Assembly: GCF_014217805.1 (NCBI RefSeq)
Contig: NZ_CP055156.1
Span: 1,736,001-1,800,000, forward strand
From: Adhaeribacter swui
Lineage (GTDB): Bacteria > Bacteroidota > Bacteroidia > Cytophagales > Hymenobacteraceae
Direction of reading: 5' to 3'
DNA length: 64,000 bases
Under the pieces are notes generated by a model. The model made no database searches. It had not been told where the DNA came from and saw only the letters and a list, made by a program, of their open reading frames with translations. Positions 1 through 64,000 of the stretch are shown here, one piece after another; within the stretch, counting starts at the first letter, position 1, and every line of letters starts with the position of its first letter. A program made the translations under genes and the position numbers.

Positions 1-147
1 ATCCCGGGAACCGGATTGGTCTGCTCCCGTACTGGCCGTAATAGCTTCTTCGGTGGCAATCGTCCGCCGGGTTTCGCACGCCGAAAGAGCGGTTGCCATG
101 GTAAAAAATAGTAAAAGAAAAGGCGCTGTTTTATTCAATAATTTCAT
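1..147 (-). CDS. Truncated lipoprotein, N-terminal part only
   Basis: The reading frame is open from an ATG at 147 to the window edge (49 codons, no stop). An in-frame ATG at 162 is also possible; I prefer 147 because it gives a compact signal peptide with a Lys, a hydrophobic stretch rich in Leu and Phe, and a lipobox LSAC. The protein is therefore probably anchored in a membrane by a lipidated Cys about 24 residues in. The visible mature part is short, polar and Thr-rich and shows no domain. The function cannot be told because the rest lies outside the window. Confidence 0.6.
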   Translation of the reverse strand, partial: MKLLNKTAPFLLLFFTMATALSACETRRTIATEEAITASTGADQSGSRD

Positions 148-424
148 AGTTGTTGCGTTCATCAGTATATAAACTGCAATAGGAATATTTTGGTATATAC
201 GTAAAATTACCCCCGAAAGTATATTCTTAATTTAGAGTAAATAAATGGCTTGGGAACAGCGTACTAGCCCATACTAGCATTCTGTCAGAATAAAATAGGT
301 TGGCAAAAATATTGCATCTATTAGGTGTATCCTGAATTAGAAATAAAGGCAGATTTAACCAGCCTCCATGCACTGGTAAAGGGCTTTTTAACGAGATAAA
401 TAATTGATACTGGTAAGATAAAAT

Positions 425-1357
425 ATGAAAAAATTCTGGCAGAAAATAGCTTTAGGACTGGCGCTAACCGTGCCATTTTTACAGCTTCCGGATGCAGCCC
501 GCGCAACGGGTAAAGTAATTGCTTCCGGTACTGTAATGGTGGCGAACCCGGTGGGAGCCCGCGATATTATAAAAGAAATTATTGACGTAGTTGGCTTAAA
601 ACCACGCTTTGAAGTGCGGGAATCTACGGAGGTACCCAACGCGGCGGCGGTTATTTACAACGGCAAACGCTATATACTATACAACCCGCAGTTTGTGGCT
701 TCGGTAAACAATGCGGTTAAAACCGACTGGGCGGCGGTGAGCATTCTGGCGCACGAAATCGGGCATCATTTAAATGGCCATACTTTAATCCGGGGCGGCA
801 GCAACCCCACCGATGAGTTAGAAGCCGATGAGTTTTCGGGATTTGTGCTCCGCAAAATGGGGGCTACTTTACCGCAAGCCCAAGCGGCTATTGCGGCCTT
901 AACCGACGAAAGTTATTCGGCTACCCACCCCGGTCGTTCGTCGCGGTTAACGGCCATTAGCACCGGCTGGCAAAATGCCAATGGTCAAATTTTAGCTAGT
1001 GCAAAACCTAGTATTAAAGCTACACCACCCGTAATTGCGCAAGTTGAAGACCCGAAACAGCCGGTTACTACGAAGCCCGTTGTGCGCAAGCAAGCTACGG
1101 CTGCTGGCCTGGATAGCCGGTCTATTTTGGGGAAAGTTACTTTTGAGGCCGCTCCACGGGAACAGTTTTACGTGACGACGCGTTATAACCTCGTACGCGT
1201 TACCGACGACGGCATAGAAGTGGTTGGTAAACTTACCCGTACGAATAACTCCGAAGTACCTTTTGTTTTTGAAAGCGATTATTTTCAGTCGTTGTATTTA
1301 ACCCAGGAGGGTACTATTGTAAACCGACGCGGACAACGGGTGGGTTACGTGAGTTAG
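425..1357 (+). CDS. Secreted M48-like zinc metallopeptidase
   Basis: 310 residues. Residues 1-27 form a signal peptide (two Lys, hydrophobic core, cleavage near Ala-Arg-Ala), so the enzyme is exported. HEIGHHLNGH at 110-119 is the HExxH zinc motif, and ELEAD at 131-135 supplies the third ligand (Glu131), as in M48 peptidases. HPGRSSR near 170 is the usual M48 motif after the active site. There are no membrane helices beyond the signal, so it is probably soluble in the periplasm, unlike HtpX. The last 75 residues are beta-rich and may be a separate small domain of unknown role. A strong terminator follows at 1413, so it is probably a single-gene unit. The substrate is unknown. Confidence 0.85.
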   Translation: MKKFWQKIALGLALTVPFLQLPDAARATGKVIASGTVMVANPVGARDIIKEIIDVVGLKPRFEVRESTEVPNAAAVIYNGKRYILYNPQFVASVNNAVKTDWAAVSILAHEIGHHLNGHTLIRGGSNPTDELEADEFSGFVLRKMGATLPQAQAAIAALTDESYSATHPGRSSRLTAISTGWQNANGQILASAKPSIKATPPVIAQVEDPKQPVTTKPVVRKQATAAGLDSRSILGKVTFEAAPREQFYVTTRYNLVRVTDDGIEVVGKLTRTNNSEVPFVFESDYFQSLYLTQEGTIVNRRGQRVGYVS

Positions 1358-1412
1358 AATTAAGATTTTTTAAAATTTTTTACTTTCCTGTTTTCTTGTT
1401 TCTTTGTTTGTA

Positions 1413-1446
1413 AGCCCTTGCCGGTAACCTTTGGCAAGGGCTTTTT
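1413..1446 (+). terminator. Rho-independent terminator of the metallopeptidase gene
   Basis: A 10-bp perfect stem (1413-1422 with 1433-1442) is followed by a T run and lies 55 bases after the stop codon. Confidence 0.85.
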
Positions 1447-1475
1447 ACGTATACGGGCTTTTACTATAACCACTG

Positions 1476-2195
1476 ATGTACTTGAGCCAGCCCGAAGCTA
1501 TCATAAGAACCAGTAAAGCGCCCTGGATTATCTCGGGCAGTTTTATAGGATTACTACTGGCGTGTTATTTTTTATGGCCCGCCTTTCAGGAAACCATCAA
1601 CGAAGCCTGGCAGGTATTAACCAGCGGCGATCAAGAACGCATTTCCAGGTGGGTGAGTCAGTTTGGCTTTTGGGGACCCGTGTTTATAATCGGGTTTATG
1701 GTAGCACAAATGTTTCTGGTGGTGGTAAACGTGGTAGCCTTAATGGTTGTAGCGGTATTGGCCTACGGACCGGTATGGGGTTCGGTCATTTCTATCGGGG
1801 GCATTTTTGTAGCTTCTACGGTGGGGTACTTGCTCGGTCGCGGCTTAGGTCCGGCTACCATTGGCAAATTTTTAGGCGCCAAAACCCAGGAGAAAGTAGC
1901 CGAACAGGTAGAGCGTTACGGCATATGGGCGGTAGTGCTGGCCCGTATCTCTCCTATTATCTCCAACGATGCCATTAGTATTGTAGCCGGTATTGTGCGA
2001 ATGCCTTACGGTAAATTTATGCTGGCTACGGCTGGCGGCATTATTCCGCTTACTTTGCTTATTGCGTACCTAGGCCAAAACATTGACCGCTTAAAAACCG
2101 GGCTAATTGTGGTTTCGGTGGTTGGCGTTGTAGCTTTAATTGCTTATTACATTTACGATCGCCAGAGACGGAAAAAACAGGCAAAACAGGATTAA
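1476..2195 (+). CDS. TVP38/TMEM64 (VTT/DedA-superfamily) membrane protein
   Basis: 239 residues. There are hydrophobic segments near 18-35, 62-95, 96-118, 148-165, 175-195 and 203-223, a Gly-rich stretch GYLLGRGLG near 115-125, and the later ARISPIISND segment that resembles the conserved VTT core (R.sP..P). The C-terminus is a short basic cytoplasmic tail. Family members are inner-membrane proteins; several DedA/TVP38 relatives act in lipid scrambling or membrane homeostasis, but the job of this one cannot be read from the sequence. The ATG at 1476 is 30 bases after the preceding terminator, so it must have its own promoter in a very short spacer or depend on read-through. Confidence 0.8.
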   Translation: MYLSQPEAIIRTSKAPWIISGSFIGLLLACYFLWPAFQETINEAWQVLTSGDQERISRWVSQFGFWGPVFIIGFMVAQMFLVVVNVVALMVVAVLAYGPVWGSVISIGGIFVASTVGYLLGRGLGPATIGKFLGAKTQEKVAEQVERYGIWAVVLARISPIISNDAISIVAGIVRMPYGKFMLATAGGIIPLTLLIAYLGQNIDRLKTGLIVVSVVGVVALIAYYIYDRQRRKKQAKQD

Positions 2196-2208
2196 ACTTA
2201 AAAACAAA

Positions 2209-2234
2209 CAGCCTGACTTTAGTAAATCAGGCTG
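2209..2234 (-). terminator. Hairpin terminator, convergent position
   Basis: An 8-bp stem (2209-2216 with 2227-2234) lies between the convergent TVP38 and 82-residue genes. A T-rich tract follows it only on the minus strand, so it chiefly serves the minus-strand gene. Confidence 0.65.
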
Positions 2235-2273
2235 CGAAATTGTGAAAATATTAAAAACTTAGTTCTAGCTAAA

Positions 2274-2522
2274 CTATTTGTTTAGCCATTGTTGATGCTT
2301 TTGTCGAACTTCTAGGTCAGTTAGCCAATTACTAGAATCTTTACTTTCATCGTCTGCCAATAGAACTTCGTTTTTTTCTTCTTCCGTAAGGGCATTCCAA
2401 AGCAAGCCCGTTTGGTCCTGACTTCTCTGCATTAGTAACTGATAAAATGCGGCTAATAACTCCTCATTTTCAATTTTATCGATGAGTTGATGAAAGTCTG
2501 TTTTTATACTTGCTAAGGCCAT
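2274..2522 (-). CDS. Small antitoxin-like protein (orphan)
   Basis: 82 residues, helical and acidic. The layout is an N-terminal amphipathic region (FHQLIDKIENEELLAAFYQL), a linker with many Glu, and a tail EVRQKHQQWLNK. This is the pattern of small Bacteroidota 'addiction module' antitoxins usually paired with RelE/ParE toxins, in which the N-terminal half dimerises and the C-terminal tail wraps the toxin. No toxin gene lies on either side: a terminator is downstream, and yebC's 3' end is 142 bases upstream. A 7-bp inverted repeat sits in its promoter region (2563-2598). The assignment rests on general resemblance only. Confidence 0.5.
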   Translation of the reverse strand: MALASIKTDFHQLIDKIENEELLAAFYQLLMQRSQDQTGLLWNALTEEEKNEVLLADDESKDSSNWLTDLEVRQKHQQWLNK

Positions 2523-2562
2523 TTGTCTGCTCTTTATCCTTCTTAAACTTATAAATATTACT

Positions 2563-2598
2563 TACGCCTATACTAAATTAAAATATAATACAGGCGTA
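2563..2598. promoter_or_regulatory. Inverted repeat upstream of the antitoxin-like gene
   Basis: TACGCCT at 2563-2569 and AGGCGTA at 2592-2598 flank an AT-rich 22-base centre, 41 bases upstream of the start codon at 2522. It could be an operator for autoregulation, which is usual for antitoxins. It is not followed by a T run. Confidence 0.35.
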
Positions 2599-2664
2599 GG
2601 ATTTTTCATCATTGCAGGGCTATTCCTAATTTATTGAACACACAAAAGGGTCATTATACGTCAG

Positions 2665-3372
2665 TTATGCCATGTTATGGTAAACGGCTTGTACGTCATC
2701 ATCTTCCTCTATTTTCTCGATTAAGGTTTCAATTTCTTCGGCTTGCTCGTCGTTTAGTTCGGTGCGGGTGTTGGGGATGCGTTGCAGCTCGGCGCTGGTA
2801 ACGGGTAGTCCTTTTTCTTCCAGCGCTTTTTGCATGGCACCGAAATCAGTGAAAGCTGTCTCCACAATAATCTCGCCTTCGTGCTCGTAAATATCTTCGG
2901 CACCAAAATCAATTAAATCCAGCTCCAGTTCTTCCAGATCCAAACCTTCGGCGGGTAACCGGAAAATGCCTTTGCGGGTAAAAATAAAATCCAGGGAGCC
3001 GGTTTTACCCAAAGTACCGCCAGCCCGCGATAAGTACACCCGGATATTTGCTACGGTGCGGTTAATATTATCGGTGGCGGTTTCAATCAAGATAGCAATG
3101 CCGTGCGGGCCGTAGCCTTCGTAAACTACTTCTTCGTAATCTTTTTCTTCTTTGCTCGATGCCCGCTTAATGGCCGCTTCTACCCGGTCTTTGGGCATGT
3201 TTACGCCTTTTGCGTTTTGAATGGCCGTCCGTAAACGCGCATTCGAATCCGGATTAGGTCCATTTTCTTTTACGGCCATTACAATCTCTTTGCCTAAGCG
3301 CGAAAACGCTTTCGACATTTTATCCCAACGCTTAAACTTACGGGCTTTTCTAAATTCAAATGCTCTTCCCAT
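2665..3372 (-). CDS. yebC: YebC/PmpR-family protein
   Basis: 235 residues, the normal family length. It begins MGRAFEFRKARKFKRWDKM, the Bacteroidota version of the conserved start, followed by AFSRLGKEI and the NxRLRTAIQNAKGVNMPKD segment. The VVYEGYGPHGIAILIE motif near 85-100 and the acidic DDDVQAVYHN ending are also family hallmarks. YebC proteins are cytoplasmic. They were long annotated as DNA-binding regulators, and some members are now linked to relief of ribosome stalling at proline-rich sequences. It lies alone, with about 140 bases before the 82-residue gene and 200 after the symporter gene. Confidence 0.95.
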   Translation of the reverse strand: MGRAFEFRKARKFKRWDKMSKAFSRLGKEIVMAVKENGPNPDSNARLRTAIQNAKGVNMPKDRVEAAIKRASSKEEKDYEEVVYEGYGPHGIAILIETATDNINRTVANIRVYLSRAGGTLGKTGSLDFIFTRKGIFRLPAEGLDLEELELDLIDFGAEDIYEHEGEIIVETAFTDFGAMQKALEEKGLPVTSAELQRIPNTRTELNDEQAEEIETLIEKIEEDDDVQAVYHNMA

Positions 3373-3578
3373 AATAGTATCTTATAATCTAATCTATTTA
3401 TTCTTTTGGCTGATTTTTAAAAGAAGCAAGTTACACTTCTTTCGGGTAATGGAGCAAGTAAGTTTACGTTATCCACTTCAGGATTTTAAACTTATACCCG
3501 TTTCACGTGGAAATAGCCAGACATTCAGCAACCGAAATTTTTAAAATTTAAAAAAATGCGACTTCAGGTAACAAATAC

Positions 3579-4988
3579 TTACTCCAAAATAACCTTTACC
3601 CTGACCTTTTCTGCGGTAGCAGAAACCGGCCACAACAACCCCAATATCCAACCCAAGATACTAGCCAGCAAACCATATAACAACGGATTAATAGCAGTAT
3701 CGAGCCACAAAGCTGCTAACCAAACCACCATGCCCGCTACCATCGATGTAATAGCCGCTACCGACGACAACCGTTTGCTGTACAAACCCGCCACTAAGGG
3801 CACAAACAACGACACTAAACTTAAAGCCGACGACGAACTTACCAACTCATAAATATTACTTTTTAATAAAGCCATTATTAAACCTACCCCCGATACCAGC
3901 AACACGCACACCCGCGACAACAGCAGCAATTGTTTATCGGTGATTTTGGTAAAATAAGGCCGGAAAATGTTCTCGCTTAAAATAGCGGCTGGCGCCAAGA
4001 TTGCCCCGCTGGCTGTACTGATAATAGCCGAAATTAAAGCCCCAAAAAACAAAATCTTTACCCACAACGAAGAAGAATGCAGAATTAAGCCGGGCAATAA
4101 TAACTGCGTATCGCCTTTCAGCAATTCCGGGTGCAGCACCTTGGCGTATAAAACCAAAAGGAGCGGTAAAAAGGCAATGGTTAAGTACAGGCCGGCGGCC
4201 GCTAAAGATGAATATACCGCCGTTCTCTCGGACTTAGCCGACATAACCCGCTGAAATACGTCTTGCTGCGGAATAGAACCTAAACCAATGGTAATCCAAA
4301 GGGCCAGGTAGTTGAGCCAGGTTGTTACAGAAGAGTTTTGAACTGGCGAAAAATCAAAGAAGTGCGGCGGAACGGTGCGGAGTACTTCGGGTAAGGGCAC
4401 TTGCGCCACAATGCTGGTGGTAACGAAAATAAGGCCACCAATAATCATGATGGTTTGCAGAAAATCGGTGATCGATACCGACCACATTCCGCCCATGTAG
4501 GTATAGATAATAACGGCTACCGAGCCCAAAATAATACCCACCGAGATAGATAAACCGGAAATTAAATTAAGAATAATACCGAGTGCCACCATCTGCGCGG
4601 CCACCCAGCCAAAGTACGAGATTACCAGAAAAAACGAAGCTACCAGCTCGGTGGTGCGGTTAAAATACAACCGGTAAAAATCGCCGAAGGTAAGTAAGTT
4701 AAGCCGGTAGAGTTTTTTAGCAAAAAATAAGCCCACCAACACCAAACACAAGGCCGCCCCAAACGGATCCTCAATAACGCCCAACAAGCCATGTTCGGCA
4801 AATTCCGACGAAGCGCCCAAAACCGTTTCGGAGCCAAACCACGTAGCAAACACTACCGCCGTAGAAATGTAAAAAGGCAATTGCCGACCAGCCAGTAAAA
4901 AATCGCTGGTGTTTTGCACCCGGCGTGCGGCCCATACCCCAATAAACACGTTAATAAGCAAGTATAATCCGATAAACAGTAAAAGCAT
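3579..4988 (-). CDS. Sodium:solute symporter (SSS family)
   Basis: 469 residues with about 13 hydrophobic segments. It starts with a membrane helix followed by ARRVQNTSDFLLAGRQLP, the typical SSS opening, and then FATWFGSETVLGASSEFAEHGLLG. The conserved loop WITIGLGSIPQQDVFQRVMSAKSERTA near 235-260 is a strong family signature. Such proteins couple sodium entry to uptake of a sugar, amino acid, vitamin or similar solute across the inner membrane. The substrate cannot be told from the sequence and no catabolic gene is adjacent. Confidence 0.9.
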   Translation of the reverse strand: MLLLFIGLYLLINVFIGVWAARRVQNTSDFLLAGRQLPFYISTAVVFATWFGSETVLGASSEFAEHGLLGVIEDPFGAALCLVLVGLFFAKKLYRLNLLTFGDFYRLYFNRTTELVASFFLVISYFGWVAAQMVALGIILNLISGLSISVGIILGSVAVIIYTYMGGMWSVSITDFLQTIMIIGGLIFVTTSIVAQVPLPEVLRTVPPHFFDFSPVQNSSVTTWLNYLALWITIGLGSIPQQDVFQRVMSAKSERTAVYSSLAAAGLYLTIAFLPLLLVLYAKVLHPELLKGDTQLLLPGLILHSSSLWVKILFFGALISAIISTASGAILAPAAILSENIFRPYFTKITDKQLLLLSRVCVLLVSGVGLIMALLKSNIYELVSSSSALSLVSLFVPLVAGLYSKRLSSVAAITSMVAGMVVWLAALWLDTAINPLLYGLLASILGWILGLLWPVSATAEKVRVKVILE

Positions 4989-5306
4989 ATTTTTTAAAAA
5001 TGGACACGGGTCCGGCGTAAATTTAAATAACTGATTTTAAGAATTACCTCTTCCGCTTGCTTCTTACCTCATAAAACTAGTTGGTAAGTTAAAAACGAGG
5101 GCAGAAAACGATTAAAAAATATAATGTACCCTAAAATTGGCTAGTAATTAGGTAAAGCCTTTAAAGCTAAGTTTTTACCCTGTTTACAGGAGAAATGAAC
5201 CAGATTATGTCCCAAAAAACGGTAGAAATATCCATTAACACTTTGCAGAAGCGGGCCGTATAGCTGAAACAAAACAAATGATTTGGCAACCTTAAACCAT
5301 AAAACT

Positions 5307-5801
5307 ATGACTAAGTTAAAAAATTTAGAAGACCTGTTTCACCACGAAATTAAAGACTTATACAGCGCCGAAAAACAACTCATTCAGGCGCTGCCCAAAA
5401 TGGCCCAAACGGCTACTGATCCTAAACTAAAAGAGCAATTTGAACAGCACCTGGAAGAAACCAAAGCCCAAAAAGAACGCATCGAAAAAGTATGCGAAAT
5501 ATTGGGCATTTCGGCGGGCCGCATGAAGTGCGAAGCCATGGAAGGTTTAATTAAAGAAGGCCAGGAATTAATTGCCGAAGATGCCGACCCGGAAGTAAAA
5601 GATGCCGGCCTTATTGCCAGTGCCCAGCGCATTGAGCACTACGAAATTTCGGGTTACGGTACCGCTGCGCACTATGCCGAACGCTTAGGCCAGAAAGAAG
5701 CTTTTGAGTTATTAAACGAAACCTTAAAAGAAGAGCAAACTGCCGATACTAAATTAAACAAACTGGCTAAAGGGTACATCAACCAAAAAGCCATGCAGTA
5801 A
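5307..5801 (+). CDS. YciE/YciF-type ferritin-like protein (DUF892)
   Basis: 164 residues from the ATG at 5307. The frame can be extended to a TTG at 5283, but the family begins with a short lead and then LEDLFHHEIKDLYSAEKQL, so the ATG is preferred. It is a four-helix ferritin-like protein. Helix 1 carries DLYSAEKQ, helix 2 EQFEQHLEETKAQ, helix 3 ASAQRIEHYEISGYG and helix 4 LNETLKEEQTADTKLN; the Glu/His residues in these helices are the expected di-metal ligands. Relatives in Enterobacteria are induced by stress, though the reaction is not established. A hairpin terminator follows, then a small acidic hydrophilic protein gene in the same orientation. Confidence 0.9.
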   Translation: MTKLKNLEDLFHHEIKDLYSAEKQLIQALPKMAQTATDPKLKEQFEQHLEETKAQKERIEKVCEILGISAGRMKCEAMEGLIKEGQELIAEDADPEVKDAGLIASAQRIEHYEISGYGTAAHYAERLGQKEAFELLNETLKEEQTADTKLNKLAKGYINQKAMQ

Positions 5802-5820
5802 AATATATGATCTACTGCTT

Positions 5821-5849
5821 AAAAGAACCTGCTTTGCGCAGGTTCTTTT
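5821..5849 (+). terminator. Terminator after the ferritin-like gene
   Basis: A 12-bp perfect stem (5821-5832 with 5838-5849), 5-base loop, with the T run built into the 3' arm. Confidence 0.85.
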
Positions 5850-6017
5850 ATTTAAGAGCTTCTTTAATTGCCGGAAATTCAAAATTTTAAAAATTAAGGA
5901 TTCTTCGAGTTTCGGGTTAAACCTATTCCGTAAAATAACCTTAAATGCTGGATAAGAGTACTATTAGTTTGGCTTACCAACAAGCCCGGTATAATTATTA
6001 AACAAAATTTTAAAACC

Positions 6018-6245
6018 ATGGAAAAGAAACAACCGCAGGATAACAAAATAAAAGACGAACAAACCCAAACAACCCACAGCCAACTAACCGGCTCCGACGA
6101 CGATAAAGTAAAGCGTTCTATGATTGGAACCGGCGCGAGTAAATCCGACGAAAACTGGGACCAGGAGCAGCAGCAGGCTGATGAAAAAGACCTGGAAGAC
6201 CGCGACACCAACGATGGCGATGCCAACACCGAGAACAATTTTTAA
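6018..6245 (+). CDS. Small acidic, hydrophilic, probably disordered protein
   Basis: 75 residues made almost wholly of Lys, Asp, Glu, Gln, Asn, Thr and Ser, with no hydrophobic core. The middle segment KRSMIGTGASKSDENWD is the only part with small or apolar residues. A strong terminator follows directly after its stop and codon use matches its neighbours, which supports a real gene. Composition resembles stress-associated hydrophilic proteins of Bacteroidota, and it lies next to a YciE/YciF-type gene that is often stress-regulated. The function is not known. Confidence 0.65.
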   Translation: MEKKQPQDNKIKDEQTQTTHSQLTGSDDDKVKRSMIGTGASKSDENWDQEQQQADEKDLEDRDTNDGDANTENNF

Positions 6246-6593
6246 AAAAACAGGCGGTAAATTTGGTTTTTACGACAAAATTTACCGCCCTTTTTTAATG
6301 TTTGCCGCAGAAAAAATTTAAAAAAAAATTTTGCTTTAAATAGTACTAAAAAAGTTAGGATACAAAATAGCTTTCGGCTGCGGCAGTAAACATTAAATTT
6401 CTTTGATAACTATCTTTTTACCCCAGTTACAGGTAAAAAACTGTACTTTACAAACAAGTTTGTTCATTTATTTGGAAACTTGATATAGTTAAAAAAGAAA
6501 AATTCAATGAAAAAACGGAATAAACTAAATTAAATACTTACGCGTTTAAGACAAACTACCAATGAAATTAGTGTCCAAACTAAATTTTTACAC
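6246..6593. other. Intergenic region, 348 bases
   Basis: Apart from the terminator at 6253-6296 this holds only AT-rich DNA, presumably including the promoter of the 3D-domain gene at 6594. No open frame with a coding look and no RNA gene was seen. Confidence 0.5.
6253..6296 (+). terminator. Terminator after the acidic protein gene
   Basis: A 12-bp stem (6253-6264 with 6278-6289) is followed by six T residues, starting 8 bases after the stop codon. Confidence 0.85.
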
Positions 6594-7142
6594 ATGTTAC
6601 GATACAAAATCGATGGTATTTTCTTCTTATTTATTTCTTTAGTTACGTTCCCGCACCTCGTGTCCTACTCAAAGGAAGAAAAGCCAACTTATTCTACCTC
6701 TTACCATTTTGAGAGCCTTCTTAATAGAGCTAACTCATTTAAATCAACCCGTGTTAGTACCGTTAAAAAATCATTAGAAAAAAAGAAAACAGCCCCGGTT
6801 AAAGAGTCATTTATTACACACGTGAGCGCTTCGGTTTATTTCCCCGAAGAAGCGCAAACCGATTCTACTCCTTTTATAACCGCCGATGGCTCCCGGATAA
6901 ATGAAACGCATCCTAAAAAGCATAAATGGATTGCCGTATCGCGTAATTTGCTTACTCGCTGGGGTGGTCATATTGATTACGGCGATAAAGTGCATGTGAG
7001 CGGCATTTCAGAGCGGCTGGATGGCGTGTACATTGTCCGCGATACCATGAAAAAACGCCTGCGTAACCGCATTGATATATTGGTTGGCCCCAACGATAAC
7101 ATTATGGGCCGCTGGAATGGCGTAAAGCTTACTAAATTGTAA
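6594..7142 (+). CDS. Exported 3D-domain (double-psi beta-barrel) protein
   Basis: 182 residues. Residues 8-27 are a hydrophobic export or anchor segment. Residues 95-182 form a 3D domain: TADGSRINETHPKKHKWIAV, then WGGHIDYGDKVHVSG, then DGVYIVRDTM and NRIDILVGPND, with the spaced Asp residues that name the family. In MltA- and YocH-type proteins this fold cleaves or binds peptidoglycan, so a periplasmic role at the cell wall is likely. Residues 28-90 are a low-complexity Ser/Lys-rich linker. No catalytic partner domain is present. Confidence 0.8.
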   Translation: MLRYKIDGIFFLFISLVTFPHLVSYSKEEKPTYSTSYHFESLLNRANSFKSTRVSTVKKSLEKKKTAPVKESFITHVSASVYFPEEAQTDSTPFITADGSRINETHPKKHKWIAVSRNLLTRWGGHIDYGDKVHVSGISERLDGVYIVRDTMKKRLRNRIDILVGPNDNIMGRWNGVKLTKL

Positions 7143-7283
7143 GAACTCCTGCTTACCTTAACACAGCATTATTTACCTCCGGAAAACGAATATGCTTACT
7201 GGTTGCTTTTAAAAAGGCACAAACAGAAGCAGGATATACTAACGGATAAGGTATTTGATCTAAGTTTAATTAGGTTACTATTT

Positions 7284-7383
7284 AAGTAAAGAGACATGCT
7301 TATTGGCAACTATTTGGTAGGATATTGCAGCCAGTAAAGTTTTAGGATTGGTAAATTAAATACCAACCAGGGTCTCTTTACTT
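7284..7383. other. Nested inverted repeats between convergent genes
   Basis: A perfect 12-base inverted repeat (7284-7295 with 7372-7383) encloses a second hairpin, TTGGTA at 7348-7353 with TACCAA at 7361-7366. The right outer arm overlaps the stop codon of the fasciclin gene. It could act as a bidirectional terminator or a structured 3' RNA. It lacks the compact GC stem plus T run seen at other terminators here. Confidence 0.45.
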
Positions 7384-7897
7384 ATTCCAGCTTTTTGGGC
7401 TTCAGAATATCCTCAATGGTATGTACTACTATATGGTTAGCGGTTTCGTAGCTGCCGTTTACCCGAATGCTGTTTATAGCTGCCGCCTGAAACTTGCGGA
7501 AAACCATAACGCTATCGCCGGCTAAAGTGGGCAATAAGGCGCCATCTTTTAAATTTTGCAGCGGGTACCTACCCGGTACAATATGATGCTGCATAATGGT
7601 TTGGAGCTTTTCGGCACTTTCGTACTGAATTTCTTGCAAGGCAGCTTCGGTAGGTGCAAAAAAAGTGTATGGCTTATCGTTAGATAAAGTAGTTAAAATG
7701 CCCGATTGAATAAGTAATTCGCGCAATAAAGGGCGTTGATTTGCGAACTGTATAAGCTCGTTGGCGGTGCTATTTACCGGAACAGGAGTTACCAGCGAAA
7801 TCGGACTATTTAGCAATTGTTGAGCCCTAAGGGTAGTGCCACTGCAAAAAAGCAGTAGTAAAATAAGAATGGCCAAAAGTCCGGCACCACGTTTCAT
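7382..7897 (-). CDS. Secreted fasciclin-domain protein
   Basis: 171 residues from the ATG at 7897; a start at 7912 adds five residues before the same signal peptide. Residues 1-26 are a signal peptide (Lys-Arg, Leu-rich core, cleavage near LRAQQ). The rest is a single fasciclin (FAS1) domain: ANQRPLLRELLIQSGILTTL, then KPYTFFAPTEAALQEI, the QTIMQHHIVPGRYPL block and a closing VHTIEDILKP. FAS1 domains mediate adhesion or protein binding outside the cell. It follows the rhomboid gene in the same direction after a 98-base spacer. Confidence 0.9.
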   Translation of the reverse strand: MKRGAGLLAILILLLLFCSGTTLRAQQLLNSPISLVTPVPVNSTANELIQFANQRPLLRELLIQSGILTTLSNDKPYTFFAPTEAALQEIQYESAEKLQTIMQHHIVPGRYPLQNLKDGALLPTLAGDSVMVFRKFQAAAINSIRVNGSYETANHIVVHTIEDILKPKKLE

Positions 7898-7995
7898 AGC
7901 AGTATACTCCAAATAATAATCCAGAACAGATTATCTATTTTGTATACGATTGATTCTGAGATTAGAATCAGAAATTTTTTAAAAATTTTTAATTT

Positions 7996-8628
7996 CTAGT
8001 TAAAGAATGGTAGCCGCCACTGCCCAATTTGCTCAATAAAGTTTAAGCCGGAACCTTCTATCAGCAGAAAGCTAACTACAAAGCCAAATACCGCCCCGTA
8101 AAAGTGGGCGCTATGGTTAATGGCTCCTCCCATGCGTTGGGCCTCGTAATAGGAGTAAATCAGATAAATAAGGCCAAAGATAAAACCAGGCATGCAGATA
8201 AAGGCGAACAGGCAAATCAGGTTTAACGGATTAAATAAAATACTGGAAAAAATGATAGCCGATACTGCACCGGAAGCCCCTAATGCCCGATAATCGTAAT
8301 CTTTCTTGTGTTTGATGTAAGTGGGTATATCGGCAATAATCATTCCGCCCAGATAAATAAGCAGATACATACCAATGCCTAGTTCATAGCCAAAATAAGA
8401 CATAAATACCCGTTCTACTACTTCGCCAAAGAAATACAACGACAGCATATTAAAAAATAAATGCGTCCAATCGGCGTGCAGAAAACCGGAAGTAACAAAC
8501 CGGTACCATTGGTTCTTTTTGGTAACACTAAACGGATGAAAAACCCACTTATCTAATAAATCCTGATGCGACCAGGCGTAAATTGAAATTCCGGATGTCA
8601 GGATAATTAGAATCAGGGTAATGCTCAT
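7996..8628 (-). CDS. Rhomboid-family intramembrane serine protease
   Basis: 210 residues with six hydrophobic segments. The active site is complete: GASGA at 117-121 gives the nucleophile Ser119, and AHFYGAVFG gives His175 in the last helix. HADWTHLFFNM at 51-61 is the conserved second-helix motif with the oxyanion-stabilising His and Asn. It cuts membrane-spanning substrates within the inner membrane; the substrate is unknown. It lies between fasciclin and polyprenyl synthetase genes with the same orientation. An AT-palindromic stretch (8633-8650) separates it from the upstream gene. Confidence 0.92.
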   Translation of the reverse strand: MSITLILIILTSGISIYAWSHQDLLDKWVFHPFSVTKKNQWYRFVTSGFLHADWTHLFFNMLSLYFFGEVVERVFMSYFGYELGIGMYLLIYLGGMIIADIPTYIKHKKDYDYRALGASGAVSAIIFSSILFNPLNLICLFAFICMPGFIFGLIYLIYSYYEAQRMGGAINHSAHFYGAVFGFVVSFLLIEGSGLNFIEQIGQWRLPFFN

Positions 8629-8679
8629 GTTGAAATTTTTAAAATTTAGGTATTTAGGAATGTTAGATACTGTTTCGGT

Positions 8680-9681
8680 TTAGCTTTCGCGGGCCATTAA
8701 CTCAAAAGCCAGGCCTTGTAATACTTCTTTGCGGTCGGCGGGAGCATCTACGGCGTGTAAACACTGCATGGCCTCTTCGAAGTAATAATTTATTTTATCC
8801 TGAGTTTGGGCTTTTATCTGTAATTGGTCGTAAATGGCGGTTACTTCCTGCACTTTTTGTTCCGGCGAGTACACCGCCTGGTTCCGGTATTTTGCGAAAA
8901 CTTCTTTCTGGGCCGGGTTAGCTTGCTCTAAAGCGGTTAATAACAAAAAGGTTTTTTTATCCGCCAAAATATCGCCGCCTACCTGTTTCCCAAATTTTTC
9001 GCGGTCGCCGTAAACATCCAGTAAATCGTCGCGCAACTGAAAAGCAATGCCAATGTTAATTCCAAAATTTTTTAGTTGCAAAGCGTTATTATCAGAAGCA
9101 TTATTTAAAATAGCGCCTAACTCCAAACTAAAACCCAGTAAAACGGCCGTTTTTAAGGTAATCATGTGCAGGTAATCCGGAATGCTTACTTGCTGGCTGT
9201 TTTCGTAGTTCATATCTAGTTGCTGCCCTTCGCAAACCTGGGCAGCCGTATGACTGAACAAGGTAAGCACTTTGCGCAGCTTACTGGTTTCTACGTTTAA
9301 AAAAAACTCGTAAGCCCGCACCAGCATTACATCACCACTTAAAATGGCAATATTGGGGTTCCATTTTTCGTGCACGGTAGGTTGGCCCCGCCGAAGCGGG
9401 GCTTTATCCATAATGTCGTCGTGCAACAACGAAAAGTTGTGGAAAACTTCAGTACCAATTGCCGGCATTAACACGTGCTCCAACTCATTACCAAACAGAT
9501 GCGCCGCAATTAAAGTAAGCGTTGGCCGAATGCGTTTACCGCCCAGGCGCATGATATACCGGATAGGCTCGTACAATTCAGAAGGGTTATCCCCAAAAGA
9601 AAGTGTGGAAATCTTCGCGTTTATTCTATGCGCAAAATCGGCAATATTAACCGGTAGAGGGTGCTGTAAGGGCTGGTTCAA
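8680..9681 (-). CDS. Polyprenyl (isoprenoid) diphosphate synthase
   Basis: 333 residues. The first aspartate-rich motif is DDIMD at 88-92, followed by KAPLRRGQPTVH; the second is DDLLD near 217. LGGKRIRP at 47-54 binds the homoallylic substrate. The enzyme condenses isopentenyl diphosphate onto an allylic diphosphate in the cytoplasm. The residue five before the first Asp is Phe and there is no two-residue insertion, which in characterised enzymes favours a short product such as geranylgeranyl diphosphate. Chain length is an inference. Its start is only 12 bases from the RNase R stop, so the two are probably co-transcribed. Confidence 0.92.
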   Translation of the reverse strand: MNQPLQHPLPVNIADFAHRINAKISTLSFGDNPSELYEPIRYIMRLGGKRIRPTLTLIAAHLFGNELEHVLMPAIGTEVFHNFSLLHDDIMDKAPLRRGQPTVHEKWNPNIAILSGDVMLVRAYEFFLNVETSKLRKVLTLFSHTAAQVCEGQQLDMNYENSQQVSIPDYLHMITLKTAVLLGFSLELGAILNNASDNNALQLKNFGINIGIAFQLRDDLLDVYGDREKFGKQVGGDILADKKTFLLLTALEQANPAQKEVFAKYRNQAVYSPEQKVQEVTAIYDQLQIKAQTQDKINYYFEEAMQCLHAVDAPADRKEVLQGLAFELMARES

Positions 9682-9693
9682 GGTAATTATAGT

Positions 9694-11991
9694 TTAATCA
9701 TCAAAGCCATAATAATCTTTCAGATTGTAGCCAGCCGTTTTATCGTCGGTAGTGGCGGTATCTGTTTTCTTACTGCGGCTGGGTTTCTTCTTTTCGGTTT
9801 GCTCGGTTACCAAAAGCAAATCAATGGTTCGGTCGTTCAAATTTACACCTTTTACTTCTACTGTAACTTCGTCGCCGAAAGAAATTATGCGTTTATTGCG
9901 CCGGCCAATAATCCGGTAATTTTGCGCATCCAGTTCATAGAAATCATCTTCCAGATCACTTAACCGCACCATGCCTTCGCATTTATTTTCCTGAACCTCC
10001 ACGTACAAGCCCCATTCCGTAACACCCGACACAATACCTTTAAACTGCTGGCCTACGGTATTCTGCATAAATTCTACTTGCTTATACTTAATAGAGGCCC
10101 GTTCGGCATCGGCGGCCCGCTTCTCCATTTCCGACGAATACTTACATTTTTCTTCGTACTCTTCTTTGTTCTCTGATTTGCCGCCGTTTAAATAATGATA
10201 AATCAACCGGTGCGCCATCATATCGGGGTACCGACGGATAGGCGAAGTAAAATGCGAATAATGCTCAAAACCTAAACCAAAATGACCTAGCGGCTCCGTG
10301 GTATATTTGGCTTTCGCCATGGTACGAATTGCCAGATTCTGCAACACGTTTTGTTCTGGTTTCCCTTCGGTTTGCTCGGCCAGTTTGTTTAACTCATTTG
10401 AAATTTTATCAATGTTATCCACCGTTAAGTTATATCCAAAACGTTTGGCAAACATCGAAAAATTAGTGAGTTTATCCGGATCGGGGGCATCGTGGGTACG
10501 GTACACCATGGTATTCCGGACTTTAGTTTTCTTCATGTTAAACACAAACTCGGCTACTTTGCGGTTAGCGAGCAACATAAACTCTTCGATTAGCTTATGC
10601 GCGTCTTTGCGTTCTTTCACGTAAACCGATAAGGGTTTTCCTTGTTCATCCAGTTTAAACTTAACCTCTACGGTTTCGAAACTAATGGCGCCGTTTTTAA
10701 ACCGTTTGTCTTTTAGCTCGTGCGCAATTTTGTTTAAAGTTAAAATCTCTTGCGCAAAGTCGCCTTCGCCGGTTTCAATGCGTTCCTGCGCTTCTTCGTA
10801 GGTAAACCGCCGGTCGGAGTAAATAATGGTTTTACCAATCCATTGGTCGTATAATTTACCTGATTCATCGAGTTCAAACACCGCCGAAAAAGTAAGTTTT
10901 TCTTCGTGAGGCCGCAATGAGCATAAACCATTTGATAATTTTTCAGGCAACATGGGAATGGTACGGTCTACTAAATAAACCGATGTAGCCCGATGGTACG
11001 CTTCGCGCTCCAGCTGCGTTTTTTCCTGAATGTAGTGTGTTACGTCCGCAATGTGCACGCCAATTTCCCAATGCCCGTTCTCTAATTGTTGAATAGATAA
11101 GGCATCATCAAAATCTTTGGCATCCAGCGGGTCGATGGTAAAGGTGGTAACCTGCCGGAAATCGCGGCGTTTGGCAATTTCTTCTTCCGGAATAGCTACC
11201 GGAATAACTTCGGCTTCTTTTTCCACATTTTCCGGAAACTCGAAAGGCAAACCAAACTCAGCCATAATCGAATTAATCTCGGCTTCGTTTTCGCCGGCCG
11301 GGCCAAAGGTGCGTATAATTTTACCAATCGGGCTTTTATTGCTGGAAGTAGGCCATTCGGTAATTTTCACTAAAACTTTGTCGCCGTTTTTCGCGTCGAG
11401 CAAATCATCTTCGCCCACGAACACATCAAAGTATAGTTTGCGAAAATCGGGTACTATAAAAGCAAAGTTTTTTGAAAGCTCTACTTTTCCCACAATTTCG
11501 TCTTTAGCCCGTTCGAGTATTTCCACTACTTCGCCTTCTTGCCTGTCGCCACTGCCCGATGAGTACACCCGCACTTTCACGCGGTCGCCGCCCATGGCAA
11601 ACATTAATTTCTCGCTGAATACCCGCACATCTTCTTCGGTTTCATCCGAAACAATGTAGGCGTATTTAGGATTTGCTAAATCAACAATACCGGTAATGTA
11701 GGAAGCAGTCGTGTTTAAAACATAGTTGCTACCTTCCAGTATTTTCAATTTTCCTTCTTTCCGGAGTTGTTTTAAGTATTCGTTGATTAAATCGCGGCCT
11801 GCTTTGTCGTTCACGCCCAGCCGGCGCGACAGTTGTTTGTAGCCAAAAGCTTGTTCCGGATTATTAAGAAAAATTTTATATAATCTGGATTTTGTTACGG
11901 CTAATTCTTTACCCCGCGATTTAGCAGGAGTACCTGCATTAGCAGCACGATTGCTGTTGCCACGGGATGATGTTCTTTCTTTGTTTCGCAT
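9694..11991 (-). CDS. rnr: Ribonuclease R
   Basis: 765 residues, normal for RNase R. A winged-helix N-terminus (FGYKQLSRRLGVNDKAGRDL) follows a basic leader, then two cold-shock-type beta-barrels, the RNB catalytic domain with DPLDAKDFDDALSI near 283-296 (its clustered Asp residues bind the two metal ions), and a C-terminal S1 domain (FKGIVSGVTEWGLYVEV). The tail is Lys- and Ser-rich. It is a processive 3'-to-5' exoribonuclease that degrades structured RNA in the cytoplasm. The polyprenyl synthase gene follows 12 bases downstream. Confidence 0.96.
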   Translation of the reverse strand: MRNKERTSSRGNSNRAANAGTPAKSRGKELAVTKSRLYKIFLNNPEQAFGYKQLSRRLGVNDKAGRDLINEYLKQLRKEGKLKILEGSNYVLNTTASYITGIVDLANPKYAYIVSDETEEDVRVFSEKLMFAMGGDRVKVRVYSSGSGDRQEGEVVEILERAKDEIVGKVELSKNFAFIVPDFRKLYFDVFVGEDDLLDAKNGDKVLVKITEWPTSSNKSPIGKIIRTFGPAGENEAEINSIMAEFGLPFEFPENVEKEAEVIPVAIPEEEIAKRRDFRQVTTFTIDPLDAKDFDDALSIQQLENGHWEIGVHIADVTHYIQEKTQLEREAYHRATSVYLVDRTIPMLPEKLSNGLCSLRPHEEKLTFSAVFELDESGKLYDQWIGKTIIYSDRRFTYEEAQERIETGEGDFAQEILTLNKIAHELKDKRFKNGAISFETVEVKFKLDEQGKPLSVYVKERKDAHKLIEEFMLLANRKVAEFVFNMKKTKVRNTMVYRTHDAPDPDKLTNFSMFAKRFGYNLTVDNIDKISNELNKLAEQTEGKPEQNVLQNLAIRTMAKAKYTTEPLGHFGLGFEHYSHFTSPIRRYPDMMAHRLIYHYLNGGKSENKEEYEEKCKYSSEMEKRAADAERASIKYKQVEFMQNTVGQQFKGIVSGVTEWGLYVEVQENKCEGMVRLSDLEDDFYELDAQNYRIIGRRNKRIISFGDEVTVEVKGVNLNDRTIDLLLVTEQTEKKKPSRSKKTDTATTDDKTAGYNLKDYYGFDD

Positions 11992-12167
11992 GTATTTTTA
12001 TAATGTAAATCAGCTGTTACAAGACTTATACGCGCCCAATCTATTACTTGTGCGTGAGTACTGGGTACATTCTTAAGTTTATAGCTGATTTTTAATTTTA
12101 TTTTTTAAATTTTTAAATTTTAGGGGCCGCTTCCGGCATATACAACCGCTTTGTTTATCAGTTGTTT

Positions 12168-13979
12168 TTAAACACGATGTACTTTCCGGAGCGCTCGTTT
12201 TTCTTGGACGGCCACTATATCTTTTAATTCGCCGGCCGGAATTGCCTGAATTAAGGTACGGGTATACGCGTGTTGCGGGTGCTCGTAAATCTGAGTAGCT
12301 GTTCCGCTTTCCACCATTTTTCCCTGGCTCATTACAAAAATCCGGTCGGCCATAAACCGGGCTACGGCCAAATCGTGCGTAATAAACAGGTAAGTAATGC
12401 CGAATTCTGCTTTTAACTTGTTTAATAAGTTAAGTACCTGGGCCTGCACCGACACATCCAGGGCAGAAACTGATTCGTCGCAAATAATGCATTGGGGTTG
12501 TAAGGCTAAGGCCCGGGCAATGGAGATGCGTTGGCGCTGCCCACCAGAAAATTCGTGTGGATAGCGGGAGTAATGCTCCCGGCTTAAGTTCACAGTATGA
12601 AGCAGTTCTAATACGCGTTCTTTTCTTTCTGCCTCAGTATTATAAACATTATGTACGCGCATAGGTTCCATTATGGCCTCACCAATTGTTTGCATGGGAT
12701 TAAGCGAGGCATACGGGTCCTGAAAGATCATTTGTAGGTTCCGGCGCTCCCGCCGCAGCTCACTCCCGGACAAGCTGGAAATATTTACGTTGTTAAAGTG
12801 TATGGTTCCGCCGGTAGGTTCTACCATTTTTAAAATAGCCCGGCCTAAGGTAGTTTTTCCACAACCCGATTCGCCCACTAAAGCTACCGTTTCGCCGGGG
12901 AAAATTTCAAAACTAACCCCATCTACGGCTTTTATAACTTCCTGAGAACGGGAGAATAAAGATTTACGAACCGGAAAGTATACCTGCAGGTTTTCCACCG
13001 ATAGTAATGGTGAATTATTTACCTGCTGGGTTGTGCTATTATCGGGTAAATTTTTAAAATTATTTATTTCTACAGCCTCGGGTACTACTAAATTAAGCCT
13101 TTCGGAAATGGTACCATCCGGAGCAATCTGCAGGAAATCAGAAACGGTAGGTAAAACTTTTTTCCCAAACGATAAAGCTGGCCGGCAAGCTAACAGTCCT
13201 TTAGTATACGGATGCTGGGGATTTTCGAACAACTGCCTTACCGTACCCTGTTCTACAATTTTACCTTTATACATTACCAACACGCGGTCGGCAATTTCGG
13301 CTACAACTCCTAAATCGTGGGTGATAAATAAAATAGCAGTTTGGTGGGTTTGCTGCAAATCATCCAGCAGTTGTAATATACGCGCCTGCACGGTTACGTC
13401 TAAAGCGGTGGTTGGTTCGTCGGCAATCAGGACAGCCGGGTTGCAAGCCATGGCCATGGCAATCATTACGCGTTGTTTTTGGCCACCGGATATTTCGTGG
13501 GGATAACTTTTTAAAATTTTATCGGGCCGCGGCAGCTTAACTTGTTCAAAAAGGGCTAATGTTTTTTCGTTGGCTTCTTTCTTAGTTAAACCTTTATGCC
13601 ATTGCAACACTTCCCGCACCTGGAAACCGCAGGTATAAACCGGGTTAAGCGAGGTCATTGGTTCTTGAAAAATCATGGATATTTCGTTTCCCCGGATGTG
13701 CTGCATTTGTTTTTCGGGCAATTGCAACAAATCTACCATTCCGTATTGTCGGGACTGGTACATGATTTCGCCGCCGCTAATATTACCCGGTGGGCTGTTG
13801 ATAAGTCGTAGCACAGACAAAGAAGTAACTGATTTGCCCGAACCTGATTCGCCCACAATAGCTACTGTTTCGCCGGGATACAAATGAAAGGAAACCTGAT
13901 CTACAGCCTTTACTACACCTAAATGCGAACTAAATTCGGTTTGCAGGTTATTGATTTGTAACAAGGGTAATGCTGGCAT
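12168..13979 (-). CDS. Double-ATPase ABC transporter protein (dipeptide/oligopeptide type)
   Basis: 603 residues containing two complete nucleotide-binding domains fused in one chain. Domain 1 has Walker A GESGSGKS near 45, signature SGGQKQR and Walker B VLIADEPTTALD. Domain 2 has GESGCGKT, signature SGGQRQR and CIICDESVSALD. This is the DppD-DppF arrangement seen as a fusion in YejF and GsiA, which power peptide, glutathione or nickel import together with two permeases and a binding protein. None of those partners is in the window. The linker (about 285-325) is Asn-rich and its DNA carries the AT-palindromic motif common in the spacers here. Confidence 0.9.
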   Translation of the reverse strand: MPALPLLQINNLQTEFSSHLGVVKAVDQVSFHLYPGETVAIVGESGSGKSVTSLSVLRLINSPPGNISGGEIMYQSRQYGMVDLLQLPEKQMQHIRGNEISMIFQEPMTSLNPVYTCGFQVREVLQWHKGLTKKEANEKTLALFEQVKLPRPDKILKSYPHEISGGQKQRVMIAMAMACNPAVLIADEPTTALDVTVQARILQLLDDLQQTHQTAILFITHDLGVVAEIADRVLVMYKGKIVEQGTVRQLFENPQHPYTKGLLACRPALSFGKKVLPTVSDFLQIAPDGTISERLNLVVPEAVEINNFKNLPDNSTTQQVNNSPLLSVENLQVYFPVRKSLFSRSQEVIKAVDGVSFEIFPGETVALVGESGCGKTTLGRAILKMVEPTGGTIHFNNVNISSLSGSELRRERRNLQMIFQDPYASLNPMQTIGEAIMEPMRVHNVYNTEAERKERVLELLHTVNLSREHYSRYPHEFSGGQRQRISIARALALQPQCIICDESVSALDVSVQAQVLNLLNKLKAEFGITYLFITHDLAVARFMADRIFVMSQGKMVESGTATQIYEHPQHAYTRTLIQAIPAGELKDIVAVQEKRALRKVHRV

Positions 13980-14196
13980 CGGGGCAAATAGTAGCTATAT
14001 TTAGCTTAATATTACTGGATATTCGGTTTACCTGAAATACTTTTCTGTATTCTTTTACTGTATTTTAAATTTTGTGGCTCAAAAGAAAGATTTATCTGGT
14101 ACTCTACTACAAATATGGAAGTGCAGTGTAGTTACTTTCTGTTCTAGTAAACGAAATGGCACAAAGAAGTATGCTTACTTGGATTGATTTTTAAAA

Positions 14197-14231
14197 TAGA
14201 AAAGCCATACTGGAGCAGTATGGCTTTTCTA
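14197..14231 (-). terminator. Terminator of lspA
   Basis: A perfect 15-bp stem (14197-14211 with 14217-14231), 5-base loop, 23 bases after the lspA stop. T-rich flanks lie on both sides. Confidence 0.85.
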
Positions 14232-14253
14232 TTTTTTTAAAATTTTAAGTTGC

Positions 14254-14910
14254 TTAAGCTTCTATTTTGGCATTAGTAGTTTCCGGCTGATTCTTTTCGG
14301 GGTTTTCTGTAACCGGTGCATTGTTTTTTTCGGGTAAACTAGAAAAGAAACGTTTCTGATTAAATAAAATAATTAACACCCCAATAAAAATGGCCGAGTC
14401 AGCTACGTTAAAAATAGGCCACAACGACATAGCCGTTCCGCCGATAATAGGTACCCAATGTGGTATAATGCCTTCCCAGATATCCAGGTAAAACATATCT
14501 ACTACCTGCCCATGAAACCAAGGCGTAGGCGAACCATAAGGCGCATTGTCGAACCAAATACCATAAAAAACACTATCAATTAAATTACCAATAGCGCCCC
14601 CTAAAATTAAAGCTACGCACCAGATAAAGCCCGGATGCGCCCGGTTTTTCCAGAGGTAATACAGACCGTAGCCAATAAATACCATGGCTACCATCCGGAA
14701 TAAACTTAAAATTAATTTACCGTAGCTCGATCCTAACTCCACCCCGAAAGCCATGCCGGGATTAAGGGTATAGTGTAATTTAGCCCAATCGCCAATTAAG
14801 TGAATTTCGCCAGGTAAACCCATTTCCATATTAAAATGGACCACGAATTTTACCACTTGGTCGATAAGAATAACCAGCAGACTGAGCAGGTAATATTTTA
14901 AATATTTCAT
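14254..14910 (-). CDS. lspA: Lipoprotein signal peptidase (signal peptidase II)
   Basis: 218 residues, four membrane helices. The two catalytic aspartates are Asp112 in GNLID and Asp171 in NVADS; the NPGMAFG motif at 50-56 is also conserved. The loop between the helices (118-150) is longer than in E. coli LspA, as is usual in Bacteroidota, and there is a polar Glu/Asn-rich tail of about 30 residues. It cleaves prolipoprotein signal peptides at the lipidated Cys in the inner membrane, serving the several lipoproteins of this window. It follows ileS by 117 bases; the dksA/traR-like gene often found between ileS and lspA in this phylum is absent. Confidence 0.95.
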   Translation of the reverse strand: MKYLKYYLLSLLVILIDQVVKFVVHFNMEMGLPGEIHLIGDWAKLHYTLNPGMAFGVELGSSYGKLILSLFRMVAMVFIGYGLYYLWKNRAHPGFIWCVALILGGAIGNLIDSVFYGIWFDNAPYGSPTPWFHGQVVDMFYLDIWEGIIPHWVPIIGGTAMSLWPIFNVADSAIFIGVLIILFNQKRFFSSLPEKNNAPVTENPEKNQPETTNAKIEA

Positions 14911-15027
14911 TTAGAACTTATTCTATAAACTATTAAGAGCTACGGCAACTAAAACGTAAGTTTTAAACTTAAACAAATTTACCGGCACATAATTCCCATA
15001 GTAGTTAATTATAAAAAATTACCTTTT

Positions 15028-18000
15028 TTAAATTACCTCCAGTTTGGCTGTTAGGGTATATTCGTCTATTTCTAAAGCGGTGCCTCCCGCAATTATTTCG
15101 AGCAGTTGCACATCGGTAGCCTGGGTTTCTTCGCTGATGTATTTTTCAAAAGCTTGTACCGCGGCATTTACTTCGGCATTATTATTCTGTAACGAAATCC
15201 GGATCCGATCCTGTACATCCAGGCCGCTATCTTTCCGTAAATTTTGAATGCGGTTTACTAAATCACGGGCAATACCTTCTTGCTTTAATTCTTCTGTTAA
15301 GGTAATATCCAGGGCTACCGTTAATTTACCTTCGGTAGCAACCAGCCAGCCCGGAATATCTTCCGAAGTAATTTCTACATCTTCCGGGGTAATAGTTACT
15401 GATTCGTTAGCTAAAGTTATAGCAAAGCCGTTTTCTTTTTCCAGTTGATTAATATCTTCCTGGTTCATCTTCTGAATAGCGGCAGCTACTTCTTTCAGGC
15501 GTGGGCCATAAACCTGACCTAATTTTTTAAAATTTGGTTTGATTTTCTTTACCAAAATGCCCGAAGTATCATCAATATATTCGATGGCTTTTACGTTTAC
15601 TTCCGATAAAATTAAATCGGCAACGGCTTGTATTTGCTGTCTGGTTTTTTGGTTAAGTACCGGAATTAAAATACGCGATAAAGGCTGGCGCACTTTAATG
15701 GTTTCTTTTTTCCGGAGCGAGTGCACCAACGACGACACGGTTTGCGCCAACTGCATGCGTTCTTCCAGTTCAGCATCAATTGCAGTTTCATTTACCTGTG
15801 GATAATTAGCTAAATGCACCGACTCGACTGGGTTTTTACCGGAAACTTTATTTAAATCTAAGAACAACTGATCCATGTAGAACGGCGCTACCGGGGCAGC
15901 CAATAAAGCTACTGTTTCCAGGCAAGTATACAGTGTTTGGTAAGCGGCAATTTTATCTTCGTTGTACTCGCCTTTCCAGAAACGCTTGCGGTTCAGGCGC
16001 ACGTACCAGTTACTCAAATCATCACTTACAAAATCCTGAATGGCACGAGTAGCTTTAGTAGGATCGTAGTCGGCGTAGGCCGCATCTACTAAACCAACTA
16101 AAGAATTTAATTTTGAAATTATCCACCGGTCACTTTCCGTCCGATTTGCCAGAGGTACTTCGGCTTCGGCGTAAGTAAAGTTATCCAGGTTAGCATACAG
16201 CGCGAAGAACGAATACGTATTCTGTAAAGTACCAAAGAAACGGCGCTGAACTTCTACAATGCCATCGGTATTAAATTTTAAATTATCCCAAGGCGGCGCA
16301 TTCGAAATCATGTACCAGCGGGTAGCATCTGGGCCGTAGGTATTTATGGTGGCAAACGGATCAACGGCATTGCCTAAGCGCTTACTCATTTTGTTGCCGT
16401 TTTTATCGAGTACCAAACCGTTAGCCATTACATTTTTAAAAGCTACGCTGTCTTCCAGCATTACCGCAATGGCGTGTAAGGTAAAGAACCAACCGCGCGT
16501 TTGGTCTACACCTTCGGCAATAAAATCGGCGGGGAAGTTTTGCTTGAAGGTTTCCTGATTCTCGAAAGGATAATGCCACTGCGCATACGGCATAGCTCCT
16601 GAATCAAACCAAACATCAATTAAGTCCGGTTCGCGGCGCATGGCTTTACCCGATTTGCTGGCCAATACAATGTTATCCACATAGGGCCGGTGCAGGTCCA
16701 TTTCTGAAACCACAGTTGGTTCCATTACTCCAGCTACAACTGCTTTGTCTACTTCGGCTTGTAACTCAGCTACAGAGCCAATGCAAATTTCTTCGTCACC
16801 TTCTTCGGTGCGCCAGATTGGCAAAGGCGTACCCCAATAACGTGAGCGCGACAAATTCCAATCTACCAAATTTTCGAGCCAGTTACCGAAACGGCCTGAG
16901 CCAGTAGATTCAGGTTTCCAGTTGATGGTTTTGTTTAACTCTACTAACCGATCTTTAACGGCCGTTGTTTTGATAAACCAAGCATCCAGTGGATAATATA
17001 AAACCGGTTTATCTGTCCGCCACGAGTGTGGATAGGTGTGCTCGTATTTTTCAACCTTAAAGGCTTTATTCTCTTCTTTCAGGATGATGGAGATAATAAC
17101 ATCCGTGGTTTTATAATCCGGATGGCTTTCATCTTCGTTGGTGTAATTTTTCACATAAAAATCATCGGCACCTAATACTTTATGCGTTTTGATTTTATAC
17201 TTATCAACACCTTCGAGCAGTCTTACGCCAATTTCGTTAATGAATTTTCCGCGTCTATCCACGGTGGGCAACTCATTACCTAGTTCATCTTTTATGGTTA
17301 AAGCCGGGATGCCTTGTTGTTTAGCTACCCGGAAGTCATCGGCACCGAAAGTGGGTGACGTATGCACCACGCCGGTTCCGTCAGAAGTAGTAACAAAATC
17401 GCCGGCTACTACCTGAAAGGCTTTATCTGCATCGTAGAATGGTTGCAGGTAGGGCATAAGTTGTTCATACCGGATACCTACTAATTGCTTACCCGTAAAC
17501 TCTTGCACAATCTCAAAAGGAATGGCTTTATCGCCGGGCTTGTAATCCGAAATTTTTAAATTTTTATTTTTTTCAGAAAAGTACTTACCCACTAATTCTT
17601 TGGCCAGAACTACACTTACGGGTTTATGCGTGTAGGTATTAAAAGTATTTACCTGCACATAAGTTATCTTATCGCCAATTGCTAGAGCCGTGTTGGAAGG
17701 CAAGGTCCAGGGAGTGGTGGTCCAGGCTAGAATATAAACATCGCCCTTAGGGTTAGAAAATAAAAACTCCGATTTAGAATCTTTAATTACTTTAAACTGG
17801 GCTACAATGGAGGTATCTTTTACTTCTTTGTAGCAACCAGGCTGGTTCAGTTCGTGGGAACTTAAACCAGTACCATCCGATGGCGAGTACGGCTGGATGG
17901 TATAACCTTTGTACAAGAAGCCTTTCTGATACAGCTTTTTTAAAAGCGCCCAAATAGATTCAATGTAATCGTTTTCGAAGGTGATGTACGGATTATCCAG

Positions 18001-18429
18001 ATCTACCCAATAACCCATTTTCTGGGTAAGGTCGTCCCACTGGCTTTTATAACGCATTACGGTTTCGCGGCACCGGGCATTGTAATCCGCGATAGATATT
18101 TTTTTACCGATATCTTCTTTAGTAATCCCTAATTCTTTTTCCACCTGCAGCTCGATGGGCAAACCGTGGGTATCCCAGCCACCTTTGCGGTTAACCTGAA
18201 AACCTTTTAAAGTTTTATAACGGCAAAAGATATCTTTTACGGCCCGCGCCATTACGTGGTGAATACCTGGGGCGCCATTAGCCGAAGGTGGTCCTTCGTA
18301 AAAGACAAAAGGCGTATTTCCTTCGCGCGTTTCAACCGACTTTTCAAATATCTTGTTACTATTCCACCGCGCCAGCACTTCTTCGGCTAACTTAGCGTAG
18401 TCCAGGTTTTTGTACTCGTTATATTTCAC
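15028..18429 (-). CDS. ileS: Isoleucyl-tRNA synthetase
   Basis: 1133 residues, the length of the type-2 (eukaryote-like) IleRS rather than the roughly 940 of the E. coli type. The class I signature appears as PSANGAPGIHHVMAR near 48-62 and the second signature as KMSKRLGN. WTTTPWTLPSNTALA marks the start of the editing (CP1) domain, and DWNLSRSRYWGTPLPIW precedes the catalytic half-site. The C-terminal anticodon-binding region has the VSSLVHSLRKKETIKVRQPL motif. It charges tRNA-Ile in the cytoplasm. Type-2 enzymes are often naturally less sensitive to mupirocin; this is family knowledge, not seen here. Confidence 0.97.
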   Translation of the reverse strand: MKYNEYKNLDYAKLAEEVLARWNSNKIFEKSVETREGNTPFVFYEGPPSANGAPGIHHVMARAVKDIFCRYKTLKGFQVNRKGGWDTHGLPIELQVEKELGITKEDIGKKISIADYNARCRETVMRYKSQWDDLTQKMGYWVDLDNPYITFENDYIESIWALLKKLYQKGFLYKGYTIQPYSPSDGTGLSSHELNQPGCYKEVKDTSIVAQFKVIKDSKSEFLFSNPKGDVYILAWTTTPWTLPSNTALAIGDKITYVQVNTFNTYTHKPVSVVLAKELVGKYFSEKNKNLKISDYKPGDKAIPFEIVQEFTGKQLVGIRYEQLMPYLQPFYDADKAFQVVAGDFVTTSDGTGVVHTSPTFGADDFRVAKQQGIPALTIKDELGNELPTVDRRGKFINEIGVRLLEGVDKYKIKTHKVLGADDFYVKNYTNEDESHPDYKTTDVIISIILKEENKAFKVEKYEHTYPHSWRTDKPVLYYPLDAWFIKTTAVKDRLVELNKTINWKPESTGSGRFGNWLENLVDWNLSRSRYWGTPLPIWRTEEGDEEICIGSVAELQAEVDKAVVAGVMEPTVVSEMDLHRPYVDNIVLASKSGKAMRREPDLIDVWFDSGAMPYAQWHYPFENQETFKQNFPADFIAEGVDQTRGWFFTLHAIAVMLEDSVAFKNVMANGLVLDKNGNKMSKRLGNAVDPFATINTYGPDATRWYMISNAPPWDNLKFNTDGIVEVQRRFFGTLQNTYSFFALYANLDNFTYAEAEVPLANRTESDRWIISKLNSLVGLVDAAYADYDPTKATRAIQDFVSDDLSNWYVRLNRKRFWKGEYNEDKIAAYQTLYTCLETVALLAAPVAPFYMDQLFLDLNKVSGKNPVESVHLANYPQVNETAIDAELEERMQLAQTVSSLVHSLRKKETIKVRQPLSRILIPVLNQKTRQQIQAVADLILSEVNVKAIEYIDDTSGILVKKIKPNFKKLGQVYGPRLKEVAAAIQKMNQEDINQLEKENGFAITLANESVTITPEDVEITSEDIPGWLVATEGKLTVALDITLTEELKQEGIARDLVNRIQNLRKDSGLDVQDRIRISLQNNNAEVNAAVQAFEKYISEETQATDVQLLEIIAGGTALEIDEYTLTAKLEVI

Positions 18430-19054
18430 TGCTATTTTTAAAAATTTAATCTTCTACTGTTTAATCACCTTACTTGCCCATATGGGTCAATTTATTTCGG
18501 GTGCGTTTATAATTGGTTTGAGAACCTGATTAAGTTCGTTTAACCAATAATGCTAAGTTCTAATCTTTGAACTGCTTACAGTTAAACTAATTTAGACCTT
18601 TAGCCGCACAAAAATAAGAAAGCCAATCAACAAAACCGAAGAAGTATACATTATACTGGTAAATACTATCTTATCGGGGTACAAATATCTCAGTTCTTTA
18701 TTCTGCTTCGTTATATTATAAGTCTAAGATCTACTTGTGTAAGTACTTCTAACTAATTATATACTGTATTTACGCGTTTTATAAAGATGTGCATAAATTC
18801 TGCTTTTTGCTGGAATGTAATTTTTACAAATTTTTAAAAATTAGAATTTTACAAGAAATAAAAAGAGCCATATTCCTGATTTTTCTCACAATTTTAGCAG
18901 TGTTCTTTTTATGGCTTAGACTACTTATTTAAAGCTTGTTTGGTGTTGCCCTAATAAGAAACCAATAATACTTCCGGAACATCTGTGTATTTTACTACCC
19001 TTCTGCATCCAGAAACTATTAATTTTGCTTCCACTTTACAATTTACTTTTAACT
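18430..19054. other. Intergenic region, 625 bases
   Basis: AT-rich DNA between the divergent ileS and coiled-coil lipoprotein genes. It contains an imperfect hairpin at 18512-18548 (ATTGGTT with AACCAAT, plus inner GAAC/GTTC) in what would be the ileS leader, an AT-palindromic stretch near 18825-18850, and a loose inverted repeat around AGCCATA and TATGGCT (about 18868 and 18912). I saw no gene or tRNA. Confidence 0.5.
19020..19027 (+). promoter_or_regulatory. Possible -7 promoter element
   Basis: TAATTTTG fits the Bacteroidota -7 consensus TAnnTTTG, 27 bases before the start codon at 19055. No clear -33 TTTG is found at the usual distance, so this is weak. Confidence 0.3.
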
Positions 19055-19705
19055 ATGAAATCAAAATCTTTTTCTGGCTTATTTGCTGTAGTGTCCTGGG
19101 TAGTACTGGGAATATCTTTTAGCAGTTGTTCTACTTCTCAGCCTTATTATTTTGCGAAAGGTACCGGCTCTTTTAATGATTCTTATAAAACTAATTCGCC
19201 AAAAACTACGGATCTCACGGCTAATGCGAGTTCAAATAAAACTGTTAATGATTTAAATACTTTATTACAGGCCCAAATAACAGCCGAAGCCGACAAGAAT
19301 CGCGAACAAGCTGTTCCTCAGAAAATAAGTATTCAAAAACCAACGCGCCGGGAATTAAAAAATTTAAAAAAACGCCTGGAAGCCGTTCTGGACACCACCA
19401 GAAAACGTGACCGAGTAACTATTAAAACCAACGAAAAGAAAGTAGACGAACTGCGCAACGAAGTGCAAGAACTAAAAAACTCCGTAAAAACCGAAAAAGC
19501 CGGCGATAAAGTAGTTGTTTCTTTTGACAAGCCGCAAACAAATTTATCTACTGAGGCAAAAGTGTTAATTATTGTGGGAGCAGCTTTGTTGTTAGTGGCT
19601 TTACTTTCTTTACCAATTATTGGGCCTGTTTTGGGCGTTGTGTTAGGGATTACGGTAATAGCTGCAGCCTTGGCTCTTATTTTAGGAATTGTGGAAATTG
19701 GCTAG
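19055..19705 (+). CDS. Lipoprotein with coiled coil and C-terminal hydrophobic hairpin
   Basis: 216 residues from the ATG at 19055; the frame could be opened at a TTG at 19025, but the ATG gives a proper signal peptide (MKSKSF, hydrophobic core, then FSSCS as lipobox). Residues about 30-95 are polar and Thr/Asn-rich. A basic, heptad-like coiled coil follows (ELKNLKKRLEAVLDTTRKRD, then VDELRNEVQELKNSVK). The last 50 residues are almost entirely Leu, Val, Ile, Gly and Ala, enough for two membrane passes. A protein that is both lipidated and C-terminally membrane-inserted is unusual. I do not recognise the family. A long terminator follows. Confidence 0.7.
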   Translation: MKSKSFSGLFAVVSWVVLGISFSSCSTSQPYYFAKGTGSFNDSYKTNSPKTTDLTANASSNKTVNDLNTLLQAQITAEADKNREQAVPQKISIQKPTRRELKNLKKRLEAVLDTTRKRDRVTIKTNEKKVDELRNEVQELKNSVKTEKAGDKVVVSFDKPQTNLSTEAKVLIIVGAALLLVALLSLPIIGPVLGVVLGITVIAAALALILGIVEIG

Positions 19706-19753
19706 TAAGTAAGCCTGTTTTCTAAATCTTTATTGTTGATTACTCATTTTATA

Positions 19754-19796
19754 AAAACAAAAAACCAAACCGTAATGGCTTGGTTTTTTGTTTTAT
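19754..19796. terminator. Bidirectional terminator between convergent genes
   Basis: A 15-base arm of A and CC reads into a near-perfect complementary arm with a long T run, centred on a GTAAT loop. It serves the lipoprotein gene and the convergent glyS. Confidence 0.75.
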
Positions 19797-19828
19797 AGAA
19801 AAAAATAAAATTTGGTTCAATTACTGTT

Positions 19829-21331
19829 CTACAGTTTTTCAAAAATCCGTTTTAAACTTACGGCATCTCCAATGTAGTTTCTTAATTCACTAATGGGCAT
19901 TCGTTTTTGCTCCCGGGTATCGCGGTCGCGAACGGTTACGGTATTGTTCTCCAGGGTTTCGTAATCCACCGCAATACAGAATGGGGTTCCGATTAAATCC
20001 TGGCGGGTGTAGCGTTTGCCAATGGCGTCACGTTCTTCGTAGATTATGTTAAAATCAAACTTTAAATCGTCGAATATTTCCTGGGCTTTTTCTGGTAAGC
20101 CGTCTTTGCGCACTAACGGGAAAATAGCGGCTTTTACTGGGGCTAAAACCGGGTGTAATTTTAAATAAGTCCTGGTTTTAACGCTTTCGCCTTCGGTTAC
20201 TTCTTCTTCGGTGTAGGCGTTGCACAAGGTCATCAAGAATAAGCGATCGGCGCCGGCCGAAGTTTCGATAACGTAAGGCACGTAATTACCATACGGCTTG
20301 CCATCGGCATTCAGGTCGTTATCAAAATACTGTTGTTTTTTCTTAGAAAGGGCCTGGTGTTGCGATAAGTCAAAATCTGTGCGGGAGTGGATGCCTTCTA
20401 CTTCTTTAAAACCAAACGGGAACTCAAATTCTATATCTACGGCGGCGTTGGCGTAGTGCGCTAATTTTTCGTGGTCATGGAAACGTAATTTCTCGGCGGG
20501 TATGCCTAATGCTTGGTGCCATTTAATCCGGATCTGTTTCCAGTGTTCGTACCATTCCATTTCAGAACCAGGCCGGATAAAGAACTGCATTTCCATTTGC
20601 TCAAATTCGCGCATCCGGAAAGTAAACTGGCGGGCTACAATCTCGTTCCGGAAAGCTTTACCAATTTGGGCAATCCCGAACGGAATTTTCATGCGGCCGG
20701 TTTTTTGCACATTTAAAAAATTCACAAAAATACCTTGCGCAGTTTCAGGGCGCAGGTAAATGGTAGTAGACTCATCGGCTACCGATCCGGTTTGCGTAGA
20801 AAACATTAAGTTAAACTGACGCACTTCGGTCCAGTTGGCAGTTCCGGAAACCGGACAAGTAATTTTTTCGGAAATGATTAGCTGTTGTACGCCGCTTAAA
20901 TCTTCGGCCTCGAGCAAGCGGGCCATTTGTTGCACCAGCTCTTTAGCTTTTTCGGGCTGACCTTCTTTTTCGTACTGCGCTGCGCGGTCTTCAATTAACA
21001 CATCGGCCCGGTAACGTTTTTTTGAATCTTTATTATCGATCATGGGATCGTTAAAGGAATCGACGTGGCCCGAGGCTTTCCAGGTATCCGGATGCATGAA
21101 AATAGCCGCATCAATACCCACCACATTTTGGTTGAGTTGGGTCATGCATTTCCACCAAACATTTTTTATATTATTTTTTAGCTCTACCCCATTTTGTCCG
21201 TAATCGTAAACGGCTTGTAGACCGTCATAAATCTCGCTGCTCGGAAATACAAAGCCGTATTCTTTGGCATGCGATATAATATCTTTTAACTGGGTGCTTT
21301 CGAGTGCAGATTTTTCTGATTGTGTTGCCAT
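19829..21331 (-). CDS. glyS: Glycyl-tRNA synthetase (dimeric class II type)
   Basis: 500 residues. The N-terminal KDIISHAKEYGFVFPSSEIYDGLQAVYDYGQNGVELKNN is split over the motif-1 region typical of the alpha2 GlyRS. Class II motif 2 reads FRNEIVARQFTFRMREFEQMEMQFF, and YLRPETAQGIFVNF is the GlyRS-specific stretch. The C-terminal anticodon-binding domain starts near LAPVKAAIFPLV. It attaches glycine to tRNA-Gly in the cytoplasm. This single-chain form is used throughout Bacteroidota instead of the alpha2beta2 GlyQ/GlyS enzyme. It faces the coiled-coil lipoprotein gene across the shared terminator. Confidence 0.96.
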   Translation of the reverse strand: MATQSEKSALESTQLKDIISHAKEYGFVFPSSEIYDGLQAVYDYGQNGVELKNNIKNVWWKCMTQLNQNVVGIDAAIFMHPDTWKASGHVDSFNDPMIDNKDSKKRYRADVLIEDRAAQYEKEGQPEKAKELVQQMARLLEAEDLSGVQQLIISEKITCPVSGTANWTEVRQFNLMFSTQTGSVADESTTIYLRPETAQGIFVNFLNVQKTGRMKIPFGIAQIGKAFRNEIVARQFTFRMREFEQMEMQFFIRPGSEMEWYEHWKQIRIKWHQALGIPAEKLRFHDHEKLAHYANAAVDIEFEFPFGFKEVEGIHSRTDFDLSQHQALSKKKQQYFDNDLNADGKPYGNYVPYVIETSAGADRLFLMTLCNAYTEEEVTEGESVKTRTYLKLHPVLAPVKAAIFPLVRKDGLPEKAQEIFDDLKFDFNIIYEERDAIGKRYTRQDLIGTPFCIAVDYETLENNTVTVRDRDTREQKRMPISELRNYIGDAVSLKRIFEKL

Positions 21332-21525
21332 AACCGCAAATATAGAAATTTAGAACGGAGCCAAATGTAGATAAACCAAAGAAAAATTATGGAAATTGAA
21401 TGAACCTCACCAAAATGCGTACTTTTGGTTTAAATATTTTAAAATTTTTGCTAGATTATTTATAAAGTTCGTACTTACTTAACTTGATTTAACAATTCCT
21501 TAACAATAGCCGCAGCAAATTGCTT

Positions 21526-21533
21526 TAATTTTG
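21526..21533 (+). promoter_or_regulatory. Possible -7 promoter element of the phosphate transporter gene
   Basis: TAATTTTG matches TAnnTTTG and lies 31 bases before the ATG at 21565. A good -33 element is not visible. Confidence 0.3.
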
Positions 21534-21564
21534 CGGATAATTTATCCAACCTCAACCAACCTGT

Positions 21565-22971
21565 ATGCTCGGATTAGAAACTCACCTTCTGCTCCTCCTT
21601 TTTCTTTGCTTACTAGCGGCTTGCGCCTTTGAATTCGTAAATGGTTTTCATGATACCGCCAACGCTGTAGCCACTGTTATTTACACGAACACCCTACGTC
21701 CGTGGGTGGCGGTAGTCTGGTCCGCTTTCTGGAACTTTATCGGGGTATTTGCCGGCGGTATTGGCGTAGCTATGGGTATCGTTTACTTGTTACCCGTAGA
21801 AGCGCTCATCGATCAGAATATTTATCATGGCATTGCCATGATTGGCGCTTTACTTTTAAGTGCTATTCTCTGGAATTTAGGTACCTGGTATTATGGCTTG
21901 CCTTCTTCCAGCTCCCACACCTTAATTGGTTCTATTCTGGGGGTAGGCGTGGCTTTTTCCTTGCTGCCCGATAATACCTCGGGGGCAGCCGTAAACTGGG
22001 ACGAAGCCATAAAAACAGGTTTATCTTTAATTGTGTCGCCATTTTTAGGTTTTACTTTAACCGTATTTTTAATGTTTATATTAAAACGGTTTGTTAAAAA
22101 TAAAGCCATTTTCCGGCAGCCGCACAAACGCAAGCCACCGCCCCTCTGGATCCGTTTAATCCTGATTTTAACTTGTACCCTGGTTTCTTTTTTCCACGGC
22201 TCCAACGATGGGCAAAAAGGCGTGGGTTTAGTAATGTTAATTTTAATTGGCATTGTACCTTCTTTCTTTGCGCTGGATAACAGTAAAAACCCGGTAGTAA
22301 TGCAAGCTTCGCTGGCCCAGGTAGAACAAACGATAAACCAGATTGATACTGCCACTATAGCTAAAGTAGATCTAGAAGTGGTAACAAGTATGAAAGAAGA
22401 AGCAAGGGATTTGCATCAGCTATTTACTTCAGTAAAAACGATGGATGACTTACCGAAAAAAAGTCGGTTCTTAATCAGAAGAGATATTCTTTTATTAGCC
22501 AAGGACTCAGAAAAAGTTTTGTCCAGCACCGGCATTGCACTTAGCCAAACCGATCGCAATATTTTAAAAGAAAATATCAGCACCCTGCGGTCTTTTACCG
22601 ATTATGCGCCAGACTGGGTGATTTTAATGATTGCCATGTCGTTGGGCTGCGGAACCATGATTGGCTGGAAACGCATTGTAAAAACCATTGGCGAAAAAAT
22701 TGGGAAAGAACATTTAACGTACGCTCAAGGTGCTTCGGCTGAATTAATGGCTGCCGGCGTAATTGGCTTTTCTACCTTTATTTTTAAATTACCCGTAAGT
22801 ACTACCCATATTTTGTCGTCGGGTATTGCGGGTAGTATGGTGGCCAATAAAGGTATTCGTAATCTTAACCCGGGCACTATTCGCAATATTGCTTTGGCTT
22901 GGGTTTTAACTTTGCCGGTGTCTATGTTTTTGGCGGGTATTCTCTTCCTAATTTTCCGCTGGATTGCTTAA
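21565..22971 (+). CDS. Inorganic phosphate transporter, PiT family
   Basis: 468 residues. The first PiT repeat is FEFVNGFHDTANAVATVIYT near 22-41 and the second is FFHGSNDGQKGVG near 210-222; the C-terminal half has STTHILSSGIAGSMVANKG. The two duplicated halves flank a polar helical stretch at about 245-345 with many charged residues, which resembles the large cytoplasmic loop of PitA-type carriers and may form a small helical domain. Members import phosphate, as metal-phosphate or with sodium or protons, across the inner membrane. It is monocistronic, bounded by a terminator. Confidence 0.92.
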   Translation: MLGLETHLLLLLFLCLLAACAFEFVNGFHDTANAVATVIYTNTLRPWVAVVWSAFWNFIGVFAGGIGVAMGIVYLLPVEALIDQNIYHGIAMIGALLLSAILWNLGTWYYGLPSSSSHTLIGSILGVGVAFSLLPDNTSGAAVNWDEAIKTGLSLIVSPFLGFTLTVFLMFILKRFVKNKAIFRQPHKRKPPPLWIRLILILTCTLVSFFHGSNDGQKGVGLVMLILIGIVPSFFALDNSKNPVVMQASLAQVEQTINQIDTATIAKVDLEVVTSMKEEARDLHQLFTSVKTMDDLPKKSRFLIRRDILLLAKDSEKVLSSTGIALSQTDRNILKENISTLRSFTDYAPDWVILMIAMSLGCGTMIGWKRIVKTIGEKIGKEHLTYAQGASAELMAAGVIGFSTFIFKLPVSTTHILSSGIAGSMVANKGIRNLNPGTIRNIALAWVLTLPVSMFLAGILFLIFRWIA

Positions 22972-22990
22972 GTAAGCTTTTCATATAATA

Positions 22991-23019
22991 AAAAAGCCGC
23001 AGATAACTTGCGGCTTTTT
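22991..23019. terminator. Terminator between the phosphate transporter and a convergent gene
   Basis: An 11-bp stem (22991-23001 with 23009-23019) around GCCGCA/TGCGGC with A run and T run on either side, so it can work in both directions. Confidence 0.88.
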
Positions 23020-23043
23020 TTATTTCCCGTAATTTTTAAAATT

Positions 23044-23514
23044 TTATTTTTCCTGCCCTTCTGAAGGCCATTGCACTTCCAGGTCATCGTTAATAAATAC
23101 ACCAAAGTTTATGGCAATAAGCTTATCCTCTTCAAAGTACAAGTCCAACATTTCCTGTTCAAAAGACCATCTAATTTCGCCGGTTTCTAATTTTTCTGTT
23201 TCGTAATCAACTAAATTATTTTTTTGCAAAAGCTCCTTTAGTTCTTTCGTCGATTTTTGAATAACGTTGGTGCTAAATAATTGAGCCTCGTCATTTTCTG
23301 TTTGAATGCAACTTAGCCGGTAATCATCTTCCCGGTCGAAGAAAAAAGAATATCCTTTTTCCCAGTAGTTAAAAGCTTTGTGCTCAAACTCATCGTCGTC
23401 ATCTGATTCTTCTATCTCTTCGGGTTCGCCCATAATATCTTTTACCTGGTCCATAGTAAATCCAAAATAGATATTGCTTATTCCCGTACCGAGCTTTATT
23501 TCGTTTTCTTTCAT
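23044..23514 (-). CDS. Conserved small acidic protein, function unknown
   Basis: 156 residues, strongly acidic and without a signal peptide, so probably cytoplasmic. The N-terminal part, LGTGISNIYFGFTMDQVKDI followed by MGEPEEIEES, resembles the BamE/SmpA-like helix-turn motif in which a Gly-rich turn precedes a helix ending in (M/L)G.P. The middle has alternating beta-type and acidic stretches (YSFFFDREDDYRLSC). I do not recognise a family. Codon use is more AT-rich than in the neighbouring housekeeping genes. It lies 77 bases downstream of the DUF4385 gene in the same direction. Confidence 0.7.
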   Translation of the reverse strand: MKENEIKLGTGISNIYFGFTMDQVKDIMGEPEEIEESDDDDEFEHKAFNYWEKGYSFFFDREDDYRLSCIQTENDEAQLFSTNVIQKSTKELKELLQKNNLVDYETEKLETGEIRWSFEQEMLDLYFEEDKLIAINFGVFINDDLEVQWPSEGQEK

Positions 23515-23591
23515 TGTTTTTGTGTTTAATAAATTAAGTTACGCCTTTTATCTGGAGCCGATATAATCAGCAAAATTAAGCTTATTATTTT

Positions 23592-24086
23592 TTACAAGCC
23601 GTATTTGGCTTTATGTTCCTGCATTAATTGTTGGTATAATGCATTCTCTTTAGCGGCTTGCCACTTTTTCTTAAAAATAGCAGCCGAAGCAGCTTTTACG
23701 GCGTCTTCCTCGCGGGGTAATAAGTAATTTTCGCGAGCTTGTTTTTCTAATTCTTTAGTTGGCTCATGCTGGGGATTTTGTTTATACTTTCTGCCGGATT
23801 TATGGTTAGCATAGCGCCGCGACCGCGTATATCCCATTTGTAAAAACTTGCGGGCCATATCGGCGCCGATAAAGTCCTGTGCTTTTAAATACGCAGTAAA
23901 TAAACTGTATATCTTCTCAGCCGATTGTTCTGCAATTTCAGGCGTTTTAAAGCGCCAGTACGGCAATATCTCCGATTTATAGGGTTCTACCAGCAGCACG
24001 CCTTGTTCGCCCTTCCCTACCCGGTATAATTCCGGATTTTTCCGGAAATCGGTATTCCTGAAATCTATGGTATAATCAAACGGCAT
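23592..24086 (-). CDS. DUF4385-family protein
   Basis: 164 residues, cytoplasmic. The sequence matches the conserved pattern of DUF4385: DYTIDFRNTDFRKNPELYR near the start, GEQGVLLVEPYKSEILPYWR at 26-45, IGADMARKFLQMGYTRSRRY and the basic NHKSGRKYKQ. The strong conservation of Arg, Lys and Tyr and its small size suggest nucleic-acid contact, but no function has been shown that I know of. The start is followed upstream by a gene-free 500-base region. Confidence 0.85.
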   Translation of the reverse strand: MPFDYTIDFRNTDFRKNPELYRVGKGEQGVLLVEPYKSEILPYWRFKTPEIAEQSAEKIYSLFTAYLKAQDFIGADMARKFLQMGYTRSRRYANHKSGRKYKQNPQHEPTKELEKQARENYLLPREEDAVKAASAAIFKKKWQAAKENALYQQLMQEHKAKYGL

Positions 24087-24599
24087 AATTTTTAAAAAAT
24101 TCTTTTTTTGCCCGGACTCAAATCTAAATCTTTAAAGTTTTCCCTCTTTCCACATTTTCAATAGACTCATTATAAAAAAAATTAAATCTTAAATTTTTAA
24201 ATCTTCGTCGTTAAGGCTGTTTATAAGTGGATAATTAAACTCTTTTCGCTTTTTACACCATTTTTGGTTTTTATTCCACTAGTTATTAGCTTTTATAAAC
24301 CGATATAATCTGTATATCTGTTTTAATTAGAAAGGTTTAACAAAAATATCCACATATCCACTTTCAGGTTTGTTAATTTCGGTTGTTTTGTAAACACGTG
24401 AATAATTTAAAAAATAGCATTGAATTAAACTTCTTTTTCCCACAGCGCTCTATTTTATTAAAGCAAAGCTTGCCTTTAAGCAGCCTTGGATAATAATTAT
24501 GCGCTTTTTATCCCTACTTTTCCACAAGTTATTAGTCGTGTTAGTTTATAAGCCAATAAAAAAAGCCAGATTTAATCTGGCTTTTCAATTTTATGCGGT
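24087..24599. other. Gene-free AT-rich region with DnaA-box-like sites (candidate origin or DnaA cluster)
   Basis: Against TTWTNCACA the 9-mers are: 24518-24526 TTTTCCACA (full match); 24146-24154 CTTTCCACA, 24251-24259 TTTTACACC, 24346-24354 ATATCCACA and 24436-24444 TTTCCCACA (one mismatch each); 24226-24234, minus-strand TTATCCACT (one mismatch); and 24354-24362 ATATCCACT (two). The region is very AT-rich and lies about 2.6 kb from mnmG, a gene near the origin in many bacteria. Against an origin is that gene orientation stays mostly minus on both sides and dnaA and dnaN are absent from the window. No coding frame was found. Confidence 0.4.
24561..24585 (-). terminator. Terminator of the Ig-like lipoprotein gene
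   Basis: An 11-bp perfect stem (24561-24571 with 24575-24585), 3-base loop, and a T run on the minus strand, 15 bases after the stop at 24600. Confidence 0.85.
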
Positions 24600-26186
24600 T
24601 TAAAACTCGAAAGGTACATCTTGCACCCAATTTACTCTTACTTCAATGGGCCTTGGTAAATTAATTACTTTTTCGGGAATTGTTTTAAGATCCGGATTAC
24701 CAGCTCGCCATGTTCCATTTAAATCTTCATCTATTTTAACTCTTATTCTATAGGTGCCAGGTTCCAGGTCGTTAATAGAAAAAGATGTAGGCGAATTGTA
24801 TGTTTTTAAAATTTTAAAATCTTTATCCAGCAGTTCTAAAAAGTATTTCTTGTAATCTGTTTTAAGTTTCAAGTCGATACTTCCTCCCTGATCTTTTTCA
24901 GAGATGGTTAAATTTAGTTTTTGCTTTTTAAAACGATCACCCGAAACCGGAATTAAAACAGTAGTATCAGCTACTATGTCAATTGTTTCTTTAGCCTTAG
25001 AATTAAGGTTAAACAGCAAGATATTTTTACTACTATTAGCCTTTACCTCCTGTGGATAAGTTAATACCCGGTTTGTAAGCGAATCTTCAACTAATGTTAA
25101 TAAGGGACCATTAGTTAAGCGCAGTGGCGCATCAAATATTAACTGAAATTGCTCATTACCCTTTACTTGGCTGGCTTTAGGTAAAACTTGAAAGGTCGGA
25201 TTCCTACGGGCTTTTTTACCGCTAAAAGCAATATTAACGGTATCGGTTTTAGCATTGCCGGCAGAATCTTGCGCTGTAATAAAATATTTGCCTTTTATTT
25301 GATTTGTATTTGGGAAAAAACGTACAGTTTTCGTGTTCTGGCCTATAAAACTATATAGATCTGTAGAATCGCCGCCGGCAATTTTTATGGCTGTAATTCC
25401 TTCGTTATAGTTTAGGTGGTACTCATCTAGGTAAGGCTGCCTGCTTGAGATAAAAGGCGGCTTGGTATCTATTCTTACTAATTGTAAATCCTGAGGGGGT
25501 GTTTGAGCCGTAATTTCTACTGGAGTAGCTAAATACCCAATGTTTTCTTTCTCGTCGTTATAGATATTATCGTTGTTTTTATCCTGATGTGCGTACAGGT
25601 TATAAGTGCCGTATTTAATATTTTGCAAAACGTAGTTTCCTTGATCATCTGTTTTTGTTAGATAATAAGGTTTGTTTTTGCGGATGGTAGTGGTGTCGTT
25701 TACGTTATACAAAACTACATTAATGTTTTTTGCCGGTTCACTTGTTAGTAAATCGGTAACTACACCTTGTACCTGGCCAGAGTCCAGATAGGCACCGGTA
25801 CTAAAGGTTAAAGTAAGATTTTTAGGTTTATTCCCTTCTGTTATGTCTTCTATGCCTTCCCGGAAATTTAGGTAATAAGTAGTGTTGGGTAGGAACTCTT
25901 TTTCGAAAGTTAGTTTAACTTCTTCCCGGTCTACTTCCGATGTAATCTGGTTTTCGGTACTCGGTGATATAATGAGTTGCCGGTTAAAGTCTTTTAAACG
26001 GACCTCCTCGTTAAAGCGCAAAGTAATTGTTTTACCCGATACTTGGAGCGCCTTGTTTGCCGGAGTACTGCTTACCAATTCCGGACTTAGAATATCTTTC
26101 TCTCCTCCTTCCGGTGGACTGATGCTGGCGCAACCACATGTTATTAATAAAATAGTATAGTTTAATAGTTTTCGGGAAATAAACAT
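24600..26186 (-). CDS. Ig-like/SbsA-type lipoprotein
   Basis: 528 residues. The start (MFISRKLLNY, hydrophobic stretch, then TCGCAS) is a lipoprotein-type signal with a somewhat irregular lipobox. PPEGGEKDILSPELVSSTPA and KTITLRFNEEVRLKDFNRQL define a Bacteroidota protein family with an N-terminal SbsA-type Ig-like domain (about 30-115). A carboxypeptidase-regulatory-like fold follows (about 135-215; VQGVVTDLLTSEPAKNINVV), then further beta domains. It is probably a periplasmic or surface-anchored protein of unknown role. It is the last gene of the conserved mnmG-side cluster, 151 bases after the methyltransferase gene. Confidence 0.82.
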   Translation of the reverse strand: MFISRKLLNYTILLITCGCASISPPEGGEKDILSPELVSSTPANKALQVSGKTITLRFNEEVRLKDFNRQLIISPSTENQITSEVDREEVKLTFEKEFLPNTTYYLNFREGIEDITEGNKPKNLTLTFSTGAYLDSGQVQGVVTDLLTSEPAKNINVVLYNVNDTTTIRKNKPYYLTKTDDQGNYVLQNIKYGTYNLYAHQDKNNDNIYNDEKENIGYLATPVEITAQTPPQDLQLVRIDTKPPFISSRQPYLDEYHLNYNEGITAIKIAGGDSTDLYSFIGQNTKTVRFFPNTNQIKGKYFITAQDSAGNAKTDTVNIAFSGKKARRNPTFQVLPKASQVKGNEQFQLIFDAPLRLTNGPLLTLVEDSLTNRVLTYPQEVKANSSKNILLFNLNSKAKETIDIVADTTVLIPVSGDRFKKQKLNLTISEKDQGGSIDLKLKTDYKKYFLELLDKDFKILKTYNSPTSFSINDLEPGTYRIRVKIDEDLNGTWRAGNPDLKTIPEKVINLPRPIEVRVNWVQDVPFEF

Positions 26187-26265
26187 TCGGATTTAGGAGC
26201 AAAGAAAAGATTTAGAATAAAACTTAAGAGAAACTAATTTTAAAATCTACCTATGTTGATAACTC

Positions 26266-26316
26266 AATTAGTTGATATTATTTTAGGATTTACATCTAAA
26301 ATAATATCAACTAATT
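26266..26316. other. Perfect 21-bp AT-rich hairpin
   Basis: Arms 26266-26286 and 26296-26316 are exactly complementary over 21 bases with a 9-base loop. It lies between the methyltransferase stop (26338) and the lipoprotein start (26186). It has no GC core and no T run after it on the minus strand, so it is not a classic terminator; an attenuator, RNA-processing site or protein-binding palindrome are possible. Confidence 0.6.
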
Positions 26317-26337
26317 ACATAAATTAAAATCTAAAAT

Positions 26338-27231
26338 TTAGATCTTTTTACCAACATAAATTAAACTCGAATAATCGTTTGCGTTTTTGCTGGCGTGGTT
26401 ATTAGATTTTAAACCTGTAAGTACCGATTTCACAATAGCTGTGTTTCCAGACTTGTATTTCTCGCTTAATAAACTCACATAATAAGCATCAAATTTCATC
26501 GGGATAACTTCAGTCAACTCTATTTTGTGTTTTTTTAAAAAACGCTTCATAGTTGCCTGATTGAAGTGGTACAAGTGGCGTGGTACATCGTACGCCGCCC
26601 AATTTTCTCTGTAAACTTGGGCATCATGCGAATCAGCGTTAGGTACCGCAATAATCAGCTTGCCTTCAGGTTTAGTTAATTGTACCAGCTTCTTAAAGGT
26701 ATCATTTAAGGTATGGATGTGCTCTAATACATGCCATAAAGTAATTACCTGAAAGCTTTCTTTAGGAATTGTTTCTAGAGCGATGCTAGCATTCAGTATT
26801 TTCTGAGTTAATAGTTCTTCTGCTTGAGCACGGGCTAGCTCGCTTGGTTCGTAGCCTTGAACCTGCCAGCCATTTTTCTTACATGCTGCCAAAAAATTGC
26901 CGGTACCACAGCCATAATCCAGAATAGCTCCTTTAGCAGAAAGTCGATTTATTAAATCAACTTTCTGCTTAATAGTATATGTTCTTACAAGTTTATAGGC
27001 TTGGTTGGTTATACTGGTAGCCTTGTTGGTATGCGAGATGTATTCTTCTGATTGGTAGTACTGACCAATGCTTGCTTCATCGGGCCTGGGGTTCGTGAAT
27101 TTAAAGCCGCAATTATCGCATTGAACTATAACAAAGCTTTCTTTAGAAACGGAATTATCCTTTACAACCATAAAGTTTTTGAAACTTTCTTTGTTGCAAA
27201 TGGGGCAATGCTCCAGACGTTCGTAATTCAT
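26338..27231 (-). CDS. Class I SAM-dependent methyltransferase with N-terminal zinc ribbon
   Basis: 297 residues. Cys9-x2-Cys12 and Cys38-x2-Cys41 form a zinc ribbon typical of one group of methyltransferases acting on sugars, lipids or small molecules. The SAM-binding motif I is ILDYGCGTGNFLAA, followed by an acidic residue in VQGYEPSE; TLWHVLEHIHTL is motif IV/post-I. The substrate is not deducible. Its ATG directly abuts the TAA stop of mnmG in the order TAAATG on the minus strand as read from the methyltransferase side, so the two are translationally close. The gene order is common in Cytophagales. Confidence 0.85.
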   Translation of the reverse strand: MNYERLEHCPICNKESFKNFMVVKDNSVSKESFVIVQCDNCGFKFTNPRPDEASIGQYYQSEEYISHTNKATSITNQAYKLVRTYTIKQKVDLINRLSAKGAILDYGCGTGNFLAACKKNGWQVQGYEPSELARAQAEELLTQKILNASIALETIPKESFQVITLWHVLEHIHTLNDTFKKLVQLTKPEGKLIIAVPNADSHDAQVYRENWAAYDVPRHLYHFNQATMKRFLKKHKIELTEVIPMKFDAYYVSLLSEKYKSGNTAIVKSVLTGLKSNNHASKNANDYSSLIYVGKKI

Positions 27232-29097
27232 TTACTTTCCTAAGTATACCATTAATATGGATATATCCGCTGGCGAAACGCCACTGATGCGGGAAGCCTG
27301 ACCAATGGTTTCGGGGTTTATTTTTAATAATTTTTCGCGGGCTTCTTTCGAAAGTGCCGGCATATTTTTATAGTCGAGCCGTTCTTTAATAATATAATTC
27401 TCTAGCTCTTCTATGCGGTTTGCCATTTGATGTTCTTTATCGATGTAGCTGGCATATTTTACGGCAATAGAAGCTTGCTCAATGCTTTCGACTAAATATT
27501 TACTCAGATAATTTTGAATAGCCGGCACTGCTTCTGCAATGTGGGCAATATCCACGTTTGGTCTTTTGATCAAATTACCGGCTTTGGCTTTTTCTGTTAT
27601 AGGCGCAGAGTTTAAACGTTGTAAAATTTCGTTTATTTCAGATGGTTCTATTGATTTGTTATTGAGGTAATCAATAACTTCCTGCGTTTCGGTAATTTTG
27701 CGGTTAACCAGATCTAAACGTTCCTGACTGGCTAAACCTAAGTCAAATCCTTTTTTAGTTAAGCGGATATCGGCATTATCCTGGCGTAATAAAATGCGGT
27801 GTTCCGCACGGGAAGTAAACATGCGGTAAGGTTCTTCGGTGCCCTTATTTACCAGGTCATCAATCAAAACGCCAATGTAAGCTTCGGAGCGTTTTAATAT
27901 AAAAGGTTCTTTTTGGTTTATCTTATTATGCGCGTTTATACCGGCCATTAAGCCCTGGCAAGCGGCTTCTTCGTAACCAGTGGTGCCGTTTATCTGGCCA
28001 GCAAAGTATAGGTTCTCTACTAACTTGGTTTCTAAAGTTAAGTTTAGCTGGGTTGGTGGAAAGAAATCGTATTCGATAGCGTAACCGGGGCGGAACATCT
28101 TGGCATTTTCAAAACCCGCAATGGTGCGTAGGGCCTTGTATTGTACGTCTTCGGGTAAAGAACTGGAAAAACCATTTACGTATATTTCTACGGTGCTCCA
28201 ACCTTCGGGCTCTACGAATATCTGGTGCCGGTCTTTATCTGCAAAGCGGTTAATTTTATCTTCAATAGAAGGGCAATAACGTGGACCTAAACCTTGAATC
28301 CGGCCCTGAAACATGGGCGATTTTTCGAAACCAGTTTTTAAAATTTCGTGCGTTGCCGTACTGGTGTAAGTAATATAACAACTGCGTTGTTGCTCTAGCG
28401 GCTTGGTGTTGGTGTACGAAAACTTAGACGGATTTTCGTCGCCTTTTTGTTCTTCCATGCGGGAGTAATCCAGGGAACGACCATCTACCCGGGGTGGGGT
28501 ACCGGTTTTCATACGGCCAGCCTCAAAGCCTAACGAAATCAATTGCTCGGTTATTCCTGTGGCTGCTCTTTCGGCGGCGCGTCCACCACCAAATTGTTTT
28601 TCACCGATATGAATGATTCCATTCAGGAAAGTGCCATTCGTTAAAATAACGGCTTCTGATCTAAACTCAATACCTAAAGCTGTTTTAATACCGGCTGCTT
28701 TACCTCCTTCTACTAAAATGCTAGCCGCCATTTCCTGCCAGAAATCAATGTTAGCAGTTTGCTCCAGGTTTAAGCGCCATTCTTCTGCAAAACGCATGCG
28801 GTCGCTTTGGGCACGGGGGCTCCACATAGCCGGGCCTTTAGATAAGTTCAGCATCCGGAACTGGATCATGGTTTTATCCGTGATGATGCCGCTTTGCCCG
28901 CCTAAGGCATCAATTTCGCGTACTATTTGTCCTTTAGCTACACCACCCATAGCCGGATTGCAGGACATTTGGGCAATAGTATTCATGTTCATAGTTACGA
29001 GCAGGACTTTGGAACCCATGCGGGCAGCAGCAGCGGCGGCTTCGCATCCGGCGTGTCCTGCGCCTACAACTATTACGTCGTATTTTGTGGTGATCAT
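27232..29097 (-). CDS. mnmG: tRNA uridine-5-carboxymethylaminomethyl modification enzyme MnmG (GidA)
   Basis: 621 residues, the full family length. The N-terminal Rossmann motif [19 protein letters not shown] binds [23 protein letters not shown] follows, and the signature [13 protein letters not shown] and [18 protein letters not shown] are present. With MnmE it adds a carboxymethylaminomethyl group to wobble U34 of several tRNAs, using FAD and folate. The C-terminal helical domain ([13 protein letters not shown]) binds MnmE. It stands between ybeY (45 bases upstream) and the methyltransferase gene, whose start abuts its stop. MnmE is not in the window. Confidence 0.97.
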
Positions 29098-29142
29098 AAA
29101 TTTTGATTAGTGTGTTTCACGTGAAACAATGATGAAGGTAGA

Positions 29143-29589
29143 TTAAATTCCGTTTGCTGTAAAATCCCGCAAAGATAACCAGTAATCTTCTTTTTGCCGC
29201 ATTTCAGATTTACTCAAATCTGATTTATCATCGAACCCTATTAAATGCAAAACACCGTGTATGATTACACGGTGCAGTTCTTCTAAAAAAGATACGTTAA
29301 AATTAGTGGCGTTTTCCTTTACCCGGTCGATGCTTATAAATATATCCCCTTCTATCGTATCGTCTTCATCGGAGTTATCGAAGGTAATAATATCGGTAAG
29401 TGTATCGTGATCCAGGTAAGTTACATTTACATCAAGTAAGTAATTATCGGAACAGAATATAAACGTTAAATTTTCTAGTTCAAAGTCGTAGTCTTCTATT
29501 ACCTGGACTATCCATTTTTTAATTTTTTCTTCGTCTGGAACTTGAAACGGGATATCCTCGGCTATAAACTCAATTGGTAAATCAAGCAT
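29143..29589 (-). CDS. ybeY: Endoribonuclease YbeY
   Basis: 148 residues. LDVNVTYLDHDTLTDIITFD at 52-71 and the metal site HGVLHLIGFDD with His111 and His115 identify YbeY. The third zinc ligand, His in E. coli (HxxxHxxxxxH), is at the position of Asp121 here, a substitution I know from other Bacteroidota. It matures the 3' end of 16S rRNA and takes part in ribosome quality control in the cytoplasm. The start overlaps the end of the HATPase gene by 8 bases, so translation is probably coupled. Confidence 0.94.
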   Translation of the reverse strand: MLDLPIEFIAEDIPFQVPDEEKIKKWIVQVIEDYDFELENLTFIFCSDNYLLDVNVTYLDHDTLTDIITFDNSDEDDTIEGDIFISIDRVKENATNFNVSFLEELHRVIIHGVLHLIGFDDKSDLSKSEMRQKEDYWLSLRDFTANGI

Positions 29590-29989
29590 TATTAATGTAA
29601 AAAGTTAATTGAACATTGCGGCCGTCGTTAGTGAATTTAACTTCATCGCATAAATGTTTCATCAGGAAAATACCGCGGCCACCTGGGTTTTCTAAGTTTT
29701 CCGGCGCAGTAGGGTCAGTGAGCGCTTCGGCATCAAAGCCATTGCCTTCGTCCTGCACTTCAAACCGCAGCAAATCGGGTTCTACGTAAAGCGATAAATA
29801 AACATTTTTATCTTTATCAAACTTATTGCCATGCCGGATAGCATTGTTCACAGATTCGGTTACGGCTACCATAATATTGCCGTATATGTCATCTTCGATG
29901 TGAAACTTTTCTTTCGAGTTGTCTATAAAGCTTTCTACTACCCGAATGTTTTCAATGAGAGAAGGAATCTGAATTTTAATTTGATCCAT
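29582..29989 (-). CDS. RsbW/SpoIIAB-like ATP-binding protein (HATPase)
   Basis: 135 residues, a single GHKL/HATPase_c domain without sensor or dimerisation parts. The N box is ESVNNAIRHGNKFD, the G1 box DEGNGFD and the G2 box GRGIFLMKHLCD. Stand-alone domains like this are serine kinases/anti-sigma factors in partner-switching systems, acting on an STAS-domain antagonist. No STAS protein, sigma factor or phosphatase is nearby; instead it is fixed between the DUF4175 gene (33 bases) and ybeY (overlap). Its partner in this phylum is not known to me. Confidence 0.85.
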   Translation of the reverse strand: MDQIKIQIPSLIENIRVVESFIDNSKEKFHIEDDIYGNIMVAVTESVNNAIRHGNKFDKDKNVYLSLYVEPDLLRFEVQDEGNGFDAEALTDPTAPENLENPGGRGIFLMKHLCDEVKFTNDGRNVQLTFYINNA

Positions 29990-30022
29990 AATAGTTTTTT
30001 AATTGCGCTAATATATGCAAAG

Positions 30023-33000
30023 TTATTTACCAATTTTTTGAAAATATTCGTTTACCTCTTTCTTATAATAAGGAGTAAAGGCTGGCGAAATAGTTTTAAG
30101 TAATTCTGTTTGCTTTTCTTTGTTTTTAATATACTTTTCAAACGATGGCGGCACGGCACGGGCTATTTCTTTACCCGATTGTGATTCCCGCTTATTATCC
30201 AGTTCTCTTTCTCTTGCCGACTTCTCAGCTTCTAGCAAACGGGTTAAAATTTCGCGCTGCCGCATGATGGTTTGTTCTGTAAGTCGTTTATTAACGAGAT
30301 CGGTTTCGGTTTGTTCCATCATTTTGTTTAATTTGTCCAGCTTACCGCCGCTACCTTCGCCTCCCTCCTCTTTGGTTCCTTTACCTTCTTTGCCGCCTTG
30401 TTTCTCTAGCTCTTTTAAGGCGTTTCGTAAACGTTGTTGCTCGGCGGCTAATTTAGCTAACTCTTCCGAAAGTGCTTTACCCGACAGATTCCCTTTTTTT
30501 AAATCTTCCATTTTCTGGTTAAGCATTTGCTGCATTTTGCCCATTTCGCCAGAACCTGGCTTAGGTTTACCACCCGGTTTTGGTTTACCTTTGCCTTGCA
30601 TTTTGGCAGCCATGGCCATTTGCTGCTGCATTTGCTTTAAAGCATCGTTCAGCATCAACGCCAAATTATTCACCGATGTCATGGTGAGTTGCTGGTGCAT
30701 GGTTGCTTTTCCTACGTTACGATCTCTAATCTGATTCAAACTTTCCGAAATATTATTGTTCATAGCTCCTACTTCGCGGGTAACGAAAGACTGAATCTGA
30801 AATACTTTCTTGGCTAAGGAGTACAAGCTATCTTCAATAATTTTAGCATCATCTTTTAGCTTTAACTGCTGCTGCCCTAAGGTAATAAACCGGGGGTCAC
30901 TTTGGCTTACACTCCGGAAAGATTTCATGAGTTCTTCCTGGTCGAAAGAAAGTTTAATCAGGTTGTTTAGTATATCGCGCAAATGATCCAGGTTTTGCTG
31001 CGCTTCTTCCATGCTGTTGCTGTCAGCTTCTTGTTCCATTTTCTGAGCCATCTGCTGCATTTTTTCGGCGGCATTTTTCTGCGACTGTGCTGCTTTTTTA
31101 TTTTGCTTTTTATCTAACGATTCCTGACTATTCTGCATTTCCTGCTCAATCTGGTTTTCTTCCTGCTTAGTATCTTCCAGTTGATTTTTGTCTTCCAGTT
31201 CCTGGTTTAGCTTTTCTAAATCATCTAGCTCTTTTTTAACGGCTTCAAATTGTTTTTTTAAATTTTCCTGTTCTTGCTGCAGTTCTTGATTGGGTGCTTT
31301 TTTATCTTCTGTTTTTTCGGAAAGCTGTTCTTGCTCTTTGGCCAACTCATTCAGCTTATCGGTGGCACTTTCGAGTTTTTGTTCGAATTGCAATTGCTTA
31401 AATAATTCTAAAGCCCGTTCCAGTTCTTTTTCTAAATTATTTTCTTTTTGGTCAAGTTTATCTAAAAGTTTTTGTAGCTCGCGCTCATTGGGCATTTGCT
31501 GTTGCAATAGTTTCTCAAGTTCCTCGTATAGTTTTTTGGTTTCTTCGTCGAGTAAATCTTCCATCAGTTTTTGCAACTGCTTTGTTTTCTCGGCTAACTG
31601 CAGGCTTTTCTCATCTACCTTATCTTGTTGTTGGTTTAGCTGATCAAACGATTGCTTCATGGCGTTAATATCGCGCTCAAGTTGTTTCTTTTTCTCAAGC
31701 AAATCTTCCATTTGCTTTTTGTCTTGCCAATTCAGCTCTTTTTTCGTTTTTAGCTTTTCTTCGGATTGCGAAATCTGTTCTTGTAGTTTTTGCGCTTTCT
31801 GAACCGATTTGCTCATTTGGCTCTGCATCGACTTGGCATTAGAAGAAATTTCTTTATTTAACTCGGAGCGCGAAGGTACTTTAAGCGATAATACTTGCGA
31901 GCGGGTGCTTTTAGGTCCCCGGATGCCATCGTTGTCCCAAACCTGTACAAAGTACTCGAGTTGCTGTCCTGGCCCGATACGTAAATTAGCTACGTTCCAG
32001 GGATAGTAATACGATTGGCTATTCTGTTGCGGTTCTAATCGCAATGGTATGGTTTTATAACCTCCCTCTTTGGGGTTATTACCCGTTGTAACCCGGTAGT
32101 GAATGCTTAGCCGCGATAAACCATAATCATCAGCTACGGTACCACCTAAAACCAGATTGTCGTAACCAGCAGAATCCTGAAAGCTTTCCAGCGTAATTTC
32201 GGGTGCCCGGTCCGGAATCGAAGTAATCAAAAAGCTCATTTTATCTTTGTTACCACTGTAGCGATTCTTAAGCCGTACTTCGTATTCCTGCGTGCTGTTA
32301 ATTTTTTTACTTACTGTAAAATTAGTTTCGTCGTGGGTAGCGGCCAGAGTTGAATTTGGATTAGTAAAGGCTAATTCCAATTGTTCGGTAGCCATCGTAG
32401 CAAAATTCCAGGTAACGGTGCTGCCTTCGGGTACGGTAATGCTGCCGGTGTTATTAATTACTTCGGGCTTTTTCGCTAAATATTTGGGATATTGAACTTG
32501 TAAGTTAAAATCTTTAATGTTAGGCCGGGAGAGAACATGAAGTAGGTAACCCTCCGAATAAAAGCCGGAACCAGCCAACTGGAAAGCAACCGGTTTTTGT
32601 AAATTCTGGAAAGTATAAGAAAAAGTATTGTTTTTGTTCCGGGTTAAATTTTGTTCGCGGCCGTTGTATAATACCTTAATTTCGTTCGGTATCGTTTTTC
32701 CTTCGAGCTTGACAATCAGTTCAAAATCTTCGTTGCGGAAGGTCTCCAGCTTTGGGTTTTCCACAATAAATTGGAAGGGAGCTTCGGGGGCATAATACTT
32801 TTTGTAGTTAATAATACGCTCTGTACCCTTCACAAATAGATTAGGGTAAATTATAGTAACAGCTAGCATCAAGCCAACCGGAATTAGCACGTACTTTAAC
32901 AATGGCTTATTTTCCTGAAGTTTTACACTTTCATCAAATTTAAAATTTACCAAATGCTGGCTTTTTTGCTCAATACTAGCTGCAATCAAGTCATTGGTTT

Positions 33001-33364
33001 TACTGAGATCTTTAAGCTGGATGGTGTTTAAAAGTTTGTCTTTGATTTCCGGATAAAAGGTTCCTACTTTCTGGGCGGCTTGCTCATCGGTTAATAAGCG
33101 TTTAAAGTTCGCGAAGGCGCTAAGTGGCGCAAAGATCCAGCGCATAAAAGCGTAGACAACTATTCCTAAAAATGAAAAGAACAAAAACGCCCGGACGTAG
33201 TACGGAAAGTAAAAAAAGTATTCCAACAGGTTATAAACCAGAAAAAAAGTTAAAAGCAATCCCGCTGAAAAAATGCTTCCTTTAATAAGTAAATTAAGGT
33301 AGAATTTTTTCTTGAAGGCCTGCAGATGCTGCAGAACCATATCCATCGTAACATACTGATTCAT
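30023..33364 (-). CDS. DUF4175-family large membrane/coiled-coil protein
   Basis: 1113 residues. Two or three membrane segments lie at about 25-75 and one near 153-175. A beta-rich exposed part (190-500) follows with FRNEDFELIVKLEGKTIPNE and a fibronectin-like stretch. From about 505 the protein is a very long Lys/Glu/Gln-rich coiled coil reaching beyond 900, with a Gly/Lys/Pro-rich break at about 958-980. This is the DUF4175 pattern of Bacteroidota; its role is unknown, with membrane or envelope organisation likely. It heads the HATPase-ybeY-mnmG series. The low-complexity repeats are natural for the coiled coil. Confidence 0.88.
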   Translation of the reverse strand: MNQYVTMDMVLQHLQAFKKKFYLNLLIKGSIFSAGLLLTFFLVYNLLEYFFYFPYYVRAFLFFSFLGIVVYAFMRWIFAPLSAFANFKRLLTDEQAAQKVGTFYPEIKDKLLNTIQLKDLSKTNDLIAASIEQKSQHLVNFKFDESVKLQENKPLLKYVLIPVGLMLAVTIIYPNLFVKGTERIINYKKYYAPEAPFQFIVENPKLETFRNEDFELIVKLEGKTIPNEIKVLYNGREQNLTRNKNNTFSYTFQNLQKPVAFQLAGSGFYSEGYLLHVLSRPNIKDFNLQVQYPKYLAKKPEVINNTGSITVPEGSTVTWNFATMATEQLELAFTNPNSTLAATHDETNFTVSKKINSTQEYEVRLKNRYSGNKDKMSFLITSIPDRAPEITLESFQDSAGYDNLVLGGTVADDYGLSRLSIHYRVTTGNNPKEGGYKTIPLRLEPQQNSQSYYYPWNVANLRIGPGQQLEYFVQVWDNDGIRGPKSTRSQVLSLKVPSRSELNKEISSNAKSMQSQMSKSVQKAQKLQEQISQSEEKLKTKKELNWQDKKQMEDLLEKKKQLERDINAMKQSFDQLNQQQDKVDEKSLQLAEKTKQLQKLMEDLLDEETKKLYEELEKLLQQQMPNERELQKLLDKLDQKENNLEKELERALELFKQLQFEQKLESATDKLNELAKEQEQLSEKTEDKKAPNQELQQEQENLKKQFEAVKKELDDLEKLNQELEDKNQLEDTKQEENQIEQEMQNSQESLDKKQNKKAAQSQKNAAEKMQQMAQKMEQEADSNSMEEAQQNLDHLRDILNNLIKLSFDQEELMKSFRSVSQSDPRFITLGQQQLKLKDDAKIIEDSLYSLAKKVFQIQSFVTREVGAMNNNISESLNQIRDRNVGKATMHQQLTMTSVNNLALMLNDALKQMQQQMAMAAKMQGKGKPKPGGKPKPGSGEMGKMQQMLNQKMEDLKKGNLSGKALSEELAKLAAEQQRLRNALKELEKQGGKEGKGTKEEGGEGSGGKLDKLNKMMEQTETDLVNKRLTEQTIMRQREILTRLLEAEKSARERELDNKRESQSGKEIARAVPPSFEKYIKNKEKQTELLKTISPAFTPYYKKEVNEYFQKIGK

Positions 33365-33536
33365 AACCTACAATAAAATATTCAAGTAATATTAACTAAA
33401 ATATTGATGTTCATGTAATTAGGTGAGCGTATCTAAAGTAATCCGGTTAATGTAAATATAATTTAGAACGGGTTATATGCCTGAAACTTAAGGCTTAAAT
33501 TAAAACGGTAAAGCTGGTTAATACGATATAATCCAA

Positions 33537-34310
33537 TTAAGCTATTTCGTGAGTAAATTCCACTAATACCGGGCAATGATCGGAATGTTTAGCCTCAGAT
33601 AAAATAGCAGCTCGTTTTAAACGGTTCTTGAGCGGTTCAGTAACAATGGCATAATCAATGCGCCAGCCTAAGTTTTTGTTACGGGCGCCGGCTCGGTAAC
33701 TCCACCAGGTGTAATTATGTGGCTCCTGGTTAAAGTGCCGGAACGAATCGATGTACCCATGACTTAAAAATTGCGAGAACCACTCCCGTTCTTCCGGTAG
33801 AAAGCCTGAACTGTTGGCATTAGACTTCGGATTATGGATATCAATGGGCTGGTGACAGATGTTATAATCGCCACAGATAACTAAGTTAGGCAATTGCGCG
33901 CGTAGTTGGTTAATGTATTGTAAGAAATACTCCAGCCACTGCATTTTAAAATCCTGGCGCGTATCGCCGCTCGACCCAGAAGGCATGTACACATTAACCA
34001 CAGAAAAATCATTGAAATCAGCCCGTAAAACTCGGCCTTCGGCATCGTATAATTCATTGCTGCAACCTATGGTTACATTGTTAGGCTTTTGCTTCGAGAA
34101 TATGCCTACACCGCTGTAGCCTTTTTTTACCGCCGGATGAATGTACACGTGATACCCTAAAGATTCGAAAAGCTGTTTGTCAAATTTTTCTTCGTCGCAC
34201 TTTATTTCTTGCAAGCAAATTACATCGGGGTCGGCGGCCTGCAACCATTCTACAAATCCTTTACTTACCGCCGAGCGGATGCCATTTACGTTATAACTAA
34301 TAATTTTCAT
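33537..34310 (-). CDS. xth: Exodeoxyribonuclease III / AP endonuclease
   Basis: 257 residues, the normal length. The EEP fold motifs are all present: MKIISYNVNGIRSA at the start, CLQEIKCDEEKFD (Glu ligand), VVNVYMPSG, CGDYNICH (catalytic Asp-Asn), NLGWRIDYAIV and SDHCPVLVEF with the terminal Asp-His pair. It cuts DNA at abasic sites and removes 3' blocking groups in base-excision repair. The gene immediately upstream, a conserved protein of unknown function, ends at the base before this ATG, so they form an operon with the AhpD-like gene. Confidence 0.95.
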   Translation of the reverse strand: MKIISYNVNGIRSAVSKGFVEWLQAADPDVICLQEIKCDEEKFDKQLFESLGYHVYIHPAVKKGYSGVGIFSKQKPNNVTIGCSNELYDAEGRVLRADFNDFSVVNVYMPSGSSGDTRQDFKMQWLEYFLQYINQLRAQLPNLVICGDYNICHQPIDIHNPKSNANSSGFLPEEREWFSQFLSHGYIDSFRHFNQEPHNYTWWSYRAGARNKNLGWRIDYAIVTEPLKNRLKRAAILSEAKHSDHCPVLVEFTHEIA

Positions 34311-34667
34311 TTAATTTTCCTGATCAAAATATTCCAAAATATGCCATTTCAGCATACGTTCCTGTTCTTTTAAATTAGCCGATGGGATGGTTTTTACGGT
34401 GCGGTAATGGGGCCAACCGTCTTCGTCGCGGTGCGTGAATTCATAGTAATCGGACTGGCTGAATAACTTGCACGTAGCAATGTGCATCAAGTCTTGTTTT
34501 TCTTCTTTGGTAAACTCCCGAGTACCCTGCCCTAATTCCTGAATACCGATTAAAAAAAGAATTCCGTTTAGATGCAGGTTTTTCCCAAATTTCTCCCGCA
34601 GATCCCGCAAGAGCTCTAACCACCGGTTTTCAAAATCGGGGTTGTAATCAATGCGCCTGGTTGCCAT
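34311..34667 (-). CDS. Conserved small protein of unknown function
   Basis: 118 residues, soluble, no signal peptide. Two helical regions (FENRWLELLRDLREKFGKNL; GTREFTKEEKQDLMHIATCK) are followed by an acidic-aromatic part YYEFTHRDEDGWPHY. It appears to be a conserved Bacteroidota protein, but I cannot name a family. Its start overlaps the stop of the AhpD-like gene (TAATG, one base) and its stop abuts the ATG of xth, so it is translationally coupled on both sides, which speaks for a real and functionally linked gene. Confidence 0.75.
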   Translation of the reverse strand: MATRRIDYNPDFENRWLELLRDLREKFGKNLHLNGILFLIGIQELGQGTREFTKEEKQDLMHIATCKLFSQSDYYEFTHRDEDGWPHYRTVKTIPSANLKEQERMLKWHILEYFDQEN

Positions 34668-35008
34668 TAGCTTGTTTTTAATTCTTCCCAGTACTCTACG
34701 GCTCTTCTAAAATGGGGAATAACAATAGAACCCCCAATTAAATTAGCAATGGCAAAAACCTCGTATATTTCTTCGTCTGTTACGCCGCATTCCTGGCATT
34801 TACCTAAGTGGTATTTTACGCAATCGTCGCAGCGCAATACCATCGAGCAGGCTAAGCCCAGCATTTCTTTGGTTTTAACGTCTAAAGCACCTTCCTGGTA
34901 AGCATTCGTATCGAGGTTAAAAAAACGTTTAATAACTTTATTATTGGCCGCCATTATTTTTTCGTTCATGCGGGTCCGGTAATCATTAAATTCCTGTACT
35001 TTATTCAT
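34667..35008 (-). CDS. Carboxymuconolactone decarboxylase-family (AhpD-like) protein
   Basis: 113 residues. The redox motif is CDDCVKYHLGKC: Cys-x2-Cys followed by the conserved His, as in AhpD-type proteins. The opening helix and MLGLACSMVL and VTDEEIYEVFAIANLIGGS blocks fit the CMD fold, which assembles into a hexameric ring. Probable role: peroxidase-type or thiol-disulfide redox chemistry in the cytoplasm. The extra Cys in GKCQECG is seen in several relatives. It is the first gene of an overlapping three-gene unit with a DNA-repair nuclease, which hints at a shared oxidative-damage role. Confidence 0.9.
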   Translation of the reverse strand: MNKVQEFNDYRTRMNEKIMAANNKVIKRFFNLDTNAYQEGALDVKTKEMLGLACSMVLRCDDCVKYHLGKCQECGVTDEEIYEVFAIANLIGGSIVIPHFRRAVEYWEELKTS

Positions 35009-35120
35009 TTTTTAAAAATTTTACGTATGCCTCATTAACAAAGCAACTGCTAATTTCAAGTTAATAAGCAAAAGTGTTTGGTTTATAAAATTACAAAATA
35101 GCGGCGTTTTCTAAACAGAT

Positions 35121-35825
35121 ATGTTAGCTCCAATTAAGAATATATTCGCTGATTTTATCTCTTTGCTATATCCGCAGGCGTGTTTGGCTTGCCAAGAATT
35201 ACTTAAACACGGCGAAAAAGCTATTTGCACTGATTGCCGGATTAATTTACCCTATACGAACAGCCATTTAGCAGCTAACCCGGAGAACGAATTATTGCAA
35301 CGATTTTATAACAAAGTGCCCATTAAGTATGCTTTTGCTTATTTATATTTTACCCGGTCGGGCCGGGTACAAAGGTTATTACACGCTCTAAAATACCAGG
35401 GGCACGAAGAAGTTGGCGAAATATTAGGCAACTGGTACGGGGCCGATTTAAAAGAAAGTAATTACCACCAGCAATTTGATTTAATTACTCCAGTACCCTT
35501 ACATAAACAAAAATTAAAAATACGTGGCTATAATCAATCCGATTCTTTTGCGAAAGGATTAGGGCAAATTTTAGAAGTTTCCTGGCAATCCGATGTTTTA
35601 AAACGTACTGCCAATACCAGCACGCAAACTAAGAAAACGCGTTTAGAACGATGGCAGAATGTAGGCGAGTTGTTTCAGGTAGTTAATCCTGCAACTATTC
35701 AGAATAAACGGATTTTGCTGGTAGACGATGTAATGACAACTGGGGCAACTCTGGAAGCTTGTGCATTAGTGTTATTAGATGCCGGAGCGCAAGAGGTAAG
35801 TGTAGCCGCAATTGCTGCAGCATAA
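35121..35825 (+). CDS. ComF-family phosphoribosyltransferase-like protein
   Basis: 234 residues. An N-terminal zinc-binding part has Cys pairs CLAC and CTDC at about 20-40. The C-terminal half is a type I PRTase fold with the PRPP-binding signature ILLVDDVMTTGATLEA. VPLHKQKLKIRGYNQSD is the ComF-specific stretch. ComF proteins are needed for natural DNA uptake and branch migration in some species, but in most Bacteroidota their role is not proven. It is transcribed alone, divergent from the AhpD-like operon, and ends at a strong terminator shared with the convergent gldJ-like gene. Confidence 0.93.
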   Translation: MLAPIKNIFADFISLLYPQACLACQELLKHGEKAICTDCRINLPYTNSHLAANPENELLQRFYNKVPIKYAFAYLYFTRSGRVQRLLHALKYQGHEEVGEILGNWYGADLKESNYHQQFDLITPVPLHKQKLKIRGYNQSDSFAKGLGQILEVSWQSDVLKRTANTSTQTKKTRLERWQNVGELFQVVNPATIQNKRILLVDDVMTTGATLEACALVLLDAGAQEVSVAAIAAA

Positions 35826-35863
35826 ATTAAAAAAGGCCTGCTGTTTAGCAGGCCTTTTTTAAT
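35826..35863. terminator. Bidirectional terminator, comF and gldJ-like genes
   Basis: A 17-bp arm pair (35826-35842 with 35847-35863) around GGCCTGCT/AGCAGGCC with a 4-base loop and A/T runs on both sides. It lies between two convergent genes. Confidence 0.93.
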
Positions 35864-35877
35864 ATTTTTATAAATTC

Positions 35878-37119
35878 TTATTTATTAGAACCAGTGTTGA
35901 TCATTGCGCAACGGAAACCAATAGTTGCTGTAGCTGAATCTTGCGCCATAAACCGGCGAGTACCCGGCGATAACCAGTAAGCTACGTCTCTCCAGGAGCC
36001 ACCTTTAAATACGCGTACTTCATCGTTTATCAATGACTGGAAACCAGCTACATCGTAATTAGCTGCTGGGTCGCTGATACCGCCACCCCGACGTACCGGG
36101 TTTAAATCTTCTACGTCTTGGAAAGATAATGGGCGGTACACATCTTGTACCCACTCGTTTACGTTACCAGCCATGTTATATAAACCAAAATCGTTAGCTG
36201 GGTAAGCGTAAACCCATTCGGTAATCATAGCGCCATCGTTTAAGGAACCCGCAATACCAGCATAATCACCGCGACCCCGTTTAAAGTTAGCTAAGAACTG
36301 GCCTTGGTGTCTGCCGTAAGGGTTCCGCATTTGGTGGCCATCCCAAGGGTATAACCGTTTGTTTGATTGATTTTCGTCTTCATCTAACTGAGTACCAATC
36401 ATAGCCTGTGCGGCGTATTCCCATTCTGCTTCAGTGGGCAGGCGGTAATTCGGTAAAACTAGGCCCGATTCGATGGATAAAGAACCACCTTCGGCGGGAG
36501 CTTCGGCAGCGGCGCCTTTTTTCTTTTTGCCAAATAACTTAAATCCGCCACCACTACTTGCGCCACCATTACGGGCCATGTTTTCGTTTACTTTGGCGGT
36601 ACGCCACAAGCAATAATCGTTGGCTTGTTCCCAGCTTACGCCAACTACCGGGTAAAACCGGAAACCAGGGTAACGCAGGTAATACTGCTCGTAAGGGTCG
36701 TTAAAAGATAATTCCCGTTGCCAAACCGTGGTATCGGGTAATGCTTTTGTATAAACTTCTTCTGCCGAATCTTTTTTAATGTGTGATAAATATTCTAACC
36801 AGTGAATGTTAGCCACTTCGGTTTCGTCCATAAAGAAGGAGGCCACTGTAACCGTCCGCTCAATGTTATCGCGGGTCATAGCTACGTCTTCTTCCATGGA
36901 ACCTAACGTGGTACGCCCACCTTCAATAAACTTAAGCCCGGGACCTTCGGCCAATGGTTCGTAACTGGCAACCTGAAAACCTTCCTCGGTGTTGTACTCA
37001 ATACCGGTTTTAGCACTAATATCGCCCGGGTTGGTACTGGTTGGATGCCCTTTTTTGTTACAAGCGGTAAGAATAACGGCGCTCGCGGCGGCGTAACCTA
37101 AAAATTTTAACAAATTCAT
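35878..37119 (-). CDS. gldJ: GldJ-like lipoprotein (SUMF1/formylglycine-type fold)
   Basis: 413 residues. The signal peptide ends in a lipobox ILTACN, so it is lipidated. KTGIEYNTEEGFQV, then GPGLKFIEGGRTTLG and VASFFMDETEVANIHWLEYL, follow the pattern of GldJ, whose core is a SUMF1 fold (rest of domain: FYPVVGVSWEQANDYCLWRT, LPTEAEWEYAAQA, AGNVNEWVQDVYRP, FKGGSWRDVAYWLSPGTRRF). GldJ is needed for gliding and for stability of the type IX secretion motor in Flavobacterium. This protein is shorter than the roughly 560 of the flavobacterial one. It follows a PorP/SprF gene by 59 bases, but gldK, L, M and N are not here. Confidence 0.78.
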   Translation of the reverse strand: MNLLKFLGYAAASAVILTACNKKGHPTSTNPGDISAKTGIEYNTEEGFQVASYEPLAEGPGLKFIEGGRTTLGSMEEDVAMTRDNIERTVTVASFFMDETEVANIHWLEYLSHIKKDSAEEVYTKALPDTTVWQRELSFNDPYEQYYLRYPGFRFYPVVGVSWEQANDYCLWRTAKVNENMARNGGASSGGGFKLFGKKKKGAAAEAPAEGGSLSIESGLVLPNYRLPTEAEWEYAAQAMIGTQLDEDENQSNKRLYPWDGHQMRNPYGRHQGQFLANFKRGRGDYAGIAGSLNDGAMITEWVYAYPANDFGLYNMAGNVNEWVQDVYRPLSFQDVEDLNPVRRGGGISDPAANYDVAGFQSLINDEVRVFKGGSWRDVAYWLSPGTRRFMAQDSATATIGFRCAMINTGSNK

Positions 37120-37178
37120 AAAAGTTGTTGGCTCCTAAAAATATTAATTTTCCGAATTTACTGCAATAATAACACTAT

Positions 37179-38192
37179 TTAAAATGCCGGACAAGAGATA
37201 TGTTTATAATTTTTCTTAGATGCACGGCTTTTAAAAATTTTGTCGTAATCGATCTTATCAAAAGATATTCCAATTTCGTGTGCTCCCCCGCTCCGGCTGC
37301 CGGCTCCAGTAAAAACTACATCATAACTGTACGCTATCCGAAAAGGTTCTAAAACAACGCCCGCAATTACAGCAACCGACTGATCATAAGCTAAATTGCC
37401 GGTTAGCGGTAAACCCCTGTACAATACTCCTAACGTTACAGGCGTATACGTTAGATATAAACCAAGGTCGGTTTTTTTAAAAAATTGTTGTTGCGTATAC
37501 GTAATTGTTGGAGTTATACTAAACTCGTATAAGTAAGCATCGCGGTAGTAATTAGACACGTAAAATTTATATCCGGTGTTTACCGTAAACTTTACCGGTA
37601 ATTTAGATTCATTGGCGAAACCAATGGCGGGTTGGTTGGCATGATGCGCTGCCAAAGAAACCCAAAACTGATTGTTGTAAAGCACACCGCCAGCCGCTAT
37701 ACTTAAATAAGATACCGGATCGTAAATGTAACTTTCCTGTGAAGTGGGGTTAATATTACCGTCGTTGCTTAACTGGTCGCCAAAAATTAAATCATTAAAA
37801 GAAAAACACTGCGAGCCATACGAGGCTTGAAGTGCGACACTTGCCGCAAATTTTTCGTTTAATCTGGTTTGATAGGCATAAATACCACCTACCATCGTGC
37901 GGGTGAACCCCGCCGAACCCGCTTTATCTAAAGAAGCAATAAGGCCCGCCGAAGTTTTCTTATTTTTAAATTTATAATCGGCAGCCAGTTGCTGCGTTAC
38001 AAATCCTTTATCTAAATTAAACCACTGGGTGCGATAAGCGGCCGTAACGCTGTAATCAGAGCGCAAACCTGCATAGGCCGGGTTTAGGTACAAGCGGTTC
38101 GAATATTGCTGGCTAAACTGATAATCTTGCCCCACTGCCCAAAAGCTGCAAAAAAGAGAAAGGCATAAAATTTGAAAAAGTTTTATCAGCAT
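37179..38192 (-). CDS. PorP/SprF-family outer-membrane beta-barrel protein
   Basis: 337 residues. A signal peptide (about 1-21) precedes QDYQFSQQYSNRLYLNPAYAG, the hallmark beginning of the PorP/SprF family, followed by the conserved QWFNLDKGFVTQQLA and many aromatic amphipathic strands. Family members are outer-membrane barrels associated with type IX secretion and SprB-type adhesin systems. It is the upstream partner of the GldJ-like gene in the same transcription unit. Confidence 0.9.
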   Translation of the reverse strand: MLIKLFQILCLSLFCSFWAVGQDYQFSQQYSNRLYLNPAYAGLRSDYSVTAAYRTQWFNLDKGFVTQQLAADYKFKNKKTSAGLIASLDKAGSAGFTRTMVGGIYAYQTRLNEKFAASVALQASYGSQCFSFNDLIFGDQLSNDGNINPTSQESYIYDPVSYLSIAAGGVLYNNQFWVSLAAHHANQPAIGFANESKLPVKFTVNTGYKFYVSNYYRDAYLYEFSITPTITYTQQQFFKKTDLGLYLTYTPVTLGVLYRGLPLTGNLAYDQSVAVIAGVVLEPFRIAYSYDVVFTGAGSRSGGAHEIGISFDKIDYDKIFKSRASKKNYKHISCPAF

Positions 38193-38369
38193 AGATACGA
38201 AGGAGCAAGCCTTACCGAGGTTTCATTGGGCCAAGGTAATAATACCAAGGTATCCAGAAAAACGTTGTTTTTAAACCTAGTGGTATGTTCATTCGTCTAA
38301 TTAATTCGTAGTGGGGCAAAGTAAACTTGATTTTTTAAATTTTGCCGACCTTAAACCTAAGAACGCCTT

Positions 38370-41369
38370 ATGAAAAAAGTATTTATAGGATTTGCCATTT
38401 TTATTGTGGTGCTGCTGGCCGCTGCTGCCTTAGCACCCTACTTATTTAAAGATAAAATCAAGCAGGTACTGGATAAACAAATCGCCAAAAATGTAAACGC
38501 GAAAGTGTTATACCAAACCGATAATGTTAATATCAGCTTGTTTCGCGATTTTCCAAATCTGGCTTTAAGCATCGATGATTTAACGGTAATCGGGCAGGAT
38601 TCTTTCCGGAGAGATACCTTAGCCGCCTTGCCTAACTTTAGTTTAGGTTTGGATTTAATGAGCGTAATTGCGGGTGACCGGTTAAAAATCCGTTCGGTAA
38701 AATTGCAAGACCCGCGGCTGAAATTAAAAGTTTTAAAAAGTGGCCGGGCTAACTGGGATATTTTTATCTCCGACACCACCCAGGTTGAAACGCCCGCCGA
38801 TACCGCAAATACCTTTAACGTGGCAATTAAAGGTTGGGAAATTAACAACGGAACTTTAGTTTACGAAGACTTAAGCATTCCTTTCCGCGCCGAGGCTTAC
38901 CACGTGAACCATAGCGGCAGCGGGGATTTTGAGCAAAACGTATTCGATATGAAATCCCGGACCACAGCCGACGGCTTTACTTTTAATTTCGACGGGATGG
39001 ATTACCTGGATAGTGCCCAACTTGATGCCGATATTACCATGGACATGGATTTAAACCAATCGAAATACACATTTAAAGAAAATAACATTAAGCTGAACGA
39101 GTTTGGTTTTGGCTTTGATGGTTCCTTAGCTATGCCCACCGATGATATCAACATGGATTTAACATTTAAGGCTGCTGATACCGACTTCCGAAGCATTTTA
39201 TCTATCGTGCCAGGCATTTTTACCGAAAAATTTAAAAATATTAAAACCGATGGGAAAGTTGCTTTTAACGGTTACGTAAAAGGTACTTTTAACGACACGT
39301 CTATGCCTGGCTTTGGTACCGATTTAAAAGTAACCAACGGCATGTTTAAATATCCGGATTTGCCTCAGGCCGCTACTAATATCAACATCGATATGAGTGT
39401 GGATAATAAAGACGGCGTAATCAATAACACCAACGTTCTTATCCGGCAAATGCATTTGGATTTAGGTAAAAACCCCGTGGATGCGAAAGCCTCGATTCAA
39501 GGCTTAGAACCAATGAAAGTAGATGGCAACGTAAAAGCCCGTGTAGATTTAGCGGAAATGACCAAAGTTTTCCCGATAGCCGATATGACTTTGCGGGGCT
39601 TGCTAGCCGTAGATGCAGTAGCTAAAGGTACTTACAGCAAAACCCAGATGCCGGTAGTAAATGCCAAAATGAACCTGGCCAACGGTTTTGTAAAAGCTAA
39701 ACAATTTCCGGCACCTATCCAGAATTTAAATGTGGTATCTACCATTACCAACACAACCGGCAACACCGACGATACTAAAGTTTTAATCGAACGCTTTAAT
39801 ATGCTGCTGGATGGTGAACCACTCGAAGGTCGGGTATTTGTGCAGAACATTGATAAACCTGCTTTTGATGCCCGTATCAAAGGGATTCTGGATTTAACTA
39901 AAATTACCAAAATCTTCCCGCTCGAAGACATGACCTTAGCCGGCCGCATTAACGCCGATGTAAGCGCCAAAGGTAAAATGACCGATATTGATGCCGGTAA
40001 ATACGCCAATATCACCTCCAGTGGTAACATGCAAATCAATAATCTTACTTATAAGAGTACCGATTTGCCCCAGGGTATGAAAATTACATCGGCCAATACT
40101 GTTTTTAACAATGAGAAAATTGAAGTGCGCGACATGAAAGGTTTTGTGGGTAAAAGCGATGTGCAGGTAAACGGTTCGGTATCGAACTACATGGGCTATT
40201 TGTTTGGTAAAAACCAATCTTTGCGCGGTAACTTTAATTTAAATTCGTCGCGGTTTGATGTGAACGAGTGGATGGTAGATGAAATGAGCGGGGAACCCGT
40301 ACCGGAAGAAGCCACTGGCGTTATTCCGGTACCTGAAAACCTGGATTTTGTTTTAAATACCAATATCAACCAGGTAGAATACGATAATTTAAAATTAAAT
40401 AATTTGAAAGGAACCGTAACGCTCCGCGACCAGGTGGCAAAACTAGACCAAGTGGCTTTTAATACGTTAGGCGGTTCGTTTGTAACAACGGGATCGTATA
40501 ATACCAAAAACTTGCAGCATCCGGCTTTTACGTTTGGGTTAAATATTAAAAATTTAGATTTTAAATCGGCTTACAATGCGTTTAACACCATTAAAGCCTT
40601 AGCCCCGATTGCGCAGTTCCTGGACGGTAAGTTCTCCACCAATTTCAATTTTAACGGCGAACTCGGTGCCGATATGATGCCGGTTTACAGCACCTTAACT
40701 GGTAAAGGCTTAATTGAAGTAGTAAAAGCTGTAGTAAACGATAACGTTATTGTAAACCGCATTAGTGAGGTTACTAATTTTAAAGAATTAAAGAATTTCA
40801 CTATCCAGAATAAAGCCATTTCTGCCGAAATCGTAGACGGTAATTTGGTAGTAAAGCCATTTGATTTTACGGTAGGTAATATTAAAACTACCATTGGTGG
40901 TACCAATGGCTTTAATGGTAATTTAACGTATGCCTTGGCTTTAGATGTACCTACCGGGCAAGTAGGCAATGCCTTAAATGCCAAACTTACTTCGCTTACC
41001 GGCGTGAAAGACATAAAAGGTACGGATCGCGTTACCATGAATTTGAATGTGGGCGGCACGGTTACTAATCCAAAAGTGTCACTTTCTACGGCTAGTGCTA
41101 AATCGCAGGCCAAGCAAGTGGTACAAAGCATTGTGCAGGAAAAAGTAGATGTAGCTAAAGCCCGCCTGGAGCAGGAAAAACAAAAAGCGCAAGATAGCAT
41201 TAAAGCCGAGCTGGACCGGAAACGGGTGGAAGCCGAAGCGAAAGCCAAAGCCGAAATTGCGAAACGTACCCAGGAAGCCGAGCAAAAATTAAAAAAACAA
41301 GCTTCGGAAAAAATAAATAGCTTATTTAATAAAAAGAAGCCAGCTACCGATACTGCTAAGAAGAATTAA
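38370..41369 (+). CDS. AsmA-like family protein
   Basis: 999 residues. One N-terminal membrane helix (about 4-25) anchors a very long beta-rich body, starting KDKIKQVLDKQIAKNVNAKV, with an AsmA N-terminal block (LFRDFPNLALSIDDLTVIG; IRSVKLQDPRLKLKVLKSGR; INNGTLVYED). AsmA repeats with TDLKVTNGMFKYPDLPQAA and VKARVDLAEMTKVFP recur about every 170-200 residues. The C-terminus is a basic, Ala/Lys/Glu-rich helix. AsmA-type proteins bridge the inner and outer membranes and are implicated in phospholipid transport or outer-membrane assembly. It is a single-gene unit with a terminator right after. Confidence 0.9.
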   Translation: MKKVFIGFAIFIVVLLAAAALAPYLFKDKIKQVLDKQIAKNVNAKVLYQTDNVNISLFRDFPNLALSIDDLTVIGQDSFRRDTLAALPNFSLGLDLMSVIAGDRLKIRSVKLQDPRLKLKVLKSGRANWDIFISDTTQVETPADTANTFNVAIKGWEINNGTLVYEDLSIPFRAEAYHVNHSGSGDFEQNVFDMKSRTTADGFTFNFDGMDYLDSAQLDADITMDMDLNQSKYTFKENNIKLNEFGFGFDGSLAMPTDDINMDLTFKAADTDFRSILSIVPGIFTEKFKNIKTDGKVAFNGYVKGTFNDTSMPGFGTDLKVTNGMFKYPDLPQAATNINIDMSVDNKDGVINNTNVLIRQMHLDLGKNPVDAKASIQGLEPMKVDGNVKARVDLAEMTKVFPIADMTLRGLLAVDAVAKGTYSKTQMPVVNAKMNLANGFVKAKQFPAPIQNLNVVSTITNTTGNTDDTKVLIERFNMLLDGEPLEGRVFVQNIDKPAFDARIKGILDLTKITKIFPLEDMTLAGRINADVSAKGKMTDIDAGKYANITSSGNMQINNLTYKSTDLPQGMKITSANTVFNNEKIEVRDMKGFVGKSDVQVNGSVSNYMGYLFGKNQSLRGNFNLNSSRFDVNEWMVDEMSGEPVPEEATGVIPVPENLDFVLNTNINQVEYDNLKLNNLKGTVTLRDQVAKLDQVAFNTLGGSFVTTGSYNTKNLQHPAFTFGLNIKNLDFKSAYNAFNTIKALAPIAQFLDGKFSTNFNFNGELGADMMPVYSTLTGKGLIEVVKAVVNDNVIVNRISEVTNFKELKNFTIQNKAISAEIVDGNLVVKPFDFTVGNIKTTIGGTNGFNGNLTYALALDVPTGQVGNALNAKLTSLTGVKDIKGTDRVTMNLNVGGTVTNPKVSLSTASAKSQAKQVVQSIVQEKVDVAKARLEQEKQKAQDSIKAELDRKRVEAEAKAKAEIAKRTQEAEQKLKKQASEKINSLFNKKKPATDTAKKN

Positions 41370-41384
41370 GGAGTATAAAACTTT

Positions 41385-41427
41385 AAAAAGAAAAACCAGA
41401 TGACTTTCTGCATCTGGTTTTCTTTTT
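41385..41427 (+). terminator. Terminator of the AsmA-like gene
   Basis: A stem of about 16 bp with one bulged base, around ACCAGATG/CATCTGGT, with a T-rich 3' side, starting 16 bases after the stop. Confidence 0.85.
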
Positions 41428-41501
41428 AAAAGCTAAATGGGATTAACCTGAATTTTAAAATTTTTAAAATTTAGATTGCCTAGTTCTTTTGCAAATAGCT
41501 C

Positions 41502-42068
41502 TTATAAAGCTAATAACTTAAACCGTTGAATGGCCCGCCGTAATCGTGGACGGTTGTACCGCTGCACCATAATGGGATAAACATTGAATAGAAGGTTAAG
41601 TAAAATAAGCCAGCTTGCCTCTAAAACCGAATATTTAAAACTAACCACAACTGAAACCAACAAAACTAAAACCGCAATAACCAAGTGCCCGAATTCGGAA
41701 GCTCGGGTTGCCCGTTCCAGCTGAAATAAGGCAGAAGCAGATTTTTCAACCGGATTATTTTTCCGATTTAGTTTTTCCCAGCCAATAAACACCAATAGTT
41801 TACGGTACCAATGAACACCCAGCTTTTCGTAAATTTTTCCTTCCTTTTCAAACCGAAATGCATCGAAATACCGGGATTGGTGCGCTGGTTGCAACTGTAA
41901 CTCAACAATGGAAATCCAGAACATTAAAGAAAAATTTAAAATCCAGCTGAATAAAAAAGAGGTTACCTCTGTAAAGCGCGTTATGATTACAATAAAGAGG
42001 ATAGTTGCAGCAGTAGTTAAAAGCGCGATTACCTTGGGTAGAATGGATTTGTAAGTGCTACCAGGCAT
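41502..42068 (-). CDS. CrtO-like (glycosyl-diaponeurosporenoate acyltransferase-type) membrane protein
   Basis: 188 residues with about four hydrophobic segments (12-28, 33-52, 128-146, 148-165). YEKLGVHWYRKLLVFIGW and the closing VYPIMVQRYNRPRL closely resemble the conserved parts of the staphylococcal CrtO family, integral-membrane acyltransferases in staphyloxanthin synthesis. No carotenoid genes (crtM, crtN, crtB) are nearby, so the substrate here may be quite different. It is downstream of the DinB gene (75 bases) in the same orientation. Confidence 0.55.
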   Translation of the reverse strand: MPGSTYKSILPKVIALLTTAATILFIVIITRFTEVTSFLFSWILNFSLMFWISIVELQLQPAHQSRYFDAFRFEKEGKIYEKLGVHWYRKLLVFIGWEKLNRKNNPVEKSASALFQLERATRASEFGHLVIAVLVLLVSVVVSFKYSVLEASWLILLNLLFNVYPIMVQRYNRPRLRRAIQRFKLLAL

Positions 42069-42143
42069 TTTTAAATTTTAGCAAAAACATAAGAACTACC
42101 TTTTAAGGAAATTAAGGAATAATTTAAAAATTTACGATTCTGC

Positions 42144-42608
42144 TTACTTTACACTTTGGCGCACATACGTAATGTAATCCGTATTTACAGGTTCTAAGCC
42201 GTTCTGGCGTAAATCGCGGGCAATTTGGGCTCGGTGATACGTGCCGTGGTTAAAAATTTGCAGCAAAATATCTTCTAAAGAATTACTAAACGGTTCGCCT
42301 TTGCTGGTTCTGTAAGTTACTTCGGCTTCTAATTCTTCCGGGGTGGCATCGGCTAAACCAATAAACCGCTCAAAAGTGCTTTCGTGTATCCGGCGGCATT
42401 CGGTTAAGGTATGATCATCAAAAACCTGCACTGGACTATCTAAACGCTGTATGCGGGATAACCAGATAACTTCGGCATTTAATAAATGGCTGAACAAGTG
42501 TAAAGCGGTAGCGGGTACCTGATCCCCGATTTTTTCTAAAGTTTCCAGCACCCGTTGATTGGCCCAACTGGTATAAGCCGCCATTTTTAGTAAAGAATCT
42601 GCTGCCAT
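42144..42608 (-). CDS. DinB-family protein
   Basis: 154 residues, a four-helix bundle. TSWANQRVLETLEKIGDQ begins helix 1. The three metal-binding histidines are placed as usual: one in LFSHLLNAEVIWL and two in IFNHGTYHRAQIA. The ending DYITYVR is typical. DinB/YfiT proteins bind a divalent metal; some act as thiol-dependent transferases with bacillithiol or other cofactors, and the substrate here is unknown. Probably co-transcribed with the CrtO-like gene. Confidence 0.9.
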   Translation of the reverse strand: MAADSLLKMAAYTSWANQRVLETLEKIGDQVPATALHLFSHLLNAEVIWLSRIQRLDSPVQVFDDHTLTECRRIHESTFERFIGLADATPEELEAEVTYRTSKGEPFSNSLEDILLQIFNHGTYHRAQIARDLRQNGLEPVNTDYITYVRQSVK

Positions 42609-42701
42609 TTCGTTTATCTTTTAGCTAACAGCGCAAATTAAAAGAAAGTAAACTTACCACGGTCGTCAGAAAAGCAAAAATTTAAAAAATTAGCCTAGCA
42701 G

Positions 42702-43874
42702 CTATTTGGCCTCGTGCGTAGCCACCGCAATTTTAGAATCGGCGGTGCCGTAATACAAAAACCATTTATTATTTAAATTTACAAGCCCTTCCAGAAAACA
42801 AACATTACCCACCTGGCCGGTTATTTCGTAATCTTTATCGGGTTTCATAAAATAGTTAGCTGTACGCTGTAAAACTTTCGTTGGGTTTTTAGGATCCAGT
42901 AAAATCTGGCCGGCAGCATAAGTGCCCGCGGGCAAATCGGCGGTGCCGCCTTTATCCAGGTTCATACTGTTGTAAATAAGCAAGATTCCGTCGTCGGTAA
43001 GCATGGCGGGCGGACCAGGTTCTACGAGGCGGCTATCAAATTGCCCGGGGCGCGGACCAAAAGCAATCGCTAGTTTATTATTTTCTTCCATCGGCGTCCA
43101 GTCGAGCAGGTTATCGGAGGTAGCAATGAATATATCGGTATCGCCCCAATACATCCAGTATTTTCCGTTTATTTTAGTAGCTACCAACTTACTGCCGTTC
43201 CGTTGGCAAACAATGGCTCCGGATTTAGACCAAACATCTTTATACTTACCATTATGCGCTTTTTCAAAAGCTAAGCCGTGTTTTTTCCAGGTTTGTAAAT
43301 CTTTAGATGTAGCCACGCATAAACGGGCCGTTTTACCGTCGTAAGTAGTATAGGTCATTACGTAGGTGCCTTCGGGAGTTTCCACTACCCGAGGGTCTTC
43401 GCAGCCGCCTTCCCACTCGTATTTTTTCATAAAATCATTATCGGGGTAAAGAACCGGTTTAGGCATTCTTTTGAAATGTAAACCATCCTGACTAATAGCT
43501 AAACCAACACGCGAAGTACCAGCAAATTTGCCTATTTTATCTTCGGCCCGGTATAATAAATAAACCTGACCATTACGCACTACTGCAGCGGGGTTAAACA
43601 CGTCTTTCTCTTCCCATTTTACCGAATCGCGCCGGATAGGATCGTAGAATTTTGTGGTACTATCGGGACCCATAATCGGGTTTAAATCATCTGCTTTCTG
43701 GAAAGGTCCTAAAGTCCAGGATTCTGTTTTAATTGCTGTTGGGTTAGTTTCGGAGCTAATTTTAGTACTATCGTTGGCAGTACCGGTTTCTGCGGTTTGT
43801 TTAGCTTGTTGATTACAAGCTACTGCTATAAATAATAAAAAATTTAAAAAATTAAGGCGCTTCACTATTCGCAT
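42702..43874 (-). CDS. GH130-like glycoside hydrolase/phosphorylase, lipoprotein
   Basis: 390 residues. The N-terminus (MRIVKRLNF, then FLLFIAVACN) is a lipoprotein signal. The catalytic part is a five-bladed beta-propeller: NPAAVVRNGQVYLLYRAEDK, then GLAISQDGLHFKRMPKPVL and WEGGCEDPRVVE, the GH130 signature; DIFIATSDNLLDWTP and VEPGPPAMLTDDG follow. Family members cleave or phosphorolyse beta-mannosides; phosphorylases and plain hydrolases differ in how the propeller binds phosphate, and I cannot decide between them. The lipid anchor suggests periplasmic or surface glycan work. A single-gene unit. Confidence 0.85.
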   Translation of the reverse strand: MRIVKRLNFLNFLLFIAVACNQQAKQTAETGTANDSTKISSETNPTAIKTESWTLGPFQKADDLNPIMGPDSTTKFYDPIRRDSVKWEEKDVFNPAAVVRNGQVYLLYRAEDKIGKFAGTSRVGLAISQDGLHFKRMPKPVLYPDNDFMKKYEWEGGCEDPRVVETPEGTYVMTYTTYDGKTARLCVATSKDLQTWKKHGLAFEKAHNGKYKDVWSKSGAIVCQRNGSKLVATKINGKYWMYWGDTDIFIATSDNLLDWTPMEENNKLAIAFGPRPGQFDSRLVEPGPPAMLTDDGILLIYNSMNLDKGGTADLPAGTYAAGQILLDPKNPTKVLQRTANYFMKPDKDYEITGQVGNVCFLEGLVNLNNKWFLYYGTADSKIAVATHEAK

Positions 43875-44068
43875 AAATAGGGCAGTTAAGTGGGTGTAAT
43901 TTTTTGCAAATATTTATTAATCAATAATATATATAAATAAAATTTACATTCTTGTATAAAGTTATCCACAAGTCTGCTGCCGGAAATAAGGCGTCTTTAT
44001 CTACCTTGCTTTTGTTGATAAGTCAACTTGGTCAGTAATTTAGTAACCCGAATTTCTTGTAAAAGAAC

Positions 44069-44998
44069 TTACTTAATTAAAGTGCGCAGCAGGGGCATGT
44101 ACTGGGTAATACCCGTGGTATAAGCTGTAGGTTTTATGCCAAACTTGTTCTCAAATTTCTGAGAACTAAATACGTAATCGTATTGATACTGATAATACAA
44201 TTCGGCAGTTTCCGCAATCAATTTATTAAATAATCCAATAGTCTGTAGCATCAACTTATTTACTTTAGTAAAGTTTGGCTTGGTATTAAAAGCATCGGCT
44301 GCTAGCTTAATAAATTCGTAGCCGGTAAGAGCGGGCGCTGTGGGTATATGCCAGATTTGATTATCGGTTTCGGGATGTTGGCCTAATAAATACACTGCTT
44401 TGCCCGCATCTGGTATGTAAATAAAGGCGTGCTTAGCTTCCGGATTACCCAGCCACATGGCTTTAGCCTTCTGGGCGTATTTAGCCAGCACCATACCATC
44501 GTAAAAGCTATTGAGGCTATCGGTACCATAAAAATCGGGAGCCCGGGCAATGGTAGCGCGTAAATTGCCAGTTTGGGCTTCGTTCATTAACTTTTCGGCA
44601 ATTTTAGCGCGTACTTCGCCTTTTGCGCTATTGGGGTTATAAGGTGTTTCCTCGGTCATCTGCCCGCGAACGTGGCCGTACATATACACATTATCGAAGA
44701 AGATTAGCCGGGCTCCTGTGGCTTTTGTAGCATCAATCAAATTTTGCATGATTACCGGCCACTCGGCCGCCCATACTTTTTTATTGTACTGCAAGCCAGC
44801 GCACATGTAAATAACCGTAGAGCCTTGCACGGCCTGTAATACCTGTTGATAATTTTTTAAATCGGCCCCTGTCCAGGTAGCATTTTTAAAATTTTCGATT
44901 TTGCGGCGGCTTACCAAACGTACGGGTAAGTTATTTTTTAATAATTCATGCGCCAGCGCATTGCTGACCGGTCCGCCAGCACCTAATATAGTATGCAT
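44069..44998 (-). CDS. NAD(P)-dependent epimerase/reductase (atypical/extended SDR)
   Basis: 309 residues. GAGGPVSNALAHELL is the NAD(P)-binding loop, followed by VRLVSRRK, whose Arg residues favour NADP. IFFDNVYMYGHVRGQMTEETPY has the Tyr-rich active-site segment of extended SDRs, but the canonical YxxxK is not obvious (the later KGEVRAKIAEKL occupies that position). It probably reduces or epimerises a small carbonyl substrate or quinone. It follows the Crp/Fnr gene by 170 bases in the same orientation and may be controlled by it. Confidence 0.8.
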   Translation of the reverse strand: MHTILGAGGPVSNALAHELLKNNLPVRLVSRRKIENFKNATWTGADLKNYQQVLQAVQGSTVIYMCAGLQYNKKVWAAEWPVIMQNLIDATKATGARLIFFDNVYMYGHVRGQMTEETPYNPNSAKGEVRAKIAEKLMNEAQTGNLRATIARAPDFYGTDSLNSFYDGMVLAKYAQKAKAMWLGNPEAKHAFIYIPDAGKAVYLLGQHPETDNQIWHIPTAPALTGYEFIKLAADAFNTKPNFTKVNKLMLQTIGLFNKLIAETAELYYQYQYDYVFSSQKFENKFGIKPTAYTTGITQYMPLLRTLIK

Positions 44999-45167
44999 AG
45001 TTTTTGATGTTTATAACTGATGCAAGCTAAGGCGAATTATTTGTTTAAAACGTTAACAAAAGATAATAAAGTAAGAGCTTAATAATTTAATGATGAATAG
45101 ATTGAGCGTGTGGTTGAAAAGGGAATAAGCTACTTTATGAACGCAGGCAATTTTAAAAAATTTAATT

Positions 45168-45797
45168 TTAAGCAGCAATGGCCTTTGCTTTGCCGGATGC
45201 AACAATTCTTTTCCGGATGCGGGACAGGGATACTGGGGTAATTCCTAAGTAATTGGCTACGTAATGCTGCGGAATGCGCTGCAATAAATCGGGCTGTTGC
45301 TCTAATAAGTGGCGGTAGCGTTCTTCGGGTGTTTGCGTAACAAAAGCTACCACCCGCTCTTCGTAGCAGCAAATCAGGTACTCCGCTACCAAACGGCCAA
45401 AGCGTTCCATTTTATAAGCAATTCTCGGATCGGTGCTTAATTGCTGCAAAGTAGCGTGCGAAAAGCAAATTACCTCGGCATCTTCCAGGGCTTCTACGTG
45501 CGTTATACTGGGTTCTTGTTTTAAAAAACTGCGGTAAGAACTTACCAGTTCGCCTGCGAAACAAAAGTAATTACTAATTTCTACGCCATTTTTTAAAAAG
45601 AAAAAGCGAAAAGAACCCGAATAAATATAACCTACCTCCTGGCAAACGGCGCCTCCCTTAACAAAAGTCTTGTGTTTCTTTAGTTTTCGCAGGTACAAAT
45701 GCGACGTAAACAATTCCCATTCCTCATCCGTGAATGTGATAAAAACTTTCAGGTTACGCCGAAAAATGGTCAGCATCAAATCAGTCAATTCGGCCAT
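45168..45797 (-). CDS. Crp/Fnr-family transcription regulator
   Basis: 209 residues. An N-terminal cyclic-nucleotide-binding-type beta-roll (about 25-130; FVKGGAVCQEVGYIYSGSFRFF) is linked by the long dimer helix to a C-terminal winged helix with HYVANYLGITPVSLSRIRKR as recognition region. It lacks the Arg-Ser pair that binds cAMP phosphate in Crp and the FNR cluster cysteines in the N-terminus, so the effector is unknown. Probably regulates the adjacent SDR gene; this is inferred from position only. Confidence 0.88.
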   Translation of the reverse strand: MAELTDLMLTIFRRNLKVFITFTDEEWELFTSHLYLRKLKKHKTFVKGGAVCQEVGYIYSGSFRFFFLKNGVEISNYFCFAGELVSSYRSFLKQEPSITHVEALEDAEVICFSHATLQQLSTDPRIAYKMERFGRLVAEYLICCYEERVVAFVTQTPEERYRHLLEQQPDLLQRIPQHYVANYLGITPVSLSRIRKRIVASGKAKAIAA

Positions 45798-46031
45798 ACG
45801 AATTAAATTTTTTAAAATTTACGGAATATTTTAAATTTTTATGCAGAGTACTTTATTAAAACCAGGAGGTGGCGAAAGAAAGCCTCATTTTTCTGGCTCC
45901 GGATGATTACCTTTGCCCATGTATTTAACGCCCAAACAGACAACTCACATTAGCGTTATTTTACCATTTTATATACCATTGTCCGCCCGCTAACGTAAAA
46001 TTTTAAAAATCGGGGTAAACAGGAAAACTAC

Positions 46032-47009
46032 ATGGAAGCAAAACGATTAAATAAATTTATCAGCGATACGGGTTTCTGTTCGCGGCGCGAGGCTGATAAT
46101 TTGTTGGAACAAGGCCGGGTAACGGTAAACGGTAAAGTTCCGGATGCAGGCACCAAAGTAACCGCTCAGGATAAAGTACGCATCGACGGCGAAATGCTCC
46201 GCATCCGGCACGAAGAACCCGTGTTTCTATTATTTAACAAGCCGGCTGGTATTGCCACAACCACCGATCTTTCAGTCAGAAACAATATTATTCAGGCGCT
46301 GAATTACCCGGCTTCTTTGCAGCCCATTGGCTTTTTAGACCGCGACGCCGAAGGTTTACTTTTGCTAAGCAACGATACCGAATGGGCCCGGAAAATGACC
46401 AAAGCCGATACCCGCTACGAAAAAGAATATATAGTAACGGTAGATAAATTGATTTCCCCGGATTTTTTAAATAAAGTAAGCGAAGGCGGCATTCCGGAGC
46501 CCGGCGAAGAACGCAAGAAAAATTTTGTTAACCGATTAGGTACCAATCGTTTTAGGATAGTGCTGGAACCCGGCACCAACCACCACCTGAAACGCGTAGT
46601 AGAAGGCTTAGGCTATAAAATTGTGCATTTGCAAAGAACCCGCTTAAGCGATTTAACCGCCGGAAAACTTCACGTAGGCATGTGGCGCACCTTAACCGGC
46701 ACCGAAATAACCAGCCTTAAAAACGAGATTTCTCAAAAAGCCCGCCGGAACTTCGGCTCTTCCCGGGTGGCCGATGATTTTACTGACGAAGACTTTGCGC
46801 CACGTACTACCCGCCCTGCTAAGCCCAAAACCCCGGCAAAACCTGGCACTTCAACCCGGAGTGCTACTCCTGCTAACAGAAGTGCAAAAAGTTCGCCGCG
46901 CAGCACCGGCTCCACGGGGCAGAAGCGGATTGGTAAAAGCAAACCCGCCTCAGCTCGCCCGGCTTCCCGTAATACCAGTCGCAGAACTGGTGGCTCGCCG
47001 AAGAGGTAG
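46032..47009 (+). CDS. RluF-like pseudouridine synthase, divergent
   Basis: 325 residues. An S4 RNA-binding domain (1-60; MEAKRLNKFISDTGFCSRRE) precedes a RsuA/RluB/RluF-type catalytic domain. The catalytic Asp103 is present in GFLDRDAEG, but the usual motif is GRLD: Arg is replaced by Phe101. The NRQxRRM motif of the family is replaced by NHHLKR at 183-188. The overall layout (TRYEKEYIVTVDKLIS, LQRTRLSDL, GMWRTLTGTE) still fits RluF, which modifies U2604 of 23S rRNA in E. coli. A basic, Pro/Ser/Arg-rich disordered tail of about 85 residues follows. Activity is uncertain. Confidence 0.8.
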   Translation: MEAKRLNKFISDTGFCSRREADNLLEQGRVTVNGKVPDAGTKVTAQDKVRIDGEMLRIRHEEPVFLLFNKPAGIATTTDLSVRNNIIQALNYPASLQPIGFLDRDAEGLLLLSNDTEWARKMTKADTRYEKEYIVTVDKLISPDFLNKVSEGGIPEPGEERKKNFVNRLGTNRFRIVLEPGTNHHLKRVVEGLGYKIVHLQRTRLSDLTAGKLHVGMWRTLTGTEITSLKNEISQKARRNFGSSRVADDFTDEDFAPRTTRPAKPKTPAKPGTSTRSATPANRSAKSSPRSTGSTGQKRIGKSKPASARPASRNTSRRTGGSPKR

Positions 47010-47057
47010 CGAGCCTTAAACCAATTCTATTTATTCAATCCAGGAATTTTTAAAAAA

Positions 47058-47951
47058 TTACATTTCCCCGCGGGAGATAGCGTATAGTTCGTACCAATCC
47101 TGATGCTCCAGATCGATGGTGAACGCTTTGGCAGCGTGGCGTAGGCGTTGTTCGTCGCGGGTACCCAGGAGTGGCAAAGCATCCAGTTTAATAATCCAGG
47201 CGACAGCAATAGATTCCGGATCGGCGTTATACTTCTCCCCCATTTGCTGGAGCTTTTGCCGTACACGCACGGCTACTTCATCGGTACCATTCGCAATGCG
47301 GCCATCGGCCAGCGGCCCAGAAGCAATTGGGCGCATGTAGCGCTGCCGGCTGTAATCGATCTGGCCATTATCCAGAGCCAAGGTATTCAGTAAATTCAGC
47401 TCAATGTGGTTGGTTACAATCGGAATGTTGAGATAAGCGGCCAATAACTGGTGCTGGAAAACCGTAAAGTTAGCCACCCCAATGTTTTTTACCTTGCCCG
47501 ATTCTTTTAGCTGCCGCAGCGTAATGGCGGTTTCCTCCAGATTAGAAATAGGATCGAGGTAGTTTAACAAGAAAATATCAATGTAATCGGTTTGCAGATT
47601 ACGCAACGATTCGTCCAGACAACGCAATATGTGTTGGCGCGAGGTATCGTAATGTTTTACACGTACTTCGGGCTTGCTCGGGTGCGGCAGTCGCAAGCCA
47701 CACTTGGTAAATAACACAATATCTTCGCGTTTAAACGATTTCTGGCTAATTACCTGCCCGAATAATTCTTCGGCGTGGTACGTGCCGTAAATATCGGCGT
47801 GGTCGAAGGTGTTAATGCCCAGTTCCAAGCAAAGATTAACAATCTTTTCCATGGCGGCGGGGGTGGTGTTTTGCTCTTCCTGCCAACGGTGAAAACTGTA
47901 AACGGCGGGGGATACTTTGGGTCCAGCGTCGCTTAAATAAATTTTTTGCAT
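47058..47951 (-). CDS. Aldo/keto reductase, YdhF-like, catalytic His replaced
   Basis: 297 residues from the ATG at 47951, which gives the usual start MQKIYLSDAG; a longer form begins at 47993. The catalytic Asp50 and Tyr55 (NTFDHADIYG) and Lys83 (TKCGL) are in place. The fourth tetrad residue, normally His in LLHRPD, is Asn130 in FLLNYLDP (codon 47562-47564). GVANFTVFQHQLLAAYL and VTNHIELNLL fit the YdhF group of NADPH-dependent reductases. The change could reduce or alter activity on carbonyls. It is convergent with the RluF-like gene. Confidence 0.85.
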   Translation of the reverse strand: MQKIYLSDAGPKVSPAVYSFHRWQEEQNTTPAAMEKIVNLCLELGINTFDHADIYGTYHAEELFGQVISQKSFKREDIVLFTKCGLRLPHPSKPEVRVKHYDTSRQHILRCLDESLRNLQTDYIDIFLLNYLDPISNLEETAITLRQLKESGKVKNIGVANFTVFQHQLLAAYLNIPIVTNHIELNLLNTLALDNGQIDYSRQRYMRPIASGPLADGRIANGTDEVAVRVRQKLQQMGEKYNADPESIAVAWIIKLDALPLLGTRDEQRLRHAAKAFTIDLEHQDWYELYAISRGEM

Positions 47952-48182
47952 GCGTAAATTTCTAATTTTATCCTGGGTGCTATCGACCATCAAACTTAAA
48001 CGTTATTCCGGATATTTGTTGCTTAAAGTTATAAAGAGCCAAATAAAGTATTTTTATACCCCGGTATTAGTTTGTAAAAAAGTAAAAATTTAAAAAAATT
48101 ATGCTGGCACAGGCATGCGCTAATTAATAAACTAATTGCTTTTTTTAAATTTTCTCTTTTTACAAAGATGCAAACAAATTTA

Positions 48183-50726
48183 TTATCCTGGTCTTTTCTT
48201 AGTACCTCGCGTTGGTGGCGCCGAGAGCGGATCTTCGGGCCAGTGGTGTTTGGGATAACGACCGCGTAAATCTTTCCGGACATCAAAATACCCGGTGTTC
48301 CAAAAACTGCGCAAATCGCGGGTTACCTGCACCGGGCGCGAAGCCGGCGAAAGCAGATGGATGAGTAAAGGTACTTTGCCGTTGCCAATGCGAGGCGTAT
48401 CCAGCATTCCGAAAACTTCTTGCAAGCGCACTGCCAAAACCGGGGATGTTACCTCAGAATAATCTAAAGCAATGCGGGAACCACTGGGCACGGTGAGATG
48501 CGTGGGCGCTAGGCGATCCATTTCCTGACGTTGCTCCCAGGATAAATCACTCAGCAAAATTTCTTTAAAATCCAGCCGGGCTACTTGCTCCAGCGAGCGT
48601 AATTGCAGCAAGTGCGGGCGCAGCCATTCCGATGCAGTAGCAGCTAACGCCTCATCGGAAACATCGGGCCAGCGCTCGAGTTCTAATTGATGCAGAAACT
48701 GCAGCCGTTGGCGGGTATTTTGCGCTTCTTCGGACCAAGGCAAGCGGCTGATGCCTTTTTCGAGTAAAGCTTGCAGCAACACATCGGCGACTAATTCCGG
48801 ATTGGGTTTTGTTTGCGTTGTTTCTTCCAGAATTAAAGCACCCAATCGGGTAATTTGCCGGGCACTGACGCGGCCGGTATTTTCTTCGTAGCGTACTTCC
48901 TGTTGTTGTTCTAACTGGCCGCTAAAGTGTTTTATAAGATCTGATTTAGCTACCGGCGCCGCCAGTAAAATGCGCGCCTGGTTATTGGTTTTCAAATGAG
49001 CAACGCCGTAAAATTCGGCTTCTGAAAACAGTTCAGTGGCTAAATTTGCCCGCTGGCCCGTAATGAGTCGTACCCTCCCGGAAGTTTCCCGTTGGGCCAA
49101 ACGATCGGGGTAAGCTAAAGCCGTGAGTAAGCCGGCGGCTTCCGGCGCCAATTTGCTATCTGTGGCCCGAATTCGCTGGCGCAAATGACGGGCTTGTTCG
49201 CGCACCCGGCGTAAAATGCTTTCTTCTACGGTAAAGCCTGGTGTGGGCGGCCGTTGGCCAGCTAATAATTCCAACCGTAAAGCCAAATCAGGTAAAAGAT
49301 TGGTTTGGCTATTATCCTGGGATTTTAAAATATCGCGCTCCGCGAGCAAGGCGGCCAAGGCGCAAGCCGTAGAACCTAAGCCTAAGTGATGGCCCTGCAC
49401 TACCAAATGGCCCAAGCGGGGCGGTAAACCTAAAGCCGCTAAAGCTTTTCCGTGACGAGTAGCGTTGCCAGCAGCGTCTATGGCTTCAAGGCGCAATAAT
49501 AGGTCGCGGGCTAAGGCTATAGCGGCCGCTGGTGGTTGGTCTAACCATTTTAAGGAAGCAATGTCTTTTATGCCCCAAATAGCTAGTTCCAGGGCTAAAC
49601 TGCTCAGGTCGGCCTCGCAGATTTCGGGCGCTTGTTGCTCGGGTAATTGCAACTGGTCGGCCTTCGACCATAATCGGAAACAAACGCCGGGGCCTAAGCG
49701 CCCGGCTCTACCCCGCCGTTGGTCAGCGGCGGCTTGCGATACCGGAACCGTTGCCAGGGTAGTAAGCCCGGTACAGGCAACAAACTTTGGCACCCGGGCC
49801 AGGCCGGCGTCTATTACAATTTTTACGCCCGCAATAGTTAAACTGGTTTCGGCAATGCTGGTGGCTAATACTACTTTGCGTTGCCCTTTTGCGGTAGGTT
49901 GGATAGCGGCTTGTTGTTGAGCTAAGCTTAGTTCGCCGTGCAGCAAATGCAACTGGGTGTTGGTGGGTAATTTACCTTCCAGGTGTTGCGCTACTTTGCG
50001 CATTTCGCCTAAACCAGGTAAAAAAACTAAAACATCTCCTTCGGGATGCTGCGTTAAGGCTTGTCGGATGGTTTTGGGTACTAAGTTCTGCAAACGATCC
50101 TGGGTGCGGCTGCCCGCTGCGGCTACTTCGGCAGGAGTAGAATAATGCGTTTTCACGGGGAACATTCGTCCTTCGCTGCGTATAATGGGTGCTGTCAGCC
50201 AGTTAGCAATACCGGCGGCATCCAGAGTAGCACTCATTACTAAAATGCGTAAGTCGGGCCGTAATACTGCCTGGGCATCCAGAGTCAGGGCTAATCCTAA
50301 ATCTGCTTGCAAGCTTCTTTCGTGAAACTCGTCGAAAATGATGGCGGCTACTCCTTCCAGAGCCGGATCATCCTGCAACAGTCGGGTTAAAATGCCTTCG
50401 GTTACTACTTCAATCTGCGTTTTATCCGAAATGGCCCGTTCCATCCTTACCCGGTACCCAACTGTTTCGCCTACCTTTTCGTGGAGTAAATCAGCCATGC
50501 GCTGGGCGGAAGCCCGGGCAGCTAAGCGGCGGGGTTCCAGCATGATAATTTTGCCTTGATTTCGCCAGGCAGCTTCTAATAAAGCTAAAGGTACTAAGGT
50601 GGTTTTACCGGCCCCTGGAGGTGCTTCCAAGATAGCGCGGCTATTGGTATCTAAAGCTTGTACGAGCCGCGGCAAAGCTTCAGTAACGGGTAAGTTGGGT
50701 AGTAGCGGTAACAGAATATTAGACAT
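48183..50726 (-). CDS. hrpB: ATP-dependent helicase HrpB
   Basis: 847 residues, the normal length. The DEAH-type motifs are present: Walker A EAPPGAGKTTLVP, the DExH box as IFDEFHERS, SATL (motif III) in VMSATLDAAG, and QRRGRAGRLGPG (motif VI). The C-terminal HrpB-specific domain has LRRVREQARHLRQRI and IDYSEVTSPVLAVRLQEVFG. It is a cytoplasmic RNA or DNA helicase of unclear function. Its start faces the Mrr-like gene across a 97-base spacer holding an inverted repeat. Confidence 0.95.
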   Translation of the reverse strand: MSNILLPLLPNLPVTEALPRLVQALDTNSRAILEAPPGAGKTTLVPLALLEAAWRNQGKIIMLEPRRLAARASAQRMADLLHEKVGETVGYRVRMERAISDKTQIEVVTEGILTRLLQDDPALEGVAAIIFDEFHERSLQADLGLALTLDAQAVLRPDLRILVMSATLDAAGIANWLTAPIIRSEGRMFPVKTHYSTPAEVAAAGSRTQDRLQNLVPKTIRQALTQHPEGDVLVFLPGLGEMRKVAQHLEGKLPTNTQLHLLHGELSLAQQQAAIQPTAKGQRKVVLATSIAETSLTIAGVKIVIDAGLARVPKFVACTGLTTLATVPVSQAAADQRRGRAGRLGPGVCFRLWSKADQLQLPEQQAPEICEADLSSLALELAIWGIKDIASLKWLDQPPAAAIALARDLLLRLEAIDAAGNATRHGKALAALGLPPRLGHLVVQGHHLGLGSTACALAALLAERDILKSQDNSQTNLLPDLALRLELLAGQRPPTPGFTVEESILRRVREQARHLRQRIRATDSKLAPEAAGLLTALAYPDRLAQRETSGRVRLITGQRANLATELFSEAEFYGVAHLKTNNQARILLAAPVAKSDLIKHFSGQLEQQQEVRYEENTGRVSARQITRLGALILEETTQTKPNPELVADVLLQALLEKGISRLPWSEEAQNTRQRLQFLHQLELERWPDVSDEALAATASEWLRPHLLQLRSLEQVARLDFKEILLSDLSWEQRQEMDRLAPTHLTVPSGSRIALDYSEVTSPVLAVRLQEVFGMLDTPRIGNGKVPLLIHLLSPASRPVQVTRDLRSFWNTGYFDVRKDLRGRYPKHHWPEDPLSAPPTRGTKKRPG

Positions 50727-50743
50727 TTATATGCAAGATCACA

Positions 50744-50791
50744 ATTCTTTATTCATCTACTTATAAGTAATAATATAAGTGAATAAAGAAT
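50744..50791. promoter_or_regulatory. Inverted repeat in the hrpB / Mrr-like divergent spacer
   Basis: Left arm 50744-50765 (ATTCTTTATTC and ACTTATA separated by ATCT) pairs with right arm 50774-50791, giving an 11 + 7 bp stem with a 4-base bulge. It sits 33 bases before the ATG of the Mrr-like nuclease and 18 after the hrpB start codon region. It could be an operator for a control protein or a leader hairpin. Confidence 0.5.
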
Positions 50792-50823
50792 CTAGAGTTA
50801 TTAAAATTTAACTGTCAAAGACC

Positions 50824-51684
50824 ATGAAAGCATGGAGTTATAAACAACATATAAATCCGAAGATAATAAATGATTTTCCATTTAATTCTAATTGTAGGTA
50901 TTGTGGAAACAAAATGGAGATTCAAGAAATTAAATCCTACTGGGATATTACTGCTGCTGAGTTTATTAAAACTTTTGAAGAATTGAAGTTTTACATGAGA
51001 AAAGAAACTGGAGTAGGAGATGAAACTTTGAATTTAAGACCGGATACTTTAGATGATGAATCTACTTCTCTACTGCATTGTAACATCTGTAGTTGGTGGC
51101 GGATTCAAAAGCATTTATCCATGTGGGCACCATCTCAATTGTGGGATTCCTACTTTGGGGTAAGTGGTGTATTAAAAAATCTTGACTTTACAGATCAGAG
51201 TATTCCCATAAAGGAAATTCGTAATTATTTAGCTGCACGTTATAACCACCGCTTCCATATTCATCCAAAGGTTTTTGAAGAAGTGGTTTCTAGTGTTTTT
51301 AAAAGTTTAGGATATAATAATTACATCACAGCATATTCCAATGATGGAGGAATTGATGTTGTATTAGAAAGACCAGATAAGGAATTAATTGGAATTCAAA
51401 TAAAACGTTATAAAAAATCTATTAAAGTAGAACAGATAAGATCCTTTTTAGGAGCATTAATGATTAATAATATGACTAAAGGATTATTTGTCTGTACTTC
51501 AGATTTTCAATCAGGTTGTTTTCCAATAAGCAAATCTTTTCCAATAATGTTAATTAACGCCCAGAGCTTTTATGAAGCTCTAAAAGAGGCACAACAGAAA
51601 GACAATGATAATGCTTTTGAATTTAACAAGAGTTCGATTCCACGACTATATTATTTTGATAGCCTTCACCGAAATAGTTTATAA
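50824..51684 (+). CDS. Mrr-like restriction endonuclease with zinc ribbon
   Basis: 286 residues. The C-terminal half is a Mrr-type PD-(D/E)xK nuclease: FEEVVSSVFKSLGY (Glu near 152), GGIDVV with catalytic Asp178, and IQIKRYKK with Gln192-x-Lys194, then FLGALM and GLFVCTSDF. The N-terminal half has Cys24-x2-Cys27 and Cys86-x2-Cys89, a split zinc ribbon likely used for DNA recognition. Mrr proteins cut modified or foreign DNA. No methylase or other restriction subunit is nearby. The gene is much richer in A and T than hrpB and the following gene, suggesting recent transfer. Confidence 0.85.
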   Translation: MKAWSYKQHINPKIINDFPFNSNCRYCGNKMEIQEIKSYWDITAAEFIKTFEELKFYMRKETGVGDETLNLRPDTLDDESTSLLHCNICSWWRIQKHLSMWAPSQLWDSYFGVSGVLKNLDFTDQSIPIKEIRNYLAARYNHRFHIHPKVFEEVVSSVFKSLGYNNYITAYSNDGGIDVVLERPDKELIGIQIKRYKKSIKVEQIRSFLGALMINNMTKGLFVCTSDFQSGCFPISKSFPIMLINAQSFYEALKEAQQKDNDNAFEFNKSSIPRLYYFDSLHRNSL

Positions 51685-51754
51685 AGTAAGTAAATCAATG
51701 TATAATTTTAAAAATTTACATTGATTTACAACTAGTAAGTTAAATTGCTTTCTC

Positions 51755-52936
51755 CTACAGCAACAAGCTATCTACCCGGTGTGCATGTACCATGCCTTCG
51801 CACGGCGACCACGAAAATATAGTAAAACGGCCGTCCTGAGAAGCTACAAGTGCGTGTGCATCGCGTTGGTCGTATACAAATTGGGCCGCCGATAAATGCC
51901 GGGTACCGCCGTTTTGCGCCGGATGAATAATTAAAGGCTCCGCTCCCAGAATAGGTTCGGTTACAATTATCTGTTCTACCGGCGGTTTATCGGGCGGTCG
52001 ACGAATTTTAGCTCCAAAGGCAAGCAGTTCGTATTGGTCGCTGATAATGGTAGCGCCATCTACGGCTGTTACTCCCGCCACCCCTTCTACCGCTTGGCGC
52101 AGCTTAGCTTGCCAGTAACTGGAGCCTTGTTCTTGTTCTTCCTGCTTCAGAATCGCAGATAAACCATCAAAGGCCGGCTGAATGGCATAGGAAATAGGGT
52201 GAATAATGGAATCGCGCCAGGTTTGGGTACCATGCGGAACTACCAGCAAACTACCCCCGCGTTTATGGGCCCGCATAGATGCTGCTAATTGTACCAGCAC
52301 ATCTACCGAACCGTTCCAGGTGGTAGGGGTGGTAAAACCTAACAAAGAAGTGAGCACAGCCGGACAATCGGGTAAGCTGGCACTTTGCTCATCAATAATT
52401 TTTACTTCGTCGCCTTTTAATACGGCCACATTCACAAACTTGCCGAAGCTATCTTGTCCGCGGTGTTTAATTACCAGCAAGCCCGGCTCAATTACCTCCA
52501 GTACAAAACATAAACTAGGTATCTGGCGAGTGGCTCCCCACACGTATAAATCATCGCCTTGCCCCCATACGCCTAAATGAATACCGGGCCGTTCTACAGC
52601 TGGGCCCAGTTTTGTAAGGCTGCTGGGAGTAAGAGCCAGTTTTTGCTCAAACAACATGGGCTGAAAGGCTTGTTCCGGGGGCAGAAAAGCTAAGGAAATT
52701 TGCGGCGAATGTCCTTCTTCACGTCGTAAGCTGGCCCAAAATGCAACGTCCACAATGGCCTCGATAGCCGTTTCATCCGGAGTAGAAGTTACAATATGCT
52801 CCCGGTGTTGGTTGGCTGTTGTAAGTTCCGCAAAGTGTTGTTCAATGGCCGGGGCTACTACCCGGGCAGCCTGGTATCGGGTTTCGCGGTTCATTTTACG
52901 ACGGTGTGCAGAAGGTAAAGGCTCACGTTTTAACAT
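51755..52936 (-). CDS. DAC-domain-like protein (diadenylate-cyclase-related sensor, DACNV type)
   Basis: 393 residues, no signal peptide or membrane helix, so cytoplasmic. The C-terminal region resembles the DAC fold of DisA/CdaA: RGGSLLVVP at 216-224, then VDGATIISD with the DGA motif (293-295), then GGTRHLSAAQF (343-353) at the place of the DAC GTRHRxA motif, followed by ALVASQDGR. The second RHR Arg is Leu348. The N-terminal 200 residues form an unknown alpha/beta domain with VEPAL-like stretches. It fits the group I know as 'putative sensor domain DACNV'. It could be a nucleotide sensor or a cyclase; I cannot tell. It is convergent with the Mrr-like gene. Confidence 0.6.
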   Translation of the reverse strand: MLKREPLPSAHRRKMNRETRYQAARVVAPAIEQHFAELTTANQHREHIVTSTPDETAIEAIVDVAFWASLRREEGHSPQISLAFLPPEQAFQPMLFEQKLALTPSSLTKLGPAVERPGIHLGVWGQGDDLYVWGATRQIPSLCFVLEVIEPGLLVIKHRGQDSFGKFVNVAVLKGDEVKIIDEQSASLPDCPAVLTSLLGFTTPTTWNGSVDVLVQLAASMRAHKRGGSLLVVPHGTQTWRDSIIHPISYAIQPAFDGLSAILKQEEQEQGSSYWQAKLRQAVEGVAGVTAVDGATIISDQYELLAFGAKIRRPPDKPPVEQIIVTEPILGAEPLIIHPAQNGGTRHLSAAQFVYDQRDAHALVASQDGRFTIFSWSPCEGMVHAHRVDSLLL

Positions 52937-53313
52937 ATACTAAAATTCGAAATTACGCTGGATTCTGTTGAGGTGCAAACAAACAGAACGCTATAAAGTT
53001 GCCAGACAATACATGGCAGTAACGGAGAAGCAAGCAGGAAGTTAATTTAGAATTACGGATTAGCAACCACTGGTATTTTAGGCAAGAGATCACCAACACA
53101 TAAATGCTTGGGTGGATGTTTACAATTTATATATTATATATAGAAAAATTATTTGTTAAATTTTTATTAATTCTAAATTTTTATTATAATTGTTACAGAC
53201 ATATAGCTGATTTGGTGAATAATAGCACAATGTTGCTGCGGAGGTATCTGCACCCAAATTAGTAAACCCTACTAATGACCTAACCAATTAATCAACCTAT
53301 TAAAATTACCCTA
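52937..53313. other. Intergenic region, 377 bases
   Basis: AT-rich spacer between the divergent DAC-like and 65-residue genes, presumably with both promoters. 53120-53190 is nearly pure A and T. No gene or repeat identified. Confidence 0.5.
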
Positions 53314-53511
53314 ATGGAAAAGCTACAGGCAATGCTCCGGCTCATGGAATCAGATGAATTTTTGTTAATCACGAAAACAAAAGATCAGGATGGTATAACG
53401 TATAACCGCGATATGACAGACAGCCACGCGCGACGATTTTGCCTGCAAGTATACGAACACATTAAGAACGGTCAGCAAACCTTAAACGCTTTTAAGCAAT
53501 TATTTAAATAA
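53314..53511 (+). CDS. Small protein of unknown function
   Basis: 65 residues, soluble, slightly basic C-terminus. The sequence MEKLQAMLRLMESDEFLLIT, then DQDGITYNRDMTDSHARRFC and HIKNGQQTLNAFKQLF, suggests a short beta hairpin followed by one long helix. Codon use and a very strong terminator 94 bases downstream support a real gene with its own promoter. I do not recognise a family. Confidence 0.6.
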   Translation: MEKLQAMLRLMESDEFLLITKTKDQDGITYNRDMTDSHARRFCLQVYEHIKNGQQTLNAFKQLFK

Positions 53512-53604
53512 GCTACTCGCCTGTTTGGCAAAGTTTTGCCGGAAGTTAGTTGTCAGCAAAACTTTACAGAGAAATTAGCCTACCTTAAATAACAAACATT
53601 TAAT

Positions 53605-53652
53605 AAACCAGAAAGCCGGAGAAGCATTTTACTTTCTCCGGCTTTCTGGTTT
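53605..53652 (+). terminator. Strong terminator after the 65-residue gene
   Basis: A 19-bp perfect stem (53605-53623 with 53634-53652) around CCGGAGAA/TTCTCCGG with a T run; among the most stable hairpins in the window. Confidence 0.92.
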
Positions 53653-53735
53653 TTAGTTTAGAAGTAAGTTGACAATATAAAAATTTAAAAAATAGGGGCT
53701 ACTAGTTGTAAACAGCTAAAAGCCAAGCTGCTTAA

Positions 53736-53948
53736 TCAAATACTTTTTAAGTAAAGGTTTTCTACTTTTTGGCGGGCCCAAGGCGTTTTCCGCAGAAAAG
53801 TTAAGCTGGATTTAATGCTGGGGTTGTTGGTAAAACTTTTAATGTTTATCCTGGCACCCAATTCTTCCCAACCGTAATAGTTTACCAGGTGCGTTAAAAT
53901 CATCTCCAGCGTTTTACCGTGCAACGGATTATTCTTTTGTTCTTCCAT
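53736..53948 (-). CDS. VF530-family DNA-binding protein (DUF2132)
   Basis: 70 residues, the family length. [20 protein letters not shown], then [20 protein letters not shown] and [19 protein letters not shown] match the VF530 pattern closely. The fold is a small helical DNA-binding one, cytoplasmic; biological role unknown. It follows the CBS-domain gene by 22 bases and is probably co-transcribed with it. Confidence 0.9.
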
Positions 53949-53970
53949 TTAACTGTAAACCAGGCAGTAT

Positions 53971-54408
53971 TTATTGTTGATTGGAGATGTAGTTTTGCAA
54001 ACTATCAATGATAAACTTTTGCTCTTCCATCAGGTGTTTTACAATATCGCTCATTGAGATAATGCCTACTACTTTATCGCTATCATCCAGCACCGGTAAA
54101 TACCGGATTACTTTATCGGTCATCAGGTTCATGCATTCTTTCACAGTGGTAGTGGGCGTTACCGTAACCGGGTGGTCGTTCATGATTTCTTTAATGAGCG
54201 TTTTCTTCGAAGCTTTTCCTTCCAGAATCACTTTACGGGCATAATCTCTTTCCGTAAAAATGCCGATAAACTTGTCGGAATCCATTACCAGCAAAGCGCC
54301 TACATTTTTATTCATCATCATTTCCAAGGCGTTGTAAACCGTAGAATACGATTCGATGGTGATGGTGGCGTAACCTTTCTTTTGCAAAATATTCTTTACG
54401 TGGCTCAT
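53971..54408 (-). CDS. Two-CBS-domain protein
   Basis: 145 residues made of two CBS domains (about 10-65 and 75-130). Domain 1 has GALLVMDSDKFIGIFTERDY and domain 2 VIRYLPVLDDSDKVVGIISM followed by SDIVKHL. Such stand-alone pairs bind adenine nucleotides (AMP, ATP, SAM or c-di-AMP in some families) and act as sensors or modulators of a partner. The partner is unknown; the next gene in the unit is a VF530 DNA-binding protein. It is about 1.0 kb from the DAC-like gene, but without a shared transcript. Confidence 0.92.
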   Translation of the reverse strand: MSHVKNILQKKGYATITIESYSTVYNALEMMMNKNVGALLVMDSDKFIGIFTERDYARKVILEGKASKKTLIKEIMNDHPVTVTPTTTVKECMNLMTDKVIRYLPVLDDSDKVVGIISMSDIVKHLMEEQKFIIDSLQNYISNQQ

Positions 54409-54479
54409 AATTGTCTTGTTAAGTTTAGCAGCTTCGGGTTTAGAGCATTTAAATATTTAAAAGTACAATATATTAAAAA

Positions 54480-54504
54480 AGCCGGGATAAAAAATACCCC
54501 GGCT
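54480..54504 (-). terminator. Terminator of the chitinase gene
   Basis: A 7-bp stem (54480-54486 with 54498-54504) followed by a T run on the minus strand, 27 bases after the stop at 54531. Confidence 0.8.
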
Positions 54505-54530
54505 AAATAAGTGCCTAAAAGTAAGGCTTT

Positions 54531-55703
54531 TTACTGCGTAACGCCCTTGTTCAAGTTCCGGTTAACTTCGTCGAGTAAATATTCCTTGGGGTCGGAGTTG
54601 TATTCCCAGAACATCACGCCTGCCAGTTTATTATCGAGCACGAACTTACATTTCTCCCGCACGGATTCTTCGTCTTCGTAGGTTATAAATTTCTTTTCGG
54701 CGGCATTGTACAAGTAAGGTGCTTTGGCTTTTTTATCGCGGTACGCTTTGTAGCCGTTTTTATTAATCAGGCTGTCTTTTAACATGGTGTAACCGCCGCC
54801 CTGGGTAGTGCCGGTGGTTTTTTGCCCCAAGCCTTTTTTCTTGGCTTCGGCCAGGTTAAAGCCTTTACCGTAAAACGCCAAACCCATTACCAACTTAGAA
54901 GCAGGAATACCTAAAGCCGTATAGTCTTTAAAAGCTTTAGCAGCGTAATCTTTGGTGTCGTACTTTTTAGAAGCGTATAAGTTAGTGTGGTGACCCGCTA
55001 CCTGCCCGCCGGAATAATCGTAGGTCATCATGTTAATGTAATCCAGGTATTGCTGCGCTTTGCCCATTTCGGTGTGGTTAATAAAATCCGTGAAGGTGGG
55101 AATAGCCGTAGTAAGCAAATATTTTTTGCCGGTTTGGGCTCCTAGTTTATCCAGTTCCTGCCGGATGGCCGCAAACATCAGCGTAAAGTTTTGGGTATCT
55201 TCAGGCCGGTAAATGTTGCCCTCTTCCCCTTTAATAGCCGGGTATTCCCAATCAATATCCACCCCATCGAGTTGGTTTTCCTGCATGATGCGCACGCAAC
55301 TGGCGGCAAAGGCCTGCCGGGAAGTATCGGAAAGTACCGCGTCGGAGAAGTTCTCGCTCCAGGCCCAACCGCCCAGCGAAATTAAAATTTTCAGTTCCGG
55401 ATTTTGCTTTTTCAACAAATTTAGCTTCCGGAAATTAGTAGTATCGGTGGCCAAATTCGTGAGAAAAGCCCGGTTGCCCTTTACATCCACAAAAGCATAG
55501 TTGATGTGCGTTAACTTATTGGCGCTAATGTTTTCGGTATTAATCAGTCCCCGAAAGCCACCCACGTACCCGATTATTACTGGCTTGTTGGTTGCTGTTG
55601 CGGTTTGGGCCAGTACTTGGGTAGAAACAGAAAAATGGATTAGTAAGTAAAACAAGAAACAAGCATAGCCTTGTTTTTTAAATAAAGTAGTAAGTTTTCG
55701 CAT
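54531..55703 (-). CDS. Secreted GH18 chitinase
   Basis: 390 residues from the ATG at 55703. The frame runs back to 55802, but the internal Met starts a normal signal peptide (MRKLTTLFKKQGYACFLFYL, cleavage near VLAQ) and the upstream lipoprotein gene overlaps the longer form. The catalytic motif DGVDIDWEYP (DxxDxDxE) has the acid Glu. NYAFVDVKGN, ILISLGGWAWSENFSDAV, YINMMTYDYSG and GVMFWEYNSD are further GH18 strands. It hydrolyses chitin or related N-acetylglucosamine polymers outside the cytoplasm. No chitin-binding or type IX sorting domain is visible. Confidence 0.93.
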   Translation of the reverse strand: MRKLTTLFKKQGYACFLFYLLIHFSVSTQVLAQTATATNKPVIIGYVGGFRGLINTENISANKLTHINYAFVDVKGNRAFLTNLATDTTNFRKLNLLKKQNPELKILISLGGWAWSENFSDAVLSDTSRQAFAASCVRIMQENQLDGVDIDWEYPAIKGEEGNIYRPEDTQNFTLMFAAIRQELDKLGAQTGKKYLLTTAIPTFTDFINHTEMGKAQQYLDYINMMTYDYSGGQVAGHHTNLYASKKYDTKDYAAKAFKDYTALGIPASKLVMGLAFYGKGFNLAEAKKKGLGQKTTGTTQGGGYTMLKDSLINKNGYKAYRDKKAKAPYLYNAAEKKFITYEDEESVREKCKFVLDNKLAGVMFWEYNSDPKEYLLDEVNRNLNKGVTQ

Positions 55704-55758
55704 ATAAGTTTGTGGTTCAGTTTGATGATGATAATGAATGATAAATTTAAAAATACTT

Positions 55759-56220
55759 TCAGGTTGAATGATCTTCAATAAGAATGAGCTCCCATTTGCC
55801 ATTTTTCTTTTGAAAAAAATGATAGACTAGAGTACCCGTATCTTCTATTGTATAAATCAGGTTTATTAAATTATTATTTAAATTTTCTTTATCTATGCGA
55901 CTAGGAGTAAGGTTTAAATAATTGGTATACTCCCATTTATTCCTATCAATAAAGGTAATTGAATCCTTATCATCAACTGAATAAATAACTTTTATTGGGA
56001 ATTTTATTCTGGAATACTGGAAAGTTGAATCATCAGAAAATTTTTTAAGAAAGATATCAAAGTTATTCTCATTAACTGGGTTATACGTTGGTATACTTGT
56101 TAAAGCATGGCCTTTTGTTAAAGGTGAAGTTGTGGTAGGTAGTTGTCCATTGTGAGATTCTTTATGAGAATTATTGCAGCTAATGAATAAAAACAGCCAA
56201 ATAAATGTAATCAATCGCAT
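55759..56220 (-). CDS. Small lipoprotein of unknown function
   Basis: 153 residues. MRLITFIWLFLFISCNNSHK is a short signal with lipobox FISC. The mature part is polar with alternating beta strands (SIPTYNPVNENNFDIFLKKF; KWEYTNYLNLTPSRIDKENL; LVYHFFQKKNGKWELILIED), reminiscent of DUF4348-type periplasmic proteins, but I cannot assign it. The gene is notably A/T-rich compared with its neighbours. It lies 55 bases upstream of the chitinase start and 45 downstream of the peptide transporter. Confidence 0.65.
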   Translation of the reverse strand: MRLITFIWLFLFISCNNSHKESHNGQLPTTTSPLTKGHALTSIPTYNPVNENNFDIFLKKFSDDSTFQYSRIKFPIKVIYSVDDKDSITFIDRNKWEYTNYLNLTPSRIDKENLNNNLINLIYTIEDTGTLVYHFFQKKNGKWELILIEDHST

Positions 56221-56265
56221 TTCGCATAATTTAGATTTACTGTTTACTCATCTTCCAACTATAAC

Positions 56266-57762
56266 CTATCGCACATCCGCCATCCACTTACGAATGAGCG
56301 GGCTCAGGCAAATTAACAGCACGCCGATCCCCAACGACCAAAGACCTATTTTACTTAGAATAGCCGCGTAATAAGGCAGTGATAACACCGGGTTGTTCAC
56401 TACTTCTTCCGGAACGCTCATTAAGGCCCCGATTTTACCCGCCAGAAACTCCCCTACGGCCGAAGCAAAAAACCAAATACCCATCATAAGGGCTACCATG
56501 CGCGCCGGTGAAAGTTTGGTAACCATGCTCAGGCCAATAGGCGAAAGGCATAATTCGCCGCAGATGATAAAAAAGTATCCCAGAATAAAAGCAGTTAAAG
56601 AAATTAAACCGGTCTCCGTACCCATGTGGCAGGCAGCGTAAAACACGTAAAAGCCTAAGCCCACGAAAATAAACGAGAGCCCGAATTTAAGCGGCGTAGA
56701 TGGTTCTATCCCTTTGCGGTTAAGCACCGGCCAAAGCCAGGCGAAAAAGAAGCTGAGAATAATCACCCAGGCGGGCGGCAGAAAGTTATTTACGGATAAA
56801 GCGGGCAGTTCTGTGCCGGCAACGTGCATATCTACATTGCGCATGGCAAACAAATTAAGCGATCCGGCATTTTGTTCGTAAAAAGCCCAGAACAGCGCTG
56901 AAAATACGATCATGACCAAGGCAGCCATTAATTTACTCCGGGCCATACCATCCATCCGAAACGCCATTACTAAAATGTATACCAGCGACACGGCTCCTAA
57001 CCCGAACATAATGTAGTCCATGAAATGGTATTGGTTAAAGAGTGCAACCACCACGGGTATCACCAACAGCGAAGCGGCATAAATAATTATTTCGGTGGAA
57101 ATGCCGGCAAACACCGGTTTTTTTAAATTTTTTACATCGGGCGGCAAGCCTCGATGTTGCAAGGAGTTTTTACCCAGGTAAAATACGATTAACCCTACCA
57201 GCATAAAAATACCGGCTAAACCAAAGCCATAATGCCAGTTAATACGCTGCCCCACGTAGCCGCACAACAAACCGCCTATGGCAGCTCCCACGTTAATACC
57301 CATGTAAAAAATGGAAAAACCGCTATCCCGACGAGGATCGTTTTCGGCGTACAGGGTTCCGACCAGGCTGGAAATGTTAGGTTTAAAAAAACCATTGCCG
57401 CAAATAATAAAAGCCATGCCGTAAAAAAAACTCCAGCCCTGCGGTAAGGCCATTATCAGGTGCCCAATGGACATCAAAATACCGCCAAATATCACGGCTT
57501 TGCGGTAACCTAAAAACCGGTCGGCCATCATGCCGCCAAACAGGGGCATGGTATATACTAAAGCGGCGTAGGAACCCAGAATAGCGTAACCTTTTGGCTC
57601 CGGAAATTTTAGTTGCGTAACCATATACGCCAGCAGCAAGGCCTTCATGCCGTAGAAAGAAAACCGTTCCCACATTTCGGCAAAAAAGAGCAAGTATAAT
57701 TGCTTGGGATGGCCGATACTAGTGGGTGGAGCTTCGGCAATTTGGGTTTCCGTAATATCCAT
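56266..57762 (-). CDS. POT-family proton-coupled oligopeptide transporter
   Basis: 498 residues with 12-14 membrane segments. The PTR signature is present: FFAEMWERFSFYGMKALLLAYM at about 28-49 covers ExxERFxYYG. FYMGINVGAAIGGLLCGYVG and the later GELCLSPIGLSMVTKLSPAR are typical as well. It imports di- and tripeptides with protons across the inner membrane. The internal stretch NLKKPVF is coded by one of the AT-palindromic motifs. It is the last of the minus-strand genes before the repeat-rich region at 57.8-60.2 kb. Confidence 0.94.
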   Translation of the reverse strand: MDITETQIAEAPPTSIGHPKQLYLLFFAEMWERFSFYGMKALLLAYMVTQLKFPEPKGYAILGSYAALVYTMPLFGGMMADRFLGYRKAVIFGGILMSIGHLIMALPQGWSFFYGMAFIICGNGFFKPNISSLVGTLYAENDPRRDSGFSIFYMGINVGAAIGGLLCGYVGQRINWHYGFGLAGIFMLVGLIVFYLGKNSLQHRGLPPDVKNLKKPVFAGISTEIIIYAASLLVIPVVVALFNQYHFMDYIMFGLGAVSLVYILVMAFRMDGMARSKLMAALVMIVFSALFWAFYEQNAGSLNLFAMRNVDMHVAGTELPALSVNNFLPPAWVIILSFFFAWLWPVLNRKGIEPSTPLKFGLSFIFVGLGFYVFYAACHMGTETGLISLTAFILGYFFIICGELCLSPIGLSMVTKLSPARMVALMMGIWFFASAVGEFLAGKIGALMSVPEEVVNNPVLSLPYYAAILSKIGLWSLGIGVLLICLSPLIRKWMADVR

Positions 57763-58078
57763 TAAAATGTAATGTTATGATTGTTGATGGAGGCTGATAC
57801 CAGAGTAACGGGAAATTCATTTTTTTATTCCGGCTTCTCTAATATTGTAGAACTACGGAATATATAAAACTTAGTCCGGTTATCCACAAATTTTATCCGA
57901 TGGAAAGGTTTTCCTTTGGAGCCTTTTCAAGTCTCCATGCTCGGGTTCCATCTTATTTGAACGGGCTGAGTTTGCCTCATGGCCGGCAGGCATCGTTTGA
58001 CTCTTTCGGGCTGGTCTAAGCTTCCTTTGCTCGTGCCTCGCAATGCTGCGCACCGGAACCTTAGAAGGCCCTCAACAG

Positions 58079-58122
58079 CCAAACTGGTGTCAGTTACTTT
58101 TAATTAAATCATACCAGTTTGG
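58079..58122. repeat. 10-bp inverted repeat (24-base centre)
   Basis: CCAAACTGGT and its exact complement flank an AT-rich centre. It could be an end of the adjacent GC-richer block or a transcription signal; the T run of a terminator is missing. Confidence 0.55.
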
Positions 58123-58169
58123 CAAGCGGCTAGAAACAATAAATAATATAAAAATATCCTACCATCAGC

Positions 58170-58219
58170 ACGATCTTTAATCCTGAGAATCTCTAAATCC
58201 TATAAATCCCGGTTCAGAC
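58170..58219 (-). repeat. GTCTGAA-led, GATT-phased repeat block 1
   Basis: Read on the minus strand it begins GTCTGAACC right after the TAA stop of the CehA/McbA gene, then GATT occurs at offsets 3, 12, 20 and 29 after the leader (steps 9, 8, 9). Two similar blocks lie at 59846-59934 and 60106-60193. See findings. Confidence 0.7.
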
Positions 58220-59833
58220 TTACCTCAATTGCTTTTTCATGCCTTTAATAACTTGCTGGGTTTCGGCAATACGTCTTTCCAGACCGGCGCGGTATTGCCA
58301 GGCACGGTATTGCGGATCGGCTTGGCGGTTTTTTAAATCTTTTTTAAGTTCTTTTAAGTATCCTTCGCTTAATTTTAAATATTGAGGAGCAGTAGCCGGG
58401 TTATGAAAGTTTTTGCCATCAACCTGCACGTATACCGGCGTCGTGTGGGCCGCTTGGGTAGGATTACCGTAGGCGCGGGCTGCCAACCAAATGCCTTGCT
58501 CTGCTGGTATATCAAGTGTCAAGGAAAGATGCTCCGTTGATTGCCCTGCATCTGAAATGCTAACCCGGCCCAAAACTTTACCGTGCCCCACAATCTCTAA
58601 ACTTTGTAAAGGTACCTGAGCAGCGTTGCCGTAAGCATGTGCCGTAATATGTAAGGTTGTTCCTTTACTTACCGGCAATTTGCTACCGGGTAGCTGGCCA
58701 TTTACTTCAAAGCTCAACATGGGACCATTGGAAACAAAGGTATGACCGGCGGCCAGACCGGCTTTCCAGCTATTGTAGGTTAAGGGGCCATCCACGTAAG
58801 TATAGAAACGAACATTGCCCAGTCGCGCTGAACGTTCGGGTGGTCCGGTAGCGTGGTCGTTGCCGCACCATGGAAAATCGGAGCCGGCTACCGCGGTAAC
58901 CGGAATGCCCAGATCCAGCAAGTGGTAGTAATGGTTGGTAATTAAAGGCTTATCCGAAGCGCAGAATTGCAGCAACTCTAGTACATCTACTTTGCCGCGC
59001 AAGCCATCCAGCGTCAAGCCCCGGTAGCCGTGAAACGTTTCGGCTTGGTGCGCATAACCGCCCAGTCCGCCTAATTCGCGGAGCTTATCAAAAACTTTGT
59101 CGTAGTAATAATATTCTTTGCCAAACCGAACCTTGTCGGAAGCGCCTATTCCTAAGGCATGACCTAGTTCGGGGGTACGTGGGTCTTCCTGACCGGAGGT
59201 CAATAAATAATCATTTTTCTGATACACGCCTTTCTCACCCCAGGCATATTGCGGGTAATAAGCTTCCCAGAAATCGCCCATGCGCAGCATTACGCCTACG
59301 TGTACATCCTCGGCCTGGGTCCAGGTTAAAAGCAAAGAATCTTCGCGCGGCGAACGCCGGATGTGGATGTGATCATCGGCAGAGTACCAGCCTTTTTCGG
59401 GCATATTAATCCACCGTTTTAGTTGGTAGTTTTGCTGCTGTACCTGTCCGGCTTCGATTTGTAGTTGGTGTTTTTGTTCGAGGTATTCCGGTCCTTTAGC
59501 CAGTGATAATTGGTACGTACCCGGCGGCAAATCCAAACTAAATTGTCCGGCTACATAATATGAACTATCCGGTTGGTAATCGTAGCCATCCGCATGGTCC
59601 CATACACCATACATTACACCCACAGCAGCTTTTGGTAGCTTTTTCACTGCCCAGCCATTCCGGCTCAAACGCACCCGGACCGGCGTTAACTGGTTGGTTG
59701 TAGCATCGGTTACCTGTACTTCTAATCGGCCCGAAGCTGGTTGTTGGGCCAAAAGCGGAACAGGCAGTGCTAAACCAATAATCAAAAAAAACTGAAATAG
59801 AACAACGGTTAGAGTTTGGCTAGCTTGGTGCAT
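58220..59833 (-). CDS. CehA/McbA-family metallohydrolase
   Basis: 537 residues. A signal peptide (about 1-29, ending near LLAQQ) precedes an N-terminal Ig/carbohydrate-binding-like beta domain (35-135, RLEVQVTDATTNQLTPVRVR). The PHP-like metal domain begins at WYSADDHIHIRRSPRED near 148, with the His pair of the motif, and continues through QAEDVHVGVMLRMGDFWEAY, GYAHQAETFHG and VAGSDFPWCGND. The C-terminal part (470-537) is helical and Lys-rich. Members hydrolyse esters or carbamates in the periplasm (for example CehA on carbaryl); the natural substrate is unknown. Its stop codon abuts a dispersed repeat block. Confidence 0.85.
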   Translation of the reverse strand: MHQASQTLTVVLFQFFLIIGLALPVPLLAQQPASGRLEVQVTDATTNQLTPVRVRLSRNGWAVKKLPKAAVGVMYGVWDHADGYDYQPDSSYYVAGQFSLDLPPGTYQLSLAKGPEYLEQKHQLQIEAGQVQQQNYQLKRWINMPEKGWYSADDHIHIRRSPREDSLLLTWTQAEDVHVGVMLRMGDFWEAYYPQYAWGEKGVYQKNDYLLTSGQEDPRTPELGHALGIGASDKVRFGKEYYYYDKVFDKLRELGGLGGYAHQAETFHGYRGLTLDGLRGKVDVLELLQFCASDKPLITNHYYHLLDLGIPVTAVAGSDFPWCGNDHATGPPERSARLGNVRFYTYVDGPLTYNSWKAGLAAGHTFVSNGPMLSFEVNGQLPGSKLPVSKGTTLHITAHAYGNAAQVPLQSLEIVGHGKVLGRVSISDAGQSTEHLSLTLDIPAEQGIWLAARAYGNPTQAAHTTPVYVQVDGKNFHNPATAPQYLKLSEGYLKELKKDLKNRQADPQYRAWQYRAGLERRIAETQQVIKGMKKQLR

Positions 59834-59845
59834 CCGGCTTTTATT

Positions 59846-59934
59846 GTCTGAACCTTGATTTACTTGATTAAAGGATTAACTTGATGCTATCTGAATCGGG
59901 AAACAAACAGATTATACGGGTTTCGCAGATGATA
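59846..59934 (+). repeat. GTCTGAA-led, GATT-phased repeat block 2
   Basis: It begins GTCTGAACC at 59846-59854, followed by GATT at offsets 3, 12 and 20 and GAT at 29; a second leader-like TCTGAATC stands at 59890-59897, followed by a degraded copy of the GGATT series. About 42 bases (59845-59887) are complementary to 60106-60148 with 3-4 mismatches. Confidence 0.75.
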
Positions 59935-59980
59935 AAATGTTAGAATGACCAGGTGAAATTTAAAGAATATGGGTAAAAAG

Positions 59981-60004
59981 CTCCCTTCCTTAGATAAGGA
60001 GGGG
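59981..60004. repeat. CCTTAGATAAGG-type hairpin
   Basis: TCCTTA at 59987-59992 and TAAGGA at 59995-60000 form a palindrome, extended by CCC/GGGG with one bulge. The following GGGGCAGGGATGGTTGAT is a kind of sequence I recall from repeats in Bacteroidota genomes, which I cannot verify here. Confidence 0.5.
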
Positions 60005-60105
60005 CAGGGATGGTTGATTTTGCAACAGAATCATTTTCCTAAAAACAGGACAACCGTTTCACGATCATCTAATGCTTTTATATCAGCCACTCTCTAATCT
60101 ACTTA

Positions 60106-60193
60106 GCATTAAGTTAATCCTTTAATCAAGCAAATCAAGGTTCCGACACTAATCTGCGAAATCCGTACAATCCGTTTAATCCGCGATTCAGAC
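60106..60193 (-). repeat. GTCTGAA-led, GATT-phased repeat block 3
   Basis: On the minus strand the G of the ABC exporter's TAG stop (60193) is the first base of GTCTGAATC; GATT then occurs at offsets 4, 13, 22 and 31 (exact 9-base steps). A second leader GTCGGAACC (60147 to 60139) is followed by GATT at offsets 3, 12 and 20. Confidence 0.78.
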
Positions 60194-61971
60194 TATACTA
60201 AAGCCGGCTTTTCTTCTACGTGCCGTTCGCCGATTTGCTGGCGCCACATGGCGTAGTACAAACCTTTTTGGGCGAGTAACTCCAGGTGTTTGCCCGATTC
60301 GGCAATGCGGCCGCGCTCCAGCACGTAAATACAATCGGCGTGCAACACCGTAGAAAGGCGGTGCGCAATTAAGATAGTGATGTGGTTGGCGTTCCGGGAA
60401 ACATCGCGGACCGTTTTGCTGATTTCTTCTTCGGTTAAAGAATCTAAAGCCGAGGTAGCTTCGTCGAAAACTAGTAAAGTAGGGTTACGCAACAAAGCCC
60501 GGGCAATACTTAAACGTTGCTTTTCGCCACCCGACACTTTTACTCCCCCTTCGCCCAAAACCGTATCCAGTCCTTTGTCGGCGCGGGCCAGCAAAGAACC
60601 GCAAGCCGCATTCCGGAGCGCTGCCAAACAATCGGCATCGGTGGCGTTTGGCGCGACGAACAATAAATTTTCGCGGATAGTACCGGCAAATAATTGGGTA
60701 TCCTGAGTAACAAAGCCCATTTGTTCGCGCAGATTATCCAGGTCTAGCTCCTCGCCCGGAATATTGTTGTACAAAATGCGGCCTTCCTCGGGTTTATACA
60801 AGCCTACCAGCAATTTTACCAGCGTTGTTTTACCAGAACCCGATGGACCCACAAAAGCAATGGTTTCGCCTAATTGCGTTTTAAAAGAAATACCATCAAG
60901 TGCCCGGCTGGCAGCAGTTTGGTGTTTAAACTTAACGTTCTCGAAAGCCAGGGTTTGAATAGTTTGGAGCGGCGCCGGATGGGCTGGCCGAACTTCTTTG
61001 GGCGTGTCTAGTATTTTCTGGAAGTTATCCAGCGAGACTTCGGTTTCGCGGTAAATATTAATAATGTTACCCAGTTCCTGTAATGGCCCGAAAATAAAGA
61101 ACGAATAAATAAACATGGAAATAAAATCGCCCACGGTTATCCGGTTAATAAATACCAGGTAGAGCATCAGCAACAAAATAACGTTGCGCAGTAAGTTCAC
61201 GCAGGTACCTTGCACAAAGCTCAAACTCCGGATGTACTTTACCTTTTTCAGTTCTAATTTTAAAATTTTGTCGGTGGTGTTGTTTAACCGCACTGTTTCC
61301 TGCTGCGCTAAGCCCAAACTTTTAACCAGTTCAATGTTGCGCAGCGATTCGGTAGTGGCACCGGCCAGCGAGGTAGTTTCGGCCACAATGGTTTTCTGGA
61401 TTACTTTAATTTTTTTACTCAGCACCGAGCTTAAAATACCCAGAATAGGCACTGCTGAGAAGTAAACCGGCGCAATAACCCAGTACACGTTAATGGCATA
61501 CACCACCACGAAAATTATCCCGATTAAAGAAGTGAAAAGCACGTTGATAAAATTGGAAATAAGCTTTTCCACATCAATCCGTACTTTTTGCAGCTTGCCC
61601 AGGGTTTCGCCGCTGCGCTGGTCTTCGAACACCGAATAAGGTAAATCCAGGGAATGGCGCAGGCCGTCGGAGTAAATCTGCGCGCCAAGCCGCTGGGTAA
61701 TCACGTTTACGTAGTAATCCTGAAAGGCTTTGGCAATGCGCGATACCATAGCGACACCCATCGCCAATAAAATTAAAGTACCGGCTCCTTTAAAGAACTC
61801 CGGGGTAGATAATTTTAATTTTTTGGTAACAGCAGCGGTCGCGTAGTCATCAATGATCTTCCGCAAAATAAGCGGGTCCAGGAGCGAAAAGGTTTGGTTA
61901 ATAGCGGCCAGCAATAAGGCCAGAAAGACCAACCACTTGTATTGTTTTAAATATTCAAAGAGCAGTTTCAT
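60193..61971 (-). CDS. ABC exporter, half transporter (permease-ATPase fusion)
   Basis: 592 residues. An N-terminal six-helix exporter membrane domain (about 15-320) with FEDQRSGETLGKLQKVRIDV as the coupling region is followed by a nucleotide-binding domain: Walker A GPSGSGKTTLVKL, Q loop MGFVTQDTQLFAG, signature VSGGEKQRLSIARAL, Walker B LLVFDEATSALD and the H loop IAHRLSTV. It works as a homodimer or with another half in the inner membrane, MsbA-like; the exported substrate is unknown. The stop codon coincides with the start of repeat block 3. Confidence 0.93.
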   Translation of the reverse strand: MKLLFEYLKQYKWLVFLALLLAAINQTFSLLDPLILRKIIDDYATAAVTKKLKLSTPEFFKGAGTLILLAMGVAMVSRIAKAFQDYYVNVITQRLGAQIYSDGLRHSLDLPYSVFEDQRSGETLGKLQKVRIDVEKLISNFINVLFTSLIGIIFVVVYAINVYWVIAPVYFSAVPILGILSSVLSKKIKVIQKTIVAETTSLAGATTESLRNIELVKSLGLAQQETVRLNNTTDKILKLELKKVKYIRSLSFVQGTCVNLLRNVILLLMLYLVFINRITVGDFISMFIYSFFIFGPLQELGNIINIYRETEVSLDNFQKILDTPKEVRPAHPAPLQTIQTLAFENVKFKHQTAASRALDGISFKTQLGETIAFVGPSGSGKTTLVKLLVGLYKPEEGRILYNNIPGEELDLDNLREQMGFVTQDTQLFAGTIRENLLFVAPNATDADCLAALRNAACGSLLARADKGLDTVLGEGGVKVSGGEKQRLSIARALLRNPTLLVFDEATSALDSLTEEEISKTVRDVSRNANHITILIAHRLSTVLHADCIYVLERGRIAESGKHLELLAQKGLYYAMWRQQIGERHVEEKPALV

Positions 61972-62252
61972 ACGGAAAGATTAATGCGGAAGAGGTACCA
62001 ATTATAAGTAACCAGCACCTTCTGTAAATTGTTATGGACGCTTAAAAAATCGAATCAGCTACTTCATAAAAGATAATAGCTAATTAATTGGCTCTCAAAG
62101 TTAAAAAATCAAATTGAAAATAAGGGGTAGGTTATTTTTTCTGTCGGTAATTTACTTAAATTGAAAGTCGTAAAAACGAATTTACTCCGGTAAGTCATTC
62201 TTTTTCCTTTTTATCGAACATTCATCTTAACGCATCTAAATTTTTAAAATTT

Positions 62253-63917
62253 ATGGCAAATAACCGTAGAAGTTTTCTGCAAAAGCTTGGTTTAGGTACT
62301 ACTGCCTTGGGTCTGAGCTCCGCCTTTTCGTTGCCCTCGTTGGCTGGTTCCTCCCGTGTTAAAAAAGAAGAAGAGGATCAAATCCTTTTTATCGGCGAAA
62401 AAATTGCGATTGCCAATACCGCTTACGGGAAAGTAAGAGGCTTTAAACTGAGAGGCATTTACACCTACCTGGGTATTCCGTACGGAGCCGATACTTCCGG
62501 CGAAAACCGGTTTATGCCGCCTAAAAAACCAACTCCCTGGACCGAGGTAAAGCCCACTATCTGGTGGGGCAATACCGCGCCGCAAAACATGGAAAAGCGC
62601 TACGCCGATCCGGTTAGTTCTTTTATCGACCACTGGAACTACGACGACGTGAGCGAAGATTGTTTGCGCCTGAACGTTTGGACGCCCGCTATTGCTGACG
62701 GTAAAAAACGGCCGGTAATTGTTTGGTTGCACGGTGGCGGTTATACCAACGGTAATGCTATTGAACAAGATGGATACCACGGCGAAAATATCAGCCGGCG
62801 CGGCGATGTAGTGTATGTTTCCATTAACCACCGCTTAGGTCCAATGGGTTTTGCCAACTTTGCCGGCGCTAATGCTACCAAGTACGCCGCTTCGGGTAAT
62901 GTGGGCATGCTGGACTGCGTAGCGGCACTAGAATGGGTAAAAGCCAATATTGCTAATTTCGGCGGCGACCCGGGTAGTGTTACGATTATTGGTCAGTCCG
63001 GAGGTGGTGGTAAGGTTTGTACTTTAATGGCGATGCCTTCGGCCAAAGGTTTATTTCATAAAGGAGTAGCATTGAGTGGAGCAACTTTAAAAGTAACCGA
63101 AAAAGAAACTTCGGAAAAGCTTGGCGCTTATATTTTACAGGAAGCTGGCTTAACCAACAGCCAGGTAGATAAACTGCAAACCATGCCCTGGAAAGAATAC
63201 TACGAAATTGCCACCCGGGCCAGCAAAAAATTAGCCGACGAATTGAAAGCTGCTGGTAAGCGAGGCGGTGGCTGGGCACCGGTAGCGGATGGTAATTTCC
63301 TGCCGCAACATCCTTTCGATCCGGTAGCCTCTCCCCTGTCAGCGGATGTTCCTTTAATACTTTGCTCTACACTGAATGAATCGTCGCCGAGCCGATCGGA
63401 TGCTTCGCTGGAAAATATTACCCTGGATGCCGTAAAAGAAAAGGTAAAAGACCGTTTCGGCGAAAATGCCGGAAAAGTAATCGACTCTTACGCCAAAGCT
63501 TTCCCCGAAAGAAAGCCCATTGAAATCTGGTCGATGGCCGTGAGTAACAGGCAAAATGTAATTGCCCTGGCTAATGCTAAGTCCAAGCAAAAAGCGCCGG
63601 TGTATGTAGCTTGGTTTGGCTGGCAACCGCCTTTATTTGATAATCGCATGCGGGCTTTCCATTGCAGCGATATTAGTTTCTGGTTCTATAATACCGATTT
63701 AATGTACACGCATACCGGCGGTGGTTCGCGCCCGCGGAAGTTATCGGCAAAAATGGCAGATTCGTTCGTAAAATTTGCCCGTACCGGTAACCCCAATGGT
63801 GGCGGCTTACCTACTTGGCCCCGTTACACTCCTGAAAACGGCGAAACCATGTTCCTGGACGATGTTCCCGTTATTAAAAACGATCCGGATCGCGAAGCCC
63901 GGAAGGCTTTAGCGTAA
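62253..63917 (+). CDS. Tat-exported type-B carboxylesterase
   Basis: 554 residues. NRRSFLQKLGLGTTALG at the N-terminus is a twin-arginine signal, so the folded enzyme is exported to the periplasm. LGIPYGADTSGENRFMPPKK and DCLRLNVWTP are carboxylesterase/lipase type-B motifs; HGGG at 160-163 is the oxyanion hole and GQSGGG with Ser249 is the nucleophile elbow (most family members have GESAG). The catalytic Asp/Glu and the late His lie in TLNESSPSRSD and AFHCSDISFWF. It hydrolyses esters, possibly lactones or aryl esters. A monocistronic unit. Confidence 0.92.
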   Translation: MANNRRSFLQKLGLGTTALGLSSAFSLPSLAGSSRVKKEEEDQILFIGEKIAIANTAYGKVRGFKLRGIYTYLGIPYGADTSGENRFMPPKKPTPWTEVKPTIWWGNTAPQNMEKRYADPVSSFIDHWNYDDVSEDCLRLNVWTPAIADGKKRPVIVWLHGGGYTNGNAIEQDGYHGENISRRGDVVYVSINHRLGPMGFANFAGANATKYAASGNVGMLDCVAALEWVKANIANFGGDPGSVTIIGQSGGGGKVCTLMAMPSAKGLFHKGVALSGATLKVTEKETSEKLGAYILQEAGLTNSQVDKLQTMPWKEYYEIATRASKKLADELKAAGKRGGGWAPVADGNFLPQHPFDPVASPLSADVPLILCSTLNESSPSRSDASLENITLDAVKEKVKDRFGENAGKVIDSYAKAFPERKPIEIWSMAVSNRQNVIALANAKSKQKAPVYVAWFGWQPPLFDNRMRAFHCSDISFWFYNTDLMYTHTGGGSRPRKLSAKMADSFVKFARTGNPNGGGLPTWPRYTPENGETMFLDDVPVIKNDPDREARKALA

Positions 63918-63932
63918 TATTATATATGTTAA

Positions 63933-63964
63933 AAAGTAGAGTCCGTAATGGCGGGCTCTACTTT
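63933..63964 (+). terminator. Terminator of the carboxylesterase gene
   Basis: A 13-bp stem with one G-T pair (63933-63945 with 63952-63964), ending in T residues, 16 bases after the stop. Confidence 0.8.
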
Positions 63965-64000
63965 CTTAAGTTAGCTTTTAGCTTATGTTTATAACTATAT

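Follow-up and report, generated by a model that had tools for sequence, protein, structure and literature searches.

On balance, we favor the view that the GATT-bearing blocks in the stretch of DNA analyzed here (64,000 nt, referred to as the window) are the arms of a new family of small, nuclease-linked palindromic mobile elements that have been dispersed as inverted repeats. The end motif of these elements accompanies a small nuclease gene in several genomes, and for this reason they appear to be mobile elements of an undescribed kind. No description of the arrays was found in the literature searched, which took in few subscription papers and no bioRxiv preprints, and the nuclease family, GxxExxY, seems to be named only in passing in those parts of this literature that were accessible. 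Through the link between gene and DNA ends, an orphan family of the annotation becomes an enzyme with a testable substrate. In addition, nuclease-linked elements would account for phased intergenic repeats of a common class and offer a model for the dispersal of small repeats without a transposase.

Three blocks consisting of a leader and GATT units are present in the window, at 58219 (minus strand), 59846 (plus strand), and 60193 (minus strand). As claimed in the initial annotation, direct reading places GATT at steps of 3/12/20/29, 4/13/22/31, and 3/12/20 after the 9-base leader, and a second leader within the 60193 block, GTCGGAACC, is located at 60147 (minus strand). Its statement that two blocks sit at stop codons is likewise accurate, with the 58219 block following directly on a TAA and the 60193 block sharing the G of a TAG. 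The annotation was silent on pairing; the 59846 block and the 60147/60193 blocks face each other, and the blocks are the arms of inverted pairs, with the leaders pointing outward. Positions 59846 to 60193 form one composite inverted pair, and 58219 is a lone arm (Table 1). An arm consists of a leader and a unit that is usually repeated three or four times at 8- to 10-base steps, the unit being GATT in types A and B and CRCRRAG (e.g., CACAGAG) in a wider type C. The A and B arms are interleaved rather than nested, both in the window and in its sister species. The 59846 and 60147 arms can pair over a stem of some 33 bp, and the RNA fold of the composite pair (minus strand) has an energy of -116.3 kcal/mol (z, -8.26; 100 shuffles). 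At the arms, in the window as well as in 18 loci, no Rfam family scored above its gathering threshold. The gene at 58220 to 59833, designated CehA in the initial annotation, had no Pfam match at an E value of 0.001, and this name is therefore without confirmation.

Table 1. Arms, arrays, and neighboring genes of the window
Feature	Position	Strand	Evidence
Lone type-A arm with leader GTCTGAACC and four GATT units; begins right after the TAA of the 58220-59833 gene	58179..58219	-	A score, 49.3; offset, 0
Neighboring host gene, flanked by the two array sites; CehA of the initial annotation	58220..59833	-	No match to Pfam (E, 0.001)
Left outer arm (type A) of the composite pair; upstream of a start codon (59833) by 12 nt	59846..59886	+	A score, 55.7
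Type-B array, degenerate, immediately interior to the left A arm; remnant of its leader (TCTGAATC) from 59890	59893..59931	+	B score, 20.6
Interior between arms, with short hairpin TCCCTTCCTTAGATAAGGAGGGG at 59982-60004	59932..60106	.	Direct reading
Type-A arm starting with GTCGGAACCTTGATT; partner of the 59846 arm	60107..60147	-	Matrix scan, pairing, and RNA fold
Right outer end, a type-B array led by GTCTGAATC; its initial G doubles as the final base of the TAG of the ABC exporter gene	60151..60193	-	B score, 31.6
Neighboring gene, ABC exporter; stop codon overlaps the array leader	60193..61971	-	ABC_membrane and ABC_tran

The phase of the units was described in the initial annotation as tighter than expected, and this is borne out by the counts: GTCTGAAYC followed by two phased GATT units matched three times in the window and not once in 100 shuffles, and in the two spacers alone, a triple GATT at 8- to 10-base steps occurred 6 times, compared with a shuffled mean of 0.006 and a maximum of 1 in 2000 shuffles. 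The further genomic copies that it anticipated also exist, as the leader with two phased GATT units was matched 7 times in the genome (reversed control, 0) and the triple GATT was matched 67 times (reversed control, 11). Fifty-six of these 67 matches are covered by the window and 24 further stretches; 11 isolated matches, about equal to the control count, were dropped by eye. In three of the 24 stretches (L055, L060, and L061), no A or B end was detected by matrix, matrix A having been trained on the same motif-fetched loci that it then scanned and matrix B on arms of this genome. Overall, the genome carries about 50 arms versus 3 GxxExxY genes; a few arrays, such as those in L043 and L054, were scored twice in the arm scan. 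The bare 7-mer GTCTGAA was not enriched (3 matches versus 3.14 expected). Two search patterns for type B were set aside: one with the wrong spacing found nothing in this genome and a match in 1 of 59 genomes, and a second gave counts near the control level (14 matches versus 4 in four genomes) and was not used.

Beyond this genome, a pattern with 20 fixed bases matched at least 117 stretches in 14 named phyla, among the matches listed, and 52 of these stretches are from Bacteroidota, in agreement with the mention in the initial annotation of similar blocks in that phylum. Its notion of a dispersed element with a short repeated unit holds insofar as copies with an 8- to 10-base unit occur in this genome and elsewhere; the basic unit, however, is the inverted pair of arms and not the block. 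From 144 matches, a bounded end of 43 bp was delineated (consensus, TTGTCTGAACC), in which conservation extends beyond the columns fixed by the pattern to a TT dinucleotide (-2/-1), a T (+3), and a fourth GATT unit (+37 to +40); there is little conservation outside this end. Neighboring ends converge in 51 of 91 cases, and 44 of the 50 converging pairs closer than 3 kb span 83 to 175 bp. Among the 117 motif loci, taken from the matches listed, a pair lies within 700 bp at 57 under a looser threshold, and a second end is absent at 64 under a stricter one. Most copies are gene-less hairpins of 83 to 175 bp, and gene-bearing copies of 462 to 513 bp are present at four loci. In several genomes, the hairpins are copies of each other, with loops alike in 1/1, 3/3, 5/10, 10/10, and 15/15 cases in five record groups (for this and the partner-arm comparison below, genomes were grouped by record name, and the Desulfatirhabdium assemblies were merged). 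The loops in the genome containing the window are not alike (3/36 comparisons). An arm related to the 58219 arm is present 4 nt after a stop codon in one sister species (G006), and none was seen in two other genomes (G003 and G005); the pair at locus L041 is absent in G004. These absences could reflect loss, and no insertion event was observed.

The linked gene encodes GxxExxY (TIGR04256)/PDDEXK_3 (PF13366), a PD-(D/E)XK family with predicted nuclease activity. The three GxxExxY proteins of this genome scored 132.7 to 141.2 bits against a cutoff of 35 and 128.3 to 134.3 bits against a cutoff of 22, and all three genes lie in or against arrays. Residues D66, E76, and K78 are present in 31/31 GxxExxY rows (the residue and frame comparison used 31 of 33 GxxExxY and 28 of 32 S23 rows) and invariant in 30 rows of another alignment; from the family motif, we infer these to be the catalytic residues. 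A structure model (pLDDT, 94.3) is nearest to SSO0001 and PD-(D/E)XK-type exonucleases. PADLOC returned weak Cas4b matches for one of the three proteins, PHROGs returned weak matches to a family of unknown function, and a PDB sequence search gave no match.

When loci were fetched by the DNA motif alone, six GxxExxY frames were found in the 117 loci among the matches listed, all 0 to 62 nt from an end, compared with a single S23 frame, 2.2 kb away, and no OsmC frame; at two of the six loci (L101 and L109), there is no single converging pair around the locus. Starting from the gene, flanking inverted repeats were found at 68 of 90 GxxExxY loci from the same phylum, which represent the top of the match list and not a random sample, versus 0/30 OsmC controls (one GxxExxY and two S23 loci were skipped in the control comparison). 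A significant inverted repeat is missing at the other 22, L062 (L039) and L101 did not pass the flanking-repeat test, and a significant direct repeat is also present at 8/29 GxxExxY loci. Phased units occur on both sides in inverted orientation at 43/90 loci and in direct orientation at 11, with 0 for one shuffle per locus, and on both sides in 27 of 60 loci fetched after the unit had been defined. A strict 4-mer chain test gave 7/29 GxxExxY, 2/30 S23, and 0/30 OsmC loci. The arrays at the gene are mostly of type C, and no type-A or type-B end was found by matrix when the phylum's first 30 GxxExxY loci were scanned. GxxExxY genes are present in about half (122/247) of the genomes sampled from this phylum.

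The unit type follows the nuclease lineage. On the GxxExxY protein tree, 5 changes of unit type are required versus a shuffled mean of 14.3, and none of 500 shuffles was as low; 36 of the 99 rows had no clear type and were kept in the tree without being counted, and the tree is built from few columns, with near-identical rows adding to the clustering. All eight A-leader loci fall on one side of a branch (L064, in which A ends are present, was labeled type A by hand). A reader protein, as suggested in the initial annotation, is thus possible, although the candidate is a single-domain nuclease and not a repeat protein. Judging from these sequence patterns, each GxxExxY lineage may recognize its own arms through several phased contacts per arm, and the nuclease may nick or resolve the paired ends, thereby allowing the element to be copied into further intergenic sites. 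Gene-less hairpins would then represent nonautonomous copies.

A regulatory 3'-untranslated-region element, which we regard as an unlikely alternative, would act as an mRNA hairpin by the stop codon and affect translation termination, mRNA decay, or readthrough, as REP elements near stop codons in E. coli are held to do; selection on the host gene would maintain the arrays, and the nuclease would be incidental cargo. The placement of the arrays speaks for it to some extent. Offsets to stop codons can be zero, 20 of 33 stop-facing ends in this genome lie within -2 to +2, and at the L041 site four species carry arrays at each of the two stop codons even though the array sequence has diverged. 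However, 21 of 54 ends in this genome face a start codon, and abutment to stop codons, seen at 15/43 Bacteroidota loci, is at chance level in other phyla (4/43). The gene-end preference proposed in the initial annotation thus extends to Bacteroidota and no further, and stop placement is not a fixed property; it may reflect a local insertion preference or whatever selection tolerates. As to its suggestion of a phased RNA, two pairs fold very stably (z, -8.26 for the composite pair and -4.21), but partner arms show no clear match, whereas GATT is kept. At variable positions, partner and nonpartner arms of the same genome were alike at 0.629 and 0.616, respectively (P = 0.38), and a second test of likeness gave P values of 0.08 and 0.05 (12 A and 8 B pairs, paired by hand). 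Partners had seemed more alike in a comparison in which genomes were mixed (0.547 versus 0.390), a difference that vanished within genomes. With hairpin covariation weak or absent, a conserved RNA hairpin is not favored despite the strong folds, and the link to GxxExxY and the covariation with its tree would be left unexplained.

Conservation that falls on the unit and not on the pairing would also fit arrays that offer multiple DNA sites to an unrelated host protein, whose binding would mark the borders of spacers in chromosome organization or transcription insulation, with GxxExxY present by accident. A pair can sit at the two borders of one spacer, and 5 of 8 B pairs between convergent genes enclose clear terminator-like hairpins. 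Since these terminators appear to be native, one compact insertion fails to explain such pairs. By reading, the arms themselves are distinct from the enclosed hairpins, being AT rich and lacking the compact GC-rich hairpin and T run of an intrinsic terminator. Nevertheless, we consider a host binding array improbable, as array type tracks the nuclease lineage and the six GxxExxY frames found in the motif loci (117 among the matches listed) are all at ends.

Returning to nuclease-linked mobile elements, their closest parallels include REPtrons and TIRtrons, in which REP or TIR repeats are associated with RAYT or TIRYT Y1 transposases, as described in a published account (PMC3733652). These systems and the elements described here alike have dispersed short palindromic repeats, some of which flank one small gene for a DNA-acting enzyme, with gene-less copies being commoner. 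Movement in trans by a Y1 tyrosine transposase would be in keeping with the similar size, the palindromic form, and the lack of a target duplication, but is largely refuted and very improbable: the linked gene encodes a PD-(D/E)XK nuclease and not a Y1 transposase, the arms are phased 8- to 10-base arrays with a GTCTGAACC-type leader whose end consensus contains no GTAG (or CGTC) tag, and no A or B end is present within about 1.5 kb on each side of the three Y1_Tnp matches in this genome (one weak and one with two stops). No parent transposase was found in the genome search, which covered Y1_Tnp. Bacterial MITEs, as far as covered in the same source, include RUP, NEMIS, ERIC, Nezha, and others (PMC3733652); like these, the elements are noncoding hairpins of 70 to 300 bp with terminal inverted repeats, beside genes. 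Unlike these, their inner repeats are phased arrays, and target-site duplication was not detected in 65 pairs (4 bp, 5 observed versus 5.7 expected; 5 bp, 2 versus 1.7; 6 and 7 bp, 1 each versus 0.3 and 0.2). Chance or low complexity is refuted in spite of the AT-rich look of the spacers and the unenriched 7-mer, given the shuffled and reversed controls and the occurrence of the pattern in 14 named phyla among the matches listed.

HEARO/IscB (OMEGA) systems combine a repeat or structured RNA with one nuclease open reading frame (ORF) as a compact unit; the elements described here share the repeat and single nuclease ORF but have a different nuclease and no Rfam match at the arms in the window or in 18 loci. 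More tentatively, it is conceivable that these elements constitute a new class in many bacterial phyla, in which a Cas4/lambda-exonuclease-like GxxExxY protein reads phased 8- to 10-base arrays and in this way moves both itself and hairpins that lack a gene, without a transposase or target duplication, with arms exactly at stop codons in Bacteroidota and with genes for S23 four-helix-bundle proteins, known from rRNA intervening sequences, built on the same plan. Intervening sequences of 23S rRNA carry an S23/IVP ORF, and their origin is called unclear in a published account (PMC4990558). They resemble our elements, as far as described there, in having a single small ORF between inverted repeats able to pair; the window element differs in lying outside rRNA, an Rfam scan of the window having returned no family above threshold, 23S rRNA included, and in its link to GxxExxY. 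If the S23 parallel holds, it would bear on the origin of these intervening sequences and provide one common answer for two orphan families. No rRNA was found at the two S23 loci checked (L065 and L067), and flanking inverted repeats are also present at 17 of 30 S23 loci from the same phylum.

All three blocks reported in the initial annotation, in which a GTCTGAAYC leader is followed by GATT at near-constant 9-base steps, were present in the window as described, and the leader with two phased GATT was matched three times there versus never in 100 shuffles. Across the A. swui genome, this pattern occurred seven times and its reversed control not at all. As had also been proposed, the phase was tighter than AT-rich chance allows, with three phased GATT found 6 times in the two spacers alone versus a shuffled mean of 0.006 (2,000 shuffles). 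Triple GATT gave 67 genome-wide matches, many overlapping within single arrays, versus 11 in the reversed control; bare GTCTGAA showed no enrichment. Listing the arrays of this genome revealed plus-strand arrays followed by minus-strand arrays; the unit is an inverted pair of arms, and the arms are of two types, A and B. The composite pair in the window folds at -116.3 kcal/mol (z = -8.26), and another A pair, L045, gave z = -4.21. The hairpin at 59982-60004 has counterparts at the orthologous site in the related genomes G006 and G005 and is possibly a further dispersed repeat. Most type-A arms in the 1.67-2.02 Mb region (C3) lie beside genes that we take to encode FtsX/MacB-type permeases. 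Type-A pairs there sit between tandem genes of this presumed kind, often reaching from one gene's stop codon to ~10 to 28 nt before the next start.

Array features and associated loci (five-digit positions refer to the window)
Feature	Position or locus	Description
Lone A arm	58219 (-)	
Composite pair, left side	59846 (+)	A arm; degenerate B array on its inner side
Composite pair, right side	60147 (-)	A arm; B array on its outer side, end at 60193
Hairpin within element	59982-60004	TCCCTTCCTTAGATAAGGAGGGG
High-copy repeat, ~200 bp	57905-58102	Separate repeat, not GATT type
Type A arm	concentrated at 1.67-2.02 Mb, A. swui	GTCTGAACC NN GATT N5 GATT N4 GATT N5 GATT
Type B arm		ATCRC GGATT, then CGGATT units at 9-10-base steps
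GxxExxY gene	L039	B arms on both sides, at ~0.3 kb
GxxExxY gene	L059	Between two A hairpins; leaders touch gene start and stop
GxxExxY gene	L044	Between lone A arm and A hairpin
GxxExxY gene	L098, L136, L164, L174	Enclosed by one converging pair, 462-513 bp
GxxExxY gene	L101, L109	Beside ends, other arrangements
S23/IVP gene	L065, 2634503, A. swui	Flanking unit GTATCA/GGTATT
S23/IVP gene	L066, 2990604, A. swui	Flanking unit AATTAGAAATT
S23/IVP gene	L067, 995940, A. swui	Flanking unit GTTGCAGGTT
Small SRP RNA	L040, 953-1054	Bacteroidales type (Rfam RF04183)

The type-A end is not confined to this genome. GTCNGAACCNNGATTN5GATTN4GATT, with 20 fixed bases, was searched in 257 Gb on two strands, where by our arithmetic ~0.5 chance matches are expected, and was found in at least 117 stretches from at least 14 named phyla, although many stretches are metagenome bins, so that single phyla may be misassigned. 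The matches listed (117) comprise 52 from Bacteroidota, bearing out the similar blocks noted for other members of that phylum, 27 from Poribacteria, 10 from Thermodesulfobacteriota, others, and 1 unassigned. In 144 matches within the listed loci, TT at -2/-1, T at +3 and a fourth GATT, to +40, were conserved beyond the pattern-fixed columns, with little conservation outside the end. When a matrix built from them was run over these loci (811 kb), it recovered 207 ends; the reversed sequences gave none. Neighboring ends converged in 51 of 91 cases, 50 of them <3 kb apart and 44 of these 50 spanning 83 to 175 bp; in 64 of the 117 loci, a single end was present. Lowering the threshold identified 57 loci with pairs within 700 bp, 65 distinct pairs in all. 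Loops were alike between copies in Poribacteria (1/1, 10/10, and 15/15), Spirosoma (3/3) and Desulfatirhabdium (5/10): hairpins disperse as units there, while the A. swui copies, with loops mostly unalike (3/36 alike), are old or are not copies of one hairpin. At one Poribacteria locus, L184, several type-A hairpins lie within 8 kb of sequence and resemble each other in their loops.

A small PD-(D/E)XK nuclease gene, GxxExxY, accompanies some of the arrays. The A. swui genome has three such genes, and GxxExxY frames occur in 6 of the 117 listed loci, fetched by DNA motif alone, all 0 to 62 nt from an end; the same loci contain one S23 gene, 2.2 kb from an end, and no OsmC gene. Among 90 GxxExxY loci from the top of the match list for the phylum, taken as Bacteroidota, 68 had flanking inverted repeats beyond 50 shuffles, and at least two phased units on both sides were inverted in 43 and direct in 11, versus none with one shuffle per locus. 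The unit is mostly CRCRRAG (CACAGAG, CGCAAAG), here type C; no type-A or type-B end was detected by matrix in the first 30 loci. Type C was picked after these 30 had been viewed, and the 60 loci fetched afterwards gave flanking inverted repeats in 46 and inverted phased units on both sides in 27. In a uniform flank test of 30 loci fetched per family, repeats were inverted at 20/29 and direct at 8/29 GxxExxY loci, versus 17/30 and 3/30 for S23 and 0/30 and 2/30 for OsmC. The 17 include all three A. swui S23/IVP four-helix-bundle genes, which have inverted short-phase repeats, built from other units, on either side.

Unit type follows the nuclease tree (99 proteins, FastTree, few columns; unit type counted for 63 rows), with 5 changes versus a shuffled mean of 14.3 and 0 of 500 shuffles as low, a figure that near-identical rows favor. 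The eight A-leader loci (two from A. swui, the others from Bacteroidales, Cytophagales, Marinilabiliales, two unclassified Bacteroidota, and one Fibrobacterota) form one side of a branch, requiring 1 change versus at least 6 in 200 shuffles; six of the eight were fetched for the A motif itself, but only protein sequence entered the tree. Residues D66, E76, and K78 do not vary in the alignments. The structural model (pLDDT 94.3) is nearest to SSO0001 (4ic1), which we take to be Cas4, with an E value of 7e-5, a TM score of 0.58 by query length, and a large rmsd; only four chains, all SSO0001, had E <0.001, and LHK-Exo, lambda exonuclease, MGME1, and splicing endonucleases came next.

The claimed preference for stop codons holds in this lineage and not as a general rule. 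Of the 33 A. swui ends that face a stop codon, 20 lie within -2 to +2 (A, 8/15; B, 12/18; binomial p ~1e-21, assuming a rough background of 5/150 positions and with a few arrays scored twice); 21 further ends face start codons at mostly looser distances. Of the listed Bacteroidota motif loci, 15/43 lie within -8 to +5 of a stop, versus 0 to 3 for points shifted by 60 to 120; in the other phyla, only 4/43 do, and no preference was seen.

Conserved pairing would make partner arms agree at their variable positions. In comparisons within genomes, they did not (partners 0.629 versus nonpartners 0.616, p = 0.38; 28 pairs, 8 genome groups), with weak differences in A. swui for type A (0.490 versus 0.444, p = 0.08; 12 pairs) and type B (0.654 versus 0.576, p = 0.05; 8 pairs). 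The features that are kept are the unit and the spacing, in a version shared across the genome. That these are kept rather than partner matching points to arms recognized in trans, for which the GxxExxY lineage would be the best candidate reader.

G006, G003, and G005 have retained arrays on the same edges of the window site, with different content; the 58219 arm was seen in A. swui and G006 and in neither G003 nor G005. At L041, four species carry arrays at both stop codons of convergent genes, one of them presumably yidC, and G004 has no arrays and a spacer of ~100 bp. Since arrays remain recognizable at the borders of diverged spacers, this suggests upkeep by selection or renewal. The main point outside an explanation as nuclease-linked palindromic mobile elements is that five of eight B pairs (L041, L042, L052, L054, and L056) enclose a clear terminator-like hairpin, a poor fit to one compact insertion.

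Among known systems, rRNA intervening sequences (compared via the available part of PMC4990558) have a similar plan; of the S23 loci with flanking inverted repeats, two were checked for rRNA, and neither lay in it. MITEs look alike, but no target duplication was detected at the pairs. REPtrons and TIRtrons (compared via the available part of PMC3733652) work alike, but the present elements have neither a Y1 transposase link nor the GTAG tag. No description of these phased arrays was found in the literature searched; in the available part of PMC8934634, GxxExxY receives a single mention, next to a reverse transcriptase.

The ~200-bp repeat in the window occurs in at least dozens of places in A. 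swui, G003, G005, and G006, sometimes as adjacent inverted pairs. The small SRP RNA at L040 lies immediately to the right of a nested B-A...A-B array pair.
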